From an uncultured Eubacteriales bacterium (GTDB lineage Bacteria > Bacillota > Clostridia > Peptostreptococcales > Anaerovoracaceae), in contig CADAEH010000007.1 in NCBI GenBank assembly GCA_902786855.1, positions 47,617 through 111,616 of the forward strand: DNA of 64,000 bases, read 5' to 3'. Below the pieces are notes generated by a model. The model saw only the letters and a list, made by a program, of their open reading frames with translations. It was not told the origin of the DNA and ran no database searches. This document shows positions 1 through 64,000 of this stretch, one piece after another. Numbering within the stretch: position 1 is the first letter of the stretch; the number at the start of each line of letters is the position of its first letter. The position numbers and the translations under genes were made by a program.

Positions 1-1
1 G

Positions 2-1537
2 GCAGCAAAATACGATGTAGTAGTTGTCGGAGCCGGCAATGCGGGACTCAGTGCGGCTGTAAAGTGTGTGGTCGAAGGAAAGAAGACCCTTCTGATCGAC
101 CAGCATAATCTGCCGGGCGGATGCGCGTCGAGCTTCAGGAGGGGACGGTTCGAGTTTGACCCGAGTGTCCATGAGATCTGTGATTTCGGCCCGGATGACA
201 ATAAGGGCCATGTCAGGCTTCTCATGGAGAGAAACGGTGTCAATGTCGACTGGATCACGGTTCCTGAATGCTACAGGTGCATATCCACTTACTCTGACGG
301 AACACCGATGGATGTCACAATGCCTTGCGGGCGCGAGGAGTACATAGCAGCTATGGAGAAATATGTTCCCGGCTCAAGAGAGTCCATGGAGAAATTCTTC
401 GATCTGCTCCTAGAGATAAGGGCGGCCAAGGTGTATATGAATGACGGTACGCCTAATGACGCCAAGTACATGCAGAAGCACTTCCCTAACACTTTGAGGT
501 CATGCGGATACGATGCACTCAAGGTAATGAAAGCTCTGAAGATCCCACAGAAAGCTATCGATATCATCGGAGTATACTGGCCGTATCTGGGTGTACCTCT
601 TGATACGATCAATTTCTTCCACTTCGGTAATATGATCGACATGTACGTCATCAGACAGGCGGTCATCCCTCATCACACATCGCATGAGATATCGATGACA
701 TTCATGAACAGATTCTATGAACTCGGCGGTGAGGCATGGTTCAACTGCAGGGCTGAAGAGTTCCTCTTTGACGGAGACAGACTGTGCGGAGTCAGGACGA
801 GTCTCGGAGATGTCGAATGTGAGCAGGTACTTGCCAATATCAACCCTGACATAATCGATGCCAGAATGATACCTAAAGAACTTGTTCCTGAAAGAGACAA
901 AAAGCTCTCAGCCGCAAGAGGAAAGAAGTTCAGCACGAAGTTCTGCATGATCTATATGGCGCTCAACAGATCTGTTGAGGAAATGGGATTCAAAGATTAC
1001 TGCGTATTCTTTGCTGAGACAGCAGACTCGCGCAAGGAATATGAGTACATGAAGAGCATCGATAATGACTACAATATACTGATCAGCTACAACAACCTGA
1101 TACCTGACTTTTCACCTGAAGGGACCTGCGTGATCAGCTTCACCAAGCTCTTCAGCGAATCCGACGACTGGGCAAAGCTCACACCGGAAGAGTACTACAA
1201 GGTCAAGGACAAGATGATTGCTAAGTGCATCGACGATGTGAAGAAGAATCTCGGCATCGACGTCACTCCGTATATCGAAGAGGTCGAGGTAGCTACGCCG
1301 ATGACATTCGCAAGATATCTCGGAACACCGGACGGCACTCCTTACGGATTCGAAGTCAATGAATGGGACGGGATAATCGCGAGGATGATGAACATCGAGG
1401 CTGACTTTACCATCAAGGGACTTCGTCACATCGGTGCCGGTTCATTCATGGCTGATGGCTATTCATCCACATGGATCAACGGAGACCTGACCGCTGCACT
1501 TGCCTGCAGGGAGATGAAGGAAGGAGGTAACAAGTAA
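2..1537 (+). CDS. CrtI/phytoene desaturase-like NAD(P)/FAD-dependent oxidoreductase (5' end outside window)
   Basis: The reading frame is open from base 2, and the first visible residues form a dinucleotide-binding Rossmann motif (VVVVGAGNAGLSAA), so the gene is cut by the window edge; the GTG at 68 is not its start. After the Rossmann fold comes LPGGCASSF and a FEFDPS stretch, typical of the phytoene-desaturase/CrtI family of FAD amine-oxidase-like enzymes. The C-terminus has the family's closing FAD-contact region (GAGSFMADGYSSTWINGD). About 511 residues are visible, close to full length. It overlaps the next gene by one base (TAATG), so the two are translationally coupled. The partner is a ferredoxin-type reductase, which suggests it receives or delivers electrons in a dedicated redox step. 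The substrate is unknown; carotenoid synthesis is not implied because no other carotenoid gene is present. Confidence 0.8.
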   Translation, partial: AAKYDVVVVGAGNAGLSAAVKCVVEGKKTLLIDQHNLPGGCASSFRRGRFEFDPSVHEICDFGPDDNKGHVRLLMERNGVNVDWITVPECYRCISTYSDGTPMDVTMPCGREEYIAAMEKYVPGSRESMEKFFDLLLEIRAAKVYMNDGTPNDAKYMQKHFPNTLRSCGYDALKVMKALKIPQKAIDIIGVYWPYLGVPLDTINFFHFGNMIDMYVIRQAVIPHHTSHEISMTFMNRFYELGGEAWFNCRAEEFLFDGDRLCGVRTSLGDVECEQVLANINPDIIDARMIPKELVPERDKKLSAARGKKFSTKFCMIYMALNRSVEEMGFKDYCVFFAETADSRKEYEYMKSIDNDYNILISYNNLIPDFSPEGTCVISFTKLFSESDDWAKLTPEEYYKVKDKMIAKCIDDVKKNLGIDVTPYIEEVEVATPMTFARYLGTPDGTPYGFEVNEWDGIIARMMNIEADFTIKGLRHIGAGSFMADGYSSTWINGDLTAALACREMKEGGNK

Positions 1538-2745
1538 TGTCACTTAATTTCAAAGTGGGTCTTATCGGACTCCTCGACATGCTCAAATTTGCCAACCTCG
1601 CCAAGGACAGAGAGAAGATCATCGCGGCGGCTCCGGCAGAAGAGATAAAAGCAGACTATCCTGTCAACAATTTTGCCAAAGCAATGCATCCTGACTTCCA
1701 GCAGTTCGTGATCGACGGGATCATCGACCATAAAGCTGCCGGCGCTAAAACTTTTGTACTGAAAAGAGCAGACGGCAAACCAGCTTCGTATTTCAGAGCA
1801 GGCCAGTATATCTCGTTAAAGCTCCCTATAGGAGACAGCTTTGTCACGCGTCCTTACTCAATATCCTCATCACCTAAATGGGCTCTCGACGGTAAAGTCT
1901 GTGTCACGGTCAGAGCAAATCCGGGCGGGTTCGCTGCTGACTGGATGCTCGACAACTTCAAAGCCGGTGATGAAGTGAAGGGATCTGAAGGACTCGGATC
2001 ATTCTATTATCAGAAATACAGAGACGCTGACCATGTCATAGCTCTTGCGGGAGGTTCCGGCATCACACCGTTCCTTTCGATGGCATACGCTATCAGAGAT
2101 GGGATAGAGGATTTTAAGCTAACTATCCTGTTCGGCAGCAGGACAGAAGAGTCGATCCTGTTCAGAAAAGAGCTTGACGACATCGCTGCCCAGACTGACA
2201 AGGTCAAAGTCGTTCATGTCCTCTCCGATGAGAGCAAGGACGGATTTGAGAACGGATTTATCACCGCTGATCTTATTAAGAAATATGCGGGAGATGAGCC
2301 ATACAGCGTATTCATCTGCGGCCCTGAGGCCATGTATCGTTTTGTCGATAAGGAAGTAGAAAAACTCGGCCTGGATAAGAAGTTCGTCCGTCAGGAGTTC
2401 CTCGGCGCAACCAAGACCGTATGGGAGAAGCCTGGCTATCCTCAGGACAAAAAGGATAAAGTGTTCAAACTGACAGTAAAGCAGGGACCTGATGAGTATG
2501 TCTGCGATTGTTCAGCGAATGAGCCGATCCTCGTTGCGATCGAGCGTGCAGGCATCAAAGCTCCGTCAAAATGCCGTTCCGGTGACTGCGGATGGTGCCG
2601 CTCAAGAGTCACATCAGGTGAAGTGTTCATACCTGAAGAGACCGACGGCAGAAGATGGGCAGACAAGCAGTGCGGGGAGATCCATCCATGCACCAGTTTT
2701 GCGCTTTCGGATATAACCATTATCGTACCGGGCGAATACTACTGA
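1537..2745 (+). CDS. FAD/NAD(P)-binding reductase with C-terminal 2Fe-2S ferredoxin domain
   Basis: This 402-residue flavin reductase has three parts. A ferredoxin-reductase FAD domain (about residues 70-160) carries RPYSISSSP, the usual RxYS flavin motif. An NAD(P) domain (about 165-290) carries GGSGITPF and an FICGPEAMY stretch. A plant-type ferredoxin domain (about 310-400) carries CRSGDCGWC (C-x4-C-x2-C) and a later Cys in HPCTSF, the four ligands of a 2Fe-2S cluster. The roughly 60-residue N-terminal extension is not part of the reductase core. The layout matches reductase components that pass electrons from NAD(P)H through FAD and 2Fe-2S to a partner. The coupled start at 1537 points to the upstream CrtI-like protein as that partner, which is an inference from position. 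The electron acceptor and pathway are unknown. Confidence 0.85.
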   Translation: MSLNFKVGLIGLLDMLKFANLAKDREKIIAAAPAEEIKADYPVNNFAKAMHPDFQQFVIDGIIDHKAAGAKTFVLKRADGKPASYFRAGQYISLKLPIGDSFVTRPYSISSSPKWALDGKVCVTVRANPGGFAADWMLDNFKAGDEVKGSEGLGSFYYQKYRDADHVIALAGGSGITPFLSMAYAIRDGIEDFKLTILFGSRTEESILFRKELDDIAAQTDKVKVVHVLSDESKDGFENGFITADLIKKYAGDEPYSVFICGPEAMYRFVDKEVEKLGLDKKFVRQEFLGATKTVWEKPGYPQDKKDKVFKLTVKQGPDEYVCDCSANEPILVAIERAGIKAPSKCRSGDCGWCRSRVTSGEVFIPEETDGRRWADKQCGEIHPCTSFALSDITIIVPGEYY

Positions 2746-2788
2746 TGACATGCTGACCGGAGTAATGGGATAAATAAGGAGAGTAATT

Positions 2789-3070
2789 ATGAAACACTAT
2801 ATTATTGTTAAATGGAAAGATCCCGCTGCAATGGCAGGCAAAGCAGGGGAGATCCAGGAACTGTTCAACGATACACTCAGCATCGAGGGAATAAACGCTG
2901 TAACGGTGCATCCTTCATGCTCTGACAGGTCCAACAGGCACGATCTGATGATAGAGATGGATATGGACCCTGCAGCGCTGCCGGTATATGATGCCTGCAC
3001 GCCGCATAAGGAATGGAAAAAGAATTACGGCGAATTCATACTTCAGAAGACCATCTTCGACTGCGAGTAA
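2789..3070 (+). CDS. Dabb-family (stress-responsive A/B barrel) small protein
   Basis: This 93-residue protein begins MKHYIIVKWKD and ends with KEWKKNYGEF. It has the layout of the Dabb family (dimeric alpha-beta barrel, stress-responsive): an N-terminal beta strand with Lys/His residues, a helix, and a central SNRHDLMIEMDMD strand. A good ribosome binding site (AAGGAGAG) lies upstream of ATG 2789, 43 bases after the reductase gene, so it is probably the third gene of that operon. Dabb proteins range from true cyclases and lyases to proteins of unknown role. None of the residues seen fixes an activity. The linkage suggests an accessory role with the two flavoenzymes. Confidence 0.7.
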   Translation: MKHYIIVKWKDPAAMAGKAGEIQELFNDTLSIEGINAVTVHPSCSDRSNRHDLMIEMDMDPAALPVYDACTPHKEWKKNYGEFILQKTIFDCE

Positions 3071-3209
3071 TTCAGTAAACGATTGATATAGGTAATAGTC
3101 TCGCTGCAAAGTATTGAAAGAGTCAATTTGTTATTATTCCTGCCAGAACATAGAATTTTCATGTTAGAGACAGATCGGTTTCAAAATTTAAATAGGGGAG
3201 GAACTAATA

Positions 3210-3623
3210 ATGTCAATTGAACTGGAATATGCATTAGAACATAAGAATGACCCTGCTGTACTTTGCTGCAGAATGGAGCCGGGTGAGATCTCTCACCACA
3301 ATCTTGAAGATCCGGCTATTTTCCCTGATCTTATCGATACAGGACTGCTCAACATCGATGGTTGTATCACGATCGGACAGGCTATCGGAGCAACACTCAA
3401 GGAGACATCTGATTCCCTGACACCGCTCACACCTGCTATCGTTGACAATATTCAGGATCCGGATGCCGGAGAGGGCGGCGATGCCGCTCCTGAAGAAGCA
3501 CCTGCTGAGGCAGCAGCTGCTGCTGTAGCAGTTCCTGCAGGCACACAGGTACAGTTCTCAGGCGGATATGTCAAGCTCTACATCGCAGAGGGCAAGGATA
3601 TTTCGATCGAGTTTCCGGTATAA
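3210..3623 (+). CDS. small protein resembling the N-terminal domain of D-proline reductase proprotein PrdA
   Basis: This 137-residue protein has NDPAVLCCRMEPG, then NLEDPAIFPDLIDTGLL and a TIGQAIGATL segment. These resemble, from memory, the N-terminal region of PrdA and the PrdD/PrdE accessory proteins of Stickland proline fermenters. An Ala/Glu/Pro-rich linker (about residues 88-113) follows, then a short strand segment with YIAEGKDISIEF at the end. It stops at TAA, well short of PrdA's pyruvoyl-forming cysteine and of its usual length, and the rest of prdA is not in the window. A GGGGAGG ribosome binding site precedes ATG 3210 and a hairpin follows. It may be a stand-alone regulator or scaffold, or a small-subunit homologue. 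The family assignment is by recalled resemblance only. Confidence 0.45.
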   Translation: MSIELEYALEHKNDPAVLCCRMEPGEISHHNLEDPAIFPDLIDTGLLNIDGCITIGQAIGATLKETSDSLTPLTPAIVDNIQDPDAGEGGDAAPEEAPAEAAAAAVAVPAGTQVQFSGGYVKLYIAEGKDISIEFPV

Positions 3624-3656
3624 TCAATAATTAAATAACCGAATAACAAATCCAGG

Positions 3657-3688
3657 AGCAGCTGCATATCATATGCAGCTGCTTTTGT
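3657..3688 (+). terminator. intrinsic terminator after the PrdA-like gene
   Basis: A perfect 13-base inverted repeat (AGCAGCTGCATAT / ATATGCAGCTGCT) is followed by TTTTGT. It lies between 3623 and the ftsH start, in the right orientation to end the upstream transcript. Confidence 0.6.
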
Positions 3689-3748
3689 CATATGTGTTAT
3701 TATATGTTCAGGAATCAATATTCATATTAGGAGAATGAGAGGATTGCT

Positions 3749-5572
3749 ATGAACGAAGTTAAAAGACCGCAGAAATCGCTGATATATTTTTATGTGATCA
3801 TGCTGATGCTGATGCTCGTGTTCAACTCCCTGATAGCCCCTATGCTCTCAAAACAGGAGATCAAGGAAGTCGACTACGGCACATTCATGACAATGACAGA
3901 AAATAAGCAGATCAAATCCGTGCAGATACAGGAGAACCAGATCCTGTTTACAAGCAAGGACGGAGATACGATATACCGGACAGGCATCATGAATGACCCG
4001 GACCTTGTCAACAGGCTGCATGAATCCGGCGCTGAATTCACAAGCAAGATCGTTGAACAGATGTCACCGCTTGCAAGCTTCCTGCTCAGCTGGGTGCTTC
4101 CGATCGTTATATTCATTGTTCTGGGCCAGTATCTGAGCAAAAAGATGATGGACAAGGCAGGCGGCGGACCGGGTTCCATGATATTCAACATGGGCAAGAG
4201 CAACGCAAGAGTGTATGTGAAGTCCTCTGACGGTATCAGCTTTGCAGACGTTGAAGGTGTCGATGAAGCTGAGGAAAATCTGCAGGAGATAGTAGATTAT
4301 CTGCACGATCCTTCAAAATATCAGGAGATCGGTGCATCAATGCCTAAGGGCGTGCTGCTCGTGGGGCCTCCGGGAACAGGTAAGACCATGCTTGCAAAAG
4401 CCGTGGCAGGCGAAGCTAACGTGCCGTTTTTCTCCATGTCAGGTTCTGAATTCGTCGAGATGTTCGTAGGTATGGGCGCATCCAAGGTCCGTGACCTGTT
4501 CAGTCAGGCCAAGGAAAAGGCTCCGTGTATAGTGTTCATAGATGAGATAGACGCGATAGGTCAGAAGAGGAACAGCGGCAATATCGGCGGCAATGATGAG
4601 AGAGAACAGACACTCAATCAGCTGCTGACAGAGATGGATGGATTCGAAGGCAACAGCGGAGTAATAATCCTTGCCGCGACCAACAGACCGGAATCACTCG
4701 ATCCGGCGCTGACACGTCCGGGACGTTTTGACCGGAGAGTACCTGTAGAGCTGCCTGACATCAAGGGCAGAGAGGCTATACTCAGGGTGCATGCTAAAAA
4801 AATAAAAGTAGAAGATAATATCGACTATTATGCTATTGCAAAGATGGCATCAGGAGCATCCGGTGCGGAGCTTGCCAATATAGTAAATGAAGCAGCCCTG
4901 AGAGCAGTGCGTGACGGTCGTAAAGCTGCAAGCCAGACAGACTTTGAAGAGAGTATCGAAGTAGTCATAGCAGGATATCAGAAGAAGAATTCTATCCTCA
5001 GGGATGATGAGAAGAAGAAAGTCGCATACCATGAGATCGGACATGCTCTCGTAGCGGCAAAGCAGACTGATTCAGCTCCTGTCCAGAAGATAACCATCAT
5101 ACCGCGCACATCCGGCGCTCTCGGATACACTCTGCAGGTGGACGATGGTGACCGCTATCTGATGAGCAAGGAAGAACTTGAAAACAAGATCGCGACACTC
5201 GCCGGCGGCAGAGCTGCTGAGGAGATCGTGTTCGGTTCAGTTTCTACCGGAGCATCCAACGATATCGAGCAGGCTACCAGACTTGCCCGTGCCATGGTCA
5301 CCCGCTACGGCATGAGCGATGATTTTGACATGGTTGCGCTGGAAACAGTCCAGAACCAGTACCTCGGCGGAGACACATCTCTTGCATGCTCTGCTGAGAC
5401 TCAGGCAAAAGTAGACGAGAAGGTAATTGAGATCGTCAAAGCACAGCATGAGAAAGCCCTGAAGATCCTTACGGAAAACAGGGACAAGCTGGATGAACTG
5501 GCACAGCATCTGTATGAAAAAGAAAATATCACAGGCGAAGAGTTCATGGAGATATTAAATGGTGAAAAATAG
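3749..5572 (+). CDS. ftsH: ATP-dependent zinc metalloprotease FtsH
   Basis: FtsH is a membrane-anchored AAA+ protease that degrades damaged or regulatory membrane and cytosolic proteins. The 607-residue protein has two transmembrane segments (about residues 11-31 and 110-130) flanking an extracytoplasmic domain. Walker A GPPGTGKT lies near residue 206, Walker [12 protein letters not shown] follows, and the second region of homology includes [12 protein letters not shown] and RPGRFDRR. The zinc-protease motif HEIGH lies near residue 428. All catalytic elements are present and the length is typical. Start ATG 3749 fits the hydrophobic N-terminus; the ribosome binding site (GAGAGGAT) is modest. 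Its last 14 bases overlap the next gene. Confidence 0.97.
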
Positions 5573-6569
5573 TTTTGACAGAGAGATACTTCAGCCGGAA
5601 GTTCTCGAAGAGAAGCTGACTGCACTCGGCGAGAGCGAGATGGACCTGTTTCGCATGATGCTTGACCGGCCGGCAGGAGCGATCCTTACTGTAGATACCG
5701 ATATCATGCTGGCAGAGCTGCTCGCGTCTGATGATCTCATGATGCTCATGCCTGACAACAAAGTGATCATCCCGTCAGATATCCGTGAGGCATACAGAAG
5801 GATCTGGTCTGATGAGCTGATCCTAAAGTGGCGGAAACGCAACTGGATGTATAAGTGCCTGGAAACAGGCAGATATCTCTATGGTGTCATGTCATGGGAT
5901 GTGCTGAAAGATCTGTTCGCACTGAGGTATCCTCACGCTGATACGGCTGAGGTCAGAGAGCTGTTCAAAACCACACCGGTATATTATCAGTGGTTTACTG
6001 AAAGGGACGGAAAGCTGGTGCTGAACGGATATGAAAAAGACAACTACTATAAATATCTGGAGCAGCGGATACAAGGAGATATCCCGTTCTATATTCCTTC
6101 AAAAGAGGAAGTAGAGGAACTGTACGAAAAGGGCAGTCTGCTGAGCAGGGAATCTCATGCTGAGCTGCAGAAATTCATTCAAGATACATATGGCTGCGAT
6201 GCTGACACAGCAGGTCTTAAGGTGCATGAGCTTTATGAAGCTGTAAACAACAGAGTCAGGCTCAATGATGCGGCTGAAGCTTTTGCCACGGGCGGTACTT
6301 CCGGCACTCCGGACTTTGCTTTCCCATCGGACGAAGCTCATGTCAGATTCATAGAGCTTTACATGGAAATGAGCAGGGAGTGCAGGGTCAGAGACAACCG
6401 GGGTCACGACTCTTTTGAGATGGTCTCTTTTATGGCAGAGAAAAACAAAGCAGCTGACGCATCTGAAAGCAAGGCAAATGCCCCGGTCAGACGCGTCAAG
6501 ACAGGCAGGAATGATCCATGTCCTTGCGGCAGCGGAAAGAAATACAAGAACTGCTGCGGCAGGAACTGA
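5559..6569 (+). CDS. SEC-C motif protein of unknown function
   Basis: The 336-residue protein ends in a SEC-C metal-binding motif ([17 protein letters not shown], about residues 316-334), the zinc-binding C-terminal module also found in SecA. The first 300 residues are mostly helical and acidic, without a motif I recognise. The start ATG lies inside ftsH in another frame, overlapping by 14 bases, which makes translational coupling likely. SEC-C modules often mediate binding to the ribosome, SecB or nucleic acids. A role as a partner or adaptor of FtsH is a positional inference. The linker before the motif (about 290-310) is Lys/Ala-rich and probably flexible. Confidence 0.75.
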
Positions 6570-6584
6570 ACTCCCGGATGGCAG

Positions 6585-7520
6585 TCAGGCCGCTTCCGGT
6601 ACAGCTATGCTGAGCTGTTGCTCAGACGGACTGTAGTGGAATACCTTGTCAGACAGGACATCCTCTTCATCAACGATCTCGCGGTTGCCCTGAAGCAGCA
6701 TGCTCTGAAGCTGCAGAACATCCGGACAGCTCAGATCGGGTACTATAAGCATTTCATGAATAGATATCGGAAGGACATAGTAGCCCCCTCTGAACAGATC
6801 AGATATCCTTTCCATTATGCCGGGATAAAAGAGCACTGCAGCACCTTTTACCTGGCTTGTATTAGTAAGGATGAAAGGGCCTGTATAGCTGCCGTTATGA
6901 GCCGAAGATGTGTCCAGAAAGTTATCTGCTATACCTGTTGTGAGATACTCCGGCAGGTCCATCAGCAGAGGAGGCTCGAGCATGATGGTGTTCTCCATGG
7001 CGGCAGTGAGCAGCTCCTCGCGTGAGCATCCTATCGACTCAAGTACATCTTCGGTAACAGCTACCTTCCATTCACTTGTGATGCTCTTATCACAGTTGAT
7101 GTCTACGGCCATCGCAAGTCCGTTGCCTGCATCTATATAAGGCCTCTCAGCCATATAACTCATGTTGCGCCGGACATCAAGAAGTCTGAGCGTGAGACGG
7201 GTCCGGATGTTCTCAAGGCTGAGATCATCAAGCACCTCTATCGGCGGGAGCGGACACTCAAGGGCGTATCTGCATCTGTATTCGATCTCGCGCATAAGCG
7301 CGTCCATGGTTTCTCCTGCTTCATGGCGTTCAAAGAAATCGTCGAGATAGATATTTGCTCCTGCCAGACTTCCCTTGCGTCTGAGTATAAAGCCATGCAT
7401 GATCGTATCGTTGGCTTTTACTATATCCTTTTCTTCTATCATTACATCTGCATCACCGCAGCGATCGAGATACGCGCGGACATCTTTTTTTGCTGCTGTT
7501 ATAAAATCCTGGATCGTCAT
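6585..7520 (-). CDS. DUF5688 family protein
   Basis: This 311-residue minus-strand protein starts MTIQDFITAAKKD after a strong AAGGAGA ribosome binding site. It resembles the DUF5688 family common in gut Clostridia: an N-terminal acidic region, an internal MEREIEYR-like helix (here ALMREIEYRC), and a C-terminal half with SIHEMLIVPD near residue 265. No signal peptide, transmembrane segment or catalytic motif is visible. The family has no established function. The gene is convergent with the SEC-C gene, only 15 bases separate their ends, and I see no terminator in that gap. Confidence 0.7.
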   Translation of the reverse strand: MTIQDFITAAKKDVRAYLDRCGDADVMIEEKDIVKANDTIMHGFILRRKGSLAGANIYLDDFFERHEAGETMDALMREIEYRCRYALECPLPPIEVLDDLSLENIRTRLTLRLLDVRRNMSYMAERPYIDAGNGLAMAVDINCDKSITSEWKVAVTEDVLESIGCSREELLTAAMENTIMLEPPLLMDLPEYLTTGIADNFLDTSSAHNGSYTGPFILTNTSQVKGAAVLFYPGIMERISDLFRGGYYVLPISIHEMLIVPDLSCPDVLQLQSMLLQGNREIVDEEDVLSDKVFHYSPSEQQLSIAVPEAA

Positions 7521-7760
7521 TTTTAAGTCTCCTTTCTCTCTGCGTTAAATCCTGTACGGACATAATGCAGCTATGCCGGAGAGCTTTCAATAGGCATGTC
7601 GGATATAACGATTCTATTGCAGGAATTAGGGAAAAATAATATTACGCGTCAATCTGATATAACGTAAAATGATAGCGCATGGCTACACCCGGCTGTATAA
7701 TCTGTATATACACAAAGCACTGCAGCAGGTGCGGCAGGATAAAACTTAACAGGAGGAACC

Positions 7761-8864
7761 ATGCCTAATATCTTTGATTATCTGGAATGGCGTGCAGACT
7801 TGCCTCTCAAGGCAGATCCTTTCAATGATGTGGACAATCTTATACTGGCAGAACTCGCATATACCGAGTTTGACGGACTTGTGCCGGAAGACGGAACAAA
7901 GGTGCCTCTTGAGAGCGTCAGAGACGGTTACTTTGCTTCCCATTCAAAAGCGGAAGCCATGGGGAGCGATAACCACATTTTGCGCGCACCGGTCCTGATG
8001 GACGGGATGCTGGAAGGGGACAGATTCCGCGGGCTGATGCTGTCAGATTACATAAACATAATTGATACTGACAGTGACCTGCAGATCTCGGCGGTGACAT
8101 ACAACCTCAGTGATGGAAGCAGATATATCGCATTCAGAGGCACAGATAATACTGTTGTCGGCTGGAAGGAAGATTTCAATATGAGTTATCTTCCTGAAAC
8201 GGGCGGCCAGAGGAAAGCGATAGAGTATCTGAATCGTGTCGGTTCGGAAAAAGCAGGAAAGCTTCTTGTCGGCGGACATTCCAAAGGCGGCAATTTTGCT
8301 GTATACGCTGCTGCATTCGCAGACCCGCAAGTACGCCGGAAGATCAGAAGAGTCTACACCAATGACGGTCCGGGATTCAGACCGGAAGTCATGAGATCCA
8401 GAGGATATAAAAAGTTACTGCCAAAAGTTACGAGTGTTGTCCCGGATACATCCATAATAGGGATGCTTCTGACAAGCCAGGTCAGTCATAAAGTGGTAAT
8501 GAGCTCTGAAAAAGGGCTTGCGCAGCATGATGCGCTTACATGGCAGGTAAAAGGTAACGATTTCGTTCTGGCAGAGCCTTCAGAGCTCGGTGTTTTCATC
8601 AGAGAGACCCAGAGAGACTGGCTCAGCAAGCTTGATGACAAGACAAGACAACTTTTTGTTGATACCCTGTTCTCTCTCTTCGAGGCTACAGGCCATGAAA
8701 CATTCGGAGAAATAAAAGAAGGGAAACTGAAGAGCGTAGAGAAAATAATCTCGACCGCTCAGGATCTGTCGCGCGAAAGACAGAAGGAGCTGGCGAGGAT
8801 CGTGAAGGAATTCCTTCAGAGCGGCGGTCAGAATGTGAAAGAATGGTACGACCGTAAACATTAA
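7761..8864 (+). CDS. DUF2974 (Mbeg1-like) alpha/beta-hydrolase, lipase-like
   Basis: The 367-residue protein begins MPNIFDYLEWR and has the lipase-type nucleophile elbow GGHSKGGN near residue 173 (G-x-S-x-G with Ser as nucleophile), preceded by YIAFRGTDNTVVGWKEDF, a class-3 lipase-like oxyanion segment. These are hallmarks of the DUF2974/Mbeg1-like family. No signal peptide is seen, so it is probably cytoplasmic. The substrate is unknown; esterase or lipase activity is inferred from the fold. AGGAGGAACC places the start firmly at ATG 7761. The gene stands alone with its own 240-base upstream region, in which TATAAT at 7696-7701 is the best -10 candidate but lacks a clear -35 box. Confidence 0.8.
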   Translation: MPNIFDYLEWRADLPLKADPFNDVDNLILAELAYTEFDGLVPEDGTKVPLESVRDGYFASHSKAEAMGSDNHILRAPVLMDGMLEGDRFRGLMLSDYINIIDTDSDLQISAVTYNLSDGSRYIAFRGTDNTVVGWKEDFNMSYLPETGGQRKAIEYLNRVGSEKAGKLLVGGHSKGGNFAVYAAAFADPQVRRKIRRVYTNDGPGFRPEVMRSRGYKKLLPKVTSVVPDTSIIGMLLTSQVSHKVVMSSEKGLAQHDALTWQVKGNDFVLAEPSELGVFIRETQRDWLSKLDDKTRQLFVDTLFSLFEATGHETFGEIKEGKLKSVEKIISTAQDLSRERQKELARIVKEFLQSGGQNVKEWYDRKH

Positions 8865-8920
8865 TGCGCACCGGAGACTGAAACAGTTAACATATTGAAC
8901 AAAGAAAAACAATACAGAAC

Positions 8921-8949
8921 TTGTTGTATTTCCCATTGGACTATATAAT
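8921..8949 (+). promoter_or_regulatory. sigma-70-type promoter of the NifU-like/GGGtGRT operon
   Basis: TTGTTG (8921-8926) and a perfect TATAAT (8944-8949) are separated by exactly 17 bases. It lies about 75 bases before the start codon, leaving a leader that can form a hairpin. Confidence 0.75.
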
Positions 8950-8968
8950 GAATATGTATGGACAGATC

Positions 8969-8997
8969 GCTCCTGCTCTTTACGGCGGAGCGTTTTA
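8969..8997 (+). promoter_or_regulatory. leader hairpin followed by a T-run (possible attenuator)
   Basis: CGCTCC (8969-8974) pairs with GGAGCG (8987-8992) and is followed by TTTTAT. It sits between the promoter at 8921-8949 and the ribosome binding site (AGGAGG near 9013). It looks like a short terminator within the leader, but no alternative pairing was demonstrated. Confidence 0.4.
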
Positions 8998-9025
8998 TAT
9001 CACATATTAACAGGAGGTTAGTATT

Positions 9026-9718
9026 ATGATTTATTCAGCAGAAGTGAAAGGCATGTGCCCGGTTCACCAGGGAGTACACCACGGCTCTGCACCGATTCCT
9101 GAAGAAGGAAAATGGGTCAAGCCTCAGCAGATATCCGACATTTCCGGATACACTCATGGTGTTGGCTGGTGTGCACCTCAGCAGGGTGCCTGCAAGCTTT
9201 CACTCAATGTTAAGGATGGCATCATCCAGGAAGCTCTTGTTGAGACCCTCGGCTGCTCCGGAATGACACATTCCGCAGCTATGGCCGCAGAGATCCTTCC
9301 GGGTCTTACGATACTTGAAGCTCTCAACACAGACCTCGTATGCGACGCTATCAACACAGCAATGAGAGAGATCTTCCTGCAGATCGTTTACGGACGTTCA
9401 CAGAGTGCTTTCTCAGAGGGAGGTCTCCAGATCGGTGCAGGTCTTGAAGACCTTGGTAAGGGCACAAGATCCATGGTCGGAACAACATACGGCACTCTTG
9501 AAAAGGGTCCGAGATATCTCGACCTTACAGAAGGTTATATCACACAGCTCGCTCTTGACGAGGATGACGAGATCATCGGCTACAAGTACCTTAACTTCGG
9601 CAAGATGATGGACTTCCTCAAGGCAGGCGATGATCCGGCAAAAGCTATCGAGAAGGCATCCGGCCAGTACGGACGCGTAGCTGACGCTGCAAAGCTGATC
9701 GATCCGCGCAAAGAATAA
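9026..9718 (+). CDS. NifU/IscU-like iron-sulfur cluster scaffold-related protein
   Basis: The 230-residue protein has a NifU-N-like core: GWCAPQQGACKL near residue 50 and LGCSGMTHSAAMAAEI near residue 77. The latter resembles the second cysteine region of IscU (GC...AS...). It also carries an N-terminal CPVHQ cysteine and a long C-terminal region not found in IscU. It is encoded just upstream of a GGGtGRT protein, the standard neighbour of this variant family, which is usually annotated as an iron-sulfur assembly scaffold. Iron-sulfur or metal handling is likely, but a scaffold role has not, to my knowledge, been shown for this subgroup. The start is fixed by ACAGGAGG before ATG 9026. Confidence 0.75.
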   Translation: MIYSAEVKGMCPVHQGVHHGSAPIPEEGKWVKPQQISDISGYTHGVGWCAPQQGACKLSLNVKDGIIQEALVETLGCSGMTHSAAMAAEILPGLTILEALNTDLVCDAINTAMREIFLQIVYGRSQSAFSEGGLQIGAGLEDLGKGTRSMVGTTYGTLEKGPRYLDLTEGYITQLALDEDDEIIGYKYLNFGKMMDFLKAGDDPAKAIEKASGQYGRVADAAKLIDPRKE

Positions 9719-9736
9719 TACAGGGAGGAAAGAGAC

Positions 9737-10756
9737 ATGATTACATTTGAATCTTACGAAAGAAGAGAAAAGCAGATCCTTTCCAAGCTGGCTGAGTACG
9801 GTATCGGATCTATAGAAGAAGCAGAAAAGATCACCAAGGATGCAGGCCTCGACGTTTATCACATGATCGAGAACATCCAGCCTATCTGCTTTGAGAACGC
9901 AAAGTGGGCTTACACAGTAGGTGCTGCTATCGCTATCAAAAAGAACTGCCGCAAGGCTGCTGACGCAGCAGCTGCTATCGGTGAAGGTCTGCAGGCATTC
10001 TGCATTCCTGGTTCCGTAGCTGACCGCCGCAAGGTAGGTCTCGGACACGGCAATCTCGGCAAGATGCTCCTTGAAGAGGACACTGAGTGCTTCGCATTCC
10101 TCGCAGGACACGAGTCATTCGCAGCTGCTGAAGGAGCTATCGGTATCGCTTCCAAGGCCAACAAGGTCCGTCAGAAACCTCTCAGAGTTATCCTCAACGG
10201 TCTCGGAAAGGACGCAGCTCAGATCATCTCAAGGATCAACGGATTCACATATGTTGAGACTGAGTATGACTACTTCACAGGCGAGCTCAAGGAAGTGTTC
10301 AGAAAGTGCTACTCCAAGGACCCTGAGAGCCCAAGAGCAAAGGTCAACTGCTACGGTGCTAACGACGTACAGGAAGGCGTAGCCATTCTGTGGAAGGAGA
10401 ACGTCGATGTTTCCATCACAGGAAACTCCACAAATCCGACAAGATTCCAGCATCCTGTTGCAGGAACATACAAGAAGGAAAGACTTGAAGCAGGCAAGAA
10501 GTATTTCTCAGTAGCATCCGGCGGCGGCACAGGCCGTACACTGCATCCTGACAACATGGCAGCAGGTCCTGCTTCCTACGGCATGACAGATACCATGGGA
10601 CGTATGCACTCCGACGCACAGTTCGCAGGATCCTCATCAGTACCTGCACACGTAGAGATGATGGGCCTCATCGGAGCAGGCAACAACCCGATGGTTGGTA
10701 TGACTGTATCCGTAGCAGTATCCGTAGAGGAAGCTGCAACAGCAGGGAAGTTCTAA
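9737..10756 (+). CDS. GGGtGRT family protein
   Basis: The 339-residue protein contains the name-giving motif GGGTGRTLHPDNMA near residues 257-270, followed by a conserved C-terminal region (YGMTDTMGRMHSDAQFAG and a GLIGAGNNPMVGM segment). These match the GGGtGRT family. It lies 18 bases after the NifU-like gene and is preceded by GGAGGAAAG, so they are one operon that ends in a perfect hairpin at 10787-10812. The biochemical role of the family is not established. The constant pairing with a NifU-like protein suggests a metal- or iron-sulfur-dependent enzyme or its maturation partner; that is inference. No transmembrane segment is seen. Confidence 0.85.
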   Translation: MITFESYERREKQILSKLAEYGIGSIEEAEKITKDAGLDVYHMIENIQPICFENAKWAYTVGAAIAIKKNCRKAADAAAAIGEGLQAFCIPGSVADRRKVGLGHGNLGKMLLEEDTECFAFLAGHESFAAAEGAIGIASKANKVRQKPLRVILNGLGKDAAQIISRINGFTYVETEYDYFTGELKEVFRKCYSKDPESPRAKVNCYGANDVQEGVAILWKENVDVSITGNSTNPTRFQHPVAGTYKKERLEAGKKYFSVASGGGTGRTLHPDNMAAGPASYGMTDTMGRMHSDAQFAGSSSVPAHVEMMGLIGAGNNPMVGMTVSVAVSVEEAATAGKF

Positions 10757-10786
10757 GCGGACAACTTCATAGTACACGTAATAAGA

Positions 10787-10818
10787 GAAACCGGCAGTCG
10801 ACTGCCGGTTTCATTTTG
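10787..10818 (+). terminator. intrinsic terminator of the NifU-like/GGGtGRT operon
   Basis: GAAACCGGCAGT (10787-10798) and ACTGCCGGTTTC (10801-10812) form a perfect 12-base inverted repeat and are followed by ATTTTG. Confidence 0.85.
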
Positions 10819-10850
10819 TTCTGTATTTGTCTCAGCGATTGCCGGTTCTG

Positions 10851-10859
10851 TGTTATAAT
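10851..10859 (+). promoter_or_regulatory. extended -10 promoter of the thioesterase/pyrophosphatase pair
   Basis: TGTTATAAT has the TGn extension directly before a perfect TATAAT. No good -35 box lies 16-18 bases upstream. It is 40 bases before the start of the thioesterase gene and just after the preceding terminator. Confidence 0.55.
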
Positions 10860-10898
10860 AACTATGTATGAAATAAAATAGGGAGAATATAGAGACAA

Positions 10899-11315
10899 AT
10901 GTCAGATAACAATAAGAAACTGGAAATCGGCATCTCCGGAGTAACTGAGGATGTCGTAACAGCTGAAAATGCTGCATCGGGAATGTCGAGCGGCGGACTG
11001 CCTGTATACGCTACACCGAGAATGATCGGTATGATGGAGTATACGGCATGGGCGAGCGTAGAGCCTTACATGGAAGAAGGCAAAGGGACAGTAGGCACTC
11101 ACCTGGATGTTTCGCATGTCAGCGCAAGTCCGATCGGAGCACACATCAGGATCGAGAGCGAGTTGACTGAGATAGACAGGCGCAGACTCGTATTCCGTGT
11201 CAGTGCTTTTGACGATGCGGGACTCATCGGTGAAGGGACACACGAGAGATTTATTGTAGATAATGAAAAATTCATGGAAAGGACAGCATCCAAGCTGGGA
11301 GCAATAAATGAGTAA
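10899..11315 (+). CDS. FlK-like hotdog-fold thioesterase
   Basis: The 138-residue protein has the layout of the fluoroacetyl-CoA thioesterase (FlK)-like hotdog family: YATPRMIGMMEYTA near residue 38, GTVGTHLDVSHVSASPIG near residue 67, and an EGTHERFIV strand near residue 110. The HLDVSH and EGTHER histidines are the expected active-site neighbourhood. It probably hydrolyses a small acyl-CoA; fluoroacetate itself is unlikely as the natural substrate. Its end overlaps the next gene by 8 bases, so it is coupled to the pyrophosphatase. Both would drive reactions by removing products, but no direct link is known. Confidence 0.8.
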   Translation: MSDNNKKLEIGISGVTEDVVTAENAASGMSSGGLPVYATPRMIGMMEYTAWASVEPYMEEGKGTVGTHLDVSHVSASPIGAHIRIESELTEIDRRRLVFRVSAFDDAGLIGEGTHERFIVDNEKFMERTASKLGAINE

Positions 11316-12924
11316 AGTATATATAACCGGACACAGAAACCCTGATCTTGACAGCCTGTGCGGGGCTCTTGCCTACGCAAGACTCAAAAATCTCACAGAT
11401 CCTGGTAATGAATATATCCCTGTCCACTGCAGCCCTGTCTCAGACAGCGTCAGGCAGCAGATGGAAGCGATGGAACTTGAGATCCCTCAGTACATGAAGG
11501 ATGTCCGTCCTAAAGTAAGAGACGTCATGCTCACTTCTTCGGGACGCCTGCAGACTAAGGCGCCTATCTTTGATCTGATCAAGACATACAGCACAGATAA
11601 ACCGTCAGTCGTACCGATCTATGAAGGTGATAAGTTCAAAGGACTTCTCAGTGTCGACGATATCACAGGATGGTTCCTTAACGACAATCAGGAAGAGACC
11701 CCTGTCTATGAATTCGTCATAGACAATATCCTCAAGGTCATCCCATCCAGGCTCATCAAGAAGGGCAAGGATGATGTGATAAAAGGTTCGCTTGCTGTCG
11801 GCGCTGCTTCCTTTGAGACATTTACATGCTTTATCGACGACATAGAGGAATGCATACTCGTTACAGGAGCCAGAAAGGAACACATCGAGTATGCTATGAG
11901 CAAGCAGATACCTGCGATCATCATCACTGCGGCAGAAGAAGAACCTGATATCGATTTCAGCGATTATGAAGGCACAGTCATCATGACTACCATCGGAACG
12001 GCTGAGACCATCAGAAGGGTCAGGATGGCAGAAGCTGTCGAGCTTATGATGCAGCAAAAGACCGAGACGATAGGTATCGATGACCTGTTTGCAGACGGCA
12101 GATCCATATTCATCAACTCGCATACCCGCGGACTTGCAGTCATGGACGGGAATGAATTTGCCGGCTTCGTTACGAGAAGATGCTTCCTTATGCAGCCTGA
12201 GTACAATGTGATCATGGTCGACCATAATGAACCTGCGCAGAGCATAGACGGCATTGAGACAGCCAATGTTCTTGAGATAATCGATCATCACCGGCTCGAC
12301 TCAGTATCGACTAAGATGCCGATCTTCATAGATGCAGAACCTCTCGGCAGCACATGTACGATCATATATCAGCAGTATCTGAGGCATGGCATAATGCCTG
12401 ATCCATATGCGGCAAAGATCATGCTGACAGGTATCATAGCTGATACACTCATCCTGAGGAGCCCTACTACGACTGCTACAGATATAAGCACTGTAGAGAT
12501 GCTTGCAAGGCTGGCGAAGGTAACAAGTATAGAAGAATTCGGAGAGAAGCTCTTCAGCATAACCGATAACCTCGAGATACAGGACCCTGAAGAGATGATC
12601 CTCTCTGATTTCAAGAAATATGAGTCAGGCGGAGTGCGCATGGGTATAGGTCAGTGCGAGGTCACCACTCTCAGCAATGTCGGCGAATACGCAAATAAGT
12701 ATCTTGAAGCTCTGGAGACAGTCAGGAACAGAGAGGGTCTTGACTGGGCTCTCCTGATGATCACCGATGTACTGAGGGAAAAGAGCGTGCTGCTTGCTAC
12801 GGACCACAGAGCAAACAGAGAACTCCCTTACAAGATGAGCAAAAGGCAGATCTACAGGATGCCGGGCGTAATGAGCCGTAAGAAGCAGCTGCTTCCGGCC
12901 CTGATAGCCATTACTGCAAAGTAA
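11308..12924 (+). CDS. CBS-domain manganese-dependent inorganic pyrophosphatase (family II)
   Basis: The enzyme hydrolyses pyrophosphate to phosphate. The N-terminal DHH half begins GHRNPDLDS, two regulatory CBS regions (about residues 70-125 and 245-290) flank a DRTGG-like domain, and catalysis resumes with MVDHNE and IIDHHRLDS (about 305-335). A DHHA2 domain closes the protein, including KSVLLATDHRAN near residue 492. At 538 residues it has the length of CBS-PPases rather than of the roughly 310-residue simple family II enzymes. In this class adenine nucleotides bound at the CBS domains tune activity, and the DRTGG domain can bind diadenosine polyphosphates. All metal-binding signature residues appear present. 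Confidence 0.92.
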   Translation: MSKVYITGHRNPDLDSLCGALAYARLKNLTDPGNEYIPVHCSPVSDSVRQQMEAMELEIPQYMKDVRPKVRDVMLTSSGRLQTKAPIFDLIKTYSTDKPSVVPIYEGDKFKGLLSVDDITGWFLNDNQEETPVYEFVIDNILKVIPSRLIKKGKDDVIKGSLAVGAASFETFTCFIDDIEECILVTGARKEHIEYAMSKQIPAIIITAAEEEPDIDFSDYEGTVIMTTIGTAETIRRVRMAEAVELMMQQKTETIGIDDLFADGRSIFINSHTRGLAVMDGNEFAGFVTRRCFLMQPEYNVIMVDHNEPAQSIDGIETANVLEIIDHHRLDSVSTKMPIFIDAEPLGSTCTIIYQQYLRHGIMPDPYAAKIMLTGIIADTLILRSPTTTATDISTVEMLARLAKVTSIEEFGEKLFSITDNLEIQDPEEMILSDFKKYESGGVRMGIGQCEVTTLSNVGEYANKYLEALETVRNREGLDWALLMITDVLREKSVLLATDHRANRELPYKMSKRQIYRMPGVMSRKKQLLPALIAITAK

Positions 12925-12962
12925 CAGACACCTTATTATTTTCAGCAAAACGGAGCATTGAT

Positions 12963-14648
12963 ATGAAGACGAACTGGTACAAGGAAGCTGTCATATATCA
13001 GATATATCCTTTCAGCTTCATGGACGCGAACAATGACGGGATGGGCGATATACCCGGCATTATCTCCAGGCTGGACTATATAAAGGATCTCGGTGCGACT
13101 GCGATATGGTTCTCGCCTCTCTATGTATCGCCATGCAAGGATTACGGATATGATGTGGCTGACTACAAGGCTATAGATCCTAAGTTCGGGACAATGGAAG
13201 ATTTTGATCTCCTTATGGATGAGTGCCGCAAGAGAGGTCTCCGCATCATCATGGATATGGTGCTGAATCACACCAGCGACCAGCATCCCTGGTTCAAGGC
13301 GGCACTTGCAGACCCAAATTCTCCATACAGAGATTACTACATCATAAGAAACGGGAAACACAAAAAAGGAAAGCTACTGCCTCCGACCAACTGGACATCG
13401 TCATTCACCGGCCCGGCATGGCAGCAGATCGGTGATACGGAGGAGTTTTATCTGCATCTCTTTGCGCCTGAGCAGCCCGATCTGAACTGGGAGAATCCCG
13501 CTGTCAGAGATGAGATCATCGACATTCTTACATTCTGGCTTGAAAAGGGCGTCAGCGGATTCAGGTTCGATGTGTTCAATATGTATTCCAAAGTCTACCC
13601 GCTCAGGGATGACCGGTCACCGTTCAGATTCCAGAAGGGTACCCCTTATTTTGTCGACGGTCCGAGGATGCATGAATTCCTGCAGGAGATGAATGACAGG
13701 GCGCTGTCACTTTATGATACATATACAGTCGGTGAATCATACATACCTGATGAAGAGGATGCTCACAGATATATACATGAGGAGTCGGGTGAGCTTGATT
13801 CCATATTCGATTTTGAGCACCTGACCTCAGACAATGCTCTGAAATTCTTCCCTGAGCCTTTTGACCTTAAGCGGTTCAAAAGAGGCCTTCTTGGTCCACA
13901 GCTCAGATATCACGGCTCGGGATGGAATACGCTGGTGCTCGAGAATCACGACAACGGCAGGAGCATCTGCCGGTTCGGGATAAATACGAAGCGCTGGCGC
14001 TATGAAGCGGCGACATTCCTGGCCATGGTCACATTCCTGGGCTGGGGTACACCGTTCATATATCAGGGAGAAGAGATCGGCATGACCAATTCTGCTTTCT
14101 GCAGCATGGATGAACTGAAAGATCCTGTGTCGCATTTCGTCTATGATATGATGACAGAAAAGCTGCACATACCTGCACGCACAGCCTTTGCCATGATCCT
14201 TCGCGGTGCGAGAGACCATGCGAGGACACCGATGCAGTGGAACACTTCTGTCAATGCCGGATTCAATGCCGGAGCAGAGCCGTGGCAGTGTGTTAACCCG
14301 GCATATATGAGGATCAATGCTGATGCAGACATGGCATCAGACAGATCCATATACAAGTTCTACCAGAAACTGCTGGCTCTCAGGAGTTCTGAACAGATAC
14401 TGCTGCACGGAGAGACCATCGAATACGATCCTGATGACAAGAACATCATTGCATATTCGAGGACACTTGAAGGCAGGCGTATGCTGATAGTCGGAAATTT
14501 CTCCGGCCGCGCGCATAATTACAACATACCTGCGGATTTTGAGACTGGAGAATTAAGTATTGCTTTATCAAATTATAACGGTCAGACCGTGGGAAGAAAA
14601 ATGAAGCTCCGGCCGTATGAGGCGATACTTTTCAGAGAGGAAAGATAA
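12963..14648 (+). CDS. GH13 alpha-glucosidase (oligo-1,6-glucosidase / trehalose-6-phosphate hydrolase type)
   Basis: The 561-residue glycoside hydrolase starts MKTNWYKEAVIYQIYPFSF, typical of the MalL/TreC branch of GH13. The catalytic set is visible: GFRFDVFN with the nucleophile Asp near residue 202, TVGES with the general acid Glu near residue 258, and ENHDNGR with the transition-state Asp near residue 330. It also has MVLNHTSDQHPWF near residue 100. There is no signal peptide, so it acts on imported sugars in the cytoplasm. Alpha-1,6 isomalto-oligosaccharides or sucrose/maltose-type glucosides are likely; the exact substrate cannot be read. No sugar phosphotransferase gene is adjacent. 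The ribosome binding site (ACGGAGCATTGAT) is modest. Confidence 0.9.
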   Translation: MKTNWYKEAVIYQIYPFSFMDANNDGMGDIPGIISRLDYIKDLGATAIWFSPLYVSPCKDYGYDVADYKAIDPKFGTMEDFDLLMDECRKRGLRIIMDMVLNHTSDQHPWFKAALADPNSPYRDYYIIRNGKHKKGKLLPPTNWTSSFTGPAWQQIGDTEEFYLHLFAPEQPDLNWENPAVRDEIIDILTFWLEKGVSGFRFDVFNMYSKVYPLRDDRSPFRFQKGTPYFVDGPRMHEFLQEMNDRALSLYDTYTVGESYIPDEEDAHRYIHEESGELDSIFDFEHLTSDNALKFFPEPFDLKRFKRGLLGPQLRYHGSGWNTLVLENHDNGRSICRFGINTKRWRYEAATFLAMVTFLGWGTPFIYQGEEIGMTNSAFCSMDELKDPVSHFVYDMMTEKLHIPARTAFAMILRGARDHARTPMQWNTSVNAGFNAGAEPWQCVNPAYMRINADADMASDRSIYKFYQKLLALRSSEQILLHGETIEYDPDDKNIIAYSRTLEGRRMLIVGNFSGRAHNYNIPADFETGELSIALSNYNGQTVGRKMKLRPYEAILFREER

Positions 14649-14706
14649 CAGCCACGCTTCAGGCTGCATCATATTTTCAATAATTACATGAAAGGCGGTA
14701 ACAGTA

Positions 14707-15879
14707 ATGTCAATAGGATTTTATGCTCCAACCAATGTTACATTCGGCGCAGGTGCTGAAGACAAAGTCGCGGAAGTGCTTAAAGGATACGGAGCTGAAA
14801 AAGTGCTCGTGCATTTCGGAGGCGGCTCAGTAAAGCGTTCAGGACTGCTGGATAAAGTAGAAAAAAGCCTGACGTCTGCCGGCATCGGATTCATCGAACT
14901 CGGCGGGGTCGTTCCTAATCCGAGAGTGAGCCTGGTTCGCAAAGGGATCGAACTCGTGAATAACGAGGGTATCGATTTTATACTTGCAGTCGGCGGCGGC
15001 TCAGTGCTTGACAGCGCCAAGGCAATCGGTTACGGCGCATACGGCGGCGGTGATGTATGGGACTTCTACTGCGGAAAGAGAAAGGTCGAGGGCACAGTTC
15101 CTGTGGGATGTATCCTCACACTTTCAGCAACAGGCTCCGAGATGAGTGATTCATCTGTTATCACTAATGACGAGACTGATCCTGTATACAAGAGGGGAGT
15201 CAGCACAGATTTCGGCAGAGTCAAATTCTCTCTGCTTGATCCTGAATTGACATACACTGTTTCAAAATATCAGACAGCATCAGGTTCAGTCGATATCATG
15301 ATGCATACTCTTGAGAGATACTTCCATCAGGGTTATGCACTGGACTTTACTGATGAGCTTTCATTCACCTTGCTTCGCGAAGTCATTAAGAACACACCGA
15401 TCGCACTCGAGCATCCTGATGATTATGATGCGAGAGCCAACCTGATGTGGTGCGGTTCTCTTTCACACAATGGTCTCATGGCAGTCGGTAACTCAAACAA
15501 GGGTGACTGGGCATGCCACCAGATAGAGCACGAGCTCTCCGCAGAATATGATGTTGCACACGGTGCAGGTCTCGCTGCTGTATGGGGATCATGGGCGAGA
15601 TACGTTCTGGATACAGATCCTGACAGATTCGTCAAGCTCGGTAAGGGAGTATTCGGCGAGAGCGATCCTGTCAAGACAATAGAGAAGTTCGAGGAATTCT
15701 TCAGATCAATAGATATGCCTACAGATATCAAGGGCCTTGGACTTGAGTTTGATGAAGCGGCCTGCCGCAAAGCGGCTCTCGGAGTCACTTTCCAGGATGC
15801 CCGTACTATAGGCAACTTCAAGGTGCTCAAAACAGAGGACATCTTCAACATCTACATGATGGCTTCAGGCCTGAAATAG
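14707..15879 (+). CDS. iron-containing alcohol dehydrogenase (butanol dehydrogenase-like)
   Basis: The 390-residue group III alcohol dehydrogenase starts MSIGFYAPTNVTFGAGA. It has GGGSVLDSAKAIGYGAY near residue 98 for the nicotinamide cofactor, and a metal site including SVDIMMHTLERYF near residue 195 and CHQIEHELSAEYDVAHGAG near residue 270. The length and motifs match the NAD(P)H-dependent butanol dehydrogenase/YqhD branch, which reduces aldehydes to alcohols during fermentation. GGCGG in a weak ribosome binding site precedes ATG 14707. The aldehyde range and the choice of NADH or NADPH cannot be decided by eye. Confidence 0.92.
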   Translation: MSIGFYAPTNVTFGAGAEDKVAEVLKGYGAEKVLVHFGGGSVKRSGLLDKVEKSLTSAGIGFIELGGVVPNPRVSLVRKGIELVNNEGIDFILAVGGGSVLDSAKAIGYGAYGGGDVWDFYCGKRKVEGTVPVGCILTLSATGSEMSDSSVITNDETDPVYKRGVSTDFGRVKFSLLDPELTYTVSKYQTASGSVDIMMHTLERYFHQGYALDFTDELSFTLLREVIKNTPIALEHPDDYDARANLMWCGSLSHNGLMAVGNSNKGDWACHQIEHELSAEYDVAHGAGLAAVWGSWARYVLDTDPDRFVKLGKGVFGESDPVKTIEKFEEFFRSIDMPTDIKGLGLEFDEAACRKAALGVTFQDARTIGNFKVLKTEDIFNIYMMASGLK

Positions 15880-15947
15880 AAAACATATATCGTACATAAA
15901 AAGATAAGTATCCATCAGCATCATTTCAGGAAGAAAAGGAGAGGGCT

Positions 15948-16682
15948 ATGAAACCGGAAATTGAAAAGTTTAAGAAGATCATAGACGAGAGCAACAATAT
16001 CGTATTCTTCGGCGGTGCCGGCGTTTCTACTGAAAGTGGCATTCCTGATTTCAGAAGCGCGAACGGTATCTACAATATGGACCTCGGCAGAGAAGTATCT
16101 CCGGAGGAGATGATCTCTCATACATTTTATGTAAGACACACGAAAGATTTCTATGATTTCTACAAGGATAAGCTGATCTACAAGGATGCTCAGCCTAACG
16201 CATGCCATAAGGCTCTTGCAGAGCTCGAAAAGCAGGGCAAGGTCAAAGCTGTAGTCACTCAGAATATCGACGGACTGCATCAGCTTGCCGGAAGCAAAAC
16301 AGTGTTCGAGCTGCACGGGTCTGTATTACGCAATTATTGCGAGAGATGCCATGCTTTCTATGGTGTCGACAAGGTCCTCGAGAGCGAAGGCGTTCCTTAC
16401 TGCGACAAGTGCGGCGGCAGGATCAAGCCGGATGTGGTACTTTATGAAGAGGGTCTCGACGAGGATGTCATAAACGGAGCTGTAAACGCAATCTCAAGGG
16501 CAGATACGCTTATTGTCGGAGGAACTACTCTGATAGTGTATCCGGCAGCCGGCCTCATCAGATATTTCAGGGGGAAAAATCTGGTACTGATCAACATGAC
16601 GGCGACATCAGCTGATAATTCAGCGTCTCTCGTTATCAGAGACAAGATAGGAGAGGTCTTCAGCCAGGTCATGGGCTGGTAA
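15948..16682 (+). CDS. cobB: NAD-dependent protein deacylase (sirtuin)
   Basis: The 244-residue Sir2-family enzyme has the NAD-binding motif GGAGVSTESGIPDFRSANG (about residues 23-41), TQNIDGLHQLAG near residue 105, and catalytic His in ELHGS near residue 122. A structural zinc is bound by Cys 131, 134, 152 and 155 (CERC and CDKC). It removes acyl groups from lysines using NAD. AAAAGGAGAGG precedes ATG 15948. A symmetrical hairpin follows the gene at 16709-16745. The choice between deacetylase and desuccinylase activity is not settled: the Tyr/Arg pair diagnostic of desuccinylases was not identified. Confidence 0.92.
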   Translation: MKPEIEKFKKIIDESNNIVFFGGAGVSTESGIPDFRSANGIYNMDLGREVSPEEMISHTFYVRHTKDFYDFYKDKLIYKDAQPNACHKALAELEKQGKVKAVVTQNIDGLHQLAGSKTVFELHGSVLRNYCERCHAFYGVDKVLESEGVPYCDKCGGRIKPDVVLYEEGLDEDVINGAVNAISRADTLIVGGTTLIVYPAAGLIRYFRGKNLVLINMTATSADNSASLVIRDKIGEVFSQVMGW

Positions 16683-16708
16683 TATCTCTTATCGAGTGCA
16701 TAAAGCAG

Positions 16709-16745
16709 AAAAACACGGCGGACCATCAAGGGCTCGCCGTGTTTT
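16709..16745. terminator. bidirectional terminator between cobB and the DUF3343 gene
   Basis: AAAACACGGCG (16710-16720) pairs with CGCCGTGTTTT (16735-16745). The A-run and T-run on its two sides make it usable by both converging genes. Confidence 0.8.
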
Positions 16746-16774
16746 GCAATTTACAGGATGATGCTGTCTGTTTA

Positions 16775-17053
16775 TCAAACTATCTTTCCGATAGGATCAC
16801 ACTGTATTTCACCGGAAGCGACATCGCGTGTTACATGATAGTATGCATAGTCTTCCGGTGACAGCTTGCTGCTTTCTCTGAAGATGGCTTCTGCCTCTTC
16901 ACGCTTTTCAGGCTTGATGCGCACTGAAATGCCGCAGCTTGCCGAGATGAATCTCGGAACAGGCATGATTGTCACTCCCGCAGGTTTAAGCAGTTTTTCT
17001 GTCGATATAGCTGCGTGAGTCGATTCAAAAGTCAAAAGATAGTATTCGTTCAT
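16775..17053 (-). CDS. DUF3343 protein (putative Se/S carrier-like)
   Basis: The 92-residue protein begins MNEYYLLTFESTHAAISTEK and contains FISASCGISVR near residue 36, the conserved cysteine segment of the DUF3343 family, which is annotated as a putative selenium/sulfur carrier. It follows yedF by one base on the same strand, as in many selenium-using Clostridia. A thiol-based carrier function for this family is hypothetical. Its own ribosome binding site is weak, so translation is probably coupled to yedF. Confidence 0.8.
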   Translation of the reverse strand: MNEYYLLTFESTHAAISTEKLLKPAGVTIMPVPRFISASCGISVRIKPEKREEAEAIFRESSKLSPEDYAYYHVTRDVASGEIQCDPIGKIV

Positions 17054-17054
17054 A

Positions 17055-17630
17055 TTACAGCTTGATTACCTTGCTTACTTCCTGCATAGCGCCGAGGATG
17101 TCATACATGTTGCTGACAGTTCCTACTTTGAGCTCATCCTTAAGTCCATAGAAGTTCAGACATGTTCCGCATACGAGGACCTGAGTTCCCTTTTCGATGA
17201 GAGTGTTCAGATTTTCAACGATCTGAGGCTCAACTCCTGTTACCAGCTTGACGCCCTCGTTCATGAAGAGAACATATGAAGGAACCTTATCAGACTCGCT
17301 GAGTGTGAAGATCGCCATCTTGGCAAGATTTCCGCCAAGTTCGCTGTTGTTGGTTCCGATAGCGTTTGTATTGAAGAAAACGGCATAAGTGTCAGCTTCT
17401 GCTCCTGCCGCGCCTACCTTCGTTTCGCCGTTAGCGAATTTTACCAGGAACTTGTCTCCGCAAGGTTCGCTTGTTGCAGGTCTGCCAAGAGCGTCGCCGA
17501 GTCTTGTCAGATTTCCTACCTGAGTAGGCCCGTCAACGATGATCTCTACATCCTGAGCTCCGGCTTCGAGCTCCTTCTTAGCCATGATTACAGGGATAGG
17601 GCACTGCTTGCCGCCAGCATCGATTCTCAT
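17055..17630 (-). CDS. yedF: sulfurtransferase-like selenium metabolism protein YedF
   Basis: The 191-residue protein joins an N-terminal TusA-type domain (GGKQCPIPV, Cys10 as the sulfur carrier) to a C-terminal DsrE-like domain (about residues 85-190) with VLVCGTCLNFYGL near residue 150. This two-domain form is the YedF of selenium-utilising Firmicutes, thought to handle sulfur or selenium for selenoprotein or selenouridine pathways. A strong GGAGG ribosome binding site precedes ATG 17630. The gene heads a two-gene minus-strand operon with DUF3343. Selenophosphate synthetase and other selenium genes are not in the window. Confidence 0.88.
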   Translation of the reverse strand: MRIDAGGKQCPIPVIMAKKELEAGAQDVEIIVDGPTQVGNLTRLGDALGRPATSEPCGDKFLVKFANGETKVGAAGAEADTYAVFFNTNAIGTNNSELGGNLAKMAIFTLSESDKVPSYVLFMNEGVKLVTGVEPQIVENLNTLIEKGTQVLVCGTCLNFYGLKDELKVGTVSNMYDILGAMQEVSKVIKL

Positions 17631-17939
17631 AAATAATTACCTCCGATTATTATAAAGATATATTGAATGCATCAAAAAAGAAAATCAAAAGTGATTTACC
17701 ACAACTATTAATATACTATTATTTTCCCACTGTGAACTATAGAAAAAAGCTATATCAACTACTTTGTCAATAGGTGATAGACTATTTTACCATTCCGCTT
17801 GTTTTCTGTGCATACACTAACGGACCGTTTTCTATTCAGTACAAGAGAGACGGCCCGTTTTTGACCCAATTATGTAGAATAATCAGCCTGATTGGATTAC
17901 AATAACTATAACTATGCATAAGAAAGGTGAGTGGATTAT
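17631..17939. other. 309-base intergenic region with two ACGGnCCGTTTT palindromes
   Basis: This is the only stretch above 300 bases without a gene. It separates divergent yedF (minus) and the HAD gene (plus). It holds two near-identical short palindromes, AACGGACCGTTTT (17819-17831) and ACGGCCCGTTTTT (17850-17862), about 31 bases apart, which can pair with each other with one mismatch and resemble an operator pair or a terminator facing right. On the minus strand TTCACA (17736-17731) and TATTAA (17713-17708), 17 bases apart, are a weak promoter candidate for yedF. No tRNA or other RNA gene was seen. Confidence 0.4.
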
Positions 17940-18584
17940 ATGGGCCGTTCAATTGTGTTATTTGACCTTGACGGGACTTTGTGGGATTCCGCTGTATCTG
18001 TAGCAGATTCATGGAACATGGAAATAGAACGTGTGACCGGCAGGCCAAGCAATATTATGCCAGATGATATCCGGCGGAACATGGGAAAGACCATGAATGA
18101 GATCGCCGACGATGTTATGAGCAATTTTGAAGTGCCGGAGCGGTATCAGATGGCTCGTTACTGCGAGGTTTTTGAAAACGCATATATCGCCGAACACGGC
18201 GGAGAGCTGTATGAAAATGTGCGTGAAACGCTTGAAGAACTGCATCAGGCAGGCGTCATGCTGGCGGTCGTGAGCAACTGCCAGGAGGGATATGTTCCTG
18301 CATTTATCAAGTCTATGGATATGGGGCGCTATTTCATAGACTATGAGGAATGGGGCAGGAGCGGACTGCTCAAAGCCGAGAACATACGCCTCGTAATGGA
18401 GAGAAACGGGGTCGACAGGGCAATATATGTAGGAGATATCCAGAAGGATGCTGATGCTGCGGCAAAAGCCGGGATACCATGCATCTGGGCTTCTTACGGT
18501 TTCGGACATATAGAAGAACCTGCGGCGGTACTTGAAAAGTTTACTGATCTGCCGGGAGTATTAAAGGATCTGGGATATATGTAA
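17940..18584 (+). CDS. HAD-superfamily phosphatase
   Basis: The 214-residue HAD hydrolase has motif I LFDLDGTLWDS at the N-terminus, motif II VVSNC near residue 113, motif III Lys in LLKAENI near residue 142, and motif IV VGDIQKDADAA near residue 165. A helical cap lies between motifs I and II. I place the start at ATG 17940 because AAAGGTGA ends 9 bases upstream of it; the in-frame GTG at 17931 has no spacing. It resembles Gph/PGP-type phosphatases that clear small phosphorylated metabolites. The substrate is unknown. Confidence 0.85.
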   Translation: MGRSIVLFDLDGTLWDSAVSVADSWNMEIERVTGRPSNIMPDDIRRNMGKTMNEIADDVMSNFEVPERYQMARYCEVFENAYIAEHGGELYENVRETLEELHQAGVMLAVVSNCQEGYVPAFIKSMDMGRYFIDYEEWGRSGLLKAENIRLVMERNGVDRAIYVGDIQKDADAAAKAGIPCIWASYGFGHIEEPAAVLEKFTDLPGVLKDLGYM

Positions 18585-18662
18585 TGAGCATTGCCGCGGA
18601 ATGATACCTGAGTATCAGCGGGGCATCCACAGCAGTATTGCGCAAAACGGAGATAACATACA

Positions 18663-19997
18663 ATGAAACTCAATAACAAGAGAACAGTACTTGTAGGACT
18701 GGCGTTTCTGTCCACCTGCTCATTCTGGCAGATGTATGACAATGTCGTGCCTTTGATCCTTACCAAGACATTCCACCTGCATGAGACATTTTCGGGCGCG
18801 ATCATGGCGGCTGACAATATCCTTGCGCTTTTCCTGCTTCCTTTCTTCGGGACTCTGTCGGACAAGACCGGTACCAGGATAGGAAAGAGGATGCCGTACA
18901 TCCTCGGCGGAACAGCTGCAGCAGTCATCATGCTCAACATACTTCCGCTGCTCGACAATGGATACTATGCAGTGCCTACGACAGGCAAAATGGTCGCTTT
19001 TATCGTGATCCTCGGACTGCTACTGATCGCAATGGGCACATACAGGTCTCCGGCAGTAGCTCTTATGCCGGATGTGACACCTAAGCCGCTCAGATCAAGG
19101 GCCAATGCCATAATCAATCTGATGGGTGCTGTAGGGGGCATTATTTACCTTGCGGTCGCTGCGGTGATGTATCCGAATTCAAAAGTGCTCGGCCTTGAAC
19201 ATGTGAACTATCATCCGCTGTTCCTTGTCGTTTCAGGCATCATGGCAGTATCGATCATTGTGTTGTTCGTAACGATAAAGGAGCCTCAGCTTGCAGCAGA
19301 GAATCAGGCTCTCGAAGCGGAACATCCAGAGTGGAACCTGGCTGAGGATGACGGCTCCGGGAACGAAGTGCTTCCGCCTGAGGTAAAAAAGAGTCTCGGA
19401 TTCCTGCTTGCATCAATAGCTCTCTGGTTCATAGGATACAACGGTATCACGACCTGGTTCACTACTTATGTAGACAAAGTAATGGGACAGGGCCTCGGCG
19501 GTGCTTCAACATGCCTGCTGATCGCTACAGCAGGAGCTATAGTTTCTTATATACCTATCGGAAGTCTTGCCTCAAAAGTCGGAAGAAAGAAGACCATCAT
19601 GATGGGTATCATTCTGCTCGCGGCGTGTTTCCTCGGAGGCTTTTTCCTCACGACAGCGTTCCACAGCATCAATGCGGTCATGTTCATCGTGTTCGCTCTC
19701 GTGGGTTTTGCCTGGGCTGCTATCAATGTCAATTCTTTGCCGATGGTAGTAGAGATGTGCAGGGGCTCTGATATAGGAAAATTCACCGGATATTATTACA
19801 CTGCTTCAATGGCTGCACAGGTGGTCACACCTATACTTGCAGGTTTCCTGATGAGAAATGTCAGTTATAAGATCCTGTTCCCTTATGCGGCGATCTTCGT
19901 TGCACTTAGTTTTGCCACAATGACGATGGTAAAACACGGAGATGCAGCACCTGAAGCGAAGAAGGGACTTGAAGCATTTGAAGATATGGATGACTAG
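18663..19997 (+). CDS. MFS transporter (SLC45/GPH-like sugar carrier)
   Basis: The 444-residue protein has about 12 hydrophobic segments. An intracellular loop with GTLSDKTGTRIGKRMPYI (about residues 60-78) matches the SLC45/glycoside-pentoside-hexuronide carriers, which have DxxGxRxGRR there. A cytoplasmic acidic loop (about 220-240) splits the two halves, a usual carrier layout. Sugar or glycoside import by cation symport is the likely role. It lies 4 bases before the glycerophosphodiesterase gene (19997/20001), so the two form one transcript. The exact substrate cannot be read. Confidence 0.8.
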   Translation: MKLNNKRTVLVGLAFLSTCSFWQMYDNVVPLILTKTFHLHETFSGAIMAADNILALFLLPFFGTLSDKTGTRIGKRMPYILGGTAAAVIMLNILPLLDNGYYAVPTTGKMVAFIVILGLLLIAMGTYRSPAVALMPDVTPKPLRSRANAIINLMGAVGGIIYLAVAAVMYPNSKVLGLEHVNYHPLFLVVSGIMAVSIIVLFVTIKEPQLAAENQALEAEHPEWNLAEDDGSGNEVLPPEVKKSLGFLLASIALWFIGYNGITTWFTTYVDKVMGQGLGGASTCLLIATAGAIVSYIPIGSLASKVGRKKTIMMGIILLAACFLGGFFLTTAFHSINAVMFIVFALVGFAWAAINVNSLPMVVEMCRGSDIGKFTGYYYTASMAAQVVTPILAGFLMRNVSYKILFPYAAIFVALSFATMTMVKHGDAAPEAKKGLEAFEDMDD

Positions 19998-20000
19998 AAA

Positions 20001-20807
20001 ATGAGTCTATTTGATAAAAAAAGCAAAGAATCAGAAAAGAGAGAAGCCAGGCTGGCTAAGAGATATGCGCACAGGGGTTTTCACAGTAAACCGGAGATCC
20101 CGGAGAACTCACTGCCTGCCTTCAGAAGGGCGATAGAATACGGCTTTGGATCAGAGCTGGACGTGCATCTTATAGCAGACGGCAGCCTCGTGATCTTTCA
20201 TGATGAGAAGCTCGAGCGCCAGACGGGTGCAAAGGGTGAGATCGAAGACTATGATATAACCAACCTGAGGAAACTGAGACTCGAGGGTACGGACGAGCAG
20301 ATCCCTACATTCGATGAGGTGCTGGATCTGTACGAAAACAGCGGCCTGCCTCTGGTCATAGAGCTGAAGTCATCACGCGGCAATTACAGAGAACTGGCTG
20401 AGGCTGTTTGCAAAAGGCTTGACAGATATACCGGGGACTTCGTTGTTGAAAGCTTTGATCCGAGAGCAATGGTGGCAGTCAGAAAACTGAGGCCTCAGTT
20501 TATCAGAGGACAGCTGGTCCAGAATTTCTTCAGGAAGAGGGAAGGGCTCCCGTTCTGGCAGGCATCACTTCTGACCTTTCTGATGATGAATGCCTGGGTC
20601 AAGCCGGATTTCATAGCATTCAGATACAGGGACAGGAATTCACGTTCACTGGGATACAGCGTGAGGAAAAGTCTGAAAAAAGAAGGTGTCGCGGCTGTAG
20701 CGTGGACGATCACCAAGCCTGAAGATTACAAGGACGCTGTCAAAGCCGGGATCATTCCTATATTCGAACAGTTCGATCCGAATGAATTAGACGATAATGA
20801 TAATTAA
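20001..20807 (+). CDS. glycerophosphodiester phosphodiesterase
   Basis: The 268-residue enzyme of the GDPD family has AHRGFHSKPEIPENSL (about residues 21-36), with the catalytic His and metal-binding Glu. It continues with SELDVHLIADGSLVIFHD near residue 50, supplying the second catalytic His, and with LVIELKS near residue 115. There is no signal peptide, so it is the cytoplasmic type that yields glycerol-3-phosphate from deacylated phospholipids. The start ATG 20001 lies 4 bases after the MFS gene. Coupling to the transporter suggests use of an imported phosphodiester or sugar, but that is inference. Confidence 0.9.
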   Translation: MSLFDKKSKESEKREARLAKRYAHRGFHSKPEIPENSLPAFRRAIEYGFGSELDVHLIADGSLVIFHDEKLERQTGAKGEIEDYDITNLRKLRLEGTDEQIPTFDEVLDLYENSGLPLVIELKSSRGNYRELAEAVCKRLDRYTGDFVVESFDPRAMVAVRKLRPQFIRGQLVQNFFRKREGLPFWQASLLTFLMMNAWVKPDFIAFRYRDRNSRSLGYSVRKSLKKEGVAAVAWTITKPEDYKDAVKAGIIPIFEQFDPNELDDNDN

Positions 20808-20830
20808 AAATAAAAACGAGGAGAGAAATC

Positions 20831-21688
20831 ATGAGAAACAAGAGAAGAGACGGAAAGAGGATCAGAGGTCTGGATGGATATCACAATATCCTTCCGTATA
20901 TCATGCCGAAAAGAACAGAGGCTGAGGTATCGATGACCGAACAGTTCGACGTAACTGATCTGGTAAAGTACATGGCTGAGAGAAATGAGAAAGAGGGAAC
21001 CAACCTCAAGATCTTCCATGCCATCTGCACAGCAGTTGCAAGGACTGTGTATCACAGGCCTAAGCTCAATTATTTCATTTCAGGAAGGACTTTCTATGAG
21101 AGACCGGACATCACACTGTCATTTGTAGTCAAGCAGAGATTTGAAGATGAAGCAGACGAGACGCTGATGTTCCTCAAGGTCGAGCCTGACATGAATTTTG
21201 ACTCTGTTTCAAAACTCATCGTCGGTGACGTTACTAAGGTCCGCAAAGAGAAGACCAATGATCTTGACAAGCTCATGAATTTCTTCGGAAGTCTTCCGAG
21301 ACCTTTCCTCGAGGTCTTCTTCGGATCGCTCAGGATCCTCGAATACCACGGAATGATGCCTAAATCACTCACTGCGGGAGATCCGAACTACTCATCGGTT
21401 CTTCTTTCCAATCTCGGTTCCATCAGATCGGAATCCTGCTACCATCACCTGAGCAACTACGGTACATGCTCTGTGATGATAACGATCGGCACTCTTCACA
21501 AAGAGCAGAAACTTATGGAAGACGGTACATGGCAGGAAAGAGATGTGATCAACTGCACATTTACGATCGACGAGAGACTTGCCGACGGATTCTATTATGC
21601 CAAGTCTCTCCGTATCGCCAAGTACCTGCTTGAGCATCCGGAATCAATGGAAGAACCTATAAGCAAACCTGTACCGGTCGAACTCTAG
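20831..21688 (+). CDS. E2/CAT-like acyltransferase domain protein lacking the catalytic His
   Basis: The 285-residue protein matches the catalytic domain of 2-oxoacid dehydrogenase E2 subunits (CAT-like fold), with VTDLVKYMAERN near residue 41 and TFTIDERLADGFYYAKSL near residue 242. In active E2 and CAT enzymes the last motif has His in the HRxxDG position; here it is DERLADG, with Glu in place of the His, while the DG pair is kept. There is no lipoyl or subunit-binding domain and no E1 or E3 gene nearby. The protein is therefore probably not a classical E2; it may be a stand-alone acyl-binding or differently catalysing homologue. The GAGGAG ribosome binding site fixes ATG 20831. Confidence 0.75.
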   Translation: MRNKRRDGKRIRGLDGYHNILPYIMPKRTEAEVSMTEQFDVTDLVKYMAERNEKEGTNLKIFHAICTAVARTVYHRPKLNYFISGRTFYERPDITLSFVVKQRFEDEADETLMFLKVEPDMNFDSVSKLIVGDVTKVRKEKTNDLDKLMNFFGSLPRPFLEVFFGSLRILEYHGMMPKSLTAGDPNYSSVLLSNLGSIRSESCYHHLSNYGTCSVMITIGTLHKEQKLMEDGTWQERDVINCTFTIDERLADGFYYAKSLRIAKYLLEHPESMEEPISKPVPVEL

Positions 21689-21743
21689 TAAACGTTTACC
21701 GATACCGATTTCATATTTTACTGCTTCGGGAAAGGATACCAGA

Positions 21744-23084
21744 ATGAGCAGAGAAAAAAGGACAGATAAACACGCCGCGCCTGTCAAAAAGAAACGCGGA
21801 TTGTGGTGGAAGATACCGGTGTGGATAGTGATCATTGCGGCAGCATGCTTTCTGCTTGCAAATGCAGTCAATTTCGGAGTGTCTCTCCATCTCAGGCACT
21901 ATATCAACAGTTTTGAACCTGTAGATTACAGCGATGTGGACAGAGTAGTTCCGGAGATCGATGAAAATACAGGTTATTACACATTTACAACCGACAGAGA
22001 CCTCAGGATCATGATGCTCACTGACATCCATCTTGGGGGTGGTTTCTGGAGCTATAAAAAAGACCGCAAGACGATATATGAAATAATCAGCATGCTCCAG
22101 AAGGAGAAGCCTGACCTTGTCATTCTGGACGGCGACAATACCTTTGCTGTGCCGGGGCCGGTATATAACGGAGGAGGCACGCTCAATAACTACATGGCTG
22201 CACATGATGTCATAGATATCTTCAACCATGAAGGTGTGTACTTCTCAACTGTGTTCGGCAATCACGATACTGAGGTGTTTGGATACACGGGCAGAAAGAA
22301 GCTCGGCGACCTGTACATGGATGACAGGTTCGAATACTGCATATTCGACCAGAATTACACTGACGGAGGAGATCTCCCTTCAGTAACTAACCAGATAATC
22401 CTGGTGAAAAATACAAAAGGAGACATAACCAAAGCTTTACTCCTGATTGACAGCAATGCATACGTGGATAATTCCATCAAGGCTGTTCTCGACTGGAACT
22501 ACGATATCATCAGAGACGGTACAGTAGACTGGGCTGCAGAATCACTCAAAGCTCTTGGAAGTCCTAAGACAGTCGCATTCTTCCATATTCCGACAAGCGA
22601 ATTCAGGATAGCTTACGAAGACCTTGAGGCTAACGGATTTAAGGATACTGAAGATACGAAATATATCTCAGGTGTCTGGGATGAGCTCATTGATGAGACA
22701 ACAAAAAGCCGCATCTGGCATGGAGGTATCACACGCGAAGGACCTCTTGCGGACATCGACAAGTTCTTCGAGACTCTCGGACCTGACGGCATGGATGTGC
22801 TCGAAGCTTGTTACTGCGGACATGACCATGTCAACAATGCGTATGTCAACTACAAGGGCGTTGATCTGTGCTATGGCTATTCTATAGATAACCTCGCATA
22901 CACTGATATCAATTATTCCGGTCTGCAGAGGGGTGCGACAGTAATAACCATCGCACCTGACGGGACCAGAAAGACCGATTACAGGAACGCATACAAGTAC
23001 TACGGGGTCCCGACAGATGCATTTGTAGAAGTGTATACCGACAAGCTCTTTTATGAAGGCGGTAAGCCTGATGGAGCATTCTGA
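21744..23084 (+). CDS. membrane-anchored metallophosphoesterase
   Basis: The 446-residue protein has one N-terminal transmembrane helix (about residues 26-46, after a Lys/Arg-rich start), then a calcineurin-like phosphoesterase domain: LTDIHLGGG near residue 92, LDGDNTF near residue 130, FGNHDTE near residue 172, and CGHDHVNNA near residue 357. All metal ligands are present. The domain faces outside if the helix is an uncleaved anchor. It probably cleaves phosphate esters or lipids at the cell surface, and the substrate is unknown. A stretch with many Asp/Asn residues (about 180-225) may be an inserted loop. Confidence 0.85.
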   Translation: MSREKRTDKHAAPVKKKRGLWWKIPVWIVIIAAACFLLANAVNFGVSLHLRHYINSFEPVDYSDVDRVVPEIDENTGYYTFTTDRDLRIMMLTDIHLGGGFWSYKKDRKTIYEIISMLQKEKPDLVILDGDNTFAVPGPVYNGGGTLNNYMAAHDVIDIFNHEGVYFSTVFGNHDTEVFGYTGRKKLGDLYMDDRFEYCIFDQNYTDGGDLPSVTNQIILVKNTKGDITKALLLIDSNAYVDNSIKAVLDWNYDIIRDGTVDWAAESLKALGSPKTVAFFHIPTSEFRIAYEDLEANGFKDTEDTKYISGVWDELIDETTKSRIWHGGITREGPLADIDKFFETLGPDGMDVLEACYCGHDHVNNAYVNYKGVDLCYGYSIDNLAYTDINYSGLQRGATVITIAPDGTRKTDYRNAYKYYGVPTDAFVEVYTDKLFYEGGKPDGAF

Positions 23085-23144
23085 AACTGATCAGTTGTAT
23101 CAGATGGTGACCGTTCTGTACTGACACACCGGAGGGGGTATTAT

Positions 23145-25511
23145 ATGGCCGGACCTGGACCGGGACGCATGGGCGGCGGCCCGATGAGATTCCTCACAGA
23201 GGAAGAAAAACAGAATATGCCTAAGGTGAGCAAAGCGCTGCTTGCCAGGATCATGAGTTATCTCAAACCATACTGGCTGCAGTTCGTTTTCGTGTTCATA
23301 GCGATACTCCTTTCGGCTACGGTAGGCTTGTTTCCGTCAATACTTACAGGGCGCATAGTCGATGAGGCGCTGGTCGGCAAGAACATGGAGCTTCTCATCA
23401 AGCTTCTGCTGATGGCTTTTGCCGCGCTGACAGTAAGCCAGCTGGTCGGAGTGCTCGAGAACTACATCAATGCGTGGATCTCGCAGCGCATCATATTCGA
23501 TATGCGAAACCAGATGTACAGGCATCTGCAGTATATGCCGCATTCGTTTTTTACGACCGAGAAACAGGGCGACATAATCACCAGGATGAATACTGACATA
23601 AGCGGCGTCAGCTCGGTGATCAGCGGCACGCTCTCTAACATCGTAAGCAATGTCGCGACCGTGATCACGACACTGGTGGCTCTTTTCAGCATGAGTGTAC
23701 CTCTTGCACTGGTCGGTATTGCTGTGATACCGCTTCTGGTGCTTCCGACGAGGACGGCAGGCCGTACACGCTGGAAGTATCTCACTCAGAGCCAGGCCAA
23801 GAGCGACGAGCTCAATCAGAAGATCGATGAGACTCTGTCGGTCAGCGGCTCGATGCTGGTTAAGATCTTTACGCGTGAACAGAAGGAGTATGATGACTTC
23901 GTAAAGGTGAACAGAGAAGTCACAGACCTGAACCTCAAGGAGCAGAGGTCAGGCCAGCTGTTCCGCGTGGTCATGGGCATGTTCACACAGGTGGGACCGC
24001 TGCTCATCTATTTTGCCGGCGGTTATTTCATCATAAAGAACATCGATCCGACACTCACAGTCGGGATGATCACGGCGACAGTAGCGCTCATCAACAGGCT
24101 GTACAGACCGATAGAACAGCTGCTCAATCTCTCGGTAGACTTTACGCGCTCGCTGGCGTTATTCACCAGAATATTCGATTACTTCGACAGGGAGAATACC
24201 ATCGTTTCTCCGGAGAACGGGCAGAAGCCTGATGTCGACGATCAGCCGATCACCTACGAACATGTTGCTTTCAGCTATAATCCGGAAAACCCTATACTGA
24301 CCGATGTGGACTTTGAAGTCCCGGGCGGGAGCATGTATGCCATCGTCGGTCCATCGGGTTCAGGCAAGTCTACTGTTGTCAATCTCCTACCGAGGCTTTA
24401 CGATGTAAGCGGAGGCAGCGTGAAGGTCGCAGGCGTGGATGTCAGGGATTTTGATCTGCCTTATCTGAGGTCTAAGATCGGCGTTGTAACACAGGAAACA
24501 TATCTGTTCAACGGAACTATCCTTGAGAACCTCAGATATGCCAATGACGAGGCGACCATGGAAGAGATAGAGGATGCATGCCGTATCGCTAATATACATG
24601 ATTTTATCGTGAATCAGCCTGAAGGATATGACACCCAGGTCGGAAACCGCGGGCTCAAACTCTCAGGCGGGGAAAAGCAGAGGCTTTCACTGGCGAGAGT
24701 CATTCTCAAGGACCCTAAGATCCTGATCCTCGATGAAGCGACGTCCGCTCTCGACTCGATATCCGAGAACTCCATCCAGGATGCTCTCGAAAAGATGATG
24801 GAGGGAAGGACAAGCATAGTTATAGCTCACAGACTCTCAACGATTTTAAAGGCAGACAGGATCCTGGTCGTCAAGGGAGGAGTCATAGCTGAACAGGGTA
24901 CACATGAGGAACTGCTTTCGCTTGGCGGAACTTATAAGGAACTCTACGAGACACAATTCAGGCAGGCCATCGACAGTGAAGCGGCAAGGTCAGGATCAGG
25001 AGACGGTCTGGATATCAATACGCTTTCTACACAGTACAGAGTGAAGAATATAACCCCATCCGATATATCTCCTGTCTACAGGCTGGCCAAGTCGAATGCG
25101 AAATATTACGAATACATGGGTACTGTTCCTACCCGCGAGAGCCTTACTGAGGTCATATCCCAGCTGCCTGAGGGCACTACCATGCAGCACAAGCATTTTG
25201 TCGGGTTCTATAACGCTGATGATGTGCTGGTCGCAGTCATGGATCTTATCACCGGCTATCCGGAGGCGGACGATGCGTTTATCGGCTGGCTGATGGTGGA
25301 CGGCGAAATGCAGGGCAGAGGAATAGGCTCAGGAATATTTGCAGATGTCAGAGCAGCCATGAAGGCTGCAGGCTATGACTATCTGGCTCTCGGAGTCATC
25401 GAATCCAATGAGGAAGCCATGAAATTCTGGCAGGCTCAGGGGTTCAGTTACACAGGAGAGAGATCCGAGCAGAACGGATATTATGTAATGAAGCTGGCAA
25501 GATCGATCTGA
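23145..25511 (+). CDS. ABC exporter (fused permease and ATPase) with C-terminal GNAT acetyltransferase domain
   Basis: The 788-residue protein has three parts. A Gly/Pro/Met-rich start leads into a six-helix exporter permease (about residues 30-340). A nucleotide-binding domain follows (about 365-605) with Walker A GPSGSGKST, signature LSGGEKQR and Walker B ILILDEATSALD. A C-terminal extension of about 180 residues then resembles a GNAT acetyltransferase, with VDGEMQGRGIGSGIF near residue 717 (the acetyl-CoA-binding RxGxG-type motif) and FWQAQGFSYTGERS near residue 762. Half-transporters of this exporter class normally end after the ATPase at about 580-610 residues. The frame is continuous, so this is a fusion rather than two genes. 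The exported substrate is unknown, and acetylation of it is a hypothesis. Confidence 0.85.
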   Translation: MAGPGPGRMGGGPMRFLTEEEKQNMPKVSKALLARIMSYLKPYWLQFVFVFIAILLSATVGLFPSILTGRIVDEALVGKNMELLIKLLLMAFAALTVSQLVGVLENYINAWISQRIIFDMRNQMYRHLQYMPHSFFTTEKQGDIITRMNTDISGVSSVISGTLSNIVSNVATVITTLVALFSMSVPLALVGIAVIPLLVLPTRTAGRTRWKYLTQSQAKSDELNQKIDETLSVSGSMLVKIFTREQKEYDDFVKVNREVTDLNLKEQRSGQLFRVVMGMFTQVGPLLIYFAGGYFIIKNIDPTLTVGMITATVALINRLYRPIEQLLNLSVDFTRSLALFTRIFDYFDRENTIVSPENGQKPDVDDQPITYEHVAFSYNPENPILTDVDFEVPGGSMYAIVGPSGSGKSTVVNLLPRLYDVSGGSVKVAGVDVRDFDLPYLRSKIGVVTQETYLFNGTILENLRYANDEATMEEIEDACRIANIHDFIVNQPEGYDTQVGNRGLKLSGGEKQRLSLARVILKDPKILILDEATSALDSISENSIQDALEKMMEGRTSIVIAHRLSTILKADRILVVKGGVIAEQGTHEELLSLGGTYKELYETQFRQAIDSEAARSGSGDGLDINTLSTQYRVKNITPSDISPVYRLAKSNAKYYEYMGTVPTRESLTEVISQLPEGTTMQHKHFVGFYNADDVLVAVMDLITGYPEADDAFIGWLMVDGEMQGRGIGSGIFADVRAAMKAAGYDYLALGVIESNEEAMKFWQAQGFSYTGERSEQNGYYVMKLARSI

Positions 25512-25558
25512 TGCGCTGTGCAGCCAGACCGGATATACATTTATACGAAGGATAATAA

Positions 25559-26842
25559 ATGCAGACTAAACTCGGGAAAAAGTTCTGGATATCCATGCTG
25601 ATATTCGGTCTCATGGGACAGATCGCATGGGTCGTTGAGAATATGTACTTCAATGTGTTCATCTATAAGATGTTCCATGCTTCTGCTGCCGATATCTCTG
25701 TCATGGTCATGGCAAGTGCTGTGACTGCAGCGCTGACGACGATCATCATGGGCGCAGTCTCAGATAAAGCCGGCAAGCGTAAAGCTTTCATGAGCGTTGG
25801 ATACATAATATGGGGCATAAGTATCATCACTTTTGCGTACATAAAGAGCGTTTTCCTGACGATCGTGATGGACTGCGTGATGACATATTTCGGGTCGACA
25901 GCTAACGATGCAGCGTATAACGCATGGCTGACAGACAGAGGCGATTCGACTAACAGAGGAAAGATCGAGGGCGTGAATTCGATGATGCCTCTTATCGCGA
26001 TACTTGTAGTATTCGGCGGGTTCATGAGTTTTGACCTTGACACGCATGAGGCGTGGACGACGATCTACTATATCATCGGTATCGGTACTGCGTTGATAGG
26101 CGCAGCCGGATGGTTCCTCATAGAAGATGCGCCTGATCTGAAACCGGTGTCTGAAAGCCTCGGGGCTACTCTTGCCTACAGCTTCAGACCGTCAATAGCA
26201 AAGGACAACCAGACCCTCTATCTGGCTCTCCTGAATTTTGCGGTCTTCGGCACTTCGATACAGGTGTTCATGCCTTACCTGCTGATCTATTACGAGAAAA
26301 CCCTGGGCATGGACAATTATGTTCTTATCTTTGCACCGGCAATACTGCTCGCTGCAGTGATCACTGTGTTCTACGGCAGGCTGTATGACAGCTGCGGATT
26401 CATGAAGAGCATCTTGCCTGTTTGCGCGATGCTCGCGGCAGGCTATGCGTTTCTCTACTTCACAGTGACGACCGTGCCGGTATTCATAGGATCGCTTCTG
26501 ATGATGGCAGGCTATCTTACAGGCATGTCCATATTCGGAGCAATGATCAGAGATAATATCCCGGAAGGAAGAGCCGGACAGTTCCAGGGCGTGCGTATCA
26601 TAGGGCAGGTGTTCGTGCCGGGGCTCATAGGTCCTGCTATCGGTGCATGGATACTGAGGGATGCTGAGATGATAGCCAACAGTGACGGTACGACATCCTT
26701 TCTGCCTGACAGGGGGATATGGTCCGCGGCTTTTGCCGTGCTGGCAGTGCTCCTGATCACTCTTCTTCTGACTATGAAGGGAAGAGAAAAGACAGACCGG
26801 CAGAGCATAGTTGACTGCCCGGAGAGTGAAAGAGACTTATGA
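25559..26842 (+). CDS. MFS transporter (SLC45/GPH-like)
   Basis: The 427-residue protein has about 12 predicted membrane segments. A GAVSDKAGKRKAFMSVGY loop (about residues 64-81) is the family's DxxGxRxxF-type signature, and EDAPDLKPVSESLG lies in the central loop. It is a second member of the carrier class found at 18663, but with a different loop sequence. Its last four bases overlap the start of the next gene (ATGA), so they are translationally coupled. The substrate is unknown; sugars or glycosides are expected for the family. Confidence 0.8.
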   Translation: MQTKLGKKFWISMLIFGLMGQIAWVVENMYFNVFIYKMFHASAADISVMVMASAVTAALTTIIMGAVSDKAGKRKAFMSVGYIIWGISIITFAYIKSVFLTIVMDCVMTYFGSTANDAAYNAWLTDRGDSTNRGKIEGVNSMMPLIAILVVFGGFMSFDLDTHEAWTTIYYIIGIGTALIGAAGWFLIEDAPDLKPVSESLGATLAYSFRPSIAKDNQTLYLALLNFAVFGTSIQVFMPYLLIYYEKTLGMDNYVLIFAPAILLAAVITVFYGRLYDSCGFMKSILPVCAMLAAGYAFLYFTVTTVPVFIGSLLMMAGYLTGMSIFGAMIRDNIPEGRAGQFQGVRIIGQVFVPGLIGPAIGAWILRDAEMIANSDGTTSFLPDRGIWSAAFAVLAVLLITLLLTMKGREKTDRQSIVDCPESERDL

Positions 26843-28074
26843 ACGGAGAACTTAGATTCAGAAAAGCGGATATAAATGATCTTGACGCTATTGCTGCGAT
26901 ATATGATCATGCTCATGATGCTGAAGAAGCGGGTCTGGTTACTACAGGCTGGGTCAGAGGGATATACCCGGTCAGAGAAACTGCAGAAGCATCACTTGAT
27001 CGCGGAGACATGTATGTTGCAGAGCTTGACGGCAAGGTGGTTGCGACAGGTATCATAAATCAGATCCAGGTCAACGTGTATCTCGATTGTGACTGGGATT
27101 TTAAAGCGCCGGAAGATGACGTTTCTGTGCTTCACACACTTGTGGTGGACCCCGGGGTAAGGGGAAAAGGCATCGGACCGGCGTTTGTGCGGTTCTGGGA
27201 AAACTATGCACTGGAGCATGATTGCTATACTCTCAGGATAGACACCAATGCCAGAAATACCCTCGCGAGAAAGATGTATGAAAAGATGGGATACAGAGAG
27301 ACCGATGTGATCCCGACGGTATTCAACGGTATACAGGGAGTTGATCTGGTGCTGATAGAAAAATATATCGGAACAGAGATACAGAAAAAACTCCGTGAGA
27401 TGCGCGACGAAAAGTATGCTGACTTCCAGGCAAAGCTTACTCCGGGCATAGACCGCGACCGTTTTATCGGAGTCAGGACTCCGCAGCTCAGGGCTTTTGC
27501 CAGAGATCTGGTAAGGGGCAGGGCAGAAGACGTAAGTCCTGAGACAGCAGAGCGTTTTCTTGTACAGCTGCCTCACAAATACTTTGATGAGAATCAGCTG
27601 CATGCTTTTATGATTTCCGAGATAAAAGATTTTGACCGCTGCATGGATATGACGGAGGCGTTCCTTCCGCATGTCAACAACTGGGCAACCTGTGATCAGC
27701 TGTCGCCTAAGGTTTTCGCGAAGCATAAAGCTGAGCTCCTTGATCACATTTACAGATGGATTGATTCAGGCGAGACATATACGATACGCTTCGGTATAGG
27801 TATGCTGATGGAGCATTTTCTGGACGGCGACTTTGACGAATCATATCTGGACCGGGTTGCTCAGATCCGCTCAGACGAGTACTACGTAAACATGATGATC
27901 GCATGGTATTTTGCCACAGCGCTTGCTAAACAGTATGTTCCCGCTCTGGCGGTAATTGAGGAAGGCCGTCTGGACGTATGGTCACACAATAAAGCAATAC
28001 AGAAGGCTATAGAAAGCCGAAGGATAACTCCTGAACAAAAGGAATACCTGCGATCACTCAAGAGAAAGAAATAA
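26839..28074 (+). CDS. GNAT acetyltransferase fused to an AlkD-like DNA-alkylation-repair domain
   Basis: In this 411-residue two-domain protein, residues 1-175 form a GNAT N-acetyltransferase with LHTLVVDPGVRGKGIGPAFV (motif A, acetyl-CoA pyrophosphate loop near 95-115) and NTLARKMYEKMGYRE near residue 143. Residues about 185-411 resemble the helical HEAT-repeat DNA alkylation repair (AlkC/AlkD-type) family: FIGVRTPQLRAFARDLV, VNNWATCDQLSPK, YTIRFGIGMLMEHFLD and WSHNKAIQKAIES. The frame is continuous and no stop separates the parts. AlkD-type proteins flip or hydrolyse damaged bases; the fusion suggests a toxin-resistance or modified-base role, which is inference. It overlaps the transporter gene by four bases. 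Confidence 0.85.
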   Translation: MNGELRFRKADINDLDAIAAIYDHAHDAEEAGLVTTGWVRGIYPVRETAEASLDRGDMYVAELDGKVVATGIINQIQVNVYLDCDWDFKAPEDDVSVLHTLVVDPGVRGKGIGPAFVRFWENYALEHDCYTLRIDTNARNTLARKMYEKMGYRETDVIPTVFNGIQGVDLVLIEKYIGTEIQKKLREMRDEKYADFQAKLTPGIDRDRFIGVRTPQLRAFARDLVRGRAEDVSPETAERFLVQLPHKYFDENQLHAFMISEIKDFDRCMDMTEAFLPHVNNWATCDQLSPKVFAKHKAELLDHIYRWIDSGETYTIRFGIGMLMEHFLDGDFDESYLDRVAQIRSDEYYVNMMIAWYFATALAKQYVPALAVIEEGRLDVWSHNKAIQKAIESRRITPEQKEYLRSLKRKK

Positions 28075-28107
28075 ACACGATAATCCGTTTACCGGTATCT
28101 ATACATT

Positions 28108-29472
28108 ATGGGTCAGATAAGTATTTTTGAAACTGAAAATAACAGCACACAGCCTCTCGCAGCCAGGATGCGGCCGAGAAATCTCAGCGAGTTCGTCGGA
28201 CAGCAGCATCTTGTAGGAGAGGGGAAAGTGCTTCGCAATCTCATTGAGCGCGACAGCATTTCTTCTATGATTTTCTGGGGACCGCCGGGAGTGGGAAAAA
28301 CGACGCTTGCGCAGATCATCGCTGCCGGGACCAATGCCCAGTTCATCACTTTCAGTGCGGTGACCAGCGGGATCAAAGAGATCAAGAACGTCATGCAGCA
28401 GGCTGACAGGATGACAGCGCTCGGCGCGAGGACCATAGTTTTCGTGGATGAGATACACCGCTTCAACAAAGCTCAGCAGGATGCATTCCTGCCGTTTGTT
28501 GAAAAAGGCAGCATCATACTGATCGGTGCAACGACTGAGAACCCGTCATTTGAGGTCAACGGCGCTCTCCTGTCGAGGTGCAAAGTGTTCGTGCTGCACC
28601 AGCTGAGCCAGGAAGATATCGCTCAGCTTGTCCGCAATGCGCTGAACGATCCGAGAGGGTTCGGCGACCAGGATGTGAGGATCGGTGAGGATGTGATATC
28701 CGCGCTGTCATCATTTGCTAACGGAGATGCCAGAACAGCACTGTCCACACTTGAAATGATGGTGCTTAACGCAGACAGGACGACAGATGAGAACGGCAGA
28801 GAGGTGATCACAGTCACTACGGAAGATTTTGAGCAATGTACTTCCAGGAAGTCTCTTCTCTACGATAAGCAGGGAGAGGAGCATTACAATCTGATATCCG
28901 CCCTGCACAAGTCTATGAGAAATTCAGATGCTGATGCTGCTGTGTACTGGCTTGCGAGAATGCTTGAGTCAGGAGAGGATCCGATGTATATCGCAAGGCG
29001 TGTGACACGGTTCGCTGCAGAGGATGTCGGCCTCGCTGACCCGAGAGCGCTTGAACTCTCTGTCGCGGCATTCCAGGCATGCCACCTGATCGGAATGCCG
29101 GAGTGCAGTGTGCACCTCACCGAGGCCGTGATATACAACGCTCTTGCTCCGAAATCCAATGCGATGGAGGTCGCATATATGCAGGCAGCTAAGGATGCCA
29201 ATGAACATATCGCGGAACCGGTGCCTCTTCAGATACGCAACGCCCCGACCAGGCTCATGAAGGAACTCGATTATGGCAAGGGCTATGTTTATGCCCACGA
29301 TACCGAGGACAAAATAGCGGATATGGAATGCTTGCCTGACAATCTTCGCGGGAGACAATACTATCATCCGGGTGATCAGGGATTTGAACCGAGATTCAGA
29401 GACCGCTATGAAGCCATCAAAAAGTGGCGACGTGAACACAGATCAGACCAAAATGACAAGACTGAAAAATAA
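28108..29472 (+). CDS. rarA: replication-associated recombination protein RarA (MgsA)
   Basis: The 454-residue AAA+ ATPase acts at stalled replication forks and is related to the clamp-loader family. Walker A GPPGVGKTT lies near residue 56, Walker B FVDEIHRFNKAQQDAFLP near residue 113, and sensor 1 IGATTENPSF near residue 137. A C-terminal tetramerisation and DNA-binding half follows, including AGMLESGEDP-like RMLESGEDPMYIARR near residue 285. The length is typical. No good ribosome binding site precedes ATG 28108, although it fits the family N-terminus, so translation may be low. A hairpin lies after the gene at 29505-29534. Confidence 0.92.
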   Translation: MGQISIFETENNSTQPLAARMRPRNLSEFVGQQHLVGEGKVLRNLIERDSISSMIFWGPPGVGKTTLAQIIAAGTNAQFITFSAVTSGIKEIKNVMQQADRMTALGARTIVFVDEIHRFNKAQQDAFLPFVEKGSIILIGATTENPSFEVNGALLSRCKVFVLHQLSQEDIAQLVRNALNDPRGFGDQDVRIGEDVISALSSFANGDARTALSTLEMMVLNADRTTDENGREVITVTTEDFEQCTSRKSLLYDKQGEEHYNLISALHKSMRNSDADAAVYWLARMLESGEDPMYIARRVTRFAAEDVGLADPRALELSVAAFQACHLIGMPECSVHLTEAVIYNALAPKSNAMEVAYMQAAKDANEHIAEPVPLQIRNAPTRLMKELDYGKGYVYAHDTEDKIADMECLPDNLRGRQYYHPGDQGFEPRFRDRYEAIKKWRREHRSDQNDKTEK

Positions 29473-29504
29473 AATCAGGAGCACATTGGCGAAACAAGAA
29501 AAAT

Positions 29505-29534
29505 CAGCAGCACCCCGTAGGGCGCTGCTGTTTT
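29505..29534 (+). terminator. terminator after rarA
   Basis: CAGCAGC (29505-29511) pairs with GCTGCTG (29524-29530) and is followed by TTTTGC. It lies between the converging rarA and deoD genes. Confidence 0.65.
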
Positions 29535-29569
29535 GCTAAAAGTATACAGATTGTCTATCTGATAAAATG

Positions 29570-30277
29570 CTATGCGATCTCGAGCGCGATCTCCATCATC
29601 TTGGTGAAGGAATTCTGACGTTCCTCTGCTGTCGTGTTCTCTTCAGGATAGTTGAACGAGTCGGACACAGTGAGTATGCACAGGCCGTTCTTGCCGAGCC
29701 TTGCAGCATTGCAGTAGAGTGCTGCGGACTCCATCTCAATACCGAGAACACCCATCTTGGACCATCTCATTGCGGAACCGGCATCATCATAGAACATATC
29801 TGAGGACAGTATATTTCCTACTTTAAAGTTTGCGCCGGACTTTCTGGTGGCTGCGACAGCTTTTTCGAGCAGTTCGAATGAAGCGATTGGGCAGAAGGTC
29901 CCAGGGAGCTCATACTGATTAGCGTAGCTTCCGTTGGTGCATGCGCCCTGAGCGATTATGATATCTCTGACGTGGAGTTCAGGGTCTATGGAGCCGGCTG
30001 AACCAATTCTGATAATATTCTTTACATCATAGAATGCAAAGAGCTCGTATGAGTATATGCCGATCGCAGGCTGTCCCATGCCGGAAGCCATTACGGATAC
30101 TTTCTTGCCCTTGTATGTTCCGGTGTAGCCCTGGACGCCGCGTACGTTGTTAACGAGTACAGGGTTTTCGAGGAATGTTTCTGCTATGAACTTACTGCGG
30201 AGCGGATCGCCCGGCATCAGTACTGTTTCTGCAAAATCACCTAATTTAGCGTTGATATGAGGCGTTGGGATTGGCAT
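29570..30277 (-). CDS. deoD: purine-nucleoside phosphorylase DeoD
   Basis: The 235-residue hexameric-type enzyme splits purine nucleosides with phosphate. MPIPTPHINAKLGDFAE at the N-terminus, VLMPGDPLRSKFIAE near residue 21, GSAGSID near residue 92 and a GIEMESAALYCNAARLG segment near residue 176 match the family. The phosphate- and ribose-site residues appear intact. I place the start at ATG 30277 because a perfect AAGGAGGATAAC lies just upstream; the longer in-frame start at 30307 would put the ribosome binding site inside the protein. Role: purine salvage. Confidence 0.95.
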   Translation of the reverse strand: MPIPTPHINAKLGDFAETVLMPGDPLRSKFIAETFLENPVLVNNVRGVQGYTGTYKGKKVSVMASGMGQPAIGIYSYELFAFYDVKNIIRIGSAGSIDPELHVRDIIIAQGACTNGSYANQYELPGTFCPIASFELLEKAVAATRKSGANFKVGNILSSDMFYDDAGSAMRWSKMGVLGIEMESAALYCNAARLGKNGLCILTVSDSFNYPEENTTAEERQNSFTKMMEIALEIA

Positions 30278-30409
30278 TGTTATCCTCCTTTTTTTATACT
30301 GATACATTGATTTATCAGGGTATCAGTGTGTCAACGATACTATCATGGTTATTGTAGCATAAATTTACCCATATAAGTATATATTCTGCCTCTTCATCAC
30401 AGATTTATA

Positions 30410-30439
30410 ATGACATTTCCGGTTGCGATGTGATATACT
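30410..30439 (+). promoter_or_regulatory. promoter candidate for asnS
   Basis: ATGACA (30410-30415) and TATACT (30434-30439) are 18 bases apart. It lies about 50 bases before the asnS start. Confidence 0.45.
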
Positions 30440-30492
30440 CTTTAAGCTGGTGTTTTATGCCGGTATTATTATAGTGTTAAGGAAAACAGCAT

Positions 30493-31887
30493 ATGAAAGA
30501 TATCGAGATCAGAGAACTTTTCCGCAATACTGCGGAGTATGACGGCAAAGAAGTAACAGTATACGGATGGGTAAGGGGCAACAGGAGCTCCAACCAGTTC
30601 GGATTCCTTTCAGTCAATGACGGTTCATTCTTCACACCTGTGCAGGTAGTTTACGAAGCGGCAACACTTCCTAATTTCGCAGAGGTATCGAAGTTCCGCC
30701 TCAGTTCAGGTGTAAAGGTCAGGGGCATACTGGTGCTCACACCTGAGGCTAAGCAGCCATTCGAGATCAAGGCAGAAGAGATCACGCTTGTAGCGGATTC
30801 TGATTCTGATTATCCGCTTCAGAAAAAGCGCCACAGCATGGAGTTCCTCAGGGAGATCGCTCATCTGAGACCTCGCAGCAATACTTTCTCTGCGGTATTC
30901 AGGGTCAGGAGCGTTGCAGCATTTGCTATTCACAAATTCTTCCAGGACAAGAATTTCATCTATGTACATTCACCTGAGATCACATGCAGCGACTGCGAAG
31001 GCGCAGGCGAGATGTTCCAGGTAACCACGCTTGATCTTGACAATCTGCCTAGAGATGCAGAGGGCAACATAGATTACAGCAAGGACTTCTTCGGAAAGAA
31101 GGCCGGTCTTACTGTGTCCGGACAGCTTGAAGGAGAGATCATGGCTCTGGCGTTCCGTAACATCTATACATTCGGACCTACATTCAGAGCAGAGAACTCC
31201 AATACAGCAAGACACGCGTCGGAATTCTGGATGATGGAGCCAGAGATGGCATTCTGCGATATCAACGGAAACATGGATATCGCTGAAGAGATGATCAAAT
31301 ACATCATCAGCTATGTTCTCGAACACTGCCCTGAAGAGATGCAGTTCTTCAACAACTTCATCGACAAGGGACTTCTCGAGAGGCTTGATCATATCGTCAA
31401 CTCTGAGTTCGTACGCATCACATATACCGAGGCAGTAGATATACTGCAGAAATCCGGCAAAAAGTTCGAGTATCCGATCGAATGGGGCCTGGAGCTTCAG
31501 ACCGAGCATGAACGTTACCTCACAGAGGAAGTCTTCAAAAAGCCGATGTTCGTTATCAACTATCCTAAGGATTGCAAAGCTTTTTATATGAGGCTGAATG
31601 ATGACGGAAAGACAGTCGCAGCTATGGATATGCTGGTACCGGGAGTCGGTGAGATCATCGGCGGCAGCCAGAGAGAAGAGCGTTATGATGTACTTCTCAG
31701 CAGGATCAAGGAGATGGGACTCGATGAGGACACATATGACTGGTATCTCGATCTCAGAAGATACGGCGGCGTATTCCACTCCGGTTACGGACTTGGTTTT
31801 GACCGTATACTCATGTACCTTACAGGAATGAGCAACATCAGAGACGTCCAGATGTTCCCTAGAACACCGGGCAACGCAGAATTTTAA
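30493..31887 (+). CDS. asnS: asparaginyl-tRNA synthetase
   Basis: The 464-residue class II enzyme charges tRNA-Asn. It has an N-terminal OB-fold anticodon domain with [19 protein letters not shown] (about residues 17-35). Motif 2-like [20 protein letters not shown] lies near residues 232-251, and the C-terminal motif 3 [16 protein letters not shown] near residue 434. Ser-Asn-Thr rather than Arg-Ser-Glu in the motif supports asparagine over aspartate. The length is usual. No strong ribosome binding site is seen before ATG 30493 (AAGGAAAAC), but the fit to the family is good. Confidence 0.95.
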
Positions 31888-31972
31888 GATGACAGGGAGA
31901 TGCACTCCCTTCATCCTGACAGTAAGATAATAATTAAGAAAAGATATAAATACTAACAACCAGGAGGAACAA

Positions 31973-33913
31973 ATGAAAGGCTATTCAAGCGATAAGATCC
32001 GCAACATCGTACTGCTCGGACACGGCAGCACAGGCAAGACCACATTCCTTGAAGCAGGACTGCTGAACACTAAGGTCATCAGCAGACTCGGAAAGGTTGA
32101 GTCGGGCAACACAGTATCTGACTATGAAAAGATGGAGATCGAAAAGGGTTACACCATCAACCAGACTCTCGTTCCTGTAGAGTATAAGGGAACCAAGCTC
32201 AACTTCATCGATACACCGGGATTCTTTGATTTTGCAGGAGAGGCAAGAGCCGCTCTTTCAACAGGAGCTACAGCTATCATCATGGTAGACGCTTCATCCG
32301 GTATCCAGGTAGGAACCGAAAAGGCATGGGATCTTGTTAAGGAATACAACTCACCTACATTCTTCATCATCAATAAGATCGACAAGGACAATATCGATGT
32401 TGATGAAGTCATCGCAGCGATCCAGGATAAGTTCGGATCAGCATGTGTTACTCTTGACGACAAGGATGCTCTTGACGAGGCAGTAGCCGGCGCTGATGAA
32501 GAGCTCATGGAGAAGTATTTCGAAGGCGAGCCTTTCACTGACGAGGAGTTTGCTCACGGACTGGCTACAGGTATCCATAACGGAGACATCATGCCTGTTC
32601 TGACAATGAGTGCTCTTACAGGCGAGGGCGTAGACGGTGTGCTCGATGCTCTCTGCAAATATGTACCAAAGCCGGAAACAGTTGTTACTGCGGCAAAGGA
32701 TGCAGACGGAAATGACATCGAGATCGCATGCGATCCTGCAGGAGACCTCGTTATCTACATCTTTAAGACACTGGCTGACCCGTTCCTTGGAAAGATCTCC
32801 TATGCAAAGGTCGTCTCTGGAACACTCAAGTCCGGCGCAGATGTATACAACCCGCGTTCAGAGAAGTCTGAGAAGCTCGGTTCCGTATTCTTCGTAAGAG
32901 GCAAGGCTCAGGAGATGACAGATACCGTAGTAGCAGGCGACATGGTTGCTCTTGGTAAGCTCCAGAACACTAAGACAGGCGACACACTCTGCCCTAAGGC
33001 AAAGCAGGTAACAGTCAAGCCGGCTGCATTCCCTACACCTTGCTACTTCGTAGCAGTTGAGGCAGCTGACAAGAACGAAGATGAGAAGATGGCTCAGGGT
33101 CTCTCAAGACTCATGGAAGAGGATCCTACATTCGTTCTCGAGAGAAACGCTGAGACACATCAGACTCTCCTCGGAGGACAGGGCGATATCCAGCTCGGAA
33201 TCATCCAGGCTAAGCTCAAAGACAGATACGGTGTCAACGTTAACGTTATCCCTCAGAAGATCGCTTACAGAGAGACAATCAAGGGTACATCCGATGTTCA
33301 GGGCAAGCACAAGAAGCAGTCCGGCGGTGCAGGACAGTATGGTGATGTTCACATCAGATTCTCGCCATCACAGGAGCCTGGTCTTGAGTTCAGCGAAGAG
33401 CTCTTCGGCGGATCCGTTCCTAAGAACTACGTACCTGCAGTCGAGAAGGGACTTCTCGAGTGCATGGAAAAGGGCCCTCTCGCAGGATGTAAAGTACAGA
33501 ACATCAAGGCTGTCCTCTATGACGGTTCATATCACGAAGTAGACTCCAACGAAGTATCCTTCAAGATCGCTGCTTCGCTGGCATTCAAGAAGGGTATCGT
33601 TGAGGCAAGACCATGCCTGCTCGAGCCTATCATGAAGCTCGAGATCACAGTTCCTGAACAGTATGTCGGAGCTGTTATGGGCGATATGCCTAACAGGCGC
33701 GGTATGGTTCTCGGTATGGATTCTGCACACGGCGGACAGGTCCTCCACGCTGAAGCTCCGCAGGCAGAGCTCTTCGACTATGCTATCGCACTCAGATCAA
33801 TGACTCAGGCAAGAGGTTCATTCACAGTTGAGTTCGCAAGATATGCTGAGCTCCCTGGCAACCTCGCAGACAAAGTCATCGCAGCTTACAAGGCATCACA
33901 GGAAGAGAAATAA
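31973..33913 (+). CDS. elongation factor G-like GTPase (second EF-G paralogue)
   Basis: The 646-residue translational GTPase has G1 GHGSTGKTTFLEAG near residue 16, G3 DTPGFFDFAGEAR near residue 78 and G4 NKID near residue 130. Domains II-V follow with GGAGQYGDVHIRF near residue 450. It lacks the [15 protein letters not shown] form of the true fusA found at 60764. The G1 and G3 loops (GSTGKTTF, DTPGFF) are those of the EF-G-like/EF-G2 subgroup, whose roles differ between species or are unknown. A CAGGAGG ribosome binding site fixes ATG 31973, and a hairpin terminator follows. It should not be named fusA. Confidence 0.85.
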   Translation: MKGYSSDKIRNIVLLGHGSTGKTTFLEAGLLNTKVISRLGKVESGNTVSDYEKMEIEKGYTINQTLVPVEYKGTKLNFIDTPGFFDFAGEARAALSTGATAIIMVDASSGIQVGTEKAWDLVKEYNSPTFFIINKIDKDNIDVDEVIAAIQDKFGSACVTLDDKDALDEAVAGADEELMEKYFEGEPFTDEEFAHGLATGIHNGDIMPVLTMSALTGEGVDGVLDALCKYVPKPETVVTAAKDADGNDIEIACDPAGDLVIYIFKTLADPFLGKISYAKVVSGTLKSGADVYNPRSEKSEKLGSVFFVRGKAQEMTDTVVAGDMVALGKLQNTKTGDTLCPKAKQVTVKPAAFPTPCYFVAVEAADKNEDEKMAQGLSRLMEEDPTFVLERNAETHQTLLGGQGDIQLGIIQAKLKDRYGVNVNVIPQKIAYRETIKGTSDVQGKHKKQSGGAGQYGDVHIRFSPSQEPGLEFSEELFGGSVPKNYVPAVEKGLLECMEKGPLAGCKVQNIKAVLYDGSYHEVDSNEVSFKIAASLAFKKGIVEARPCLLEPIMKLEITVPEQYVGAVMGDMPNRRGMVLGMDSAHGGQVLHAEAPQAELFDYAIALRSMTQARGSFTVEFARYAELPGNLADKVIAAYKASQEEK

Positions 33914-33926
33914 AATTTTGTCAGAA

Positions 33927-33967
33927 AAAACTCCCGAAAACTTTTCAAATTCGGGAGTTTTCTTTTT
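33927..33967 (+). terminator. intrinsic terminator after the EF-G-like gene
   Basis: AAAACTCCCGAA (33927-33938) pairs with TTCGGGAGTTTT (33950-33961) and is followed by CTTTTTG. Confidence 0.85.
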
Positions 33968-34041
33968 GAAAAATTTGAGTATAATAAGTCTTCTTAAGAG
34001 ATAGAAATTCCTTATAGTCCTTATAGAAGGGGGAAATGAAT

Positions 34042-34686
34042 ATGAAAAAATATCTTGTATTACTATTAAGCGTTATGATGGTACTTGCTTTTGCTCTCAC
34101 AGCTTGCGGCGGTGGCAGCAGTGAAGAAAGCGCTGCACCGGAAGAAACAACGGAAGCAGCAACAGAAGAAACAACGGAAGCAGCACCGGAAGTAGACGGA
34201 TCCGCATACGGATATGCCGGAACAGACCCTGTTGAGTGTGCTGTCTACAAGTATATGGTAGAGAACGCCGCCAAGGAATTTGACCCGGCTGATGCCAGCA
34301 TCCCAACTGTCAGCATAGTAAGCACAGACGACACCCCGGAGAGTGAAATACTTGTATACGGAGATTTCTGGGTAGATAACTACAAGATCAACGGAGAGAC
34401 ACTCGAGACTGTATCGGGCGGAAACTTCCCTGGCGTTATGCATGTCAGCAAGGACACCTACGAGGTCACGGCATTTGATCAGGTAGCAGACGGAGAGGAT
34501 TTTGATTCAAGCGCAAAGGAACTCTTCGGTGACAACTATGATGCTTTCATGTCAGTCTACGGCGATGACGCAGCACGCGCAGAGCTCAGAAAGCTCACGG
34601 TATCTGAGTATGTCAAGCTGAACGGACTCGCAGTTACTCAGTTCCAGGACTATGGCTGGGATCCGGTAGAACTCGTCACAGAGTAA
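34042..34686 (+). CDS. secreted lipoprotein of unknown function
   Basis: The 214-residue protein has a classical lipoprotein signal: MKKYLVLLLSVMMVLAFALTAC, with the lipobox cysteine at position 22. A low-complexity spacer of Glu/Thr/Ala (about residues 28-48) follows, then an acidic globular domain of about 160 residues without a motif I recognise (it contains ILVYGDFWVDNYKING). I start it at ATG 34042, since AAGGGGG lies 8 bases upstream; ATG 34036 would be too close. It is anchored outside the membrane. A substrate-binding or surface-sensor role is possible but unsupported. A hairpin lies downstream at 34758-34787. Confidence 0.75.
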   Translation: MKKYLVLLLSVMMVLAFALTACGGGSSEESAAPEETTEAATEETTEAAPEVDGSAYGYAGTDPVECAVYKYMVENAAKEFDPADASIPTVSIVSTDDTPESEILVYGDFWVDNYKINGETLETVSGGNFPGVMHVSKDTYEVTAFDQVADGEDFDSSAKELFGDNYDAFMSVYGDDAARAELRKLTVSEYVKLNGLAVTQFQDYGWDPVELVTE

Positions 34687-34757
34687 GTCTATCGCAGATG
34701 AAGTGTTTGCTCTGAAAGGAAACACTTCAGAATACACAATAAGAATAAACATGCAAA

Positions 34758-34793
34758 AGGCGGAGCGCCAGATAAAACGCTCCGCCTGTTTTG
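34758..34793. terminator. terminator between the lipoprotein gene and radA
   Basis: AGGCGGAGCG (34758-34767) pairs with CGCTCCGCCT (34778-34787) and is followed by GTTTTG. The genes on each side converge here. Confidence 0.75.
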
Positions 34794-34804
34794 TTTCAGT
34801 AGGA

Positions 34805-36259
34805 TCAGGACAGATAGGTGCGTATCGCGTCCGTTATATTCGCGGCACCTGTTACACGGATCCCGCCGCCTGAACCCGCAGGTGTCACGGTAACGGCTCT
34901 GCCGCTGTCTGAGATGCTGACTTTGCCGGCTTCGGCAGCATGGCGGGCGTTCCGCTCGGGAAGTATGACGGCCTCATAGCCGAGCCGGACCGCTTCCTGA
35001 ACGATTTTGTCCGCGTTCGGTATCGATCTGAGGTGACCGGTGAGCCCGACCTCACCGACAGCAACTATGCGCTTCGACGCTGTCTTGCCGGTAAATGAAC
35101 TGTAGATCGCCAGCGCGACCGCAAGGTCTGTTGCAGTACTGCCTGTATTCATGCCGCCTACTACATTGACGTATACATCGTGATTGAGCAGGTTGATGCC
35201 TGCTTTCTTTTCGAGAACGGCAAGTATCATATTGACCCTGTTGTGACTTATCCCTACAGCTGTTCTGCGGGCAAAACCTACATTGGCTGGTGTTACAAGA
35301 GCCTGTATCTCGAAGAAGACCGGACGACTTCCCTCATAGACTGCAGATATGACAGACCCCTCTTCACCGGCGGAACTTTCTATAAGGGTCCCGCTGATAT
35401 CGGATACTTCCATCATGCCCTCAGATGTCATACGGAAGGCACCGATCTCGTCTGTAGTGCCGAATCTGTTCTTGAATGATCTCAGTATCCTGAGGTCTCT
35501 GTCGCGCTCGCCGCTGAAACTCAGTACGCAGTCTACCATATGCTCTATGGTCTTAGGGCCGGCAAGCTCACCGGACTTGGTCACATGAGCAACTATGAAG
35601 ACAGGTACGTTGCTTGTTTTAGCATATCTGATAAGGAGATTGGAACAAGCTCTGATCTGAGCAACGCTGCCCGCTGCAGAATCGACCTCTGCAGAGTACA
35701 TGGTCTGTATTGAATCTATTATTACAAAGCAAGGCTTCATTTCCTCACACACAGCGAGGATGTTTTCCATGTTGGTCTCAGGATATATGTAAAGGTTATC
35801 AGAAAGCCCTGCTGCTTCTTTTGCACTACCGGTACAGACCCTGTCAGCTCTTAATTTGACCTGCTCTTCGGACTCCTCACCGCTCACATACATAACCATG
35901 CCGTGATTCCCGGCTATATTGTTGGCCGCCTGGGCTATCATCGTGGACTTTCCTATGCCCGGCTCCCCGGATATCAGTACCAGAGATCCGGCTACGATGC
36001 CTCCGCCAAGGACGCGGTCCAGCTCTCCGATCCCTGAGCTCATGCGGGAATGATCAGAAGTACCGACACTTCCGAGGCGGACAGGGCGTCCCTCTGTACC
36101 TGTGCGGCGTCTGCTGTCTGCCTCAGGCTCTTTGAGATCGCTGATCTTATGTTCAACGATGGTGTTCCAGGCTCCACAATAAGAGCACTGCCCTTGCCAG
36201 GACAGATACTCGTTTCCGCATTCGTTGCATATATATACTGTTTTATGCTTCTTTGCCAT
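34805..36259 (-). CDS. radA: DNA repair protein RadA (Sms)
   Basis: The 484-residue RecA-like ATPase acts in homologous recombination and branch migration. The N-terminus has a zinc motif (CNECGNEYLSWQGQCSYCG), Walker A GEPGIGKST lies near residue 95, and the RadA-specific KNRFGTTDEIG near residue 250. A LonP-like C-terminal domain is present (GVGGMNTGSTATDLAVALA-like VVGGMNTGSTATDLA near residue 363). I start at ATG 36259 with GGTGA about 5 bases upstream; an in-frame GTG at 36268 is the alternative. The start lies inside the last codons of the histidine kinase gene, so the two are coupled. Confidence 0.95.
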   Translation of the reverse strand: MAKKHKTVYICNECGNEYLSWQGQCSYCGAWNTIVEHKISDLKEPEADSRRRTGTEGRPVRLGSVGTSDHSRMSSGIGELDRVLGGGIVAGSLVLISGEPGIGKSTMIAQAANNIAGNHGMVMYVSGEESEEQVKLRADRVCTGSAKEAAGLSDNLYIYPETNMENILAVCEEMKPCFVIIDSIQTMYSAEVDSAAGSVAQIRACSNLLIRYAKTSNVPVFIVAHVTKSGELAGPKTIEHMVDCVLSFSGERDRDLRILRSFKNRFGTTDEIGAFRMTSEGMMEVSDISGTLIESSAGEEGSVISAVYEGSRPVFFEIQALVTPANVGFARRTAVGISHNRVNMILAVLEKKAGINLLNHDVYVNVVGGMNTGSTATDLAVALAIYSSFTGKTASKRIVAVGEVGLTGHLRSIPNADKIVQEAVRLGYEAVILPERNARHAAEAGKVSISDSGRAVTVTPAGSGGGIRVTGAANITDAIRTYLS

Positions 36260-37751
36260 TGGATTCACCCGGTGTGTTATCTGGTTTTGCAGCTTTTGTT
36301 CTGGAGGAAGGCTTTCTCACTGTATCCATTTCGAACCAGAAATCCGAACCTTTGCCTTCCTCACTGTTTACGCCGTAAGACGCGCTGTGAAGGTTGAGTA
36401 TGCTCTTGGAGATGGCCAGGCCAAGGCCTGTTCCTTCGATATCTCTTTCATGGTTGGCTGATGTCCTGTAATACTTGTCCCAGACATGAGACACTTCATC
36501 GGAAGGTATGCCAATACCATGGTCAATGCAGTGGAAGGTGACTTTTCTGTTTCCGCGTACCAGCTGTATATCTATGAACTTGTTGTCACCGGAATATTTG
36601 ACAGCATTTGATACAAAATTGGTCATGACCTGCATGATCCTGCTCCTGTCACCGACGACATATGCGCTTTTGCATGGGTGGAAATGTATTTCATAGCCCT
36701 GCGAGGAAGCGAGGACCATAAAGCTGTCATATACATCTTCGGCGGCTTCCACGAGATCAAAGGTCTCCCGGTGCATCTCGACATTGTTGGACTGCAGATT
36801 AGAGACGGAAAGCATGTCTGTTACAAGGCGGTTGAGCCGCTCTGTCTCAGATATTATGATCTGCAGATCGGCATTTCGCTTTTCAGGATTGTCTCCCGAT
36901 ATGTCGATGATCTTCTCTGCATATGACCTGATCATGGTCAGAGGTGTCTTGAGATCGTGGGAGACATTGGCAAGGATCTCGCGCTGATAGAAATCGGTCT
37001 TTTCCATCTCGTATGATGCCTTGTTGAGCGCACGCGCAAGCTCTTTTGTCTCAGTGAAAGAGGCACCGTTGAACTTGACATTGAAATTACCGGTAGAGAG
37101 CTCTTTGGCTGATTTCGTAAGGTTTTCAATAGGAAGTGTGATGCGCCTTGAAAGAGCGTAGGCGAGCAGGACGGCAACCGAGAGCAGTATGAAGGTGATA
37201 TAGCTGAGCATGTTCTTTACTATCCTGATCGTGGTCTGGTCGGGATACAGAGGCGCTATTATATAGAGTGTCGACATCCTGATCCCGGTCCTGATGTTGG
37301 CAGCATAGACCAGTCTTGCTGCTGAGTCAGATGAAGCAGAGTGTCTGGTCTCTGTCACGCTTGACGTGGGATCAGCTGCCAGCTTTTCGCTGATACGGGC
37401 TATATCATCTGCATACTCACTGCTGCTCATTCCCATTCTGGTGCCATCGAAAAACACCGATCCGCTTTCGTCATCGATGCGGATATAAATGCCGTTTATC
37501 TCGGCTGTCTCTGCCGCATATCCGGAGAATTTTGCAGGTGAATTGCGGTACTGGGTCTCTATGACCTCTGCTGTCATGATTACTTCCTGAGTACGGGCTC
37601 TCTGATAATATGTGTCCATAAAGAAGGAGGTAAGGACCCAGAGAAATGATATCAGGATCATAGCAAACATGACGAACGAGAATAACGTCGTCGTCTTGAT
37701 GCTGCTGGTGTCTATTTTGCCTGCTAACTTTCTGCGCCTTTCAGATGTCAT
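36243..37751 (-). CDS. sensor histidine kinase of a two-component system
   Basis: The 502-residue sensor kinase has two transmembrane helices (about residues 20-45 and 175-197) around an extracytoplasmic sensing domain. A HAMP linker (RRITLPIENLTKSAKELS) follows, then the phospho-acceptor box NVSHDLKTPLTMIR with His near residue 265. The ATP-binding domain has the usual N, G1 and G2 boxes (NFVSNAVKYSG, DHGIGIP, GTGLGLAIS). The C-terminus (about 475-502) is a Lys/Pro-rich tail. It starts 7 bases after the response regulator gene. The stimulus cannot be read from the sequence. Confidence 0.93.
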   Translation of the reverse strand: MTSERRRKLAGKIDTSSIKTTTLFSFVMFAMILISFLWVLTSFFMDTYYQRARTQEVIMTAEVIETQYRNSPAKFSGYAAETAEINGIYIRIDDESGSVFFDGTRMGMSSSEYADDIARISEKLAADPTSSVTETRHSASSDSAARLVYAANIRTGIRMSTLYIIAPLYPDQTTIRIVKNMLSYITFILLSVAVLLAYALSRRITLPIENLTKSAKELSTGNFNVKFNGASFTETKELARALNKASYEMEKTDFYQREILANVSHDLKTPLTMIRSYAEKIIDISGDNPEKRNADLQIIISETERLNRLVTDMLSVSNLQSNNVEMHRETFDLVEAAEDVYDSFMVLASSQGYEIHFHPCKSAYVVGDRSRIMQVMTNFVSNAVKYSGDNKFIDIQLVRGNRKVTFHCIDHGIGIPSDEVSHVWDKYYRTSANHERDIEGTGLGLAISKSILNLHSASYGVNSEEGKGSDFWFEMDTVRKPSSRTKAAKPDNTPGESNGKEA

Positions 37752-37757
37752 ATCAGA

Positions 37758-38435
37758 CTATCCTTCGTATTCGAACTTATAGCCTACGCCTCTGAGAGTT
37801 ACAATGAATTTCCTGTATGGGCCAAGGCTGTTCCGGAGATTCTTGACGTGAGTATCGATGGTGCGGTCATCCCCGAAGAAATCATAGCCCCAGATGTCGG
37901 ACAGAAGTCTGTCCCTTGAAAGTGCGATGTTCTTATTCTGTATCATATAAAACAGAAGATCGTATTCTTTCGGTGTAAGCTCGATGCGCTTGCCGTCTAC
38001 AGTGATGGTACGCGCAGCAAAATTCACCTCAAGACCTTCGAACTTCTCTACGGTCTGAGACTTTTTCTCAGAAGCGTCACGTCTGTTCAGAACGGCATTG
38101 ACTCTGGCCATAAGTTCTTTAGGGCTGAATGGCTTTACTACATAATCATCAATACCAAGCTCAAATCCAAAGAGCTTGTCATATTCCTCGCCGCGTGCTG
38201 AAAGCATAATGACAGGAATGTTCTTTATTTTCTGTATTTCCTTAACTGCACTGAAGCCGTCGAGCTTCGGCATCATGATATCCATGATAATAAGGTCATA
38301 GTCATTGAGTTTGACCATACCTATGGCGCTCATACCGTCTGCTGCTTCTTCTGCTTCATAGCCGCTGAACTCAGCGTATTCTCTTATGACCTCGCGGATC
38401 TTATCTTCGTCATCAACGATCAGAAGTCTCTTCAT
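37758..38435 (-). CDS. OmpR/PhoB-family response regulator
   Basis: The 225-residue regulator has a receiver domain MKRLLIVDDEDK with the phospho-acceptor Asp52 in IIMDIMMP, and the signature Lys in YVVKPFSP. A winged-helix OmpR DNA-binding domain (about 130-222) includes ELTPKEYDLLFYMIQNK and ends VTLRGVGYKFEYE. I place the start at ATG 38435 because GGAGG lies 8 bases upstream; an in-frame start at 38489 would add 18 unrelated residues. It pairs with the kinase immediately downstream. A TATAAT promoter on the minus strand lies at 38477-38472. Confidence 0.93.
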   Translation of the reverse strand: MKRLLIVDDEDKIREVIREYAEFSGYEAEEAADGMSAIGMVKLNDYDLIIMDIMMPKLDGFSAVKEIQKIKNIPVIMLSARGEEYDKLFGFELGIDDYVVKPFSPKELMARVNAVLNRRDASEKKSQTVEKFEGLEVNFAARTITVDGKRIELTPKEYDLLFYMIQNKNIALSRDRLLSDIWGYDFFGDDRTIDTHVKNLRNSLGPYRKFIVTLRGVGYKFEYEG

Positions 38436-38471
38436 ATCGGACCCTCCGTTTCTATTTCTGTAATTCAAGGA

Positions 38472-38500
38472 ATTATACCACATTGGCACATATTCTTAAA
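38472..38500 (-). promoter_or_regulatory. promoter of the response regulator/kinase/radA operon
   Basis: On the minus strand TTTAAG (38500-38495) and TATAAT (38477-38472) are 17 bases apart, and the -10 has a TGG extension. The start of the response regulator gene lies 37 bases downstream. Confidence 0.6.
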
Positions 38501-38660
38501 ACGCATTTGGATAAAAAGATGTACATAGAAAAGTAAAATCCCGAAACCCTTGCATATGAACGCTTAGGGGAATAATAGCGTAAATAACAGTACAATAAAG
38601 TAAAATATCATATTGACAAGCATATATACAGGGAGTATAATTTACAATTTTGCAAAAATA

Positions 38661-38690
38661 TTGACTTTTTGTGCTCCCGCAAGCTATAAT
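38661..38690 (+). promoter_or_regulatory. sigma-70-type promoter of carD
   Basis: TTGACT (38661-38666) and TATAAT (38685-38690) are separated by 18 bases. The carD start lies 29 bases downstream. Confidence 0.8.
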
Positions 38691-38719
38691 CAAAACTGTA
38701 GTAAAAGGAGAAAGTTCGA

Positions 38720-39193
38720 ATGTTCAACATTGGCGACCACATTGTATATCCTATGTACGGTGCGGGGATCATCACAGATATCGAAGAAAAAGATTTTCTG
38801 GGTGAGCTTCGTACTTATTACAGTGTTTCGCTTCCTTATTCCCGCATGGAGGCTTCAGTCCCCGTGGACAATTGCGAAAAGCTCGGAGTCAGAGCTGTTA
38901 TCGACCAGTCCCGCATTGATGAGGTGATCGAAGTACTCAAGGGTGATACTGAGCCCATGAACCCCAACTGGAACAAACGCTACAGGGAAAACACCGAAAG
39001 GATGCAGACGGGTGACATTCTGGAAGTCGCTGCAGTAGTCAGAAATCTGGTAAGGGCGGACAGAGCCAAACCTCTATCCACCGGGGAGAAGAAGCTCCTC
39101 GGAACAGCCAAGCAGATTCTCGAGAGTGAGCTTGTTTATTCAGGCGGCTACTCGATGGAACAGGCAGACGCTATGGTCGAATCAAGCATCTGA
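38720..39193 (+). CDS. CarD-family transcriptional regulator
   Basis: The 157-residue protein has the CarD/CdnL arrangement: an N-terminal RNA-polymerase-interacting Tudor-like domain (FNIGDHIVYPMYGAGIITDI, about residues 2-21) and a C-terminal helical DNA-binding domain (about 70-155). CarD proteins bind the RNA polymerase beta subunit and help open promoters, particularly at rRNA and ribosomal genes. The length and the LYNPNWNKRY-like PMNPNWNKRYREN motif fit. AAAGGAG precedes the start and a strong promoter lies upstream. The gene stands before the ispF-cysS-ribosomal supercluster, as in other Firmicutes. Confidence 0.9.
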   Translation: MFNIGDHIVYPMYGAGIITDIEEKDFLGELRTYYSVSLPYSRMEASVPVDNCEKLGVRAVIDQSRIDEVIEVLKGDTEPMNPNWNKRYRENTERMQTGDILEVAAVVRNLVRADRAKPLSTGEKKLLGTAKQILESELVYSGGYSMEQADAMVESSI

Positions 39194-39269
39194 TTTTCGG
39201 ACAGCGGCAGATTCGACCTTTTTTATTGCAAAGAACTATAGATATAGGCACTTGAAATCTTTTTTTTCA

Positions 39270-39298
39270 TTGAAAGAATTTATCTAATATCCTATAAT
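39270..39298 (+). promoter_or_regulatory. sigma-70-type promoter of ispF-proS
   Basis: TTGAAA (39270-39275) and TATAAT (39293-39298) are 17 bases apart. The ispF start lies about 70 bases downstream. Confidence 0.8.
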
Positions 39299-39367
39299 GA
39301 ACAAAGTTATTGCCCAAAGCAGTTTTATCTGCACTGATGCGGCATTTAGTACTGAAAGGATTTCTCT

Positions 39368-39865
39368 ATGTCCATAAGAGTAGGAAATGGATACGATGTA
39401 CATAAGCTTGTCCCGGAGAGGGCTCTGATCCTGTGCGGGACTCCAGTCCCCTATGAAAAGGGACTTCTCGGACATTCGGATGCGGATGTTGCCGCGCACG
39501 CTCTGATGGATGCTCTTCTCGGAGCAGCAGCCTTAGGTGACATCGGCAGGCATTTTCCGGACAGTGACGAGAAATACAGAGGGGCAGATTCAATGAAGCT
39601 CCTTGCCGAGGTAAGAGATATGATCGGCAAGGCAGCGATCGATGGGAACGTTATGATAAACAATGTAGACGTTACCATCATAGCCCAGGCCCCCAGGCTC
39701 TCACCATACATAAAACAGATGAAAACTAATACAGCATATACACTCGGGATACCTGAGTCGCGCGTGAACATCAAAGCGACAACAGAAGAGGGACTCGGGT
39801 TTACAGGCAGGGGAGAAGGCATAGCGGCCTTTGCCACCTGTGCAATAGAAGGGAGATTTGAATAA
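39368..39865 (+). CDS. ispF: 2-C-methyl-D-erythritol 2,4-cyclodiphosphate synthase
   Basis: IspF catalyses the fifth step of the non-mevalonate isoprenoid pathway. The 165-residue protein starts [18 protein letters not shown], with the Asp and His metal ligands in GYDVH, and has [18 protein letters not shown] near residue 36. The C-terminal [15 protein letters not shown] matches the family. The length is usual. It overlaps the start of proS by one base (TAATG). No ispD is present in the window, although many Firmicutes keep the two together. Confidence 0.95.
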
Positions 39866-41643
39866 TGAGATTATCTAAGAACCACCTCAAGACACTCAGA
39901 GAAGCACCATCCGATGCCGTACTCGAGAGCCACAAGCTGCTCGTCAGAGCTAACATGATCAAGCAGGAAGCTGCCGGCATCTACATGTATCCAAAACTGG
40001 GCTGGAGGACAGTCCGCAAGGTCGAGCAGATCGTCAGGGAAGAGATGGATTATGTCGACTGCCAGGAGATATACATGCCTCACGTCAATCCTGCTGAGCT
40101 CTGGCAGGAAACAGGCAGATGGTATGCATACGGACCTGAACTCTGGAGAATAAAAGACCGTAACGGCAATGACTTCATCCTCAACCCGACATGTGAGGAG
40201 ATCTTCACTGACTTCGTTCGTAAGGAGTGGTCATCATACAAGGAACTGCCTTTCTCGCTGTATCATATCCAGTTCAAGTACAGAGACGAATCGCGTCCTA
40301 GATATGGTCTTCTGAGGACGAGAGAGTTCATCATGAAGGACGCTTATACATTCGACGCAACTGAGGAAGATCTTCATACTGCATATATGAGACAGTATCA
40401 TGCATATGAGAAGATCTTTACGAGAATGGATCTTGATTACAGGATCGTAGAGGCTGACAATGGTCCTATAGGCGGCAGCAAGTCTCATGAATTCTCAGCA
40501 CTCAGTGACTGGGGTGAGTCTGACATCCTCTACTGTGACAACTGCGGAATGGCAGCTACAGTAGAGAGAGCAGAGTTCAAAGATGAGGAGCCACCTGTAG
40601 AAGAAATGCAGCCTACAGAAGTAGTATACACACCGGGCACTAAGACTATCGAGGATGTGTGCAATTACCTCAACCTGCCTCAGGAAAAGTCCATCAAGGC
40701 TCTGATGTTCACTACATATGACACAGATCTTCAGCCTAAGGACAATGTCGTTGCATTCATCAGAGGTGACAGACAGCTCAACATGATCAAGCTTGTAAAT
40801 GCTCTCAACGTTCCTGAGCACTATATCGAGTTTGCTGATGAGGATGTAACAGGACCTATCACCGGCAGCGTGGCTGGATTCACAGGCCCTATCGGACTCA
40901 GAAACTGCATAGTAGTTGTTGACTCTGAACTGGTCGGTACTGTCAACATGTGCGCAGGTGCCAACAAAGAAGATCACCATATGACCGGCGTATGTTATGG
41001 CAGAGACTATACAGGCGATATCGTCACAGATATCAAGACACTTCAGGAAGGCGATCCATGTCCGCACTGCGGCAAACCGGTCAAGTTCAGAAGAGGTATC
41101 GAAGTAGGTCAGATCTTCAAGCTTGGACTGAAGTACTCTGAAAGCATGAACGCTACGTTCAAGGATGAGAAGGGTGAGGATCATCCGTATTGGATGGGAT
41201 GCTATGGTATAGGCATAACAAGATCCATGCAGGCCATAGTTGAGCAGCATCATGATGAAAAGGGAATCATCTGGCCGATGGCTACAGCTCCTTACCATGT
41301 CATCATTACTGTCATCAAGTCCAAGGACGAGACACAGCTGGCGGTTGCCTATGATATCGAGAAGCGGCTTGAGCAGATGGGTGTCGAGGTCATGGTCGAT
41401 GACCGCGATGAGAGACCTGGCGTCAAGTTCAATGATGCAGACCTCATCGGTATTCCTATCAGGATCACTGTCGGAAAACTTGCAGGTGAAGGCAAGGTCG
41501 AGTACAAGCTCCGCCGTGAGGATGCACATGAGATCCTGACAGTCGATGATGCTATTGCTAAGGCTAAGGCACTCGTAGACCTTGAACGCGATGGAAGATG
41601 CTTCTTCTCAAGACTTTCTGAGGAGACCCTGAACGCTCACTAG
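39865..41643 (+). CDS. proS: prolyl-tRNA synthetase (bacterial type with INS editing domain)
   Basis: The 592-residue class II enzyme has motif 2 around KYRDESRPRYGLLRTREFIM (about residues 132-151), with the family-specific HIQFKYRDE context. An inserted editing domain (about residues 220-410) deacylates mischarged Ala-tRNA-Pro and contains KALMFTTYDTD and IGLRNCIVVVDSEL. Motif 3 includes GCYGIGITRSMQAIVEQHHD near residue 445, and an anticodon-binding domain ends the protein. The start ATG overlaps the ispF stop. Confidence 0.95.
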   Translation: MRLSKNHLKTLREAPSDAVLESHKLLVRANMIKQEAAGIYMYPKLGWRTVRKVEQIVREEMDYVDCQEIYMPHVNPAELWQETGRWYAYGPELWRIKDRNGNDFILNPTCEEIFTDFVRKEWSSYKELPFSLYHIQFKYRDESRPRYGLLRTREFIMKDAYTFDATEEDLHTAYMRQYHAYEKIFTRMDLDYRIVEADNGPIGGSKSHEFSALSDWGESDILYCDNCGMAATVERAEFKDEEPPVEEMQPTEVVYTPGTKTIEDVCNYLNLPQEKSIKALMFTTYDTDLQPKDNVVAFIRGDRQLNMIKLVNALNVPEHYIEFADEDVTGPITGSVAGFTGPIGLRNCIVVVDSELVGTVNMCAGANKEDHHMTGVCYGRDYTGDIVTDIKTLQEGDPCPHCGKPVKFRRGIEVGQIFKLGLKYSESMNATFKDEKGEDHPYWMGCYGIGITRSMQAIVEQHHDEKGIIWPMATAPYHVIITVIKSKDETQLAVAYDIEKRLEQMGVEVMVDDRDERPGVKFNDADLIGIPIRITVGKLAGEGKVEYKLRREDAHEILTVDDAIAKAKALVDLERDGRCFFSRLSEETLNAH

Positions 41644-41708
41644 TTCCGGGCGTATTGCTTCTTGCATCGCGCAGGGTACTCAGAATTGATCTGAATAAGG
41701 TTACATTT

Positions 41709-41735
41709 AATGGGCATCAGAAAATGATGCCCATT
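41709..41735 (+). terminator. hairpin after proS
   Basis: AATGGGCATCA (41709-41719) and TGATGCCCATT (41725-41735) form a perfect 11-base stem with a 5-base loop. The following bases (AATTATG) are not a T-run, so termination is uncertain. Confidence 0.45.
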
Positions 41736-41814
41736 AATTATGTGTACATCAGATCGGGATTCGTTGTATACTAATATAATTAAACATCAACTATGATTTC
41801 AGGAGGATAAAATC

Positions 41815-43215
41815 ATGCAAGTCTACAATACACTGACCAACCGCAAGGAAGAATTCATACCATTGGAAGAAGGAAAGGTCAAGATGTATGTCTGTGGACC
41901 TACAGTGTATAACTTTTTCCATATCGGCAACGCGCGTCCGTTTGTCGTTTTCGATACACTGAGGAGATATTTCAAATACAGAGGATATGAAGTCAAGTTC
42001 GTACAGAACTTCACGGATGTCGATGACAAGATCATCAACAGAGCAAAAGAAGAAGGCATCACTGCCCCTGAGGTATCCGAGAAGTATATCAAAGAGTACT
42101 ACGAAGATGCCGGTGCTCTCAATGTTATAAAGGCTGATGTACATCCTAAGGTATCTGAGCATATTCCGGAGATCATCGAGTTCGTTCAGACTCTGATCGA
42201 CAAGGGCTATGCTTACGAGGCAGACGGAGATGTCTATTACTCGACCCGTAACTTCCCTGAATACGGCAAGCTGTCAGGACAGAACATCGATGACCTTGAG
42301 AGCGGTGCACGTATAGCCATAGGCGAAGTGAAAAAGGATCCGCTGGACTTCGCTCTGTGGAAAGCACGCAAGGAAGAGTCCGAGATAGCATGGGAATCCC
42401 CATGGGGCATGGGCAGACCGGGATGGCATATCGAGTGCTCGACCATGGCGAAGAAGCACCTCGGAGAGACCATCGATATCCACGGAGGCGGTCAGGACCT
42501 GACTTTCCCTCATCATGAGAACGAGATCGCTCAGTCGGAGGCATGCAATGGAGTACCTTTTGCCCGCTACTGGATGCACAACGGATATATCACAGTTGAC
42601 AAGGTCAAGATGTCCAAGTCCCTCGGCAACTTCTTTACAGTCAGAGACATCCGCAAGGTGTACAGCGGTGACTTTATCAGGTTCTTCCTGCTGTCCGGAC
42701 ATTACCGCAGCCCTATCGATTTCAGCGATGAGCTTATGCATGCATCAAAGCAGGGCTATGACAGGATAGCGACTGCAATAGAGACTCTCGAGTTCCTCAC
42801 GAAAAACGGCACAGATGAGCCGATGCAGGGCGAAGCTGAAAAGATCGCTTCTCTCGATAAGTTCAGAGACAGATTCATTGAAGTAATGGATGATGACCTC
42901 AATACTGCAGATGCTATTTCGGTCATTTTCGAAATGGTGTCAGAGATCAATGTAGCTGTAAAGGGTGGCGCGTCGAAGTCCTACGCAGCAGAGGCCCTCA
43001 AGAGGATAGATGAGCTTACAGAAGTACTCGGCATCTTCAGAGACGCAGGCGAAGAAGAGGGACTCGGCGACGATATCCAGGCGCTTATCGAAGAGAGACA
43101 GGCTGCACGTAAGGAGAAGAACTGGGCAAAGGCTGATGCCATAAGAGACCAGCTTGCAGCTATGGGCATCACGCTCAAGGATACACCGCAGGGCGTACAG
43201 ATCATCAGAAACTGA
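41815..43215 (+). CDS. cysS: cysteinyl-tRNA synthetase
   Basis: The 466-residue class I enzyme charges tRNA-Cys. Zinc and cysteine-binding features include MYVCGPTVYNFFHIGNARP (about residues 24-42), with HIGN as the first signature. The second signature KMSKSLGNF lies near residue 265, and a GGGQDLTFPHHENEIAQSE region near 225 contributes zinc ligands. AGGAGG precedes ATG 41815. Its usual Firmicute neighbour mrnC lies further on, separated here by thyA. Confidence 0.97.
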   Translation: MQVYNTLTNRKEEFIPLEEGKVKMYVCGPTVYNFFHIGNARPFVVFDTLRRYFKYRGYEVKFVQNFTDVDDKIINRAKEEGITAPEVSEKYIKEYYEDAGALNVIKADVHPKVSEHIPEIIEFVQTLIDKGYAYEADGDVYYSTRNFPEYGKLSGQNIDDLESGARIAIGEVKKDPLDFALWKARKEESEIAWESPWGMGRPGWHIECSTMAKKHLGETIDIHGGGQDLTFPHHENEIAQSEACNGVPFARYWMHNGYITVDKVKMSKSLGNFFTVRDIRKVYSGDFIRFFLLSGHYRSPIDFSDELMHASKQGYDRIATAIETLEFLTKNGTDEPMQGEAEKIASLDKFRDRFIEVMDDDLNTADAISVIFEMVSEINVAVKGGASKSYAAEALKRIDELTEVLGIFRDAGEEEGLGDDIQALIEERQAARKEKNWAKADAIRDQLAAMGITLKDTPQGVQIIRN

Positions 43216-43239
43216 TTTAATAAGAAACAGAGGATAATA

Positions 43240-44070
43240 ATGAGCAAAGCAGACCAGCTGTTCGTGAATATGTGTCAGGACATTCTGGACAACGGCTTCA
43301 GCACAGAAGGAATGCCGGTAAGACCTCATTGGGAAGACGGGACTCCTGCTCATACCATCAAGAATTTTGGTGTGGTGAACAGGTATGATCTGTCAGAAGA
43401 GTTCCCGGCGCTTACCCTCAGGCCGACAGCTATCAAGCTCGCGACTGATGAGATGTTGTGGATCTGGCAGAAGAAATCCAACAGACTTTCGGATCTGAAG
43501 AGCCACGTCTGGGATGAATGGGCTGACGAAAATGGTACTATAGGCAAGGCTTACGGTTATCAGATGGCCAGGAAGTATAAGTTCAAGCAGGGCGAGATGG
43601 ACCAGGTGGACAATGTGCTGTGGTGCCTCAAGAACGACAGATACAGCCGCCGCATCCTGACCAATCTGTATAATTTCGAGGACCTGAGTGAGATGAGACT
43701 TGAGCCGTGCGCTTATTCTATGACATTCAATGTCAAGGGCGATACGCTCAACGGCATACTCAATCAGAGGTCACAGGATATTCTTGCTGCTAACAACTGG
43801 AATGTGGTCCAGTATGCCATGCTCCTGATGATGATGGCACAGGTATCCGGCCTCAAGGCAGGAGAACTGGTCCACGTGATATCTGACGCACACATATATG
43901 ACAGACATGTCGATATTATCCGTGAGCTGATATCCAGGCCGCAGTATCCGGCGCCTAAGGTCACCCTCAATCCTGACATAAAGGATTTCTATAAATTCAC
44001 GACGGATGATATAAAAGTTGAGAACTATAAGCACGGTGAACAGATAAGAAATATCCCTGTAGCTATATAG
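43240..44070 (+). CDS. thyA: thymidylate synthase
   Basis: The 276-residue ThyA-type enzyme makes dTMP from dUMP with methylenetetrahydrofolate. The catalytic Cys157 lies in EPCAYS, followed by RSQDILAANNWNVVQYAM, which contacts the nucleotide. The N-terminus is SKADQLFVNMCQDIL. The folate-dependent enzyme needs dihydrofolate reductase; folA lies 1.4 kb downstream in the same direction. Start ATG 43240 has a GAGGATAA ribosome binding site. A terminator lies immediately downstream at 44078-44099. Confidence 0.96.
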   Translation: MSKADQLFVNMCQDILDNGFSTEGMPVRPHWEDGTPAHTIKNFGVVNRYDLSEEFPALTLRPTAIKLATDEMLWIWQKKSNRLSDLKSHVWDEWADENGTIGKAYGYQMARKYKFKQGEMDQVDNVLWCLKNDRYSRRILTNLYNFEDLSEMRLEPCAYSMTFNVKGDTLNGILNQRSQDILAANNWNVVQYAMLLMMMAQVSGLKAGELVHVISDAHIYDRHVDIIRELISRPQYPAPKVTLNPDIKDFYKFTTDDIKVENYKHGEQIRNIPVAI

Positions 44071-44077
44071 AATAAAT

Positions 44078-44100
44078 AAGCGCCTCGAGGGGCGCTTTTA
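44078..44100 (+). terminator. terminator after thyA
   Basis: AAGCGCC (44078-44084) pairs with GGCGCTT (44091-44097), followed by TTTA. The stem is short but GC-rich. Confidence 0.6.
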
Positions 44101-44125
44101 GATAAGAATGCAAAAGGATCATCAT

Positions 44126-44560
44126 ATGACCAAGCAAGAAGCCTTAAGATTCAATACTTCAACACTCGCGTATCTCGGAGACGCGGTTTTTGAAGTCATT
44201 ATCCGTGAAAAGATCGTGCGGGAGAAATCCGGAGATACTGACAGAGCACATCATACAGCAGTACGATACGTCTCTGCTGCCGGTCAGGCAGCCGCAGCAA
44301 AATCCATGATCGCATCAGGATTCCTGACAGATGAAGAGGCAGCTCTGTTCAAGAGGGCACGTAATCATCGTTCCATGTCCAGACCGGCGAACGCGGATCC
44401 TAAGATCTACAAGATCGCAACAGGGTTCGAGGCTCTTCTCGGTTATCTGTATCTGACAGATGAACGCGAACGTCTGCGTGAGATCGCAGCTGAGGCTGTC
44501 AGGATCGTTGATGTCCAGAGCAAAAGGGCAGCTGTGCAAACTAATACCGGGCGTAAATGA
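44126..44560 (+). CDS. mrnC: Mini-ribonuclease III
   Basis: The 144-residue RNase III-fold protein without a dsRNA-binding domain matures 23S rRNA in Firmicutes. It has TSTLAYLGDAVFEVIIRE (about residues 12-29) with the catalytic acidic pair in YLGDAVFE, and a second conserved region KRARNHRSMSRP near residue 78. I prefer ATG 44126 over 44108 because AAAAGGA sits 7 bases before 44126. The family is normally next to cysS and rlmB; here thyA, pgeF, folA and a DUF4085 gene are interspersed. Confidence 0.9.
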   Translation: MTKQEALRFNTSTLAYLGDAVFEVIIREKIVREKSGDTDRAHHTAVRYVSAAGQAAAAKSMIASGFLTDEEAALFKRARNHRSMSRPANADPKIYKIATGFEALLGYLYLTDERERLREIAAEAVRIVDVQSKRAAVQTNTGRK

Positions 44561-44578
44561 ACCGGTTTAAATAACGCC

Positions 44579-45478
44579 ATGTTTACAATAAAGTATTCAG
44601 ACGAAAACAGAATATTCAATATCCATACAGAGGGCATCCCGTACATATCATTTGATATGCTCGATGAACTCGGAGTGCCTAATCTTTTCACTACAAGGTA
44701 CATTTCGTATGATGCTGATACCGGCATCGGTGAAAAAGGGCTCAGACTTGCTGTCATGAAAACCGAGACGGTTGAAGAGGCCTCGCCTGTATGCAGAAGA
44801 AACCGCGATGTACTCGCTCATCAGCTGGGGTCTTCTCTGTCGATGGAGTGCATCACTGATCAGAAACATACGAACTACGTCCACGTCGCATCAAAGGATG
44901 ACCTGGGGATACCTACTGTTGGCAATTTTGCGCTTCACAGGCACTATGTTGACGGCGTAGTCACTGATATGCCGGGAGTCGTTCTGACTGTGTTCGGGGG
45001 AGACTGTCCGCCGGTATATATTGTCGACCCGGTAAGGAAAGCAATAGGCCTGGTGCATGCAGGCTGGCGTGGCACACTGGGGAGGATACCGGAGGTCGCA
45101 ATAGCCAATATGGTTGTGAGATTCGGAAGTGATCCCGGTGACATGTATGCGGCTATCGGCCCGGGAATATGCAGGGACTGCTATGAGATGGGCGATGAGG
45201 TTTATGATGCTTTTGCAGAGCAGTGGAGCAAAACCGAAGCGGACATGATCCTGTCAAGATACCCGGCATTCAACGCTGACGGTACTGAGATACCAGCCGG
45301 CAAGTATCATCTGGATCTCAGAGAAGCCAACAAGATGACTCTGCTCAGGGCAGGCATACCGGAAGATCATATAGCCATATCCAATATATGCACTAAGTGC
45401 AACGCGGATATCTTTTATTCATACAGATCGCATCGCATGGAGAACGAGCAGGCAGCAATGCTCGTCAACAGATGGTAA
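44579..45478 (+). CDS. pgeF: YfiH/PgeF-family (laccase-domain) protein, purine nucleoside phosphorylase-like
   Basis: The 299-residue protein has the multicopper-like domain of the YfiH/LACC1 family: GGDCPPVYIVD near residue 140 and GLVHAGWRGTLGRIPE near residue 158 supply the Cys and His metal ligands, and AIGPGICRDCYEMG follows near residue 192. Family members have been assigned purine nucleoside phosphorylase and adenosine deaminase activity and, in E. coli (PgeF), a peptidoglycan-editing role. The exact role in this host is unknown. The last residues (about 275-299) include a conserved CNADIFYSYRSHRM, typical of the family. Confidence 0.88.
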   Translation: MFTIKYSDENRIFNIHTEGIPYISFDMLDELGVPNLFTTRYISYDADTGIGEKGLRLAVMKTETVEEASPVCRRNRDVLAHQLGSSLSMECITDQKHTNYVHVASKDDLGIPTVGNFALHRHYVDGVVTDMPGVVLTVFGGDCPPVYIVDPVRKAIGLVHAGWRGTLGRIPEVAIANMVVRFGSDPGDMYAAIGPGICRDCYEMGDEVYDAFAEQWSKTEADMILSRYPAFNADGTEIPAGKYHLDLREANKMTLLRAGIPEDHIAISNICTKCNADIFYSYRSHRMENEQAAMLVNRW

Positions 45479-45490
45479 CGGAGAGATACT

Positions 45491-46015
45491 ATGAACATGA
45501 TCGTGGCAGCGGACAGCAGGTGGGGGATAGGAAGGGACAACGGATTGCTCGCTTCACTCCCTACTGACATGAAGTATTTCAGAGAGCATACGCTCGGAAA
45601 GGTCGTCGTGATGGGCAGAAAGACTCTGGAGTCGCTCCCGGGGAAAAAAGGCCTGCCCAAAAGGACCAACATCGTATTGTCGGCCAATCCTGATTTTGAA
45701 GCGGAAGGCTGTAAAGTGGTCCACTCAGAGTACGAGCTTTTCGATGAACTCGCTCAGTATGAACCTGATGATATATTCCTTATCGGAGGAGCGTCGCTAT
45801 ACAACAGGTTCTATAAATACTGCCGCAGGCTGTATATCACCAGAATGGACGCCGACCTTGATGCAGATGCTTTTATTGTGAATATTGACGAGGACGAGGA
45901 TTACAGCCTTGTCTCTGAGAGTGAGCCTGTCACAGAGAACGGCATCACATTCCGGTTTCTTATCTACTCAAGAAACACCGAGGGCCTCAACAGGGCCAGG
46001 ACACTGAAATTCTGA
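45491..46015 (+). CDS. folA: dihydrofolate reductase
   Basis: The 174-residue enzyme reduces dihydrofolate with NADPH. It begins MNMIVAADSRWGIGRDNGL, continues LPTDMKYFREHTLGKVVVMG and IFLIGGASLYNRF, and has the folate-site residues in the expected places. It works with thyA upstream in recycling folate. GGAGAG precedes ATG 45491. A hairpin terminator (46023-46045) directly follows the stop. Confidence 0.94.
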   Translation: MNMIVAADSRWGIGRDNGLLASLPTDMKYFREHTLGKVVVMGRKTLESLPGKKGLPKRTNIVLSANPDFEAEGCKVVHSEYELFDELAQYEPDDIFLIGGASLYNRFYKYCRRLYITRMDADLDADAFIVNIDEDEDYSLVSESEPVTENGITFRFLIYSRNTEGLNRARTLKF

Positions 46016-46022
46016 TCTCATG

Positions 46023-46050
46023 ACGGTGCGGCAGACCTGCACCGTTTTTG
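46023..46050 (+). terminator. intrinsic terminator after folA
   Basis: ACGGTGC (46023-46029) pairs with GCACCGT (46039-46045), followed by TTTTG. Confidence 0.75.
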
Positions 46051-46144
46051 ATGAATGCTATGTGTATACATCAGCTGATGCAGAGAAAAGAAATCTTAAG
46101 AATATATCGAGCAAAAAATCAAACCGAATCATGGAGGCATACAA

Positions 46145-47029
46145 ATGCGCTATTATACCAAGGAATACTACACATTGCTTTTGGCCCAGGGGGCAGCTGA
46201 GCTTTATGAACCTATAATAGAAAAGGAATACAGCGACGAAGAAATAGAGGACCTGTATCAGCAGGCTATGGATCGACACATTGAGGAAGAGAGGGAGGAA
46301 TATGATCAACCTCCGGGGCTTATCATTGTTGATGAGGACGGACCTGATTCTGAAGTCTTTGAGCTGTCTATAGATGCAGCGCTTGCCTATGAGAATCGCG
46401 AGCCGTTCGATGAAGAACAGTCAAGGGCGGATTTTGAGGAAATGTACAGGGATAATCTTGAAGAACCTGATGAAGACCTCCCTGACTGGGTCAGAGAAGC
46501 TGTCGATCCGAGAATACTCGCAATGTATTTCATGCCGGAAAAGATTTACAGGAAACTGACAGCGGAAGACGAGATAAATGAAAAGAAGTTCGATGCTCTG
46601 GATGATGAGGCTGATGAGAAGCTTGAGGAACTGAGAGAAACTCTCCCTGAAGCTTATCAGGAGTTCTTTGACGTCCTTGAGGATCTTGAAGATCTGTATG
46701 TCACTGATATCGAGATAACTGATGATGAAATCAGGATGACTCTTTCCGGCTGGGATGATGATGGCGATGAAGAGGAAAAACTGCTTAGGTTCTCAAGTCC
46801 TGAGATAATCGAAAATGAAGGTGTAGAAGCGCAGTCATGGGAAGATGAGGACGGCGATGTTGAGTCCGACTGCGAGCTCCTCTACAGTGAGCTTTATATG
46901 GAAAACGGCAGGCCTGAGGTGCACATGCTCTTTGACAACAAAGGTCTTAAATACCTCACCTTCAGTTGCGGAGAAGCTTTGGCATTCTATGGCCTCGGTA
47001 CACTTGCCGGGCACATTACACTTAATTGA
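46145..47029 (+). CDS. acidic DUF4085-like protein
   Basis: The 294-residue protein begins MRYYTKEYYTLLLAQG. I tentatively place it in the DUF4085 family, which has the MKYFTKELY-like start. It is extremely acidic, with clusters such as EEEREEYD, DEDGPDSE and DDDGDEEE, and has no transmembrane segment or catalytic motif. The C-terminal part (about 205-294) is less biased and may form a beta-rich domain (LRFSSPEIIENEG and LKYLTFSCGEALAFYG). Function unknown. It is separated from folA by a terminator and 129 bases. The start follows CATGGAGGCATACA. Confidence 0.6.
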   Translation: MRYYTKEYYTLLLAQGAAELYEPIIEKEYSDEEIEDLYQQAMDRHIEEEREEYDQPPGLIIVDEDGPDSEVFELSIDAALAYENREPFDEEQSRADFEEMYRDNLEEPDEDLPDWVREAVDPRILAMYFMPEKIYRKLTAEDEINEKKFDALDDEADEKLEELRETLPEAYQEFFDVLEDLEDLYVTDIEITDDEIRMTLSGWDDDGDEEEKLLRFSSPEIIENEGVEAQSWEDEDGDVESDCELLYSELYMENGRPEVHMLFDNKGLKYLTFSCGEALAFYGLGTLAGHITLN

Positions 47030-47057
47030 AGCTGCGTTGCGCGGAGGGATCGATAAG

Positions 47058-48038
47058 ATGAGCAAGAGAGACAACAAACGCTTTAATGATAATGAAAGGA
47101 AAAGTGCACCTAAGCGCGGGGGCAAGAACCGGAGAGACTACGGTGACAGCTACGAGCCAAAACGTTCAGGCAGAAGATCAGCAGCTTCGTCGGGAAGCAA
47201 CGGGCGCAGATCATCTGCTTCCGGTAAAAGTTCACGGCAGGAAAGACCTCGCAGAGTGCTTGGGTATGATCTTGATCTGAAGGAAGAGATAAACAGGAAT
47301 ATAGGCACCGATGGACTGGAAGTTGTTGCCGGCCGCAATCCTGTAACGGAAGCTCTGAGTGGTGACCGTGATGTAGAGCGTGTTTTTATCGCTGACGGAG
47401 CTGAAGGATCCGTATCGAAGATCGTAGCGATAGCAAGAGAGCAGGGCGTTATCGTTGATTTCGTACCTAAGGAAAAGATCGATGCTATGGCTCCGGGAGT
47501 CAAGCATCAGGGCGTGGTCGCCAAGGTCAGTGAATACAGTTACGCGGACATGGATGAAGTGTTCGAAAGAGCGGAAGCTTCGGGAGAGGATCCTTTCATA
47601 GTTATTCTCGATGAAGTGACCGACCCGCACAACCTGGGAGCGATAATAAGGACTGCAGAATGTGCCGGAGCGCATGGAGTCATAATACCTAAGAGAAGAG
47701 CGGCTTCCCTGACTCAGACGGTTGCGCTGTCAGCCGCAGGTGCGATAGAGAGCATGCCTGTAGTTCAGGTCACCAATCTTGCCAGGACCATTGAGGAACT
47801 CAAAGAAAAAGGCATATGGGTCGGAGCGGCAGATATGGACGGCGAGACCTACTATAATGCCAATCTTACCGGTCCTATCGCCATCGTCATAGGCAATGAA
47901 GGCAAAGGCGTCGGAAGGCTCGTAAAAGAGAAGTGCGATTTTGTACTTTCTATACCTATGTACGGTAAGATAAACTCTCTCAATGCGTCGAATGCTGCAG
48001 CAATTCTCATGTACGGTATCAGAAGAGCAAGGGGTTGA
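47058..48038 (+). CDS. rlmB: 23S rRNA 2'-O-methyltransferase RlmB (SpoU family)
   Basis: The 326-residue SpoU-type RNA methyltransferase has a basic, low-complexity N-terminus (about residues 1-60, rich in Arg, Ser and Lys) that probably binds RNA. A substrate-binding domain contains LEVVAGRNPVTEALSGD near residue 90, and a C-terminal SPOUT domain has the knot motifs ILDEVTDPHNLGAIIRTAE, AIVIGNEGKGVG and LNASNAAAILMYGI. I place the start at ATG 47058 with GGAGGG upstream; the open frame extends further left with no support. It 2'-O-methylates a guanosine in 23S rRNA. The stop lies in an inverted repeat that overlaps the following promoter. Confidence 0.9.
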   Translation: MSKRDNKRFNDNERKSAPKRGGKNRRDYGDSYEPKRSGRRSAASSGSNGRRSSASGKSSRQERPRRVLGYDLDLKEEINRNIGTDGLEVVAGRNPVTEALSGDRDVERVFIADGAEGSVSKIVAIAREQGVIVDFVPKEKIDAMAPGVKHQGVVAKVSEYSYADMDEVFERAEASGEDPFIVILDEVTDPHNLGAIIRTAECAGAHGVIIPKRRAASLTQTVALSAAGAIESMPVVQVTNLARTIEELKEKGIWVGAADMDGETYYNANLTGPIAIVIGNEGKGVGRLVKEKCDFVLSIPMYGKINSLNASNAAAILMYGIRRARG

Positions 48039-48056
48039 TTTCTGAAATAACCCCTT
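48029..48056 (+). terminator. inverted repeat at the rlmB stop, overlapping the rpmG promoter
   Basis: AAGGGGTT (48029-48036) pairs with AACCCCTT (48049-48056). The repeat includes the first base of the rlmB stop codon, and its right arm ends within the -35 box that begins at 48055. Confidence 0.5.
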
Positions 48057-48083
48057 GACATTGACTTGCATTATGAGTATTCT
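48055..48083 (+). promoter_or_regulatory. strong sigma-70-type promoter of rpmG-secE-nusG
   Basis: A perfect TTGACA (48055-48060) and TATTCT (48078-48083) are separated by 17 bases. The rpmG start lies 140 bases downstream, so there is a sizeable leader. Confidence 0.85.
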
Positions 48084-48150
48084 TATTGAGCGGCTTTATG
48101 ATTAACAATCGGAGCACTGGGGAAACCGGGCTTCGAGTTTTAGGTTGAAA

Positions 48151-48188
48151 AGATGCGTCAGCATCTCTGAAAAGGGTCGCAGACGCAT
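48151..48188 (+). promoter_or_regulatory. rpmG leader with two mutually exclusive hairpins
   Basis: AGATGC (48151-48156) pairs with GCATCT (48161-48166) around a 4-base loop. Alternatively ATGCGTC (48153-48159) pairs with GACGCAT (48182-48188). The two stems share bases and cannot form together. No ligand or function is known. Confidence 0.4.
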
Positions 48189-48222
48189 GAATTTGGAAAT
48201 ATAAAACAGAAGGAGCAATAAA

Positions 48223-48384
48223 ATGGCAGCAGGCGTAAGACAGAAAGTCATCCTCGCATGCACAGAGTGCAAGCAGAGAAACTACAATACAATGAAGAAC
48301 AAGAGAAACAATCCTGACAGGATCGAGCTCATGAAGTATTGCAAGTTCTGCAACAAGGAAACTCTCCACAAGGAGACCAAGTAA
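48223..48384 (+). CDS. rpmG: 50S ribosomal protein L33 (zinc-binding form)
   Basis: The 53-residue protein [20 protein letters not shown]... is bacterial L33. Cys 13, 16, 40 and 43 form the zinc-ribbon ligand set of the C+ (zinc-binding) version. AAGGAG (48210-48215) precedes ATG 48223. It leads the rpmG-secE-nusG transcript, as in most Firmicutes. The end (HKETK) is the expected one. Confidence 0.95.
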
Positions 48385-48416
48385 TTACAGTAATTACAGA
48401 CAGCGGAGATACAGGC

Positions 48417-48719
48417 ATGGCTAACAATAACAAAGGCGGAAATAATAAGGCTAAAGCTGATCTTGCAAAGCAGACAGCTCAGTCTACCGCAAGAAAACAA
48501 AGCCAGAATAAGCAGGACAAGAAAAACGGCGGGATCATCGCATACCTCAGAGGCGTGAGACAGGAGTTCCGCAAGGTAGTATGGCCTACCAGAGAAGAGC
48601 TGACAACGGATACTATCGTAGTTATCGGCTGCGTCCTCTTCTTTGCACTTGCTTTCTGGCTGGTAGACACAGGATTCCTTGCAGCACTCAAGGGGATCCT
48701 CGGCATCACATTGTCCTAA
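48417..48719 (+). CDS. secE: preprotein translocase subunit SecE
   Basis: The 100-residue SecE has a hydrophilic Asn/Lys/Gln-rich N-terminus (about residues 1-40). The conserved amphipathic segment YLRGVRQEFRKVVWPTREEL is followed by one transmembrane helix (about 70-92). It is an essential part of the SecYEG channel and sits between rpmG and nusG. I place the start at ATG 48417 with CGGAGA upstream; a longer open frame to the left has no ribosome binding site. The imperfect direct repeat TAATTACAG lies just before it. Confidence 0.93.
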   Translation: MANNNKGGNNKAKADLAKQTAQSTARKQSQNKQDKKNGGIIAYLRGVRQEFRKVVWPTREELTTDTIVVIGCVLFFALAFWLVDTGFLAALKGILGITLS

Positions 48720-48735
48720 TTCAAGGAGATAACAG

Positions 48736-49335
48736 ATGGCAGACAACGTAAACATGGAAGAAACGACGAACGTCAGGACATCGGTATCGCCTCTGGAAGG
48801 AGAAGGCCTCAGAGGAGACGGAACTGCCAAGTGGTATGTTGTCCACACATATTCCGGTTACGAGAACAAGGTCAAGAACAGCATCGAGAGAATGGTCGAG
48901 TACCGCGGCATGAAGGATAAGATCCTTGAAGTCGTTATTCCGACGGAAGAAAGAATCGAGATCAAAGACGGTGTTAAAAAGGTCAAGACCCGCAAGCTTT
49001 ATCCGGGATATGTCGTTATCAAGATGATCGTCAATAATGAGACCTGGTACCTCGTGCGTAACACAGAGGGTGTAACCGGTTTCGTAGGACATGGATCTGA
49101 TCCTATTCCGCTGACCAAGGAAGAGATCGTAAGAATGGGCATTGAAAAGCTCAAGATCGATCTGGATATCGAAGTCGGAGATACAGTCCGTATCATCGGA
49201 GGAGTCTTCGAAGGTCAGCTTGGTATCGTCGAGGCTATCAACCCTGAAAAGCAGATAGTCAAGACAAGGATATCCATGTTCGGAAGAGATACTCCTGCAG
49301 AGATCGAGTTCTCTCAGGTCAGCAAGCTGCGCTAA
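48736..49335 (+). CDS. nusG: transcription termination/antitermination factor NusG
   Basis: The 199-residue protein has a NusG N-terminal domain (KWYVVHTYSGYENKVKNSIE, about residues 33-52), with RKLYPGYVVIKM near 87. A KOW domain follows (VGDTVRIIGGVFEGQLGIV, about 147-165). It binds RNA polymerase and the ribosomal S10 protein. About 30 residues precede the core, an acidic extension not universal in the family (METTNVRTSVSP-like). AAGGAGA precedes ATG 48736. Confidence 0.95.
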   Translation: MADNVNMEETTNVRTSVSPLEGEGLRGDGTAKWYVVHTYSGYENKVKNSIERMVEYRGMKDKILEVVIPTEERIEIKDGVKKVKTRKLYPGYVVIKMIVNNETWYLVRNTEGVTGFVGHGSDPIPLTKEEIVRMGIEKLKIDLDIEVGDTVRIIGGVFEGQLGIVEAINPEKQIVKTRISMFGRDTPAEIEFSQVSKLR

Positions 49336-49429
49336 AACCGCAGCTTCAGCATCCGATCCCGACAGGGCTTTACAGCCCGTTGAGATATAAAAATGAGGAA
49401 TCTCTGATCCCTCAGGAAAGGAGAAATCA

Positions 49430-49855
49430 ATGGCAAAGAAGATCGATGGCTATATCAAGCTTCAGATCCCTGCCGGCGGCGCTACACCTGCTCCTCCAGT
49501 CGGACCTGCACTCGGTCAGAAGAGCGTGAACATCATGGACTTCTGCAAGCAGTTCAACGCAAGGACACAGGATCAGCAGGGAATGATCATTCCTGTAGTA
49601 ATCACAGTTTACACAGACAGATCATTCACATTCGTATGCAAGACACCTCCGGCTGCAGTTCTTATCAAGAAGGCAGCAGGCATCGAGCATGCATCCGGAA
49701 CACCTAACAAGGTTAAGGTAGCTTCCATCACTCTCGCACAGGCAGAAGAGATCGCTAAGACCAAGATGCCGGACCTCAATGCAGCATCCCTCGAAGCAGC
49801 AGTTGACATGATCAAGGGAACAGCCCGCAGCATGGGAATCACGGTAGTTGAGTAA
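49430..49855 (+). CDS. rplK: 50S ribosomal protein L11
   Basis: The 141-residue L11 starts [20 protein letters not shown] and includes [20 protein letters not shown] near residue 25 (a proline-rich segment near the thiostrepton/GTPase centre). The C-terminal rRNA-binding domain covers about residues 70-141. It is followed after 44 bases by rplA. The GAAAGGAGA ribosome binding site is strong. Confidence 0.97.
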
Positions 49856-49899
49856 TTAAGTGGGAGGCCGAGAGCCGTCAGTACCACAAGGAGGAAAAA

Positions 49900-50595
49900 A
49901 TGAAAAGATCAAAGAGATACGCTGAGCTCGCAAAGGCTTATGACAAGCATGAGCTCGTAGACGTAGCAACTGCAGTAAAGCAGATCAAGAGCTTTGAAAA
50001 TGCAAAGTTCGACGAAACAGTTGAGATGCATTTCCGTCTCGGAGTTGACGGAAGACACGCAGATCAGCAGGTAAGAGGCGCTATGGTACTTCCTCACGGA
50101 ACTGGTAAGACCAAGAAAGTCCTCGTATTCGCTAAGGGGCCTAAGGCAGAGGAAGCACAGGCAGCAGGAGCTGACTTCGTTGGCGCTGAAGACATGGCTG
50201 ACAAGATCAGAACTGAGAACTGGTTCGAATTCGACGCAGTAGTCGCAACACCTGATATGATGGGCGTTGTAGGACGTCTCGGAAAGATCCTCGGACCTAA
50301 GGGACTCATGCCAAACCCTAAGTCCGGAACAGTCACAATGGACCTCACCAAGGCACTCGCAGACATCAAAGCCGGTAAGGTCGAGTACAGACTTGACAAA
50401 TCCAACATCATCCACTGCATCATCGGAAAGAAGTCATTCACTGAAGAGCAGCTGACTGAGAATGCAAACGCTCTCATCCAGGCTATCGCTAAGGCAAAGC
50501 CTGCAGCAGCTAAGGGACAGTACTTCAAGAGCATTACGATCGCAGCAACAATGAGCCCTGGAGTCAAGATCAACCCGGCAACAGTAACTCAGTAA
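49900..50595 (+). CDS. rplA: 50S ribosomal protein L1
   Basis: The 231-residue L1 forms the stalk base near the ribosomal exit site. [19 protein letters not shown] starts it, and [36 protein letters not shown] and [18 protein letters not shown] are the conserved segments. GGAGG precedes ATG 49900. A leader with L10-type structure follows. Confidence 0.97.
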
Positions 50596-50621
50596 AAATT
50601 AGACAGAGTTACCCTTATAAC

Positions 50622-50727
50622 TAAGAATATCCAACCTGAGACAGCGGGTGCGAAAGCTTAATTTCCCGCCGAGGTACAATTCATAAATTGGACCCCGCAG
50701 TCTGTCTCACAGAAAGCGGGGTATTTT
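50622..50727 (+). ncRNA. ribosomal protein L10 leader (autoregulatory element with terminator hairpin)
   Basis: The segment contains a GACAGCGGGTGC...TTCCCGCCGAGGT core, as in the known L10(L12)-binding leaders of Firmicute rplJ operons, and ends in a terminator stem CCCCGC (50693-50698)/GCGGGG (50716-50721) followed by TATTTTG. When L10 or its complex with L12 is in excess, binding is expected to reduce rplJ-rplL expression. The family match is by eye. Confidence 0.8.
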
Positions 50728-50778
50728 GTACCTGCAAGACTACACTAGGCGAAGGGATATCGCCGGAAAGGAGAACAA

Positions 50779-51270
50779 ATGTCTGAAGCAGCAAAGCAAG
50801 CTAAGCAGGTCGTAATCGACGAGATCAAAGAAAAGTTTGAAAATGCTTCTTCCGTAGTAGCTATCGACTATCTCGGACTCACAGTAGAAGAAGCAGATGC
50901 ACTGAGAGCTAACCTCCGTAAGGAAGGAGTAGGTTTCACAGTATATAAGAACACCCTTATCAAGAGAGCCATCAGCGGAACTGACTACGAGTCGTTCGGA
51001 GATGTACTCAAGGGTTCAACAGCTCTGGCATTCAGTGGTGATGATATCACAGCTGGCGCAAGAGTACTTTCAAAGGCCATCAAGGAGTTCAAGAAGATGG
51101 CATTCAAGGGCGGCGTTGTAGAGGGCCAGGTATATGACAAGTCCATGGTCGAGGAATTCGCAACGATCCCATCAAGAGAAGAGCTCATCGCAAGATTCAT
51201 GGGAAGCATCCAGAGTCCGATGACAAAGCTCGCGCTCACTCTCAAAGCTATCGAAGAGAAGGGAGCATAG
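50779..51270 (+). CDS. rplJ: 50S ribosomal protein L10
   Basis: The 163-residue L10 links the L7/L12 stalk to the ribosome. It begins MSEAAKQAKQVVIDEIKEKF, with ALRANLRKEGVGFTVYKNTL near residue 42 and a C-terminal helix that binds L12 dimers. The GAAAGGAGAAC ribosome binding site follows the L10 leader. It is translated before rplL and is expected to bind its own leader. Confidence 0.97.
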   Translation: MSEAAKQAKQVVIDEIKEKFENASSVVAIDYLGLTVEEADALRANLRKEGVGFTVYKNTLIKRAISGTDYESFGDVLKGSTALAFSGDDITAGARVLSKAIKEFKKMAFKGGVVEGQVYDKSMVEEFATIPSREELIARFMGSIQSPMTKLALTLKAIEEKGA

Positions 51271-51348
51271 TTTTTAGAAATTTACACAACAGAGCAGCGT
51301 AAGATGCGATGCTCTATGACACAGAATATTTGAAAAGGAGAAATAACA

Positions 51349-51714
51349 ATGGATAAGACTCAGATCATTGAGGCTCTGAAGAGCATGACAATTCTTGAGA
51401 TCAACGAGCTCGTAAAGGCTCTTGAGGAAGAGTTCGGCGTAAGCGCAGTAGCAGTAGCAGCACCTGCAGCAGGCGGCGCAGCAGCAGCTGAAGAAGAAGA
51501 AAAGACAGATTTCAACGTAATCCTGAAAGAGATCGGACAGGAAAAGATCAAGGTTATCAAGGCTGTAAGAGAAGCTACAGGTCTTGGACTTAAGGAAGCT
51601 AAGGCTCTCGTAGACTCTGCTCCTGCAGCAGTTAAGGAGAACGTTGAGGCAGCTGAGGCTAACGCACTGAAGGAAGCTCTCGAGGCAGTTGGCGCTGTAG
51701 TAGAACTCCAGTAG
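51349..51714 (+). CDS. rplL: 50S ribosomal protein L7/L12
   Basis: The 121-residue L7/L12 has an N-terminal dimerisation domain ([19 protein letters not shown]), an Ala-rich hinge (about residues 38-50) and a C-terminal factor-binding domain ([20 protein letters not shown]). The length is typical. AAAGGAG precedes ATG 51349. Three stem-loops follow before rpoB. Confidence 0.97.
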
Positions 51715-51727
51715 TAAATCTGCGATA

Positions 51728-51869
51728 TTTTCCGCTGAGCCTCGTTGTTGCTCAGCGGAAAATCTCATCGGAATCGTGGTTCCGATGAAACAAACATAAC
51801 CACAAATTGGGCTATGAGATATTAACCCGAACCATGCAATAAAATGAGCCCCGGCTACGAGGCTCATTT
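51728..51869 (+). terminator. three consecutive stem-loops between rplL and rpoB
   Basis: Hairpin 1 is TTTTCCGCTGAG (51728-51739)/CTCAGCGGAAAA (51751-51762). Hairpin 2 is TCATCGGAA (51765-51773)/TTCCGATGA (51780-51788). Hairpin 3 is AAATGAGCC (51842-51850)/GGCTCATTT (51861-51869). They probably reduce read-through into rpoBC or guide RNA processing. None is followed by a long T-run. Confidence 0.6.
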
Positions 51870-51970
51870 CGTGCGTTTATGGGGCGGAAAAAAACGCCAA
51901 AAACGACAAAAAATTTGCATTTTATTCAGAACAATAATCACTTGAAATCATTTTACAAGGAGTGAAACAC

Positions 51971-54900
51971 ATGCCACATCCAATAACAGTTGGTAGAAAA
52001 GAGCGTATGTCTTTTTCCAAGATCAATGAGGTCTGCGAGATGCCTAACCTCATCGATGTACAGACTAAGTCATACAAGTGGTTCATGGAAGAAGGCCTCA
52101 GCGAGGTGCTCGAGGATGTATCGCCGATCCGTGATACAACTAACACCCTCAGCCTTGAATTTGCGGACTATCATTTCTCGGATACTCCTAAGTATGACCA
52201 GGAAGAGTGCAAGGAGAGAGACGCTACTTATGCAACTTCTCTTACCGTCAAGGTCAGACTGATCAACCGTGAAACCGGTGAGATCAAGGAACAGGATGTA
52301 TTCATGGGGGACTTCCCTCTCATGACAGAGAAGGGTACTTTTGTTTACAACGGTGCTGAGAGAGCTATCGTTACTCAGATGGTACGTTCACCTGGACCAT
52401 ATTTCGATGTCGCAACAGACAAGTCCAACCAGAAGCTGTTCAGCTCGCAGGTCATCCCTAACAGAGGAGCATGGCTCGAATATGAGACTGATTCCCAGGG
52501 AATTCTGTATGTAAGAGTTGACAGAACAAGAAAACAGCCGCTGACTTCATTCCTCAGAGCACTCGGCATCATCGATCCGGAAGCTCTTGCCCTTGACACT
52601 AATGAGGACATTATCGCTATCTTCGGAGAAGATGAGAGACTCATGAGGACTCTCGAAAAAGATACTACGAGAAACAGCGCAGAGGGACTCAGAGAACTTT
52701 ACAGAAGACTTCGTCCGGGAGAACCACCGACGGTAGAAAACGCAAGATCAATGCTGATGGCTCTCCTCTTTGATGAGAGAAGATATGATCTCGCAAAGGT
52801 CGGAAGATTCAAATATAACCGTAAACTCGGTCTTCATGACAGACTCGTTGACACAGTAGCCGCTGAGGACATCATCGATCCTAATACCGGAGAAGTCCTT
52901 GTTGAAAAGGATGGCGCGATCTCTCGCAGCATGGCTATGACCATCGAGGATGCAGGCGTTGAGTCTGTATATGTCTACAGCAAGACAGAAGGACATGAGG
53001 ATGTCGTGACCAAGGTCATCGGAAACAATTTCGTTGATCCAGCTAAGTACGTAGATATCGATCTGACACCATATAAGCTGTCAGAGAAGGTATTCTATCC
53101 TGTGCTTATGGATATCATCAAACAGGCTGACGGCGATGAAGACAAGCTGAAGGCTGCCATCGCTAATAGAAGAAAAGAGCTCAGCCCTAAACACATCATC
53201 CTTGAGGACATCATTGCTTCAGTAAGCTACTTCCTCAACCTGAACTGCGGTATCGGCGATATCGACGATATCGACCATCTGAGCAACAGAAGACTTAAGA
53301 CAGTCGGCGAACTCCTGCAGAACCAGTGCAGGATCGGTTTTGCCAGAATGGAAAAGACCATAAGAGAAAGGATGACTACTGAGAATTCGACACCTCAGCA
53401 GCTCATCAATATCAGACCTGTAACTGCAGCTATCAAGGAGTTCTTCGGATCTTCACAGCTGTCACAGTTCATGGATCAGAATAACCCTCTTGCCGAGCTC
53501 ACTCACAAGAGAAGGCTGTCAGCCCTCGGACCTGGCGGACTTTCAAGAGAAAGAGCCGGAATGGAGGTAAGAGACGTACATTATTCACACTATGGCAGGA
53601 TGTGCCCTATCGAGACTCCTGAAGGTCCTAATATCGGACTTATCGGATCACTCACCACATATGGCATCATCAACCAGTACGGATTTATTGAGACCCCATA
53701 CCGCAAGGTAGACAAAGAGACCGGAGTCGTTACGAATGACGTTCATTACCTTGCAGCTGCTGATGAAGACCTCATGATCGTTGCTCAGGCTAATGAGCCT
53801 CTCGACGAAGAGGGACACTTCCTCAACAACAAGGTCGCTGTCAGAGGTATCAAGGGCGAGATCACCATGGTCCCGAAAAACGAAGTCGACTACATGGACG
53901 TATCGCCTAAACAGGTAGTATCCGTTGCTACAGCTATGATCCCGTTCCTTGAAAACGATGACGCTAACCGTGCTCTGATGGGATCCAACATGCAGAGACA
54001 GGCAGTTCCGCTGCTCGTCACAGAAGCTCCTTATGTTGGTACCGGTATCGAGTACAAGGCTGCATGCGACTCAGGCGCTGTAGTGCTTTGCAAGGCAGCA
54101 GGAACAGTATCATATGTCGACGCTAATAAGGTCAAAGTCACAAGAGACGAAGACGGCACTGTCGATGTATACAGACTCCTTAAATTTAAGCGTTCCAATC
54201 AGGGTACATGCATCAACCAGAGACCTATCGTCAGCTATGGCGAGCACCTTGAGGCAGGCGAGGTAGTCGCAGACGGTCCTTCTACCAATCTGGGTGAGAT
54301 CTCTCTGGGCAAGAACCTTCTCATAGGATTTATGACATGGGAAGGTTATAACTACGAGGACGCTATCATCCTGAATGAGAGACTCCTCATGGATGACGTA
54401 CTGACATCACTTCACATCGAGAAACACGAATGCGAAGCAAGAGATACCAAGCTCGGACCGGAAGAGATCACCAGAGATATCCCTAATCTCCCTGGCGAAA
54501 TGCTCAGGGAACTCGATGAAGAAGGTATCGTAAGAATAGGAGCAGAGGTAAAATCCAACGATATCCTTGTCGGAAAGCTCACTCCTAAGAGCGAGACAGA
54601 TCTCACTCCTGAGGCAAGGATGCTCCGTGCTATCTTTGGCGAAAAGTCCAAAGAAGTCAGAGACACATCCCTCAAGCTGCCTCACGGTGAAGAAGGTATC
54701 GTAATCGACGTAAGAGTATTCGATAAGACCAACAGCACTGAGCTGCCTCCTGGAGTAAACAAAATCGTCAGAGTCTATGTTGCTACCAAGAGAAAGATCA
54801 ATGTCGGCGACAAGATGGCCGGACGCCACGGAAATAAGGGTGTTATTTCCAGGATCCTTCCGCAGGAAGATATGCCGTTCAAGGAAGACGGTGAGCCACT

Positions 54901-55828
54901 GCAGGTCATGCTCAACCCTCTGGGCGTTCCTTCCCGTATGAACGTAGGACAGGTACTCGAGGTACATCTCGGCCTTGCAGCCAAGTCAAAGGGATGGTAC
55001 ATCTCTACTCCGGTATTTGACGGAGCAAGCGAAAAAGACGTTATCCAGCTACTCAAAGAAGAGGGCTATTCCGAAACAGGAAAGCTCAGACTCAGAGACG
55101 GACGTACAGGCGAGTATTTCGACAGTCCGGTCACAGTCGGATACATGTATATGCTCAAGCTCCACCATCTGGTAGATGATAAGATCCATGCAAGATCCAT
55201 CGGACCTTACTCACTCGTTACACAGCAGCCTCTGGGCGGAAAGGCTCAGTTCGGCGGCCAGAGATTCGGTGAGATGGAAGTATGGGCACTCGAGGCTTAC
55301 GGTGCAGCATATACACTTCAGGAGATACTTACAGTCAAGTCCGATGATATCATCGGCAGGACCAAGACATACGAGTCCATCATCAACGGTATCAATATCC
55401 CTGAGCCGGGCATTCCTGAGTCCTTCAAGGTACTCATCAAGGAACTCCAGTCACTTGCTCTGGATATCAAGACCAAGGCCGGTGATGACAGCGAGATCAA
55501 GATCAGAGAGACATCAGAATATGACGGAGCTCTGACACTTGACAGAATGCTCAACGAGACAGACAGAAAAGCCGAAAAAGAAAGAAGAGAACATGAGCAG
55601 GACAGAGCTGCAGAGGAAGACGCAGCTCGCATCAATGCTGAAGAAGCAGAAGATGATGACGCCATGACAGATGAAGAGATCAGCGATATATCCGCACTCT
55701 TCGATAGCTTAGCAGCTGCTGCAGCGCCTGAAGAACCTGACATGGATCTGACAGATGCAGTTGAAATGGAAAGCCTCGATGCACTTGCAGAAGCAGAAGC
55801 AAAAGAGTCTTTCGATGATGAAGAGTAA
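51971..55828 (+). CDS. rpoB: DNA-directed RNA polymerase subunit beta
   Basis: The 1285-residue RpoB includes [20 protein letters not shown] at the start, [20 protein letters not shown] (the rifampicin-binding region, near residue 503), [13 protein letters not shown]-like [13 protein letters not shown] near 553, and [12 protein letters not shown] near residue 945. I place the start at ATG 51971 because AAGGAG lies 8 bases upstream; a GTG at 51962 would leave no ribosome binding site. The last about 75 residues form a highly acidic tail ending ESFDDEE, longer than in many Firmicutes. Confidence 0.97.
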
Positions 55829-55846
55829 GAAAGGGGAGGAAATATT

Positions 55847-58800
55847 ATGATGACAGACAACAATCAGGATCTGAGAAATATTGAGTCCCTTCAGATCAAA
55901 CTCGCAAGCACAGAGGAGATGCTGAAATGGTCATACGGCGAGGTAACCAAGCCTGAGACCATCAACTACAGATCCCTCAAGCCTGAGTTCGACGGACTCT
56001 TCTGTGAGAGGATCTTCGGACCTACCAAGGACTGGGTCTGCGGCTGCGGCAAGTACAACAAGATCCGTTACAAAGGTCTTGTCTGCCCGTATTGCGGAGT
56101 CGAAGTCACCAAGGCTAAAGTAAGAAGAGAGAGGATGGGACACATCCAGCTCGTATCTCCGGTTTCACATATCTGGTATTTCAAGGGCATACCGTCCAGA
56201 ATAGGTCTTGTGCTTGATATGACACCTAAGGAACTGGAAAAGGTGCTGTACTTTGCTTCCTACGTCGTCACTGACCCGGGTGATACACCGTTCGCTTACA
56301 AGCAGGTCATCGAAGAGGAAGAATACAACGAAGCACGTGAGATCTATGGAAAGTCATTCCAGGCCGGCATGGGTGCAGAAGCGATCAAGAAACTGCTCTG
56401 CGATATAGACGTCGATCAGATGGCTATCGACCTCAGAGAGCAGATGTCTTCTGCAAGCGGCCAGAAGAAGATCAGACTGGTCAAGATCCTTGAAGTCATT
56501 GAGGCATTCAAACAGTCCGGAAACAGACCTGAGTGGATGATCCTCGATGTGATCCCGGTCATTCCGCCGGAATTAAGACCTATGGTACAGCTCGACGGAG
56601 GAAGATTTGCAACATCCGACCTCAATGATCTGTACAGAAGAGTAATAAACAGAAACAACAGACTTAAGAAACTGGGCGAACTCGGAGCTCCGGACATCAT
56701 CATCCGTAATGAGAAGAGAATGCTTCAGGAATCCGTTGATGCACTGATCGACAACGGCAGAAGAGGCAGACCTGTACAGGGAGCCGGCGGCCGTAAGCTC
56801 AAGTCCCTCTCAGACATGCTCAAGGGCAAGCAGGGAAGATTCCGTCAGAACCTCCTTGGTAAGAGAGTAGACTTCTCCGGCCGTTCCGTAATCGTAGTAG
56901 GACCTGATCTGAAGTTCTACCAGTGCGGACTTCCTAAGACGATGGCCCTCGAGCTGTTCAAGCCTTTCATCATGAGAGAGCTTACAGAAAGAGAGATCGC
57001 TCAGAACACCAAACAGGCAAGACTGATGGTAGAGAGAGCTGATACAGAGGTCTGGGATGTACTCGATTACATCATCAAGGACCATCCTGTACTGCTTAAC
57101 CGTGCCCCTACACTGCACAGACTCGGTATACAGGCATTTGAACCGGTACTGGTAGAAGGCAAGGCAATCAAGCTGCATCCGCTCGTTTGTACAGCGTTCA
57201 ACGCTGACTTCGACGGAGACCAGATGGCTGTCCACGTACCGCTGTCAGTAGAGGCTCAGGCAGAGGCAAGATTCCTCATGCTTTCAGTCAATAATATCCT
57301 TGCTCCTAAGGATGGTTCACCTATCACGATCCCGACACAGGACATGATCCTCGGCAGCTATTACCTGACACATCCGGGCAGCGTCGAGAGAGGCCGCCCT
57401 GCTGAAAGAGGCGATGGAAAGTGTTTTGCTGACTATGATGAGATGATCATGGCATATCAGATGGGTGTCATAGGCATTCATGCCAGAGTCAAGGTACGCC
57501 GCCAAGCGTACGAAGGTGACCCGGGCAAACTGGTAGAGTCCACTGTTGGAAGATTCATCTTCAACCAGGGACTTCCGCAGGACCTCGGCTTTGTAGACAG
57601 AGAGAAGGATCCGTACTCACTTGAGGTGGATTTCCTCTGCGAGAAGAAGGCTCTCGGAAAAATCATTGCGGCCTGCTTCAAGGTACACGGCAATACAGAG
57701 ACAGCTCTGATGCTCGACTATATCAAGGATACAGGATATCACTACTCCACAGTCAGTGCTGTAACGATCAGCATCTCCGACATGGAGATCCCTGCTGCAA
57801 AGGCCGATATCGTCGGCGCAGCAGAGAAGGAAGTCGATACTTACGAAGCTCTCTATAAGCGCGGACTCATGTCCAACAAAGAAAGATACGACAAGGTCAT
57901 CGCTACATGGAGAAAGGCTACAACTGACACAGCTGACGCTCTGATGGAAAACCTCGGTACGATGAACAATCTGTACATCATGGCAAATTCCGGAGCGAGA
58001 GGTAATAAATCCCAGATCAGCCAGATCGGCGGAATGAGAGGTCTTATGGCGAACGCTACAGGTCACACTGTAGAGATCCCTATCAAGTCCAACTTCCGTG
58101 AAGGTCTGTCCATACTGGAATACTTTATTTCATCCAACGGTGCCCGTAAGGGACTGACCGATACCGCTCTCAGAACAGCGGACTCCGGATATCTGACAAG
58201 AAGACTTGTAGATATCTCACACAGCATCATCATTAACGAGGATGACTGCGGTACCGATGAGGGAATAGAGATCCGTGCATTCATGGACGGCAAGGAAGAG
58301 ATCGAAAAGCTCTGGCAGAGGATCGCAGGCAGATTTGCTATCGAGGATGTCCTTGATCCTCAGACAGGTGAGGTGCTTATCGGCAAAAATGAGTACATCA
58401 CAGACGAGATCGCTCAGGAGATCGAAAGACGCGGCGTCAAGACCGTAAAGATCAGATCCGCCATGACATGCCGTGCAAGAAGCGGTATCTGCTCAAAGTG
58501 CTATGGTAAAAACATGGCGACCGGCAGAATGGTCCTTCCGGGCGAAGCTGTCGGTATCATCGCAGCTCAGTCCATCGGTGAGCCGGGTACTCAGCTGACA
58601 ATGAGAACCTTCCACACAGGCGGTGTTGCCGGTTCTGATATCACTCAGGGTCTCCCTAGAGTTGAGGAGCTGTTCGAGGCACGTAAGCCTAAGGGACTTG
58701 CAGAGATCTGTGAGGGTGACGGCGTTGTCATCTCCATTGAGCCGAGAGAAGACAATAAGACAGATCTGATCGTAAGAGAAGAAGGCGGAGACAGAAACTA

Positions 58801-59515
58801 TGTCATTCCGTTCGGTGCAAGGATCAACGTTGAAGTCGGACAGGAAGTCAAAGCCGGAAGCCAGATCACCAAGGGACCTCTCGATCCTCACGACATCATG
58901 AGACTTAACGGAGTCCAGGGTGTATATGAGTATCTTCTCAGAGAAGTACAGAGAGTATATAAGACCCAGGGTGTAGACATCAACGATAAGCACATCGAGA
59001 TCATCGTAAGCCAGATGCTTTCCAAGTACAAAGTGGAAAAGCCTGGAGATACGGGACTCCTTCCTGGCGGACAGTACTCGAGAAGAGAACTCGAGGAAGC
59101 AAACGCCAAGGCGGAAGCAGAAGGCCTTGAACCTGCAACAGCGGCAAGGCAGCTGCTCGGTATCACAAAGGCAGCCCTGGCAACATCATCGTTCCTGTCG
59201 GCGGCATCATTCCAGGAGACCACAAGAGTACTGACAGACGCGTCCATCAAGGGCAAGACCGACAGACTTGAAGGTCTTAAGGAAAACGTCATGATCGGAA
59301 AACTCATCCCGGCAGGTACCGGTATGAAGAGATACAGCAATCTTGAAGTCGATTATGGTGAAAACGAGTGGAGAGTGCAGTCATCCGACATGCCGAAGAT
59401 CTACGAAGATGTTCCTTCGGAGACAGATTCTTCCGAAGTAAATGCTGAAACAAAAGCAGAATCTGATACTGAAGAAAAACCGGCAGTGTATGGCGAAACA
59501 TACATTCCGGAGTAA
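55847..59515 (+). CDS. rpoC: DNA-directed RNA polymerase subunit beta'
   Basis: The 1222-residue RpoC has a zinc site in its N-terminal part (Cys 65, 67, 80 and 83), [20 protein letters not shown] near residue 328 and the catalytic [14 protein letters not shown] near residue 452, whose Asp residues hold the active-site magnesium. A second zinc cluster ([19 protein letters not shown]) lies near residue 875. The C-terminal tail is acidic. It starts 19 bases after rpoB with GGGGAGG upstream. Confidence 0.97.
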
Positions 59516-59524
59516 CACGAAAAA

Positions 59525-59562
59525 TACTGGCAAAGTATTGACTTTTCAATGCTTTGCCAGTA
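59525..59562 (+). terminator. hairpin after rpoC enclosing the rpsL promoter
   Basis: TACTGGCAAAG (59525-59535) and CTTTGCCAGTA (59552-59562) form a perfect 11-base stem. The -35 box of the str promoter (59538-59543) lies in its loop, and the -10 box begins at its right arm. Confidence 0.6.
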
Positions 59563-59566
59563 AAAT
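59538..59566 (+). promoter_or_regulatory. sigma-70-type promoter of the str operon (rpsL-rpsG-fusA-tuf)
   Basis: TTGACT (59538-59543) and TAAAAT (59561-59566) are 17 bases apart. The rpsL start lies about 70 bases downstream. A GTCTCC/GGAGAC hairpin (59579-59584/59593-59598) sits in the leader. Confidence 0.8.
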
Positions 59567-59635
59567 TATGAAGTTCGGGTCTCCCTCGTGGAGGAGACGT
59601 GAATTAATACAAAAATTATAAGAAAGGAGAAAAGA

Positions 59636-60055
59636 ATGCCTACAATTAACCAGTTAGTACGTCAGGGCAGACAGAGCTCGGTAAAGAAGTCGACAGCTCC
59701 TGCACTTGGTAAGAACATGAACACTCTTCATAAGACTCTTACTAACGTTAACTCCCCTCAGAAGAGAGGCGTATGCGTTGCAGTCAAGACTGTCACCCCT
59801 AAGAAGCCTAACTCAGCTCTTCGTAAAGTAGCAAGAGTCCGTCTGACAAACGGAATGGAAGTAACAGCTTACATTCCTGGTATTGGCCACAATCTGCAGG
59901 AGCACAGTGTTGTACTGGTAAGAGGCGGCAGAGTCAAGGACCTCCCGGGTGTAAGATATCACATCATCAGAGGAACACTCGACGCTTCCGGCGTTGCAAA
60001 TCGCGGTCAGGGCCGTTCCAAGTATGGAGCAAAGAGACCTAAGGTCAAGAAGTAA
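59636..60055 (+). CDS. rpsL: 30S ribosomal protein S12
   Basis: The 139-residue S12 starts [15 protein letters not shown] and includes [20 protein letters not shown] near residue 51 and [17 protein letters not shown] near residue 97. These carry the Lys and Pro positions where streptomycin resistance changes occur. A GAAAGGAGA ribosome binding site precedes ATG 59636. It is the first gene of the str operon. Confidence 0.98.
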
Positions 60056-60182
60056 TCTATTACAGAGGATCAAGAAAGTCTTAACTAATTTATTAAATAT
60101 TATCTAGTACAGGGCATTCTTTATACATAAAGAGCGCCGCGGGGACTGACCGGCGAGTAAGACAGCTGTATCTGCTGCCTGA

Positions 60183-60710
<528 letters not shown>

Positions 60711-60763
60711 TCTGCGAAAGCAGCAGATCAGAATATATTTAAGCATGTAGAAAGGAGGGAATA

Positions 60764-62830
60764 ATGGGAAGAGCATTTGAGCTTGAACACACCAGAAATA
60801 TTGGTATCATGGCTCACATCGACGCCGGCAAAACAACGACAACAGAGAGAATTCTCTTTTACACCGGCAGGACTCACAAGTTAGGTGAGACCCATGAAGG
60901 TGCAGCCACCATGGACTGGATGGCGCAGGAACAAGAGCGCGGCATCACCATTACTTCCGCCGCAACTACTGCTCAGTGGAAACACACAAGAATCAACATC
61001 ATCGACACCCCGGGACACGTAGACTTTACCGTAGAGGTTGAAAGGTCACTGCGTGTACTCGACGGAGCTGTAATGGTGCTTTGTGCCAAGGGCGGCGTTG
61101 AGCCTCAGAGCGAGACTGTATGGAGACAGGCTGAGAAATACGGAGTACCGAGAATGATTTTCGTCAATAAGATGGACATCCTCGGAGCTAATTATTTCAG
61201 AGTTCTGGACATGATCCATGACAGGCTCAAGGCAAACGCGGTGGCAGTCCAGCTTCCTATCGGATCTGAGGCTGACTTCGTCGGCATCATCGACCTGATC
61301 AAAATGAAGGCCGAGCTTTATCATGACGACGACCTGGGCAAAGTATACGAAGAAATCGATATACCGGCTAATATGCTTCCTGAGGCGAGAGCATGGAGAG
61401 ACAAGATGCTCGAAGCTGTAGCTGAGTGTGATGAGGACATCATGATGATGTATCTTGAGGGAGAAGACATCCCTGAAGAAGACATCAGGAAAGTCATCCG
61501 TCAGGAGACGATCAAGGGCGAGATGTTCCCTGTGTTCTGCGGTTCTGCCTATAAGAACAAGGGCGTTCAGCTGATGCTTGACGGCGTTATAGATTACATG
61601 CCGTCACCTCTGGATGTTCCTGCTATCAAGGGAGTGAACCCTTATACCAAGAAGGAAGAAGAAAGACACGCTCAGGACGATGGTCCGTTCTCAGCACTTG
61701 CTTTCAAGATCATGGCAGATCCATTCGTCGGCAAACTCGCGTTTTTCAGAGTATATTCCGGCACCATCAATTCCGGCTCGCATGTATATAATGCGACCAA
61801 AGACCGCAAAGAGAGATTCGGACGTATTCTCCAGATGCATGCTAATCACCGCAGCGAGATCGAGACAGTTTACTCCGGAGACATCGCTGCTGCAGTCGGA
61901 CTGAAGTTCACGACTACAGGCGATACGCTCTGTGATGACAAGCATCCGATCATCCTCGAGTCCATGGAATTCCCGGATCCTGTTATTGAGATCGCCATCG
62001 AACCTAAGACCAAGATCGGTCAGGAAAAGATGGGACTCGCTCTTGCCAAGCTGGCAGAGGAAGACCCTACATTCAGGACATATACCAACCCTGAGACAGG
62101 CCAGACCATCATAGCAGGAATGGGAGAGCTTCACCTTGAGATCATCGTGGACAGGCTCCTCAGAGAATTCAAGGTTGAGGCGAATGTCGGAAAGCCGCAG
62201 GTTTCATACAAAGAGACCATCAGAGGCAGAGCTGATGTGGACTGCAAGCATGCAAAACAATCCGGAGGAAGCGGACAGTACGCTCACGTCAAGATCAAGC
62301 TCTATCCGAGAGCTCCGGGCGAAGGCTTCGAATTCAAGAACTCTGTTGTCGGAGGTGCTATCCCTAAGGAATACATCCCGAAGATACAGGAAGGTATCGA
62401 AGAAGCAATGCAGGCAGGTCCTCTTGCGGGATACAATGTCGTAGATGTCGGTGTTGAGCTGTATGACGGTTCATATCATGAGGTCGATTCCTCTGATATG
62501 GCATTCAAGATCGCCGGATCAAAGGCGTTCAAGGAAGCCGTCATGAAGGCGGATCCGGTACTCCTCGAGCCAATTTTCAAAGTCGAGGTCACAGTTCCGG
62601 ACCAGTATATGGGAGATGTCATAGGTGACATCAGTTCCAGAAGAGGCAGAATAGAAGGATCGGACATCCTCAATGGCGCAGCCATTATCAGAGGTCAGGT
62701 ACCTCTGTCAGAGATGTTTGGATATGCAACGGATCTGCGTTCAAGGACACAGGGAAGAGGCGTATATGTAATGCAGTTCGATCATTTCGAGAAACTGCCT
62801 GACAATCTTGCAGAAAAGATTATAAGATAA
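60764..62830 (+). CDS. fusA: elongation factor G
   Basis: The 688-residue GTPase drives translocation. G1 is [15 protein letters not shown] near residue 17, G3 DTPGHVDF near residue 81 and G4 NKMD near residue 135. Domains II to V follow with the usual [15 protein letters not shown] and [13 protein letters not shown] segments. It begins after GAAAGGAGGG and lies in its usual place between rpsG and tuf. It is the canonical EF-G, distinct from the paralogue at 31973. Confidence 0.97.
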
Positions 62831-62873
62831 AACATAAATTCATTTTCATAACTAATTTACAAGGAGATGTAAA

Positions 62874-63948
62874 ATGGCAAAGCAGAAATACGAGAGAACC
62901 AAACCGCACATCAACATTGGTACAATCGGCCACGTTGACCACGGCAAGACAACTCTTACAGCAGCTATCACAAGCGTACTTAACAGACGTAGCATTCGAT
63001 CAGATCGACAAGGCGCCTGAAGAAAAGGCAAGAGGAATCACGATCTCAACAGCACACGTAGAGTATGAGACACCTAACAGACACTATGCTCACGTAGACT
63101 GCCCGGGACACGCAGACTATGTAAAGAACATGATCACAGGAGCAGCTCAGATGGACGGAGCTATCCTGGTAGTAGCAGCAACAGACGGCCCGATGCCGCA
63201 GACAAGAGAGCACGAGATCAGAGAGCTGCTCGACGAGTACGAATTCCCTGGCGACGACACACCGGTGATCAGAGGATCCGCACTCAAGGCACTCGAAGAC
63301 CCAACAGGCGAGTGGGCAGACGCAGTAGTAGAGCTGATGCAGGCAGTAGATGACTACATTCCAGAGCCACAGAGAGCAAATGACCAGCCGTTCCTGATGC
63401 CAGTCGAGGACGTATTCTCGATCACAGGCCGTGGAACAGTAGCAACAGGAAGAGTCGAGAGAGGAATGCTGAAGGTCGGCGATAACGTAGAGATCGTAGG
63501 ACTGACAGACGAGAAGAGAACAGTCGTAGTCACAGGCGTAGAGATGTTCAGAAAGACACTCGACCAGGCAGAGACAGGCGACAACATCGGAGCACTGCTG
63601 AGAGGCGTACAGAGAACCGAGATCGAAAGAGGACAGGTACTTGCAAAGCCGGGCACAATCCACCCACACACAAAGTTCAAGGGCCAGGTATACGTACTGA
63701 AGAAGGAAGAAGGCGGCCGTCATACACCGTTCTTCAACGGCTACAGACCACAGTTCTATTTCAGAACAACAGACGTAACAGGCGATCTTCACCTTCCTGA
63801 AGGCACAGAGATGTGCATGCCTGGAGACAACGTAGTAATGGAGATCGAGCTGATCACACCGATCGCTATCGAAGAGGGACTGAGATTCGCTATTCGTGAA
63901 GGCGGCAGAACAGTAGGATCCGGCGTTGTTACAGAAATTATTGAATAA
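62874..63948 (+). pseudogene. tuf: elongation factor Tu, broken by a frameshift and an internal deletion
   Basis: The gene starts at ATG 62874 after AAGGAGATGT with [19 protein letters not shown] and HVDHGKTT, but this frame stops at TGA 63018-63020 after 48 codons. The remaining EF-Tu sequence ([20 protein letters not shown] onward) continues in the next frame from about 62986 to 63948. At the junction, AGACGT (62985-62990) reads as R-R in the first frame and as D-V in the second, which fits a deletion between two AGACGT microrepeats. A second, in-frame lesion lies at 63213/63214: TREH runs directly into EIRELL, losing about 33 residues that include the NKxD guanine-specificity motif. Domains II and III look intact. 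The total is about 119 bases shorter than a 397-codon tuf. It may be a dead copy or an assembly artefact. Confidence 0.9.
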
Positions 63949-63965
63949 TTTCAAGTCAACTATAA

Positions 63966-63996
63966 GGGGCGCTGCAGAGATGCGGCGCTCTTTTGT
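63966..63996 (+). terminator. terminator after tuf
   Basis: GGGGCGCTGC (about 63966-63975) pairs with GCGGCGCTC (about 63982-63990), with two G-T wobble pairs, and is followed by TTTTGTTTTG. Confidence 0.75.
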
Positions 63997-64000
63997 TTTG

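Follow-up and report, generated by a model that had tools for sequence, protein, structure and literature searches.

Whether the tuf gene at the right-hand end of this DNA was broken in the cell or in the course of assembly is the question that the locus raises. The window, by which is meant the whole stretch of 64,000 nucleotides that was analysed, corresponds to C7:47617-111616 of draft genome G000, which comprises 2,897,730 bases on 62 contigs and has a completeness value of 87.36 and a contamination value of 0.57. Contig C7 has a length of 111,616 bases and ends at window position 64000, and the tuf gene therefore sits where the assembler stopped. N characters marking a scaffold gap were looked for in the window and none was found. 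As assembled, the gene and its immediate surroundings comprise the following features.

60764..62830, plus strand: fusA (EF-G), the upstream neighbour of tuf (TIGR00484, 1159.7 bits)
62874-63948, plus strand: tuf as assembled, with ATG at 62874 and stop codon at 63946-63948
62874..62987, plus strand: 5' part of tuf, codons 1-38, frame intact (TIGR00485 positions 1-38)
62985..62990, plus strand: junction 1, with 20 nt absent relative to a sibling tuf and a change of frame, located at the tip of contig C22
62988..63213, plus strand: middle piece of tuf, 226 nt, between the two joins
63213..63214, plus strand: junction 2, with exactly 99 nt absent (33 codons including NKCD), a length equal to the contig-tip overlap in the draft
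63214..63948, plus strand: remainder of tuf as far as the stop codon, domains II and III (PF03144, PF03143)
63964..63993, plus strand: terminator-like hairpin, with identical bases at the tips of contigs C42 and C29

The assembled tuf gene

From the ATG at 62874 there follow 38 EF-Tu codons and one more (MAKQKYERT...VLNRR), after which EF-Tu continues in a different frame up to 63946-63948, just as the original prediction of a frame lost after codon 38 would have it. The EF-Tu model TIGR00485 matches both parts of the gene, the first at positions 1-38 and the second over two stretches, of which 151-394 matches best, and in place of one continuous TIGR00485 frame the assembled gene is split over two. 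In the second part, the match to the G-domain model is limited to positions 43-113 of 188. Alignment to an intact tuf from the sibling draft G012 revealed the loss of 20 nt at junction 1 and of exactly 99 nt at junction 2. The latter loss, foreseen as some 33 residues between TREH and EIRELL, proved to be exactly 33 codons, and it removes from the assembled gene NKCD, which we take to be the G4 NKxD motif of the G domain. When the G012 tuf DNA was compared with the whole draft, there were two matches on C7, to query positions 13-412 and 512-1243, with 413-511 absent. The idea that a stray contig might hold the absent 99 nt was rejected, since with the sibling tuf as query no copy was found on any contig of the draft; nor did the DNA search locate a complete tuf anywhere among the 62 contigs.

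Three further claims had been made for the DNA around these junctions. It had been proposed that AGACGT forms a 6-nt microrepeat at junction 1, but the sibling sequences permit a microhomology of 2-3 nt at this junction and none at junction 2, and deletion between 6-nt microrepeats was accordingly discarded. An intact promoter finds little backing, in that one promoter-like site was detected against 1.5 expected by chance, and tuf starts 43 nt after fusA. The predicted terminator is indeed present as a hairpin, but the terminator scan alone proves little, because it found 1 such site against 1.2 expected. Upstream in the window, a second EF-G-like protein of 646 aa is encoded at 31973-33913, passing the NF009381 cut-off without reaching the one that TIGR00484 sets for EF-G.

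Comparison of 355 codons with G012, each in its proper frame, gave 270 identical codons, 75 synonymous changes and 10 nonsynonymous ones. For the 5' part the corresponding figures over 37 codons are 29, 8 and 0, and for 63214..63948, over 244 codons, they are 182, 54 and 8. These values point to strong purifying selection, and the tuf bases that are present appear to derive from a working gene; the relaxed selection and accumulated lesions expected of a pseudogene are not seen. Selection alone does not decide the matter, because a very young pseudogene could look alike.

Contig tips and a second tuf locus

Draft G000 contains three further pieces of tuf, every one of them at the tip of a contig (C22, C29 and C42). 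The segments of the window that recur at these tips are as follows.

62889..62987, plus strand: 99 nt that recur exactly at the tip of C22, which comes from another 5' flank and ends at 62987
63902..64000, plus strand: final 99 nt of C7, shared without mismatch by the tips of C42 and C29; the latter two differ from base 100 on

C22 and the window show a mismatch at 62888, followed by identity across the final 99 nt of C22, and the tip of C22 at 62987 coincides with the point of the tuf frameshift. Given this second entry through C22 and the divergence of C42 from C29, two flanks enter tuf (on C7 and C22) and two leave it (on C29 and C42). The identity of the two tuf copies is visible in the draft over the shared tips only. 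The closest frame of 90 aa or more upstream of tuf on C22 stops about 0.44 kb before the tuf start and bears SurE and isochorismatase domains, while the downstream flanks carry two HypB-like genes (C42) and an MtaB-like gene (C29). Two of these flanks merit a remark in their own right. The C22 frame (L043:2900-4345) has a SurE match (PF01975, residues 24-205) joined to an isochorismatase match (PF00857, residues 362-459), and is a candidate fusion. The tandem HypB-like GTPases on C42 (L045:4981-5649 and 5668-6342, minus strand) both score above the TIGR00073 HypB cut-off, and lie just downstream of the tuf 3' end with 15 nt between the genes.

The recurrence of the same length of shared sequence is not confined to tuf. 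When the terminal 400 bases of all 124 contig ends in the draft were compared, excluding 10 ends that are all N, exactly 99 nt proved to be common to 22 pairs of tips, 19 of them besides the three tuf pairs, with seven other pairs at different lengths (93 twice, 90, 69, 49, 43 and 32). With 22 pairs at exactly this value, 99 nt is taken to be the overlap of the assembler. In the simulations described for COBRA (PMC10914622), contig ends at repeat sites overlapped by maxK for metaSPAdes and MEGAHIT and by maxK-1 for IDBA_UD, which was 99 nt there. The tuf contigs resemble the breaks described in that work in their exact sharing of tips of fixed length at a fork in the graph (99 nt in this draft, either 99 or 141 nt in its siblings), but differ from them in that the assembly of C7 continues across the repeat and loses sequence twice on the way.

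A fixed overlap, two ways in and two ways out, and lesions placed at a node end or equal in length to the overlap are three marks of a collapsed-repeat artefact, and tuf in this draft displays all of them. On a rough estimate, chance would place a real breakpoint within 3 nt of the C22 tip in about 0.6% of cases and give a real deletion a length of exactly 99 nt in perhaps 1%.

tuf in related drafts

A sibling draft of the same genus (G003) has an in-frame deletion of 75 nt in tuf after nt 120, on contig C20, and another of its contigs (C12) ends at tuf nt 120 with exactly 99 nt in common with C20; the geometry of tip and deletion is the same as in C7, with a different loss. In two more drafts (G007 and G061) tuf is likewise broken internally, and the internal deletions vary between drafts of the genus. 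The deletion in G007 measures 44 nt and its break lies at about nt 315, while contig C23, whose tip has 27 nt in common with C60, ends at about tuf nt 288; since the break is not at the C23 tip, the simple tip rule does not fit every case. Draft G007 also contains three different tuf 5' pieces, on C23, C162 and C60 (L274, L275 and L276), perhaps from mixed strains.

The genus was surveyed by comparing the intact G012 protein (397 aa) with 48 genomes, and the counts that follow hold among the matches listed. Residues 1-397 were uninterrupted in 5 of the 47 other drafts (G005, G012, G013, G020 and G047), one of which, G012, is the source of the query itself; in two more (G023 and G024) the match is complete but for the first residues, which are missing at a contig tip. 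Two tuf 5' pieces that extend equally far, on separate contigs, occur in 12 of the 47 drafts:

G005, G015, G016, G023, G024, G043, G046, G055, G056, G057, G059, G062

The tips were compared in six of these 12, and the shared sequence was exactly 99 nt in G056, G057 and G059 and exactly 141 nt in G005, G016 and G046. Paired tuf 3' pieces of equal extent were found, among the matches listed, in G018, G019, G049 and G055. Eleven drafts gave no EF-Tu piece among the matches listed (G008, G014, G041, G042, G045, G051, G052, G054, G058, G060 and G063), though G008 and G014 each gave a short tuf 3' piece in a wider search of 40 relatives. In G018 an EF-Tu only about 75% identical to the form of the genus (C69:6-1067, L032) lies beside pieces that are 98-100% identical, and may belong to a foreign contig.

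Relatives in the order with well-joined genomes speak to the number of tuf genes. Three of them, assembled in 1-2 contigs (G025, G034 and G037), each have two tuf copies at a distance of 16-17 kb, both in open frames of 401-411 aa, and the search of 40 relatives showed two copies also in G030, G032 and G033. Three drafts of the order that are well covered, G031, G036 and G038, were each listed with only one full tuf, so that two copies are not universal in the order. In several phyla gene conversion is known to keep duplicate tuf genes alike (PMC6053082). The present case is like those duplicates in having two tuf copies in different genomic contexts, and unlike them in that Bacillota, the phylum of the closest named hits of this draft, is not among the phyla named in the available part of that account. 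Those hits come from a protein scan against genome contigs in which the 80 loci listed of 596 contained no close match, the best being a Bacillota bin at 82% and Gallibacter intestinalis at 79% identity over the best segment, with the proviso that records very close to the genome of the window may be absent from the scan.

Origin of the broken gene

The best explanation of these results, and in our judgement a highly probable one, is that a short-read assembler misassembled two near-identical tuf genes, and that the broken gene is not a real mutation. This reading draws on direct observations: the tip geometry, the lengths that are missing, the failure to find a complete tuf in the draft, and the recurrence of the pattern in a sibling draft. 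The organism would have two such genes, one behind fusA and the other downstream of an unrelated SurE-like gene. A de Bruijn-graph assembler working on short reads, with a tip overlap of 99 nt, would have merged the two copies into shared nodes, and in carrying C7 across the region they share it would have lost bases at two joins, 20 nt at the end of the left-hand node and exactly one overlap length, 99 nt, at the second. The second loss may represent an overlap trimmed from sequences that did not in fact overlap. We infer both the identity of the assembler and the manner in which joining lost the 20 and 99 bases. Neither the 20 nt at junction 1 nor the 75 nt of G003 is an overlap length, so that equality of the deletion with k holds for only one of the two lesions in C7, and as a general rule it was rejected in view of the 75 nt lost in G003 and the 44 nt in G007. 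The real tuf genes of the cell are presumably intact.

Wrong local sequence that disrupts protein-coding genes has been met before. PMC7111523 describes errors of local assembly in metagenome-assembled genomes, together with incorrect protein-coding sequences, and also mentions a piece with EF-Tu encoded at both ends. The tuf lesions are of that kind; the errors in that work are detected by a lack of read support, whereas the case of C7 is known from assembled contigs alone. On breakage of tuf in metagenome bins, no paper appeared among the matches listed in a literature search (titles and abstract openings).

An assembly error could also have arisen from strains binned together, the paired flanks then coming from different strains or organisms. 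The draft looks, from its state, like a metagenome bin, and forks between strains are noted in the COBRA work (PMC10914622) as fragmenting contigs too. Set against this, the flanks that enter and leave tuf consist of unrelated genes and are not variants of one another, the contamination value is 0.57, three relatives of 1-2 contigs have two copies in one genome, and the two-entry pattern recurs in 12 congeners among the matches listed. We consider such a mixture improbable, and it would still make the broken tuf an artefact.

Less probable again is a real pseudogene, in which the fusA-linked tuf is truly frameshifted and has truly lost 33 codons while an intact second tuf, with its 5' end on C22 and its 3' end on C29 or C42, sustains the cell. 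A second tuf locus does exist, a single intact tuf would suffice in principle, and the draft is incomplete, so that an intact copy could be missing from it. The pseudogene would nonetheless need a breakpoint that happened to fall within a few nucleotides of where C22 ends, and a deletion in the cell that exactly matched the 99-nt tip overlap, with no decay outside the two junctions, where 75 changes are synonymous and only 10 are not; and a sibling (G003) has the same tip-plus-deletion geometry with another deletion. When 48 genomes of the genus were searched with a degenerate DNA pattern spanning junction 2, the sole match outside this draft was a single place in G059 that has no similarity to EF-Tu, and a shared inherited deletion was rejected on the same ground. 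It is accordingly very doubtful that a lineage normally equipped with two tuf genes is losing one in this population, leaving the cell on a single intact copy downstream of the SurE-like gene.

A functional EF-Tu variant without G4, made by programmed frameshifting, can be dismissed as extremely improbable even though the gene is open and conserved throughout its 3' part, since shifting the frame would bring back neither the amino acids missing at junction 1 nor the NKCD-containing 33 codons retained in the aligned intact sibling copies, and the G-domain model would remain only partly covered in the second part of the gene.

The original prediction had left two alternatives, a copy decaying beside an intact tuf or two near-identical copies collapsed at short repeats. 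The second is strongly supported by the contig-tip geometry, its replicate in a sibling draft and the breakage of tuf across the genus. The first is not, in view of the lack of any intact tuf found in the draft, the strong purifying selection and the fit of both breakpoints to the geometry of the assembler; a search of the incomplete draft for another tuf recovered the end fragments of a second locus but not an intact copy. With the decaying copy unsupported and the breakpoints matching assembler geometry, damage that was said to look recent is therefore better read as no damage at all.

The main value of this result is as a caution, tuf being uninterrupted in only 5 of the 47 other drafts of the genus among the matches listed. 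Where tuf, or any near-identical duplicate, appears in a short-read draft, contig tips should be compared before a frameshift or the loss of a motif is read as biology. The check is a simple one: does the break fall at the tip of another contig, and does the missing length equal the tip overlap?
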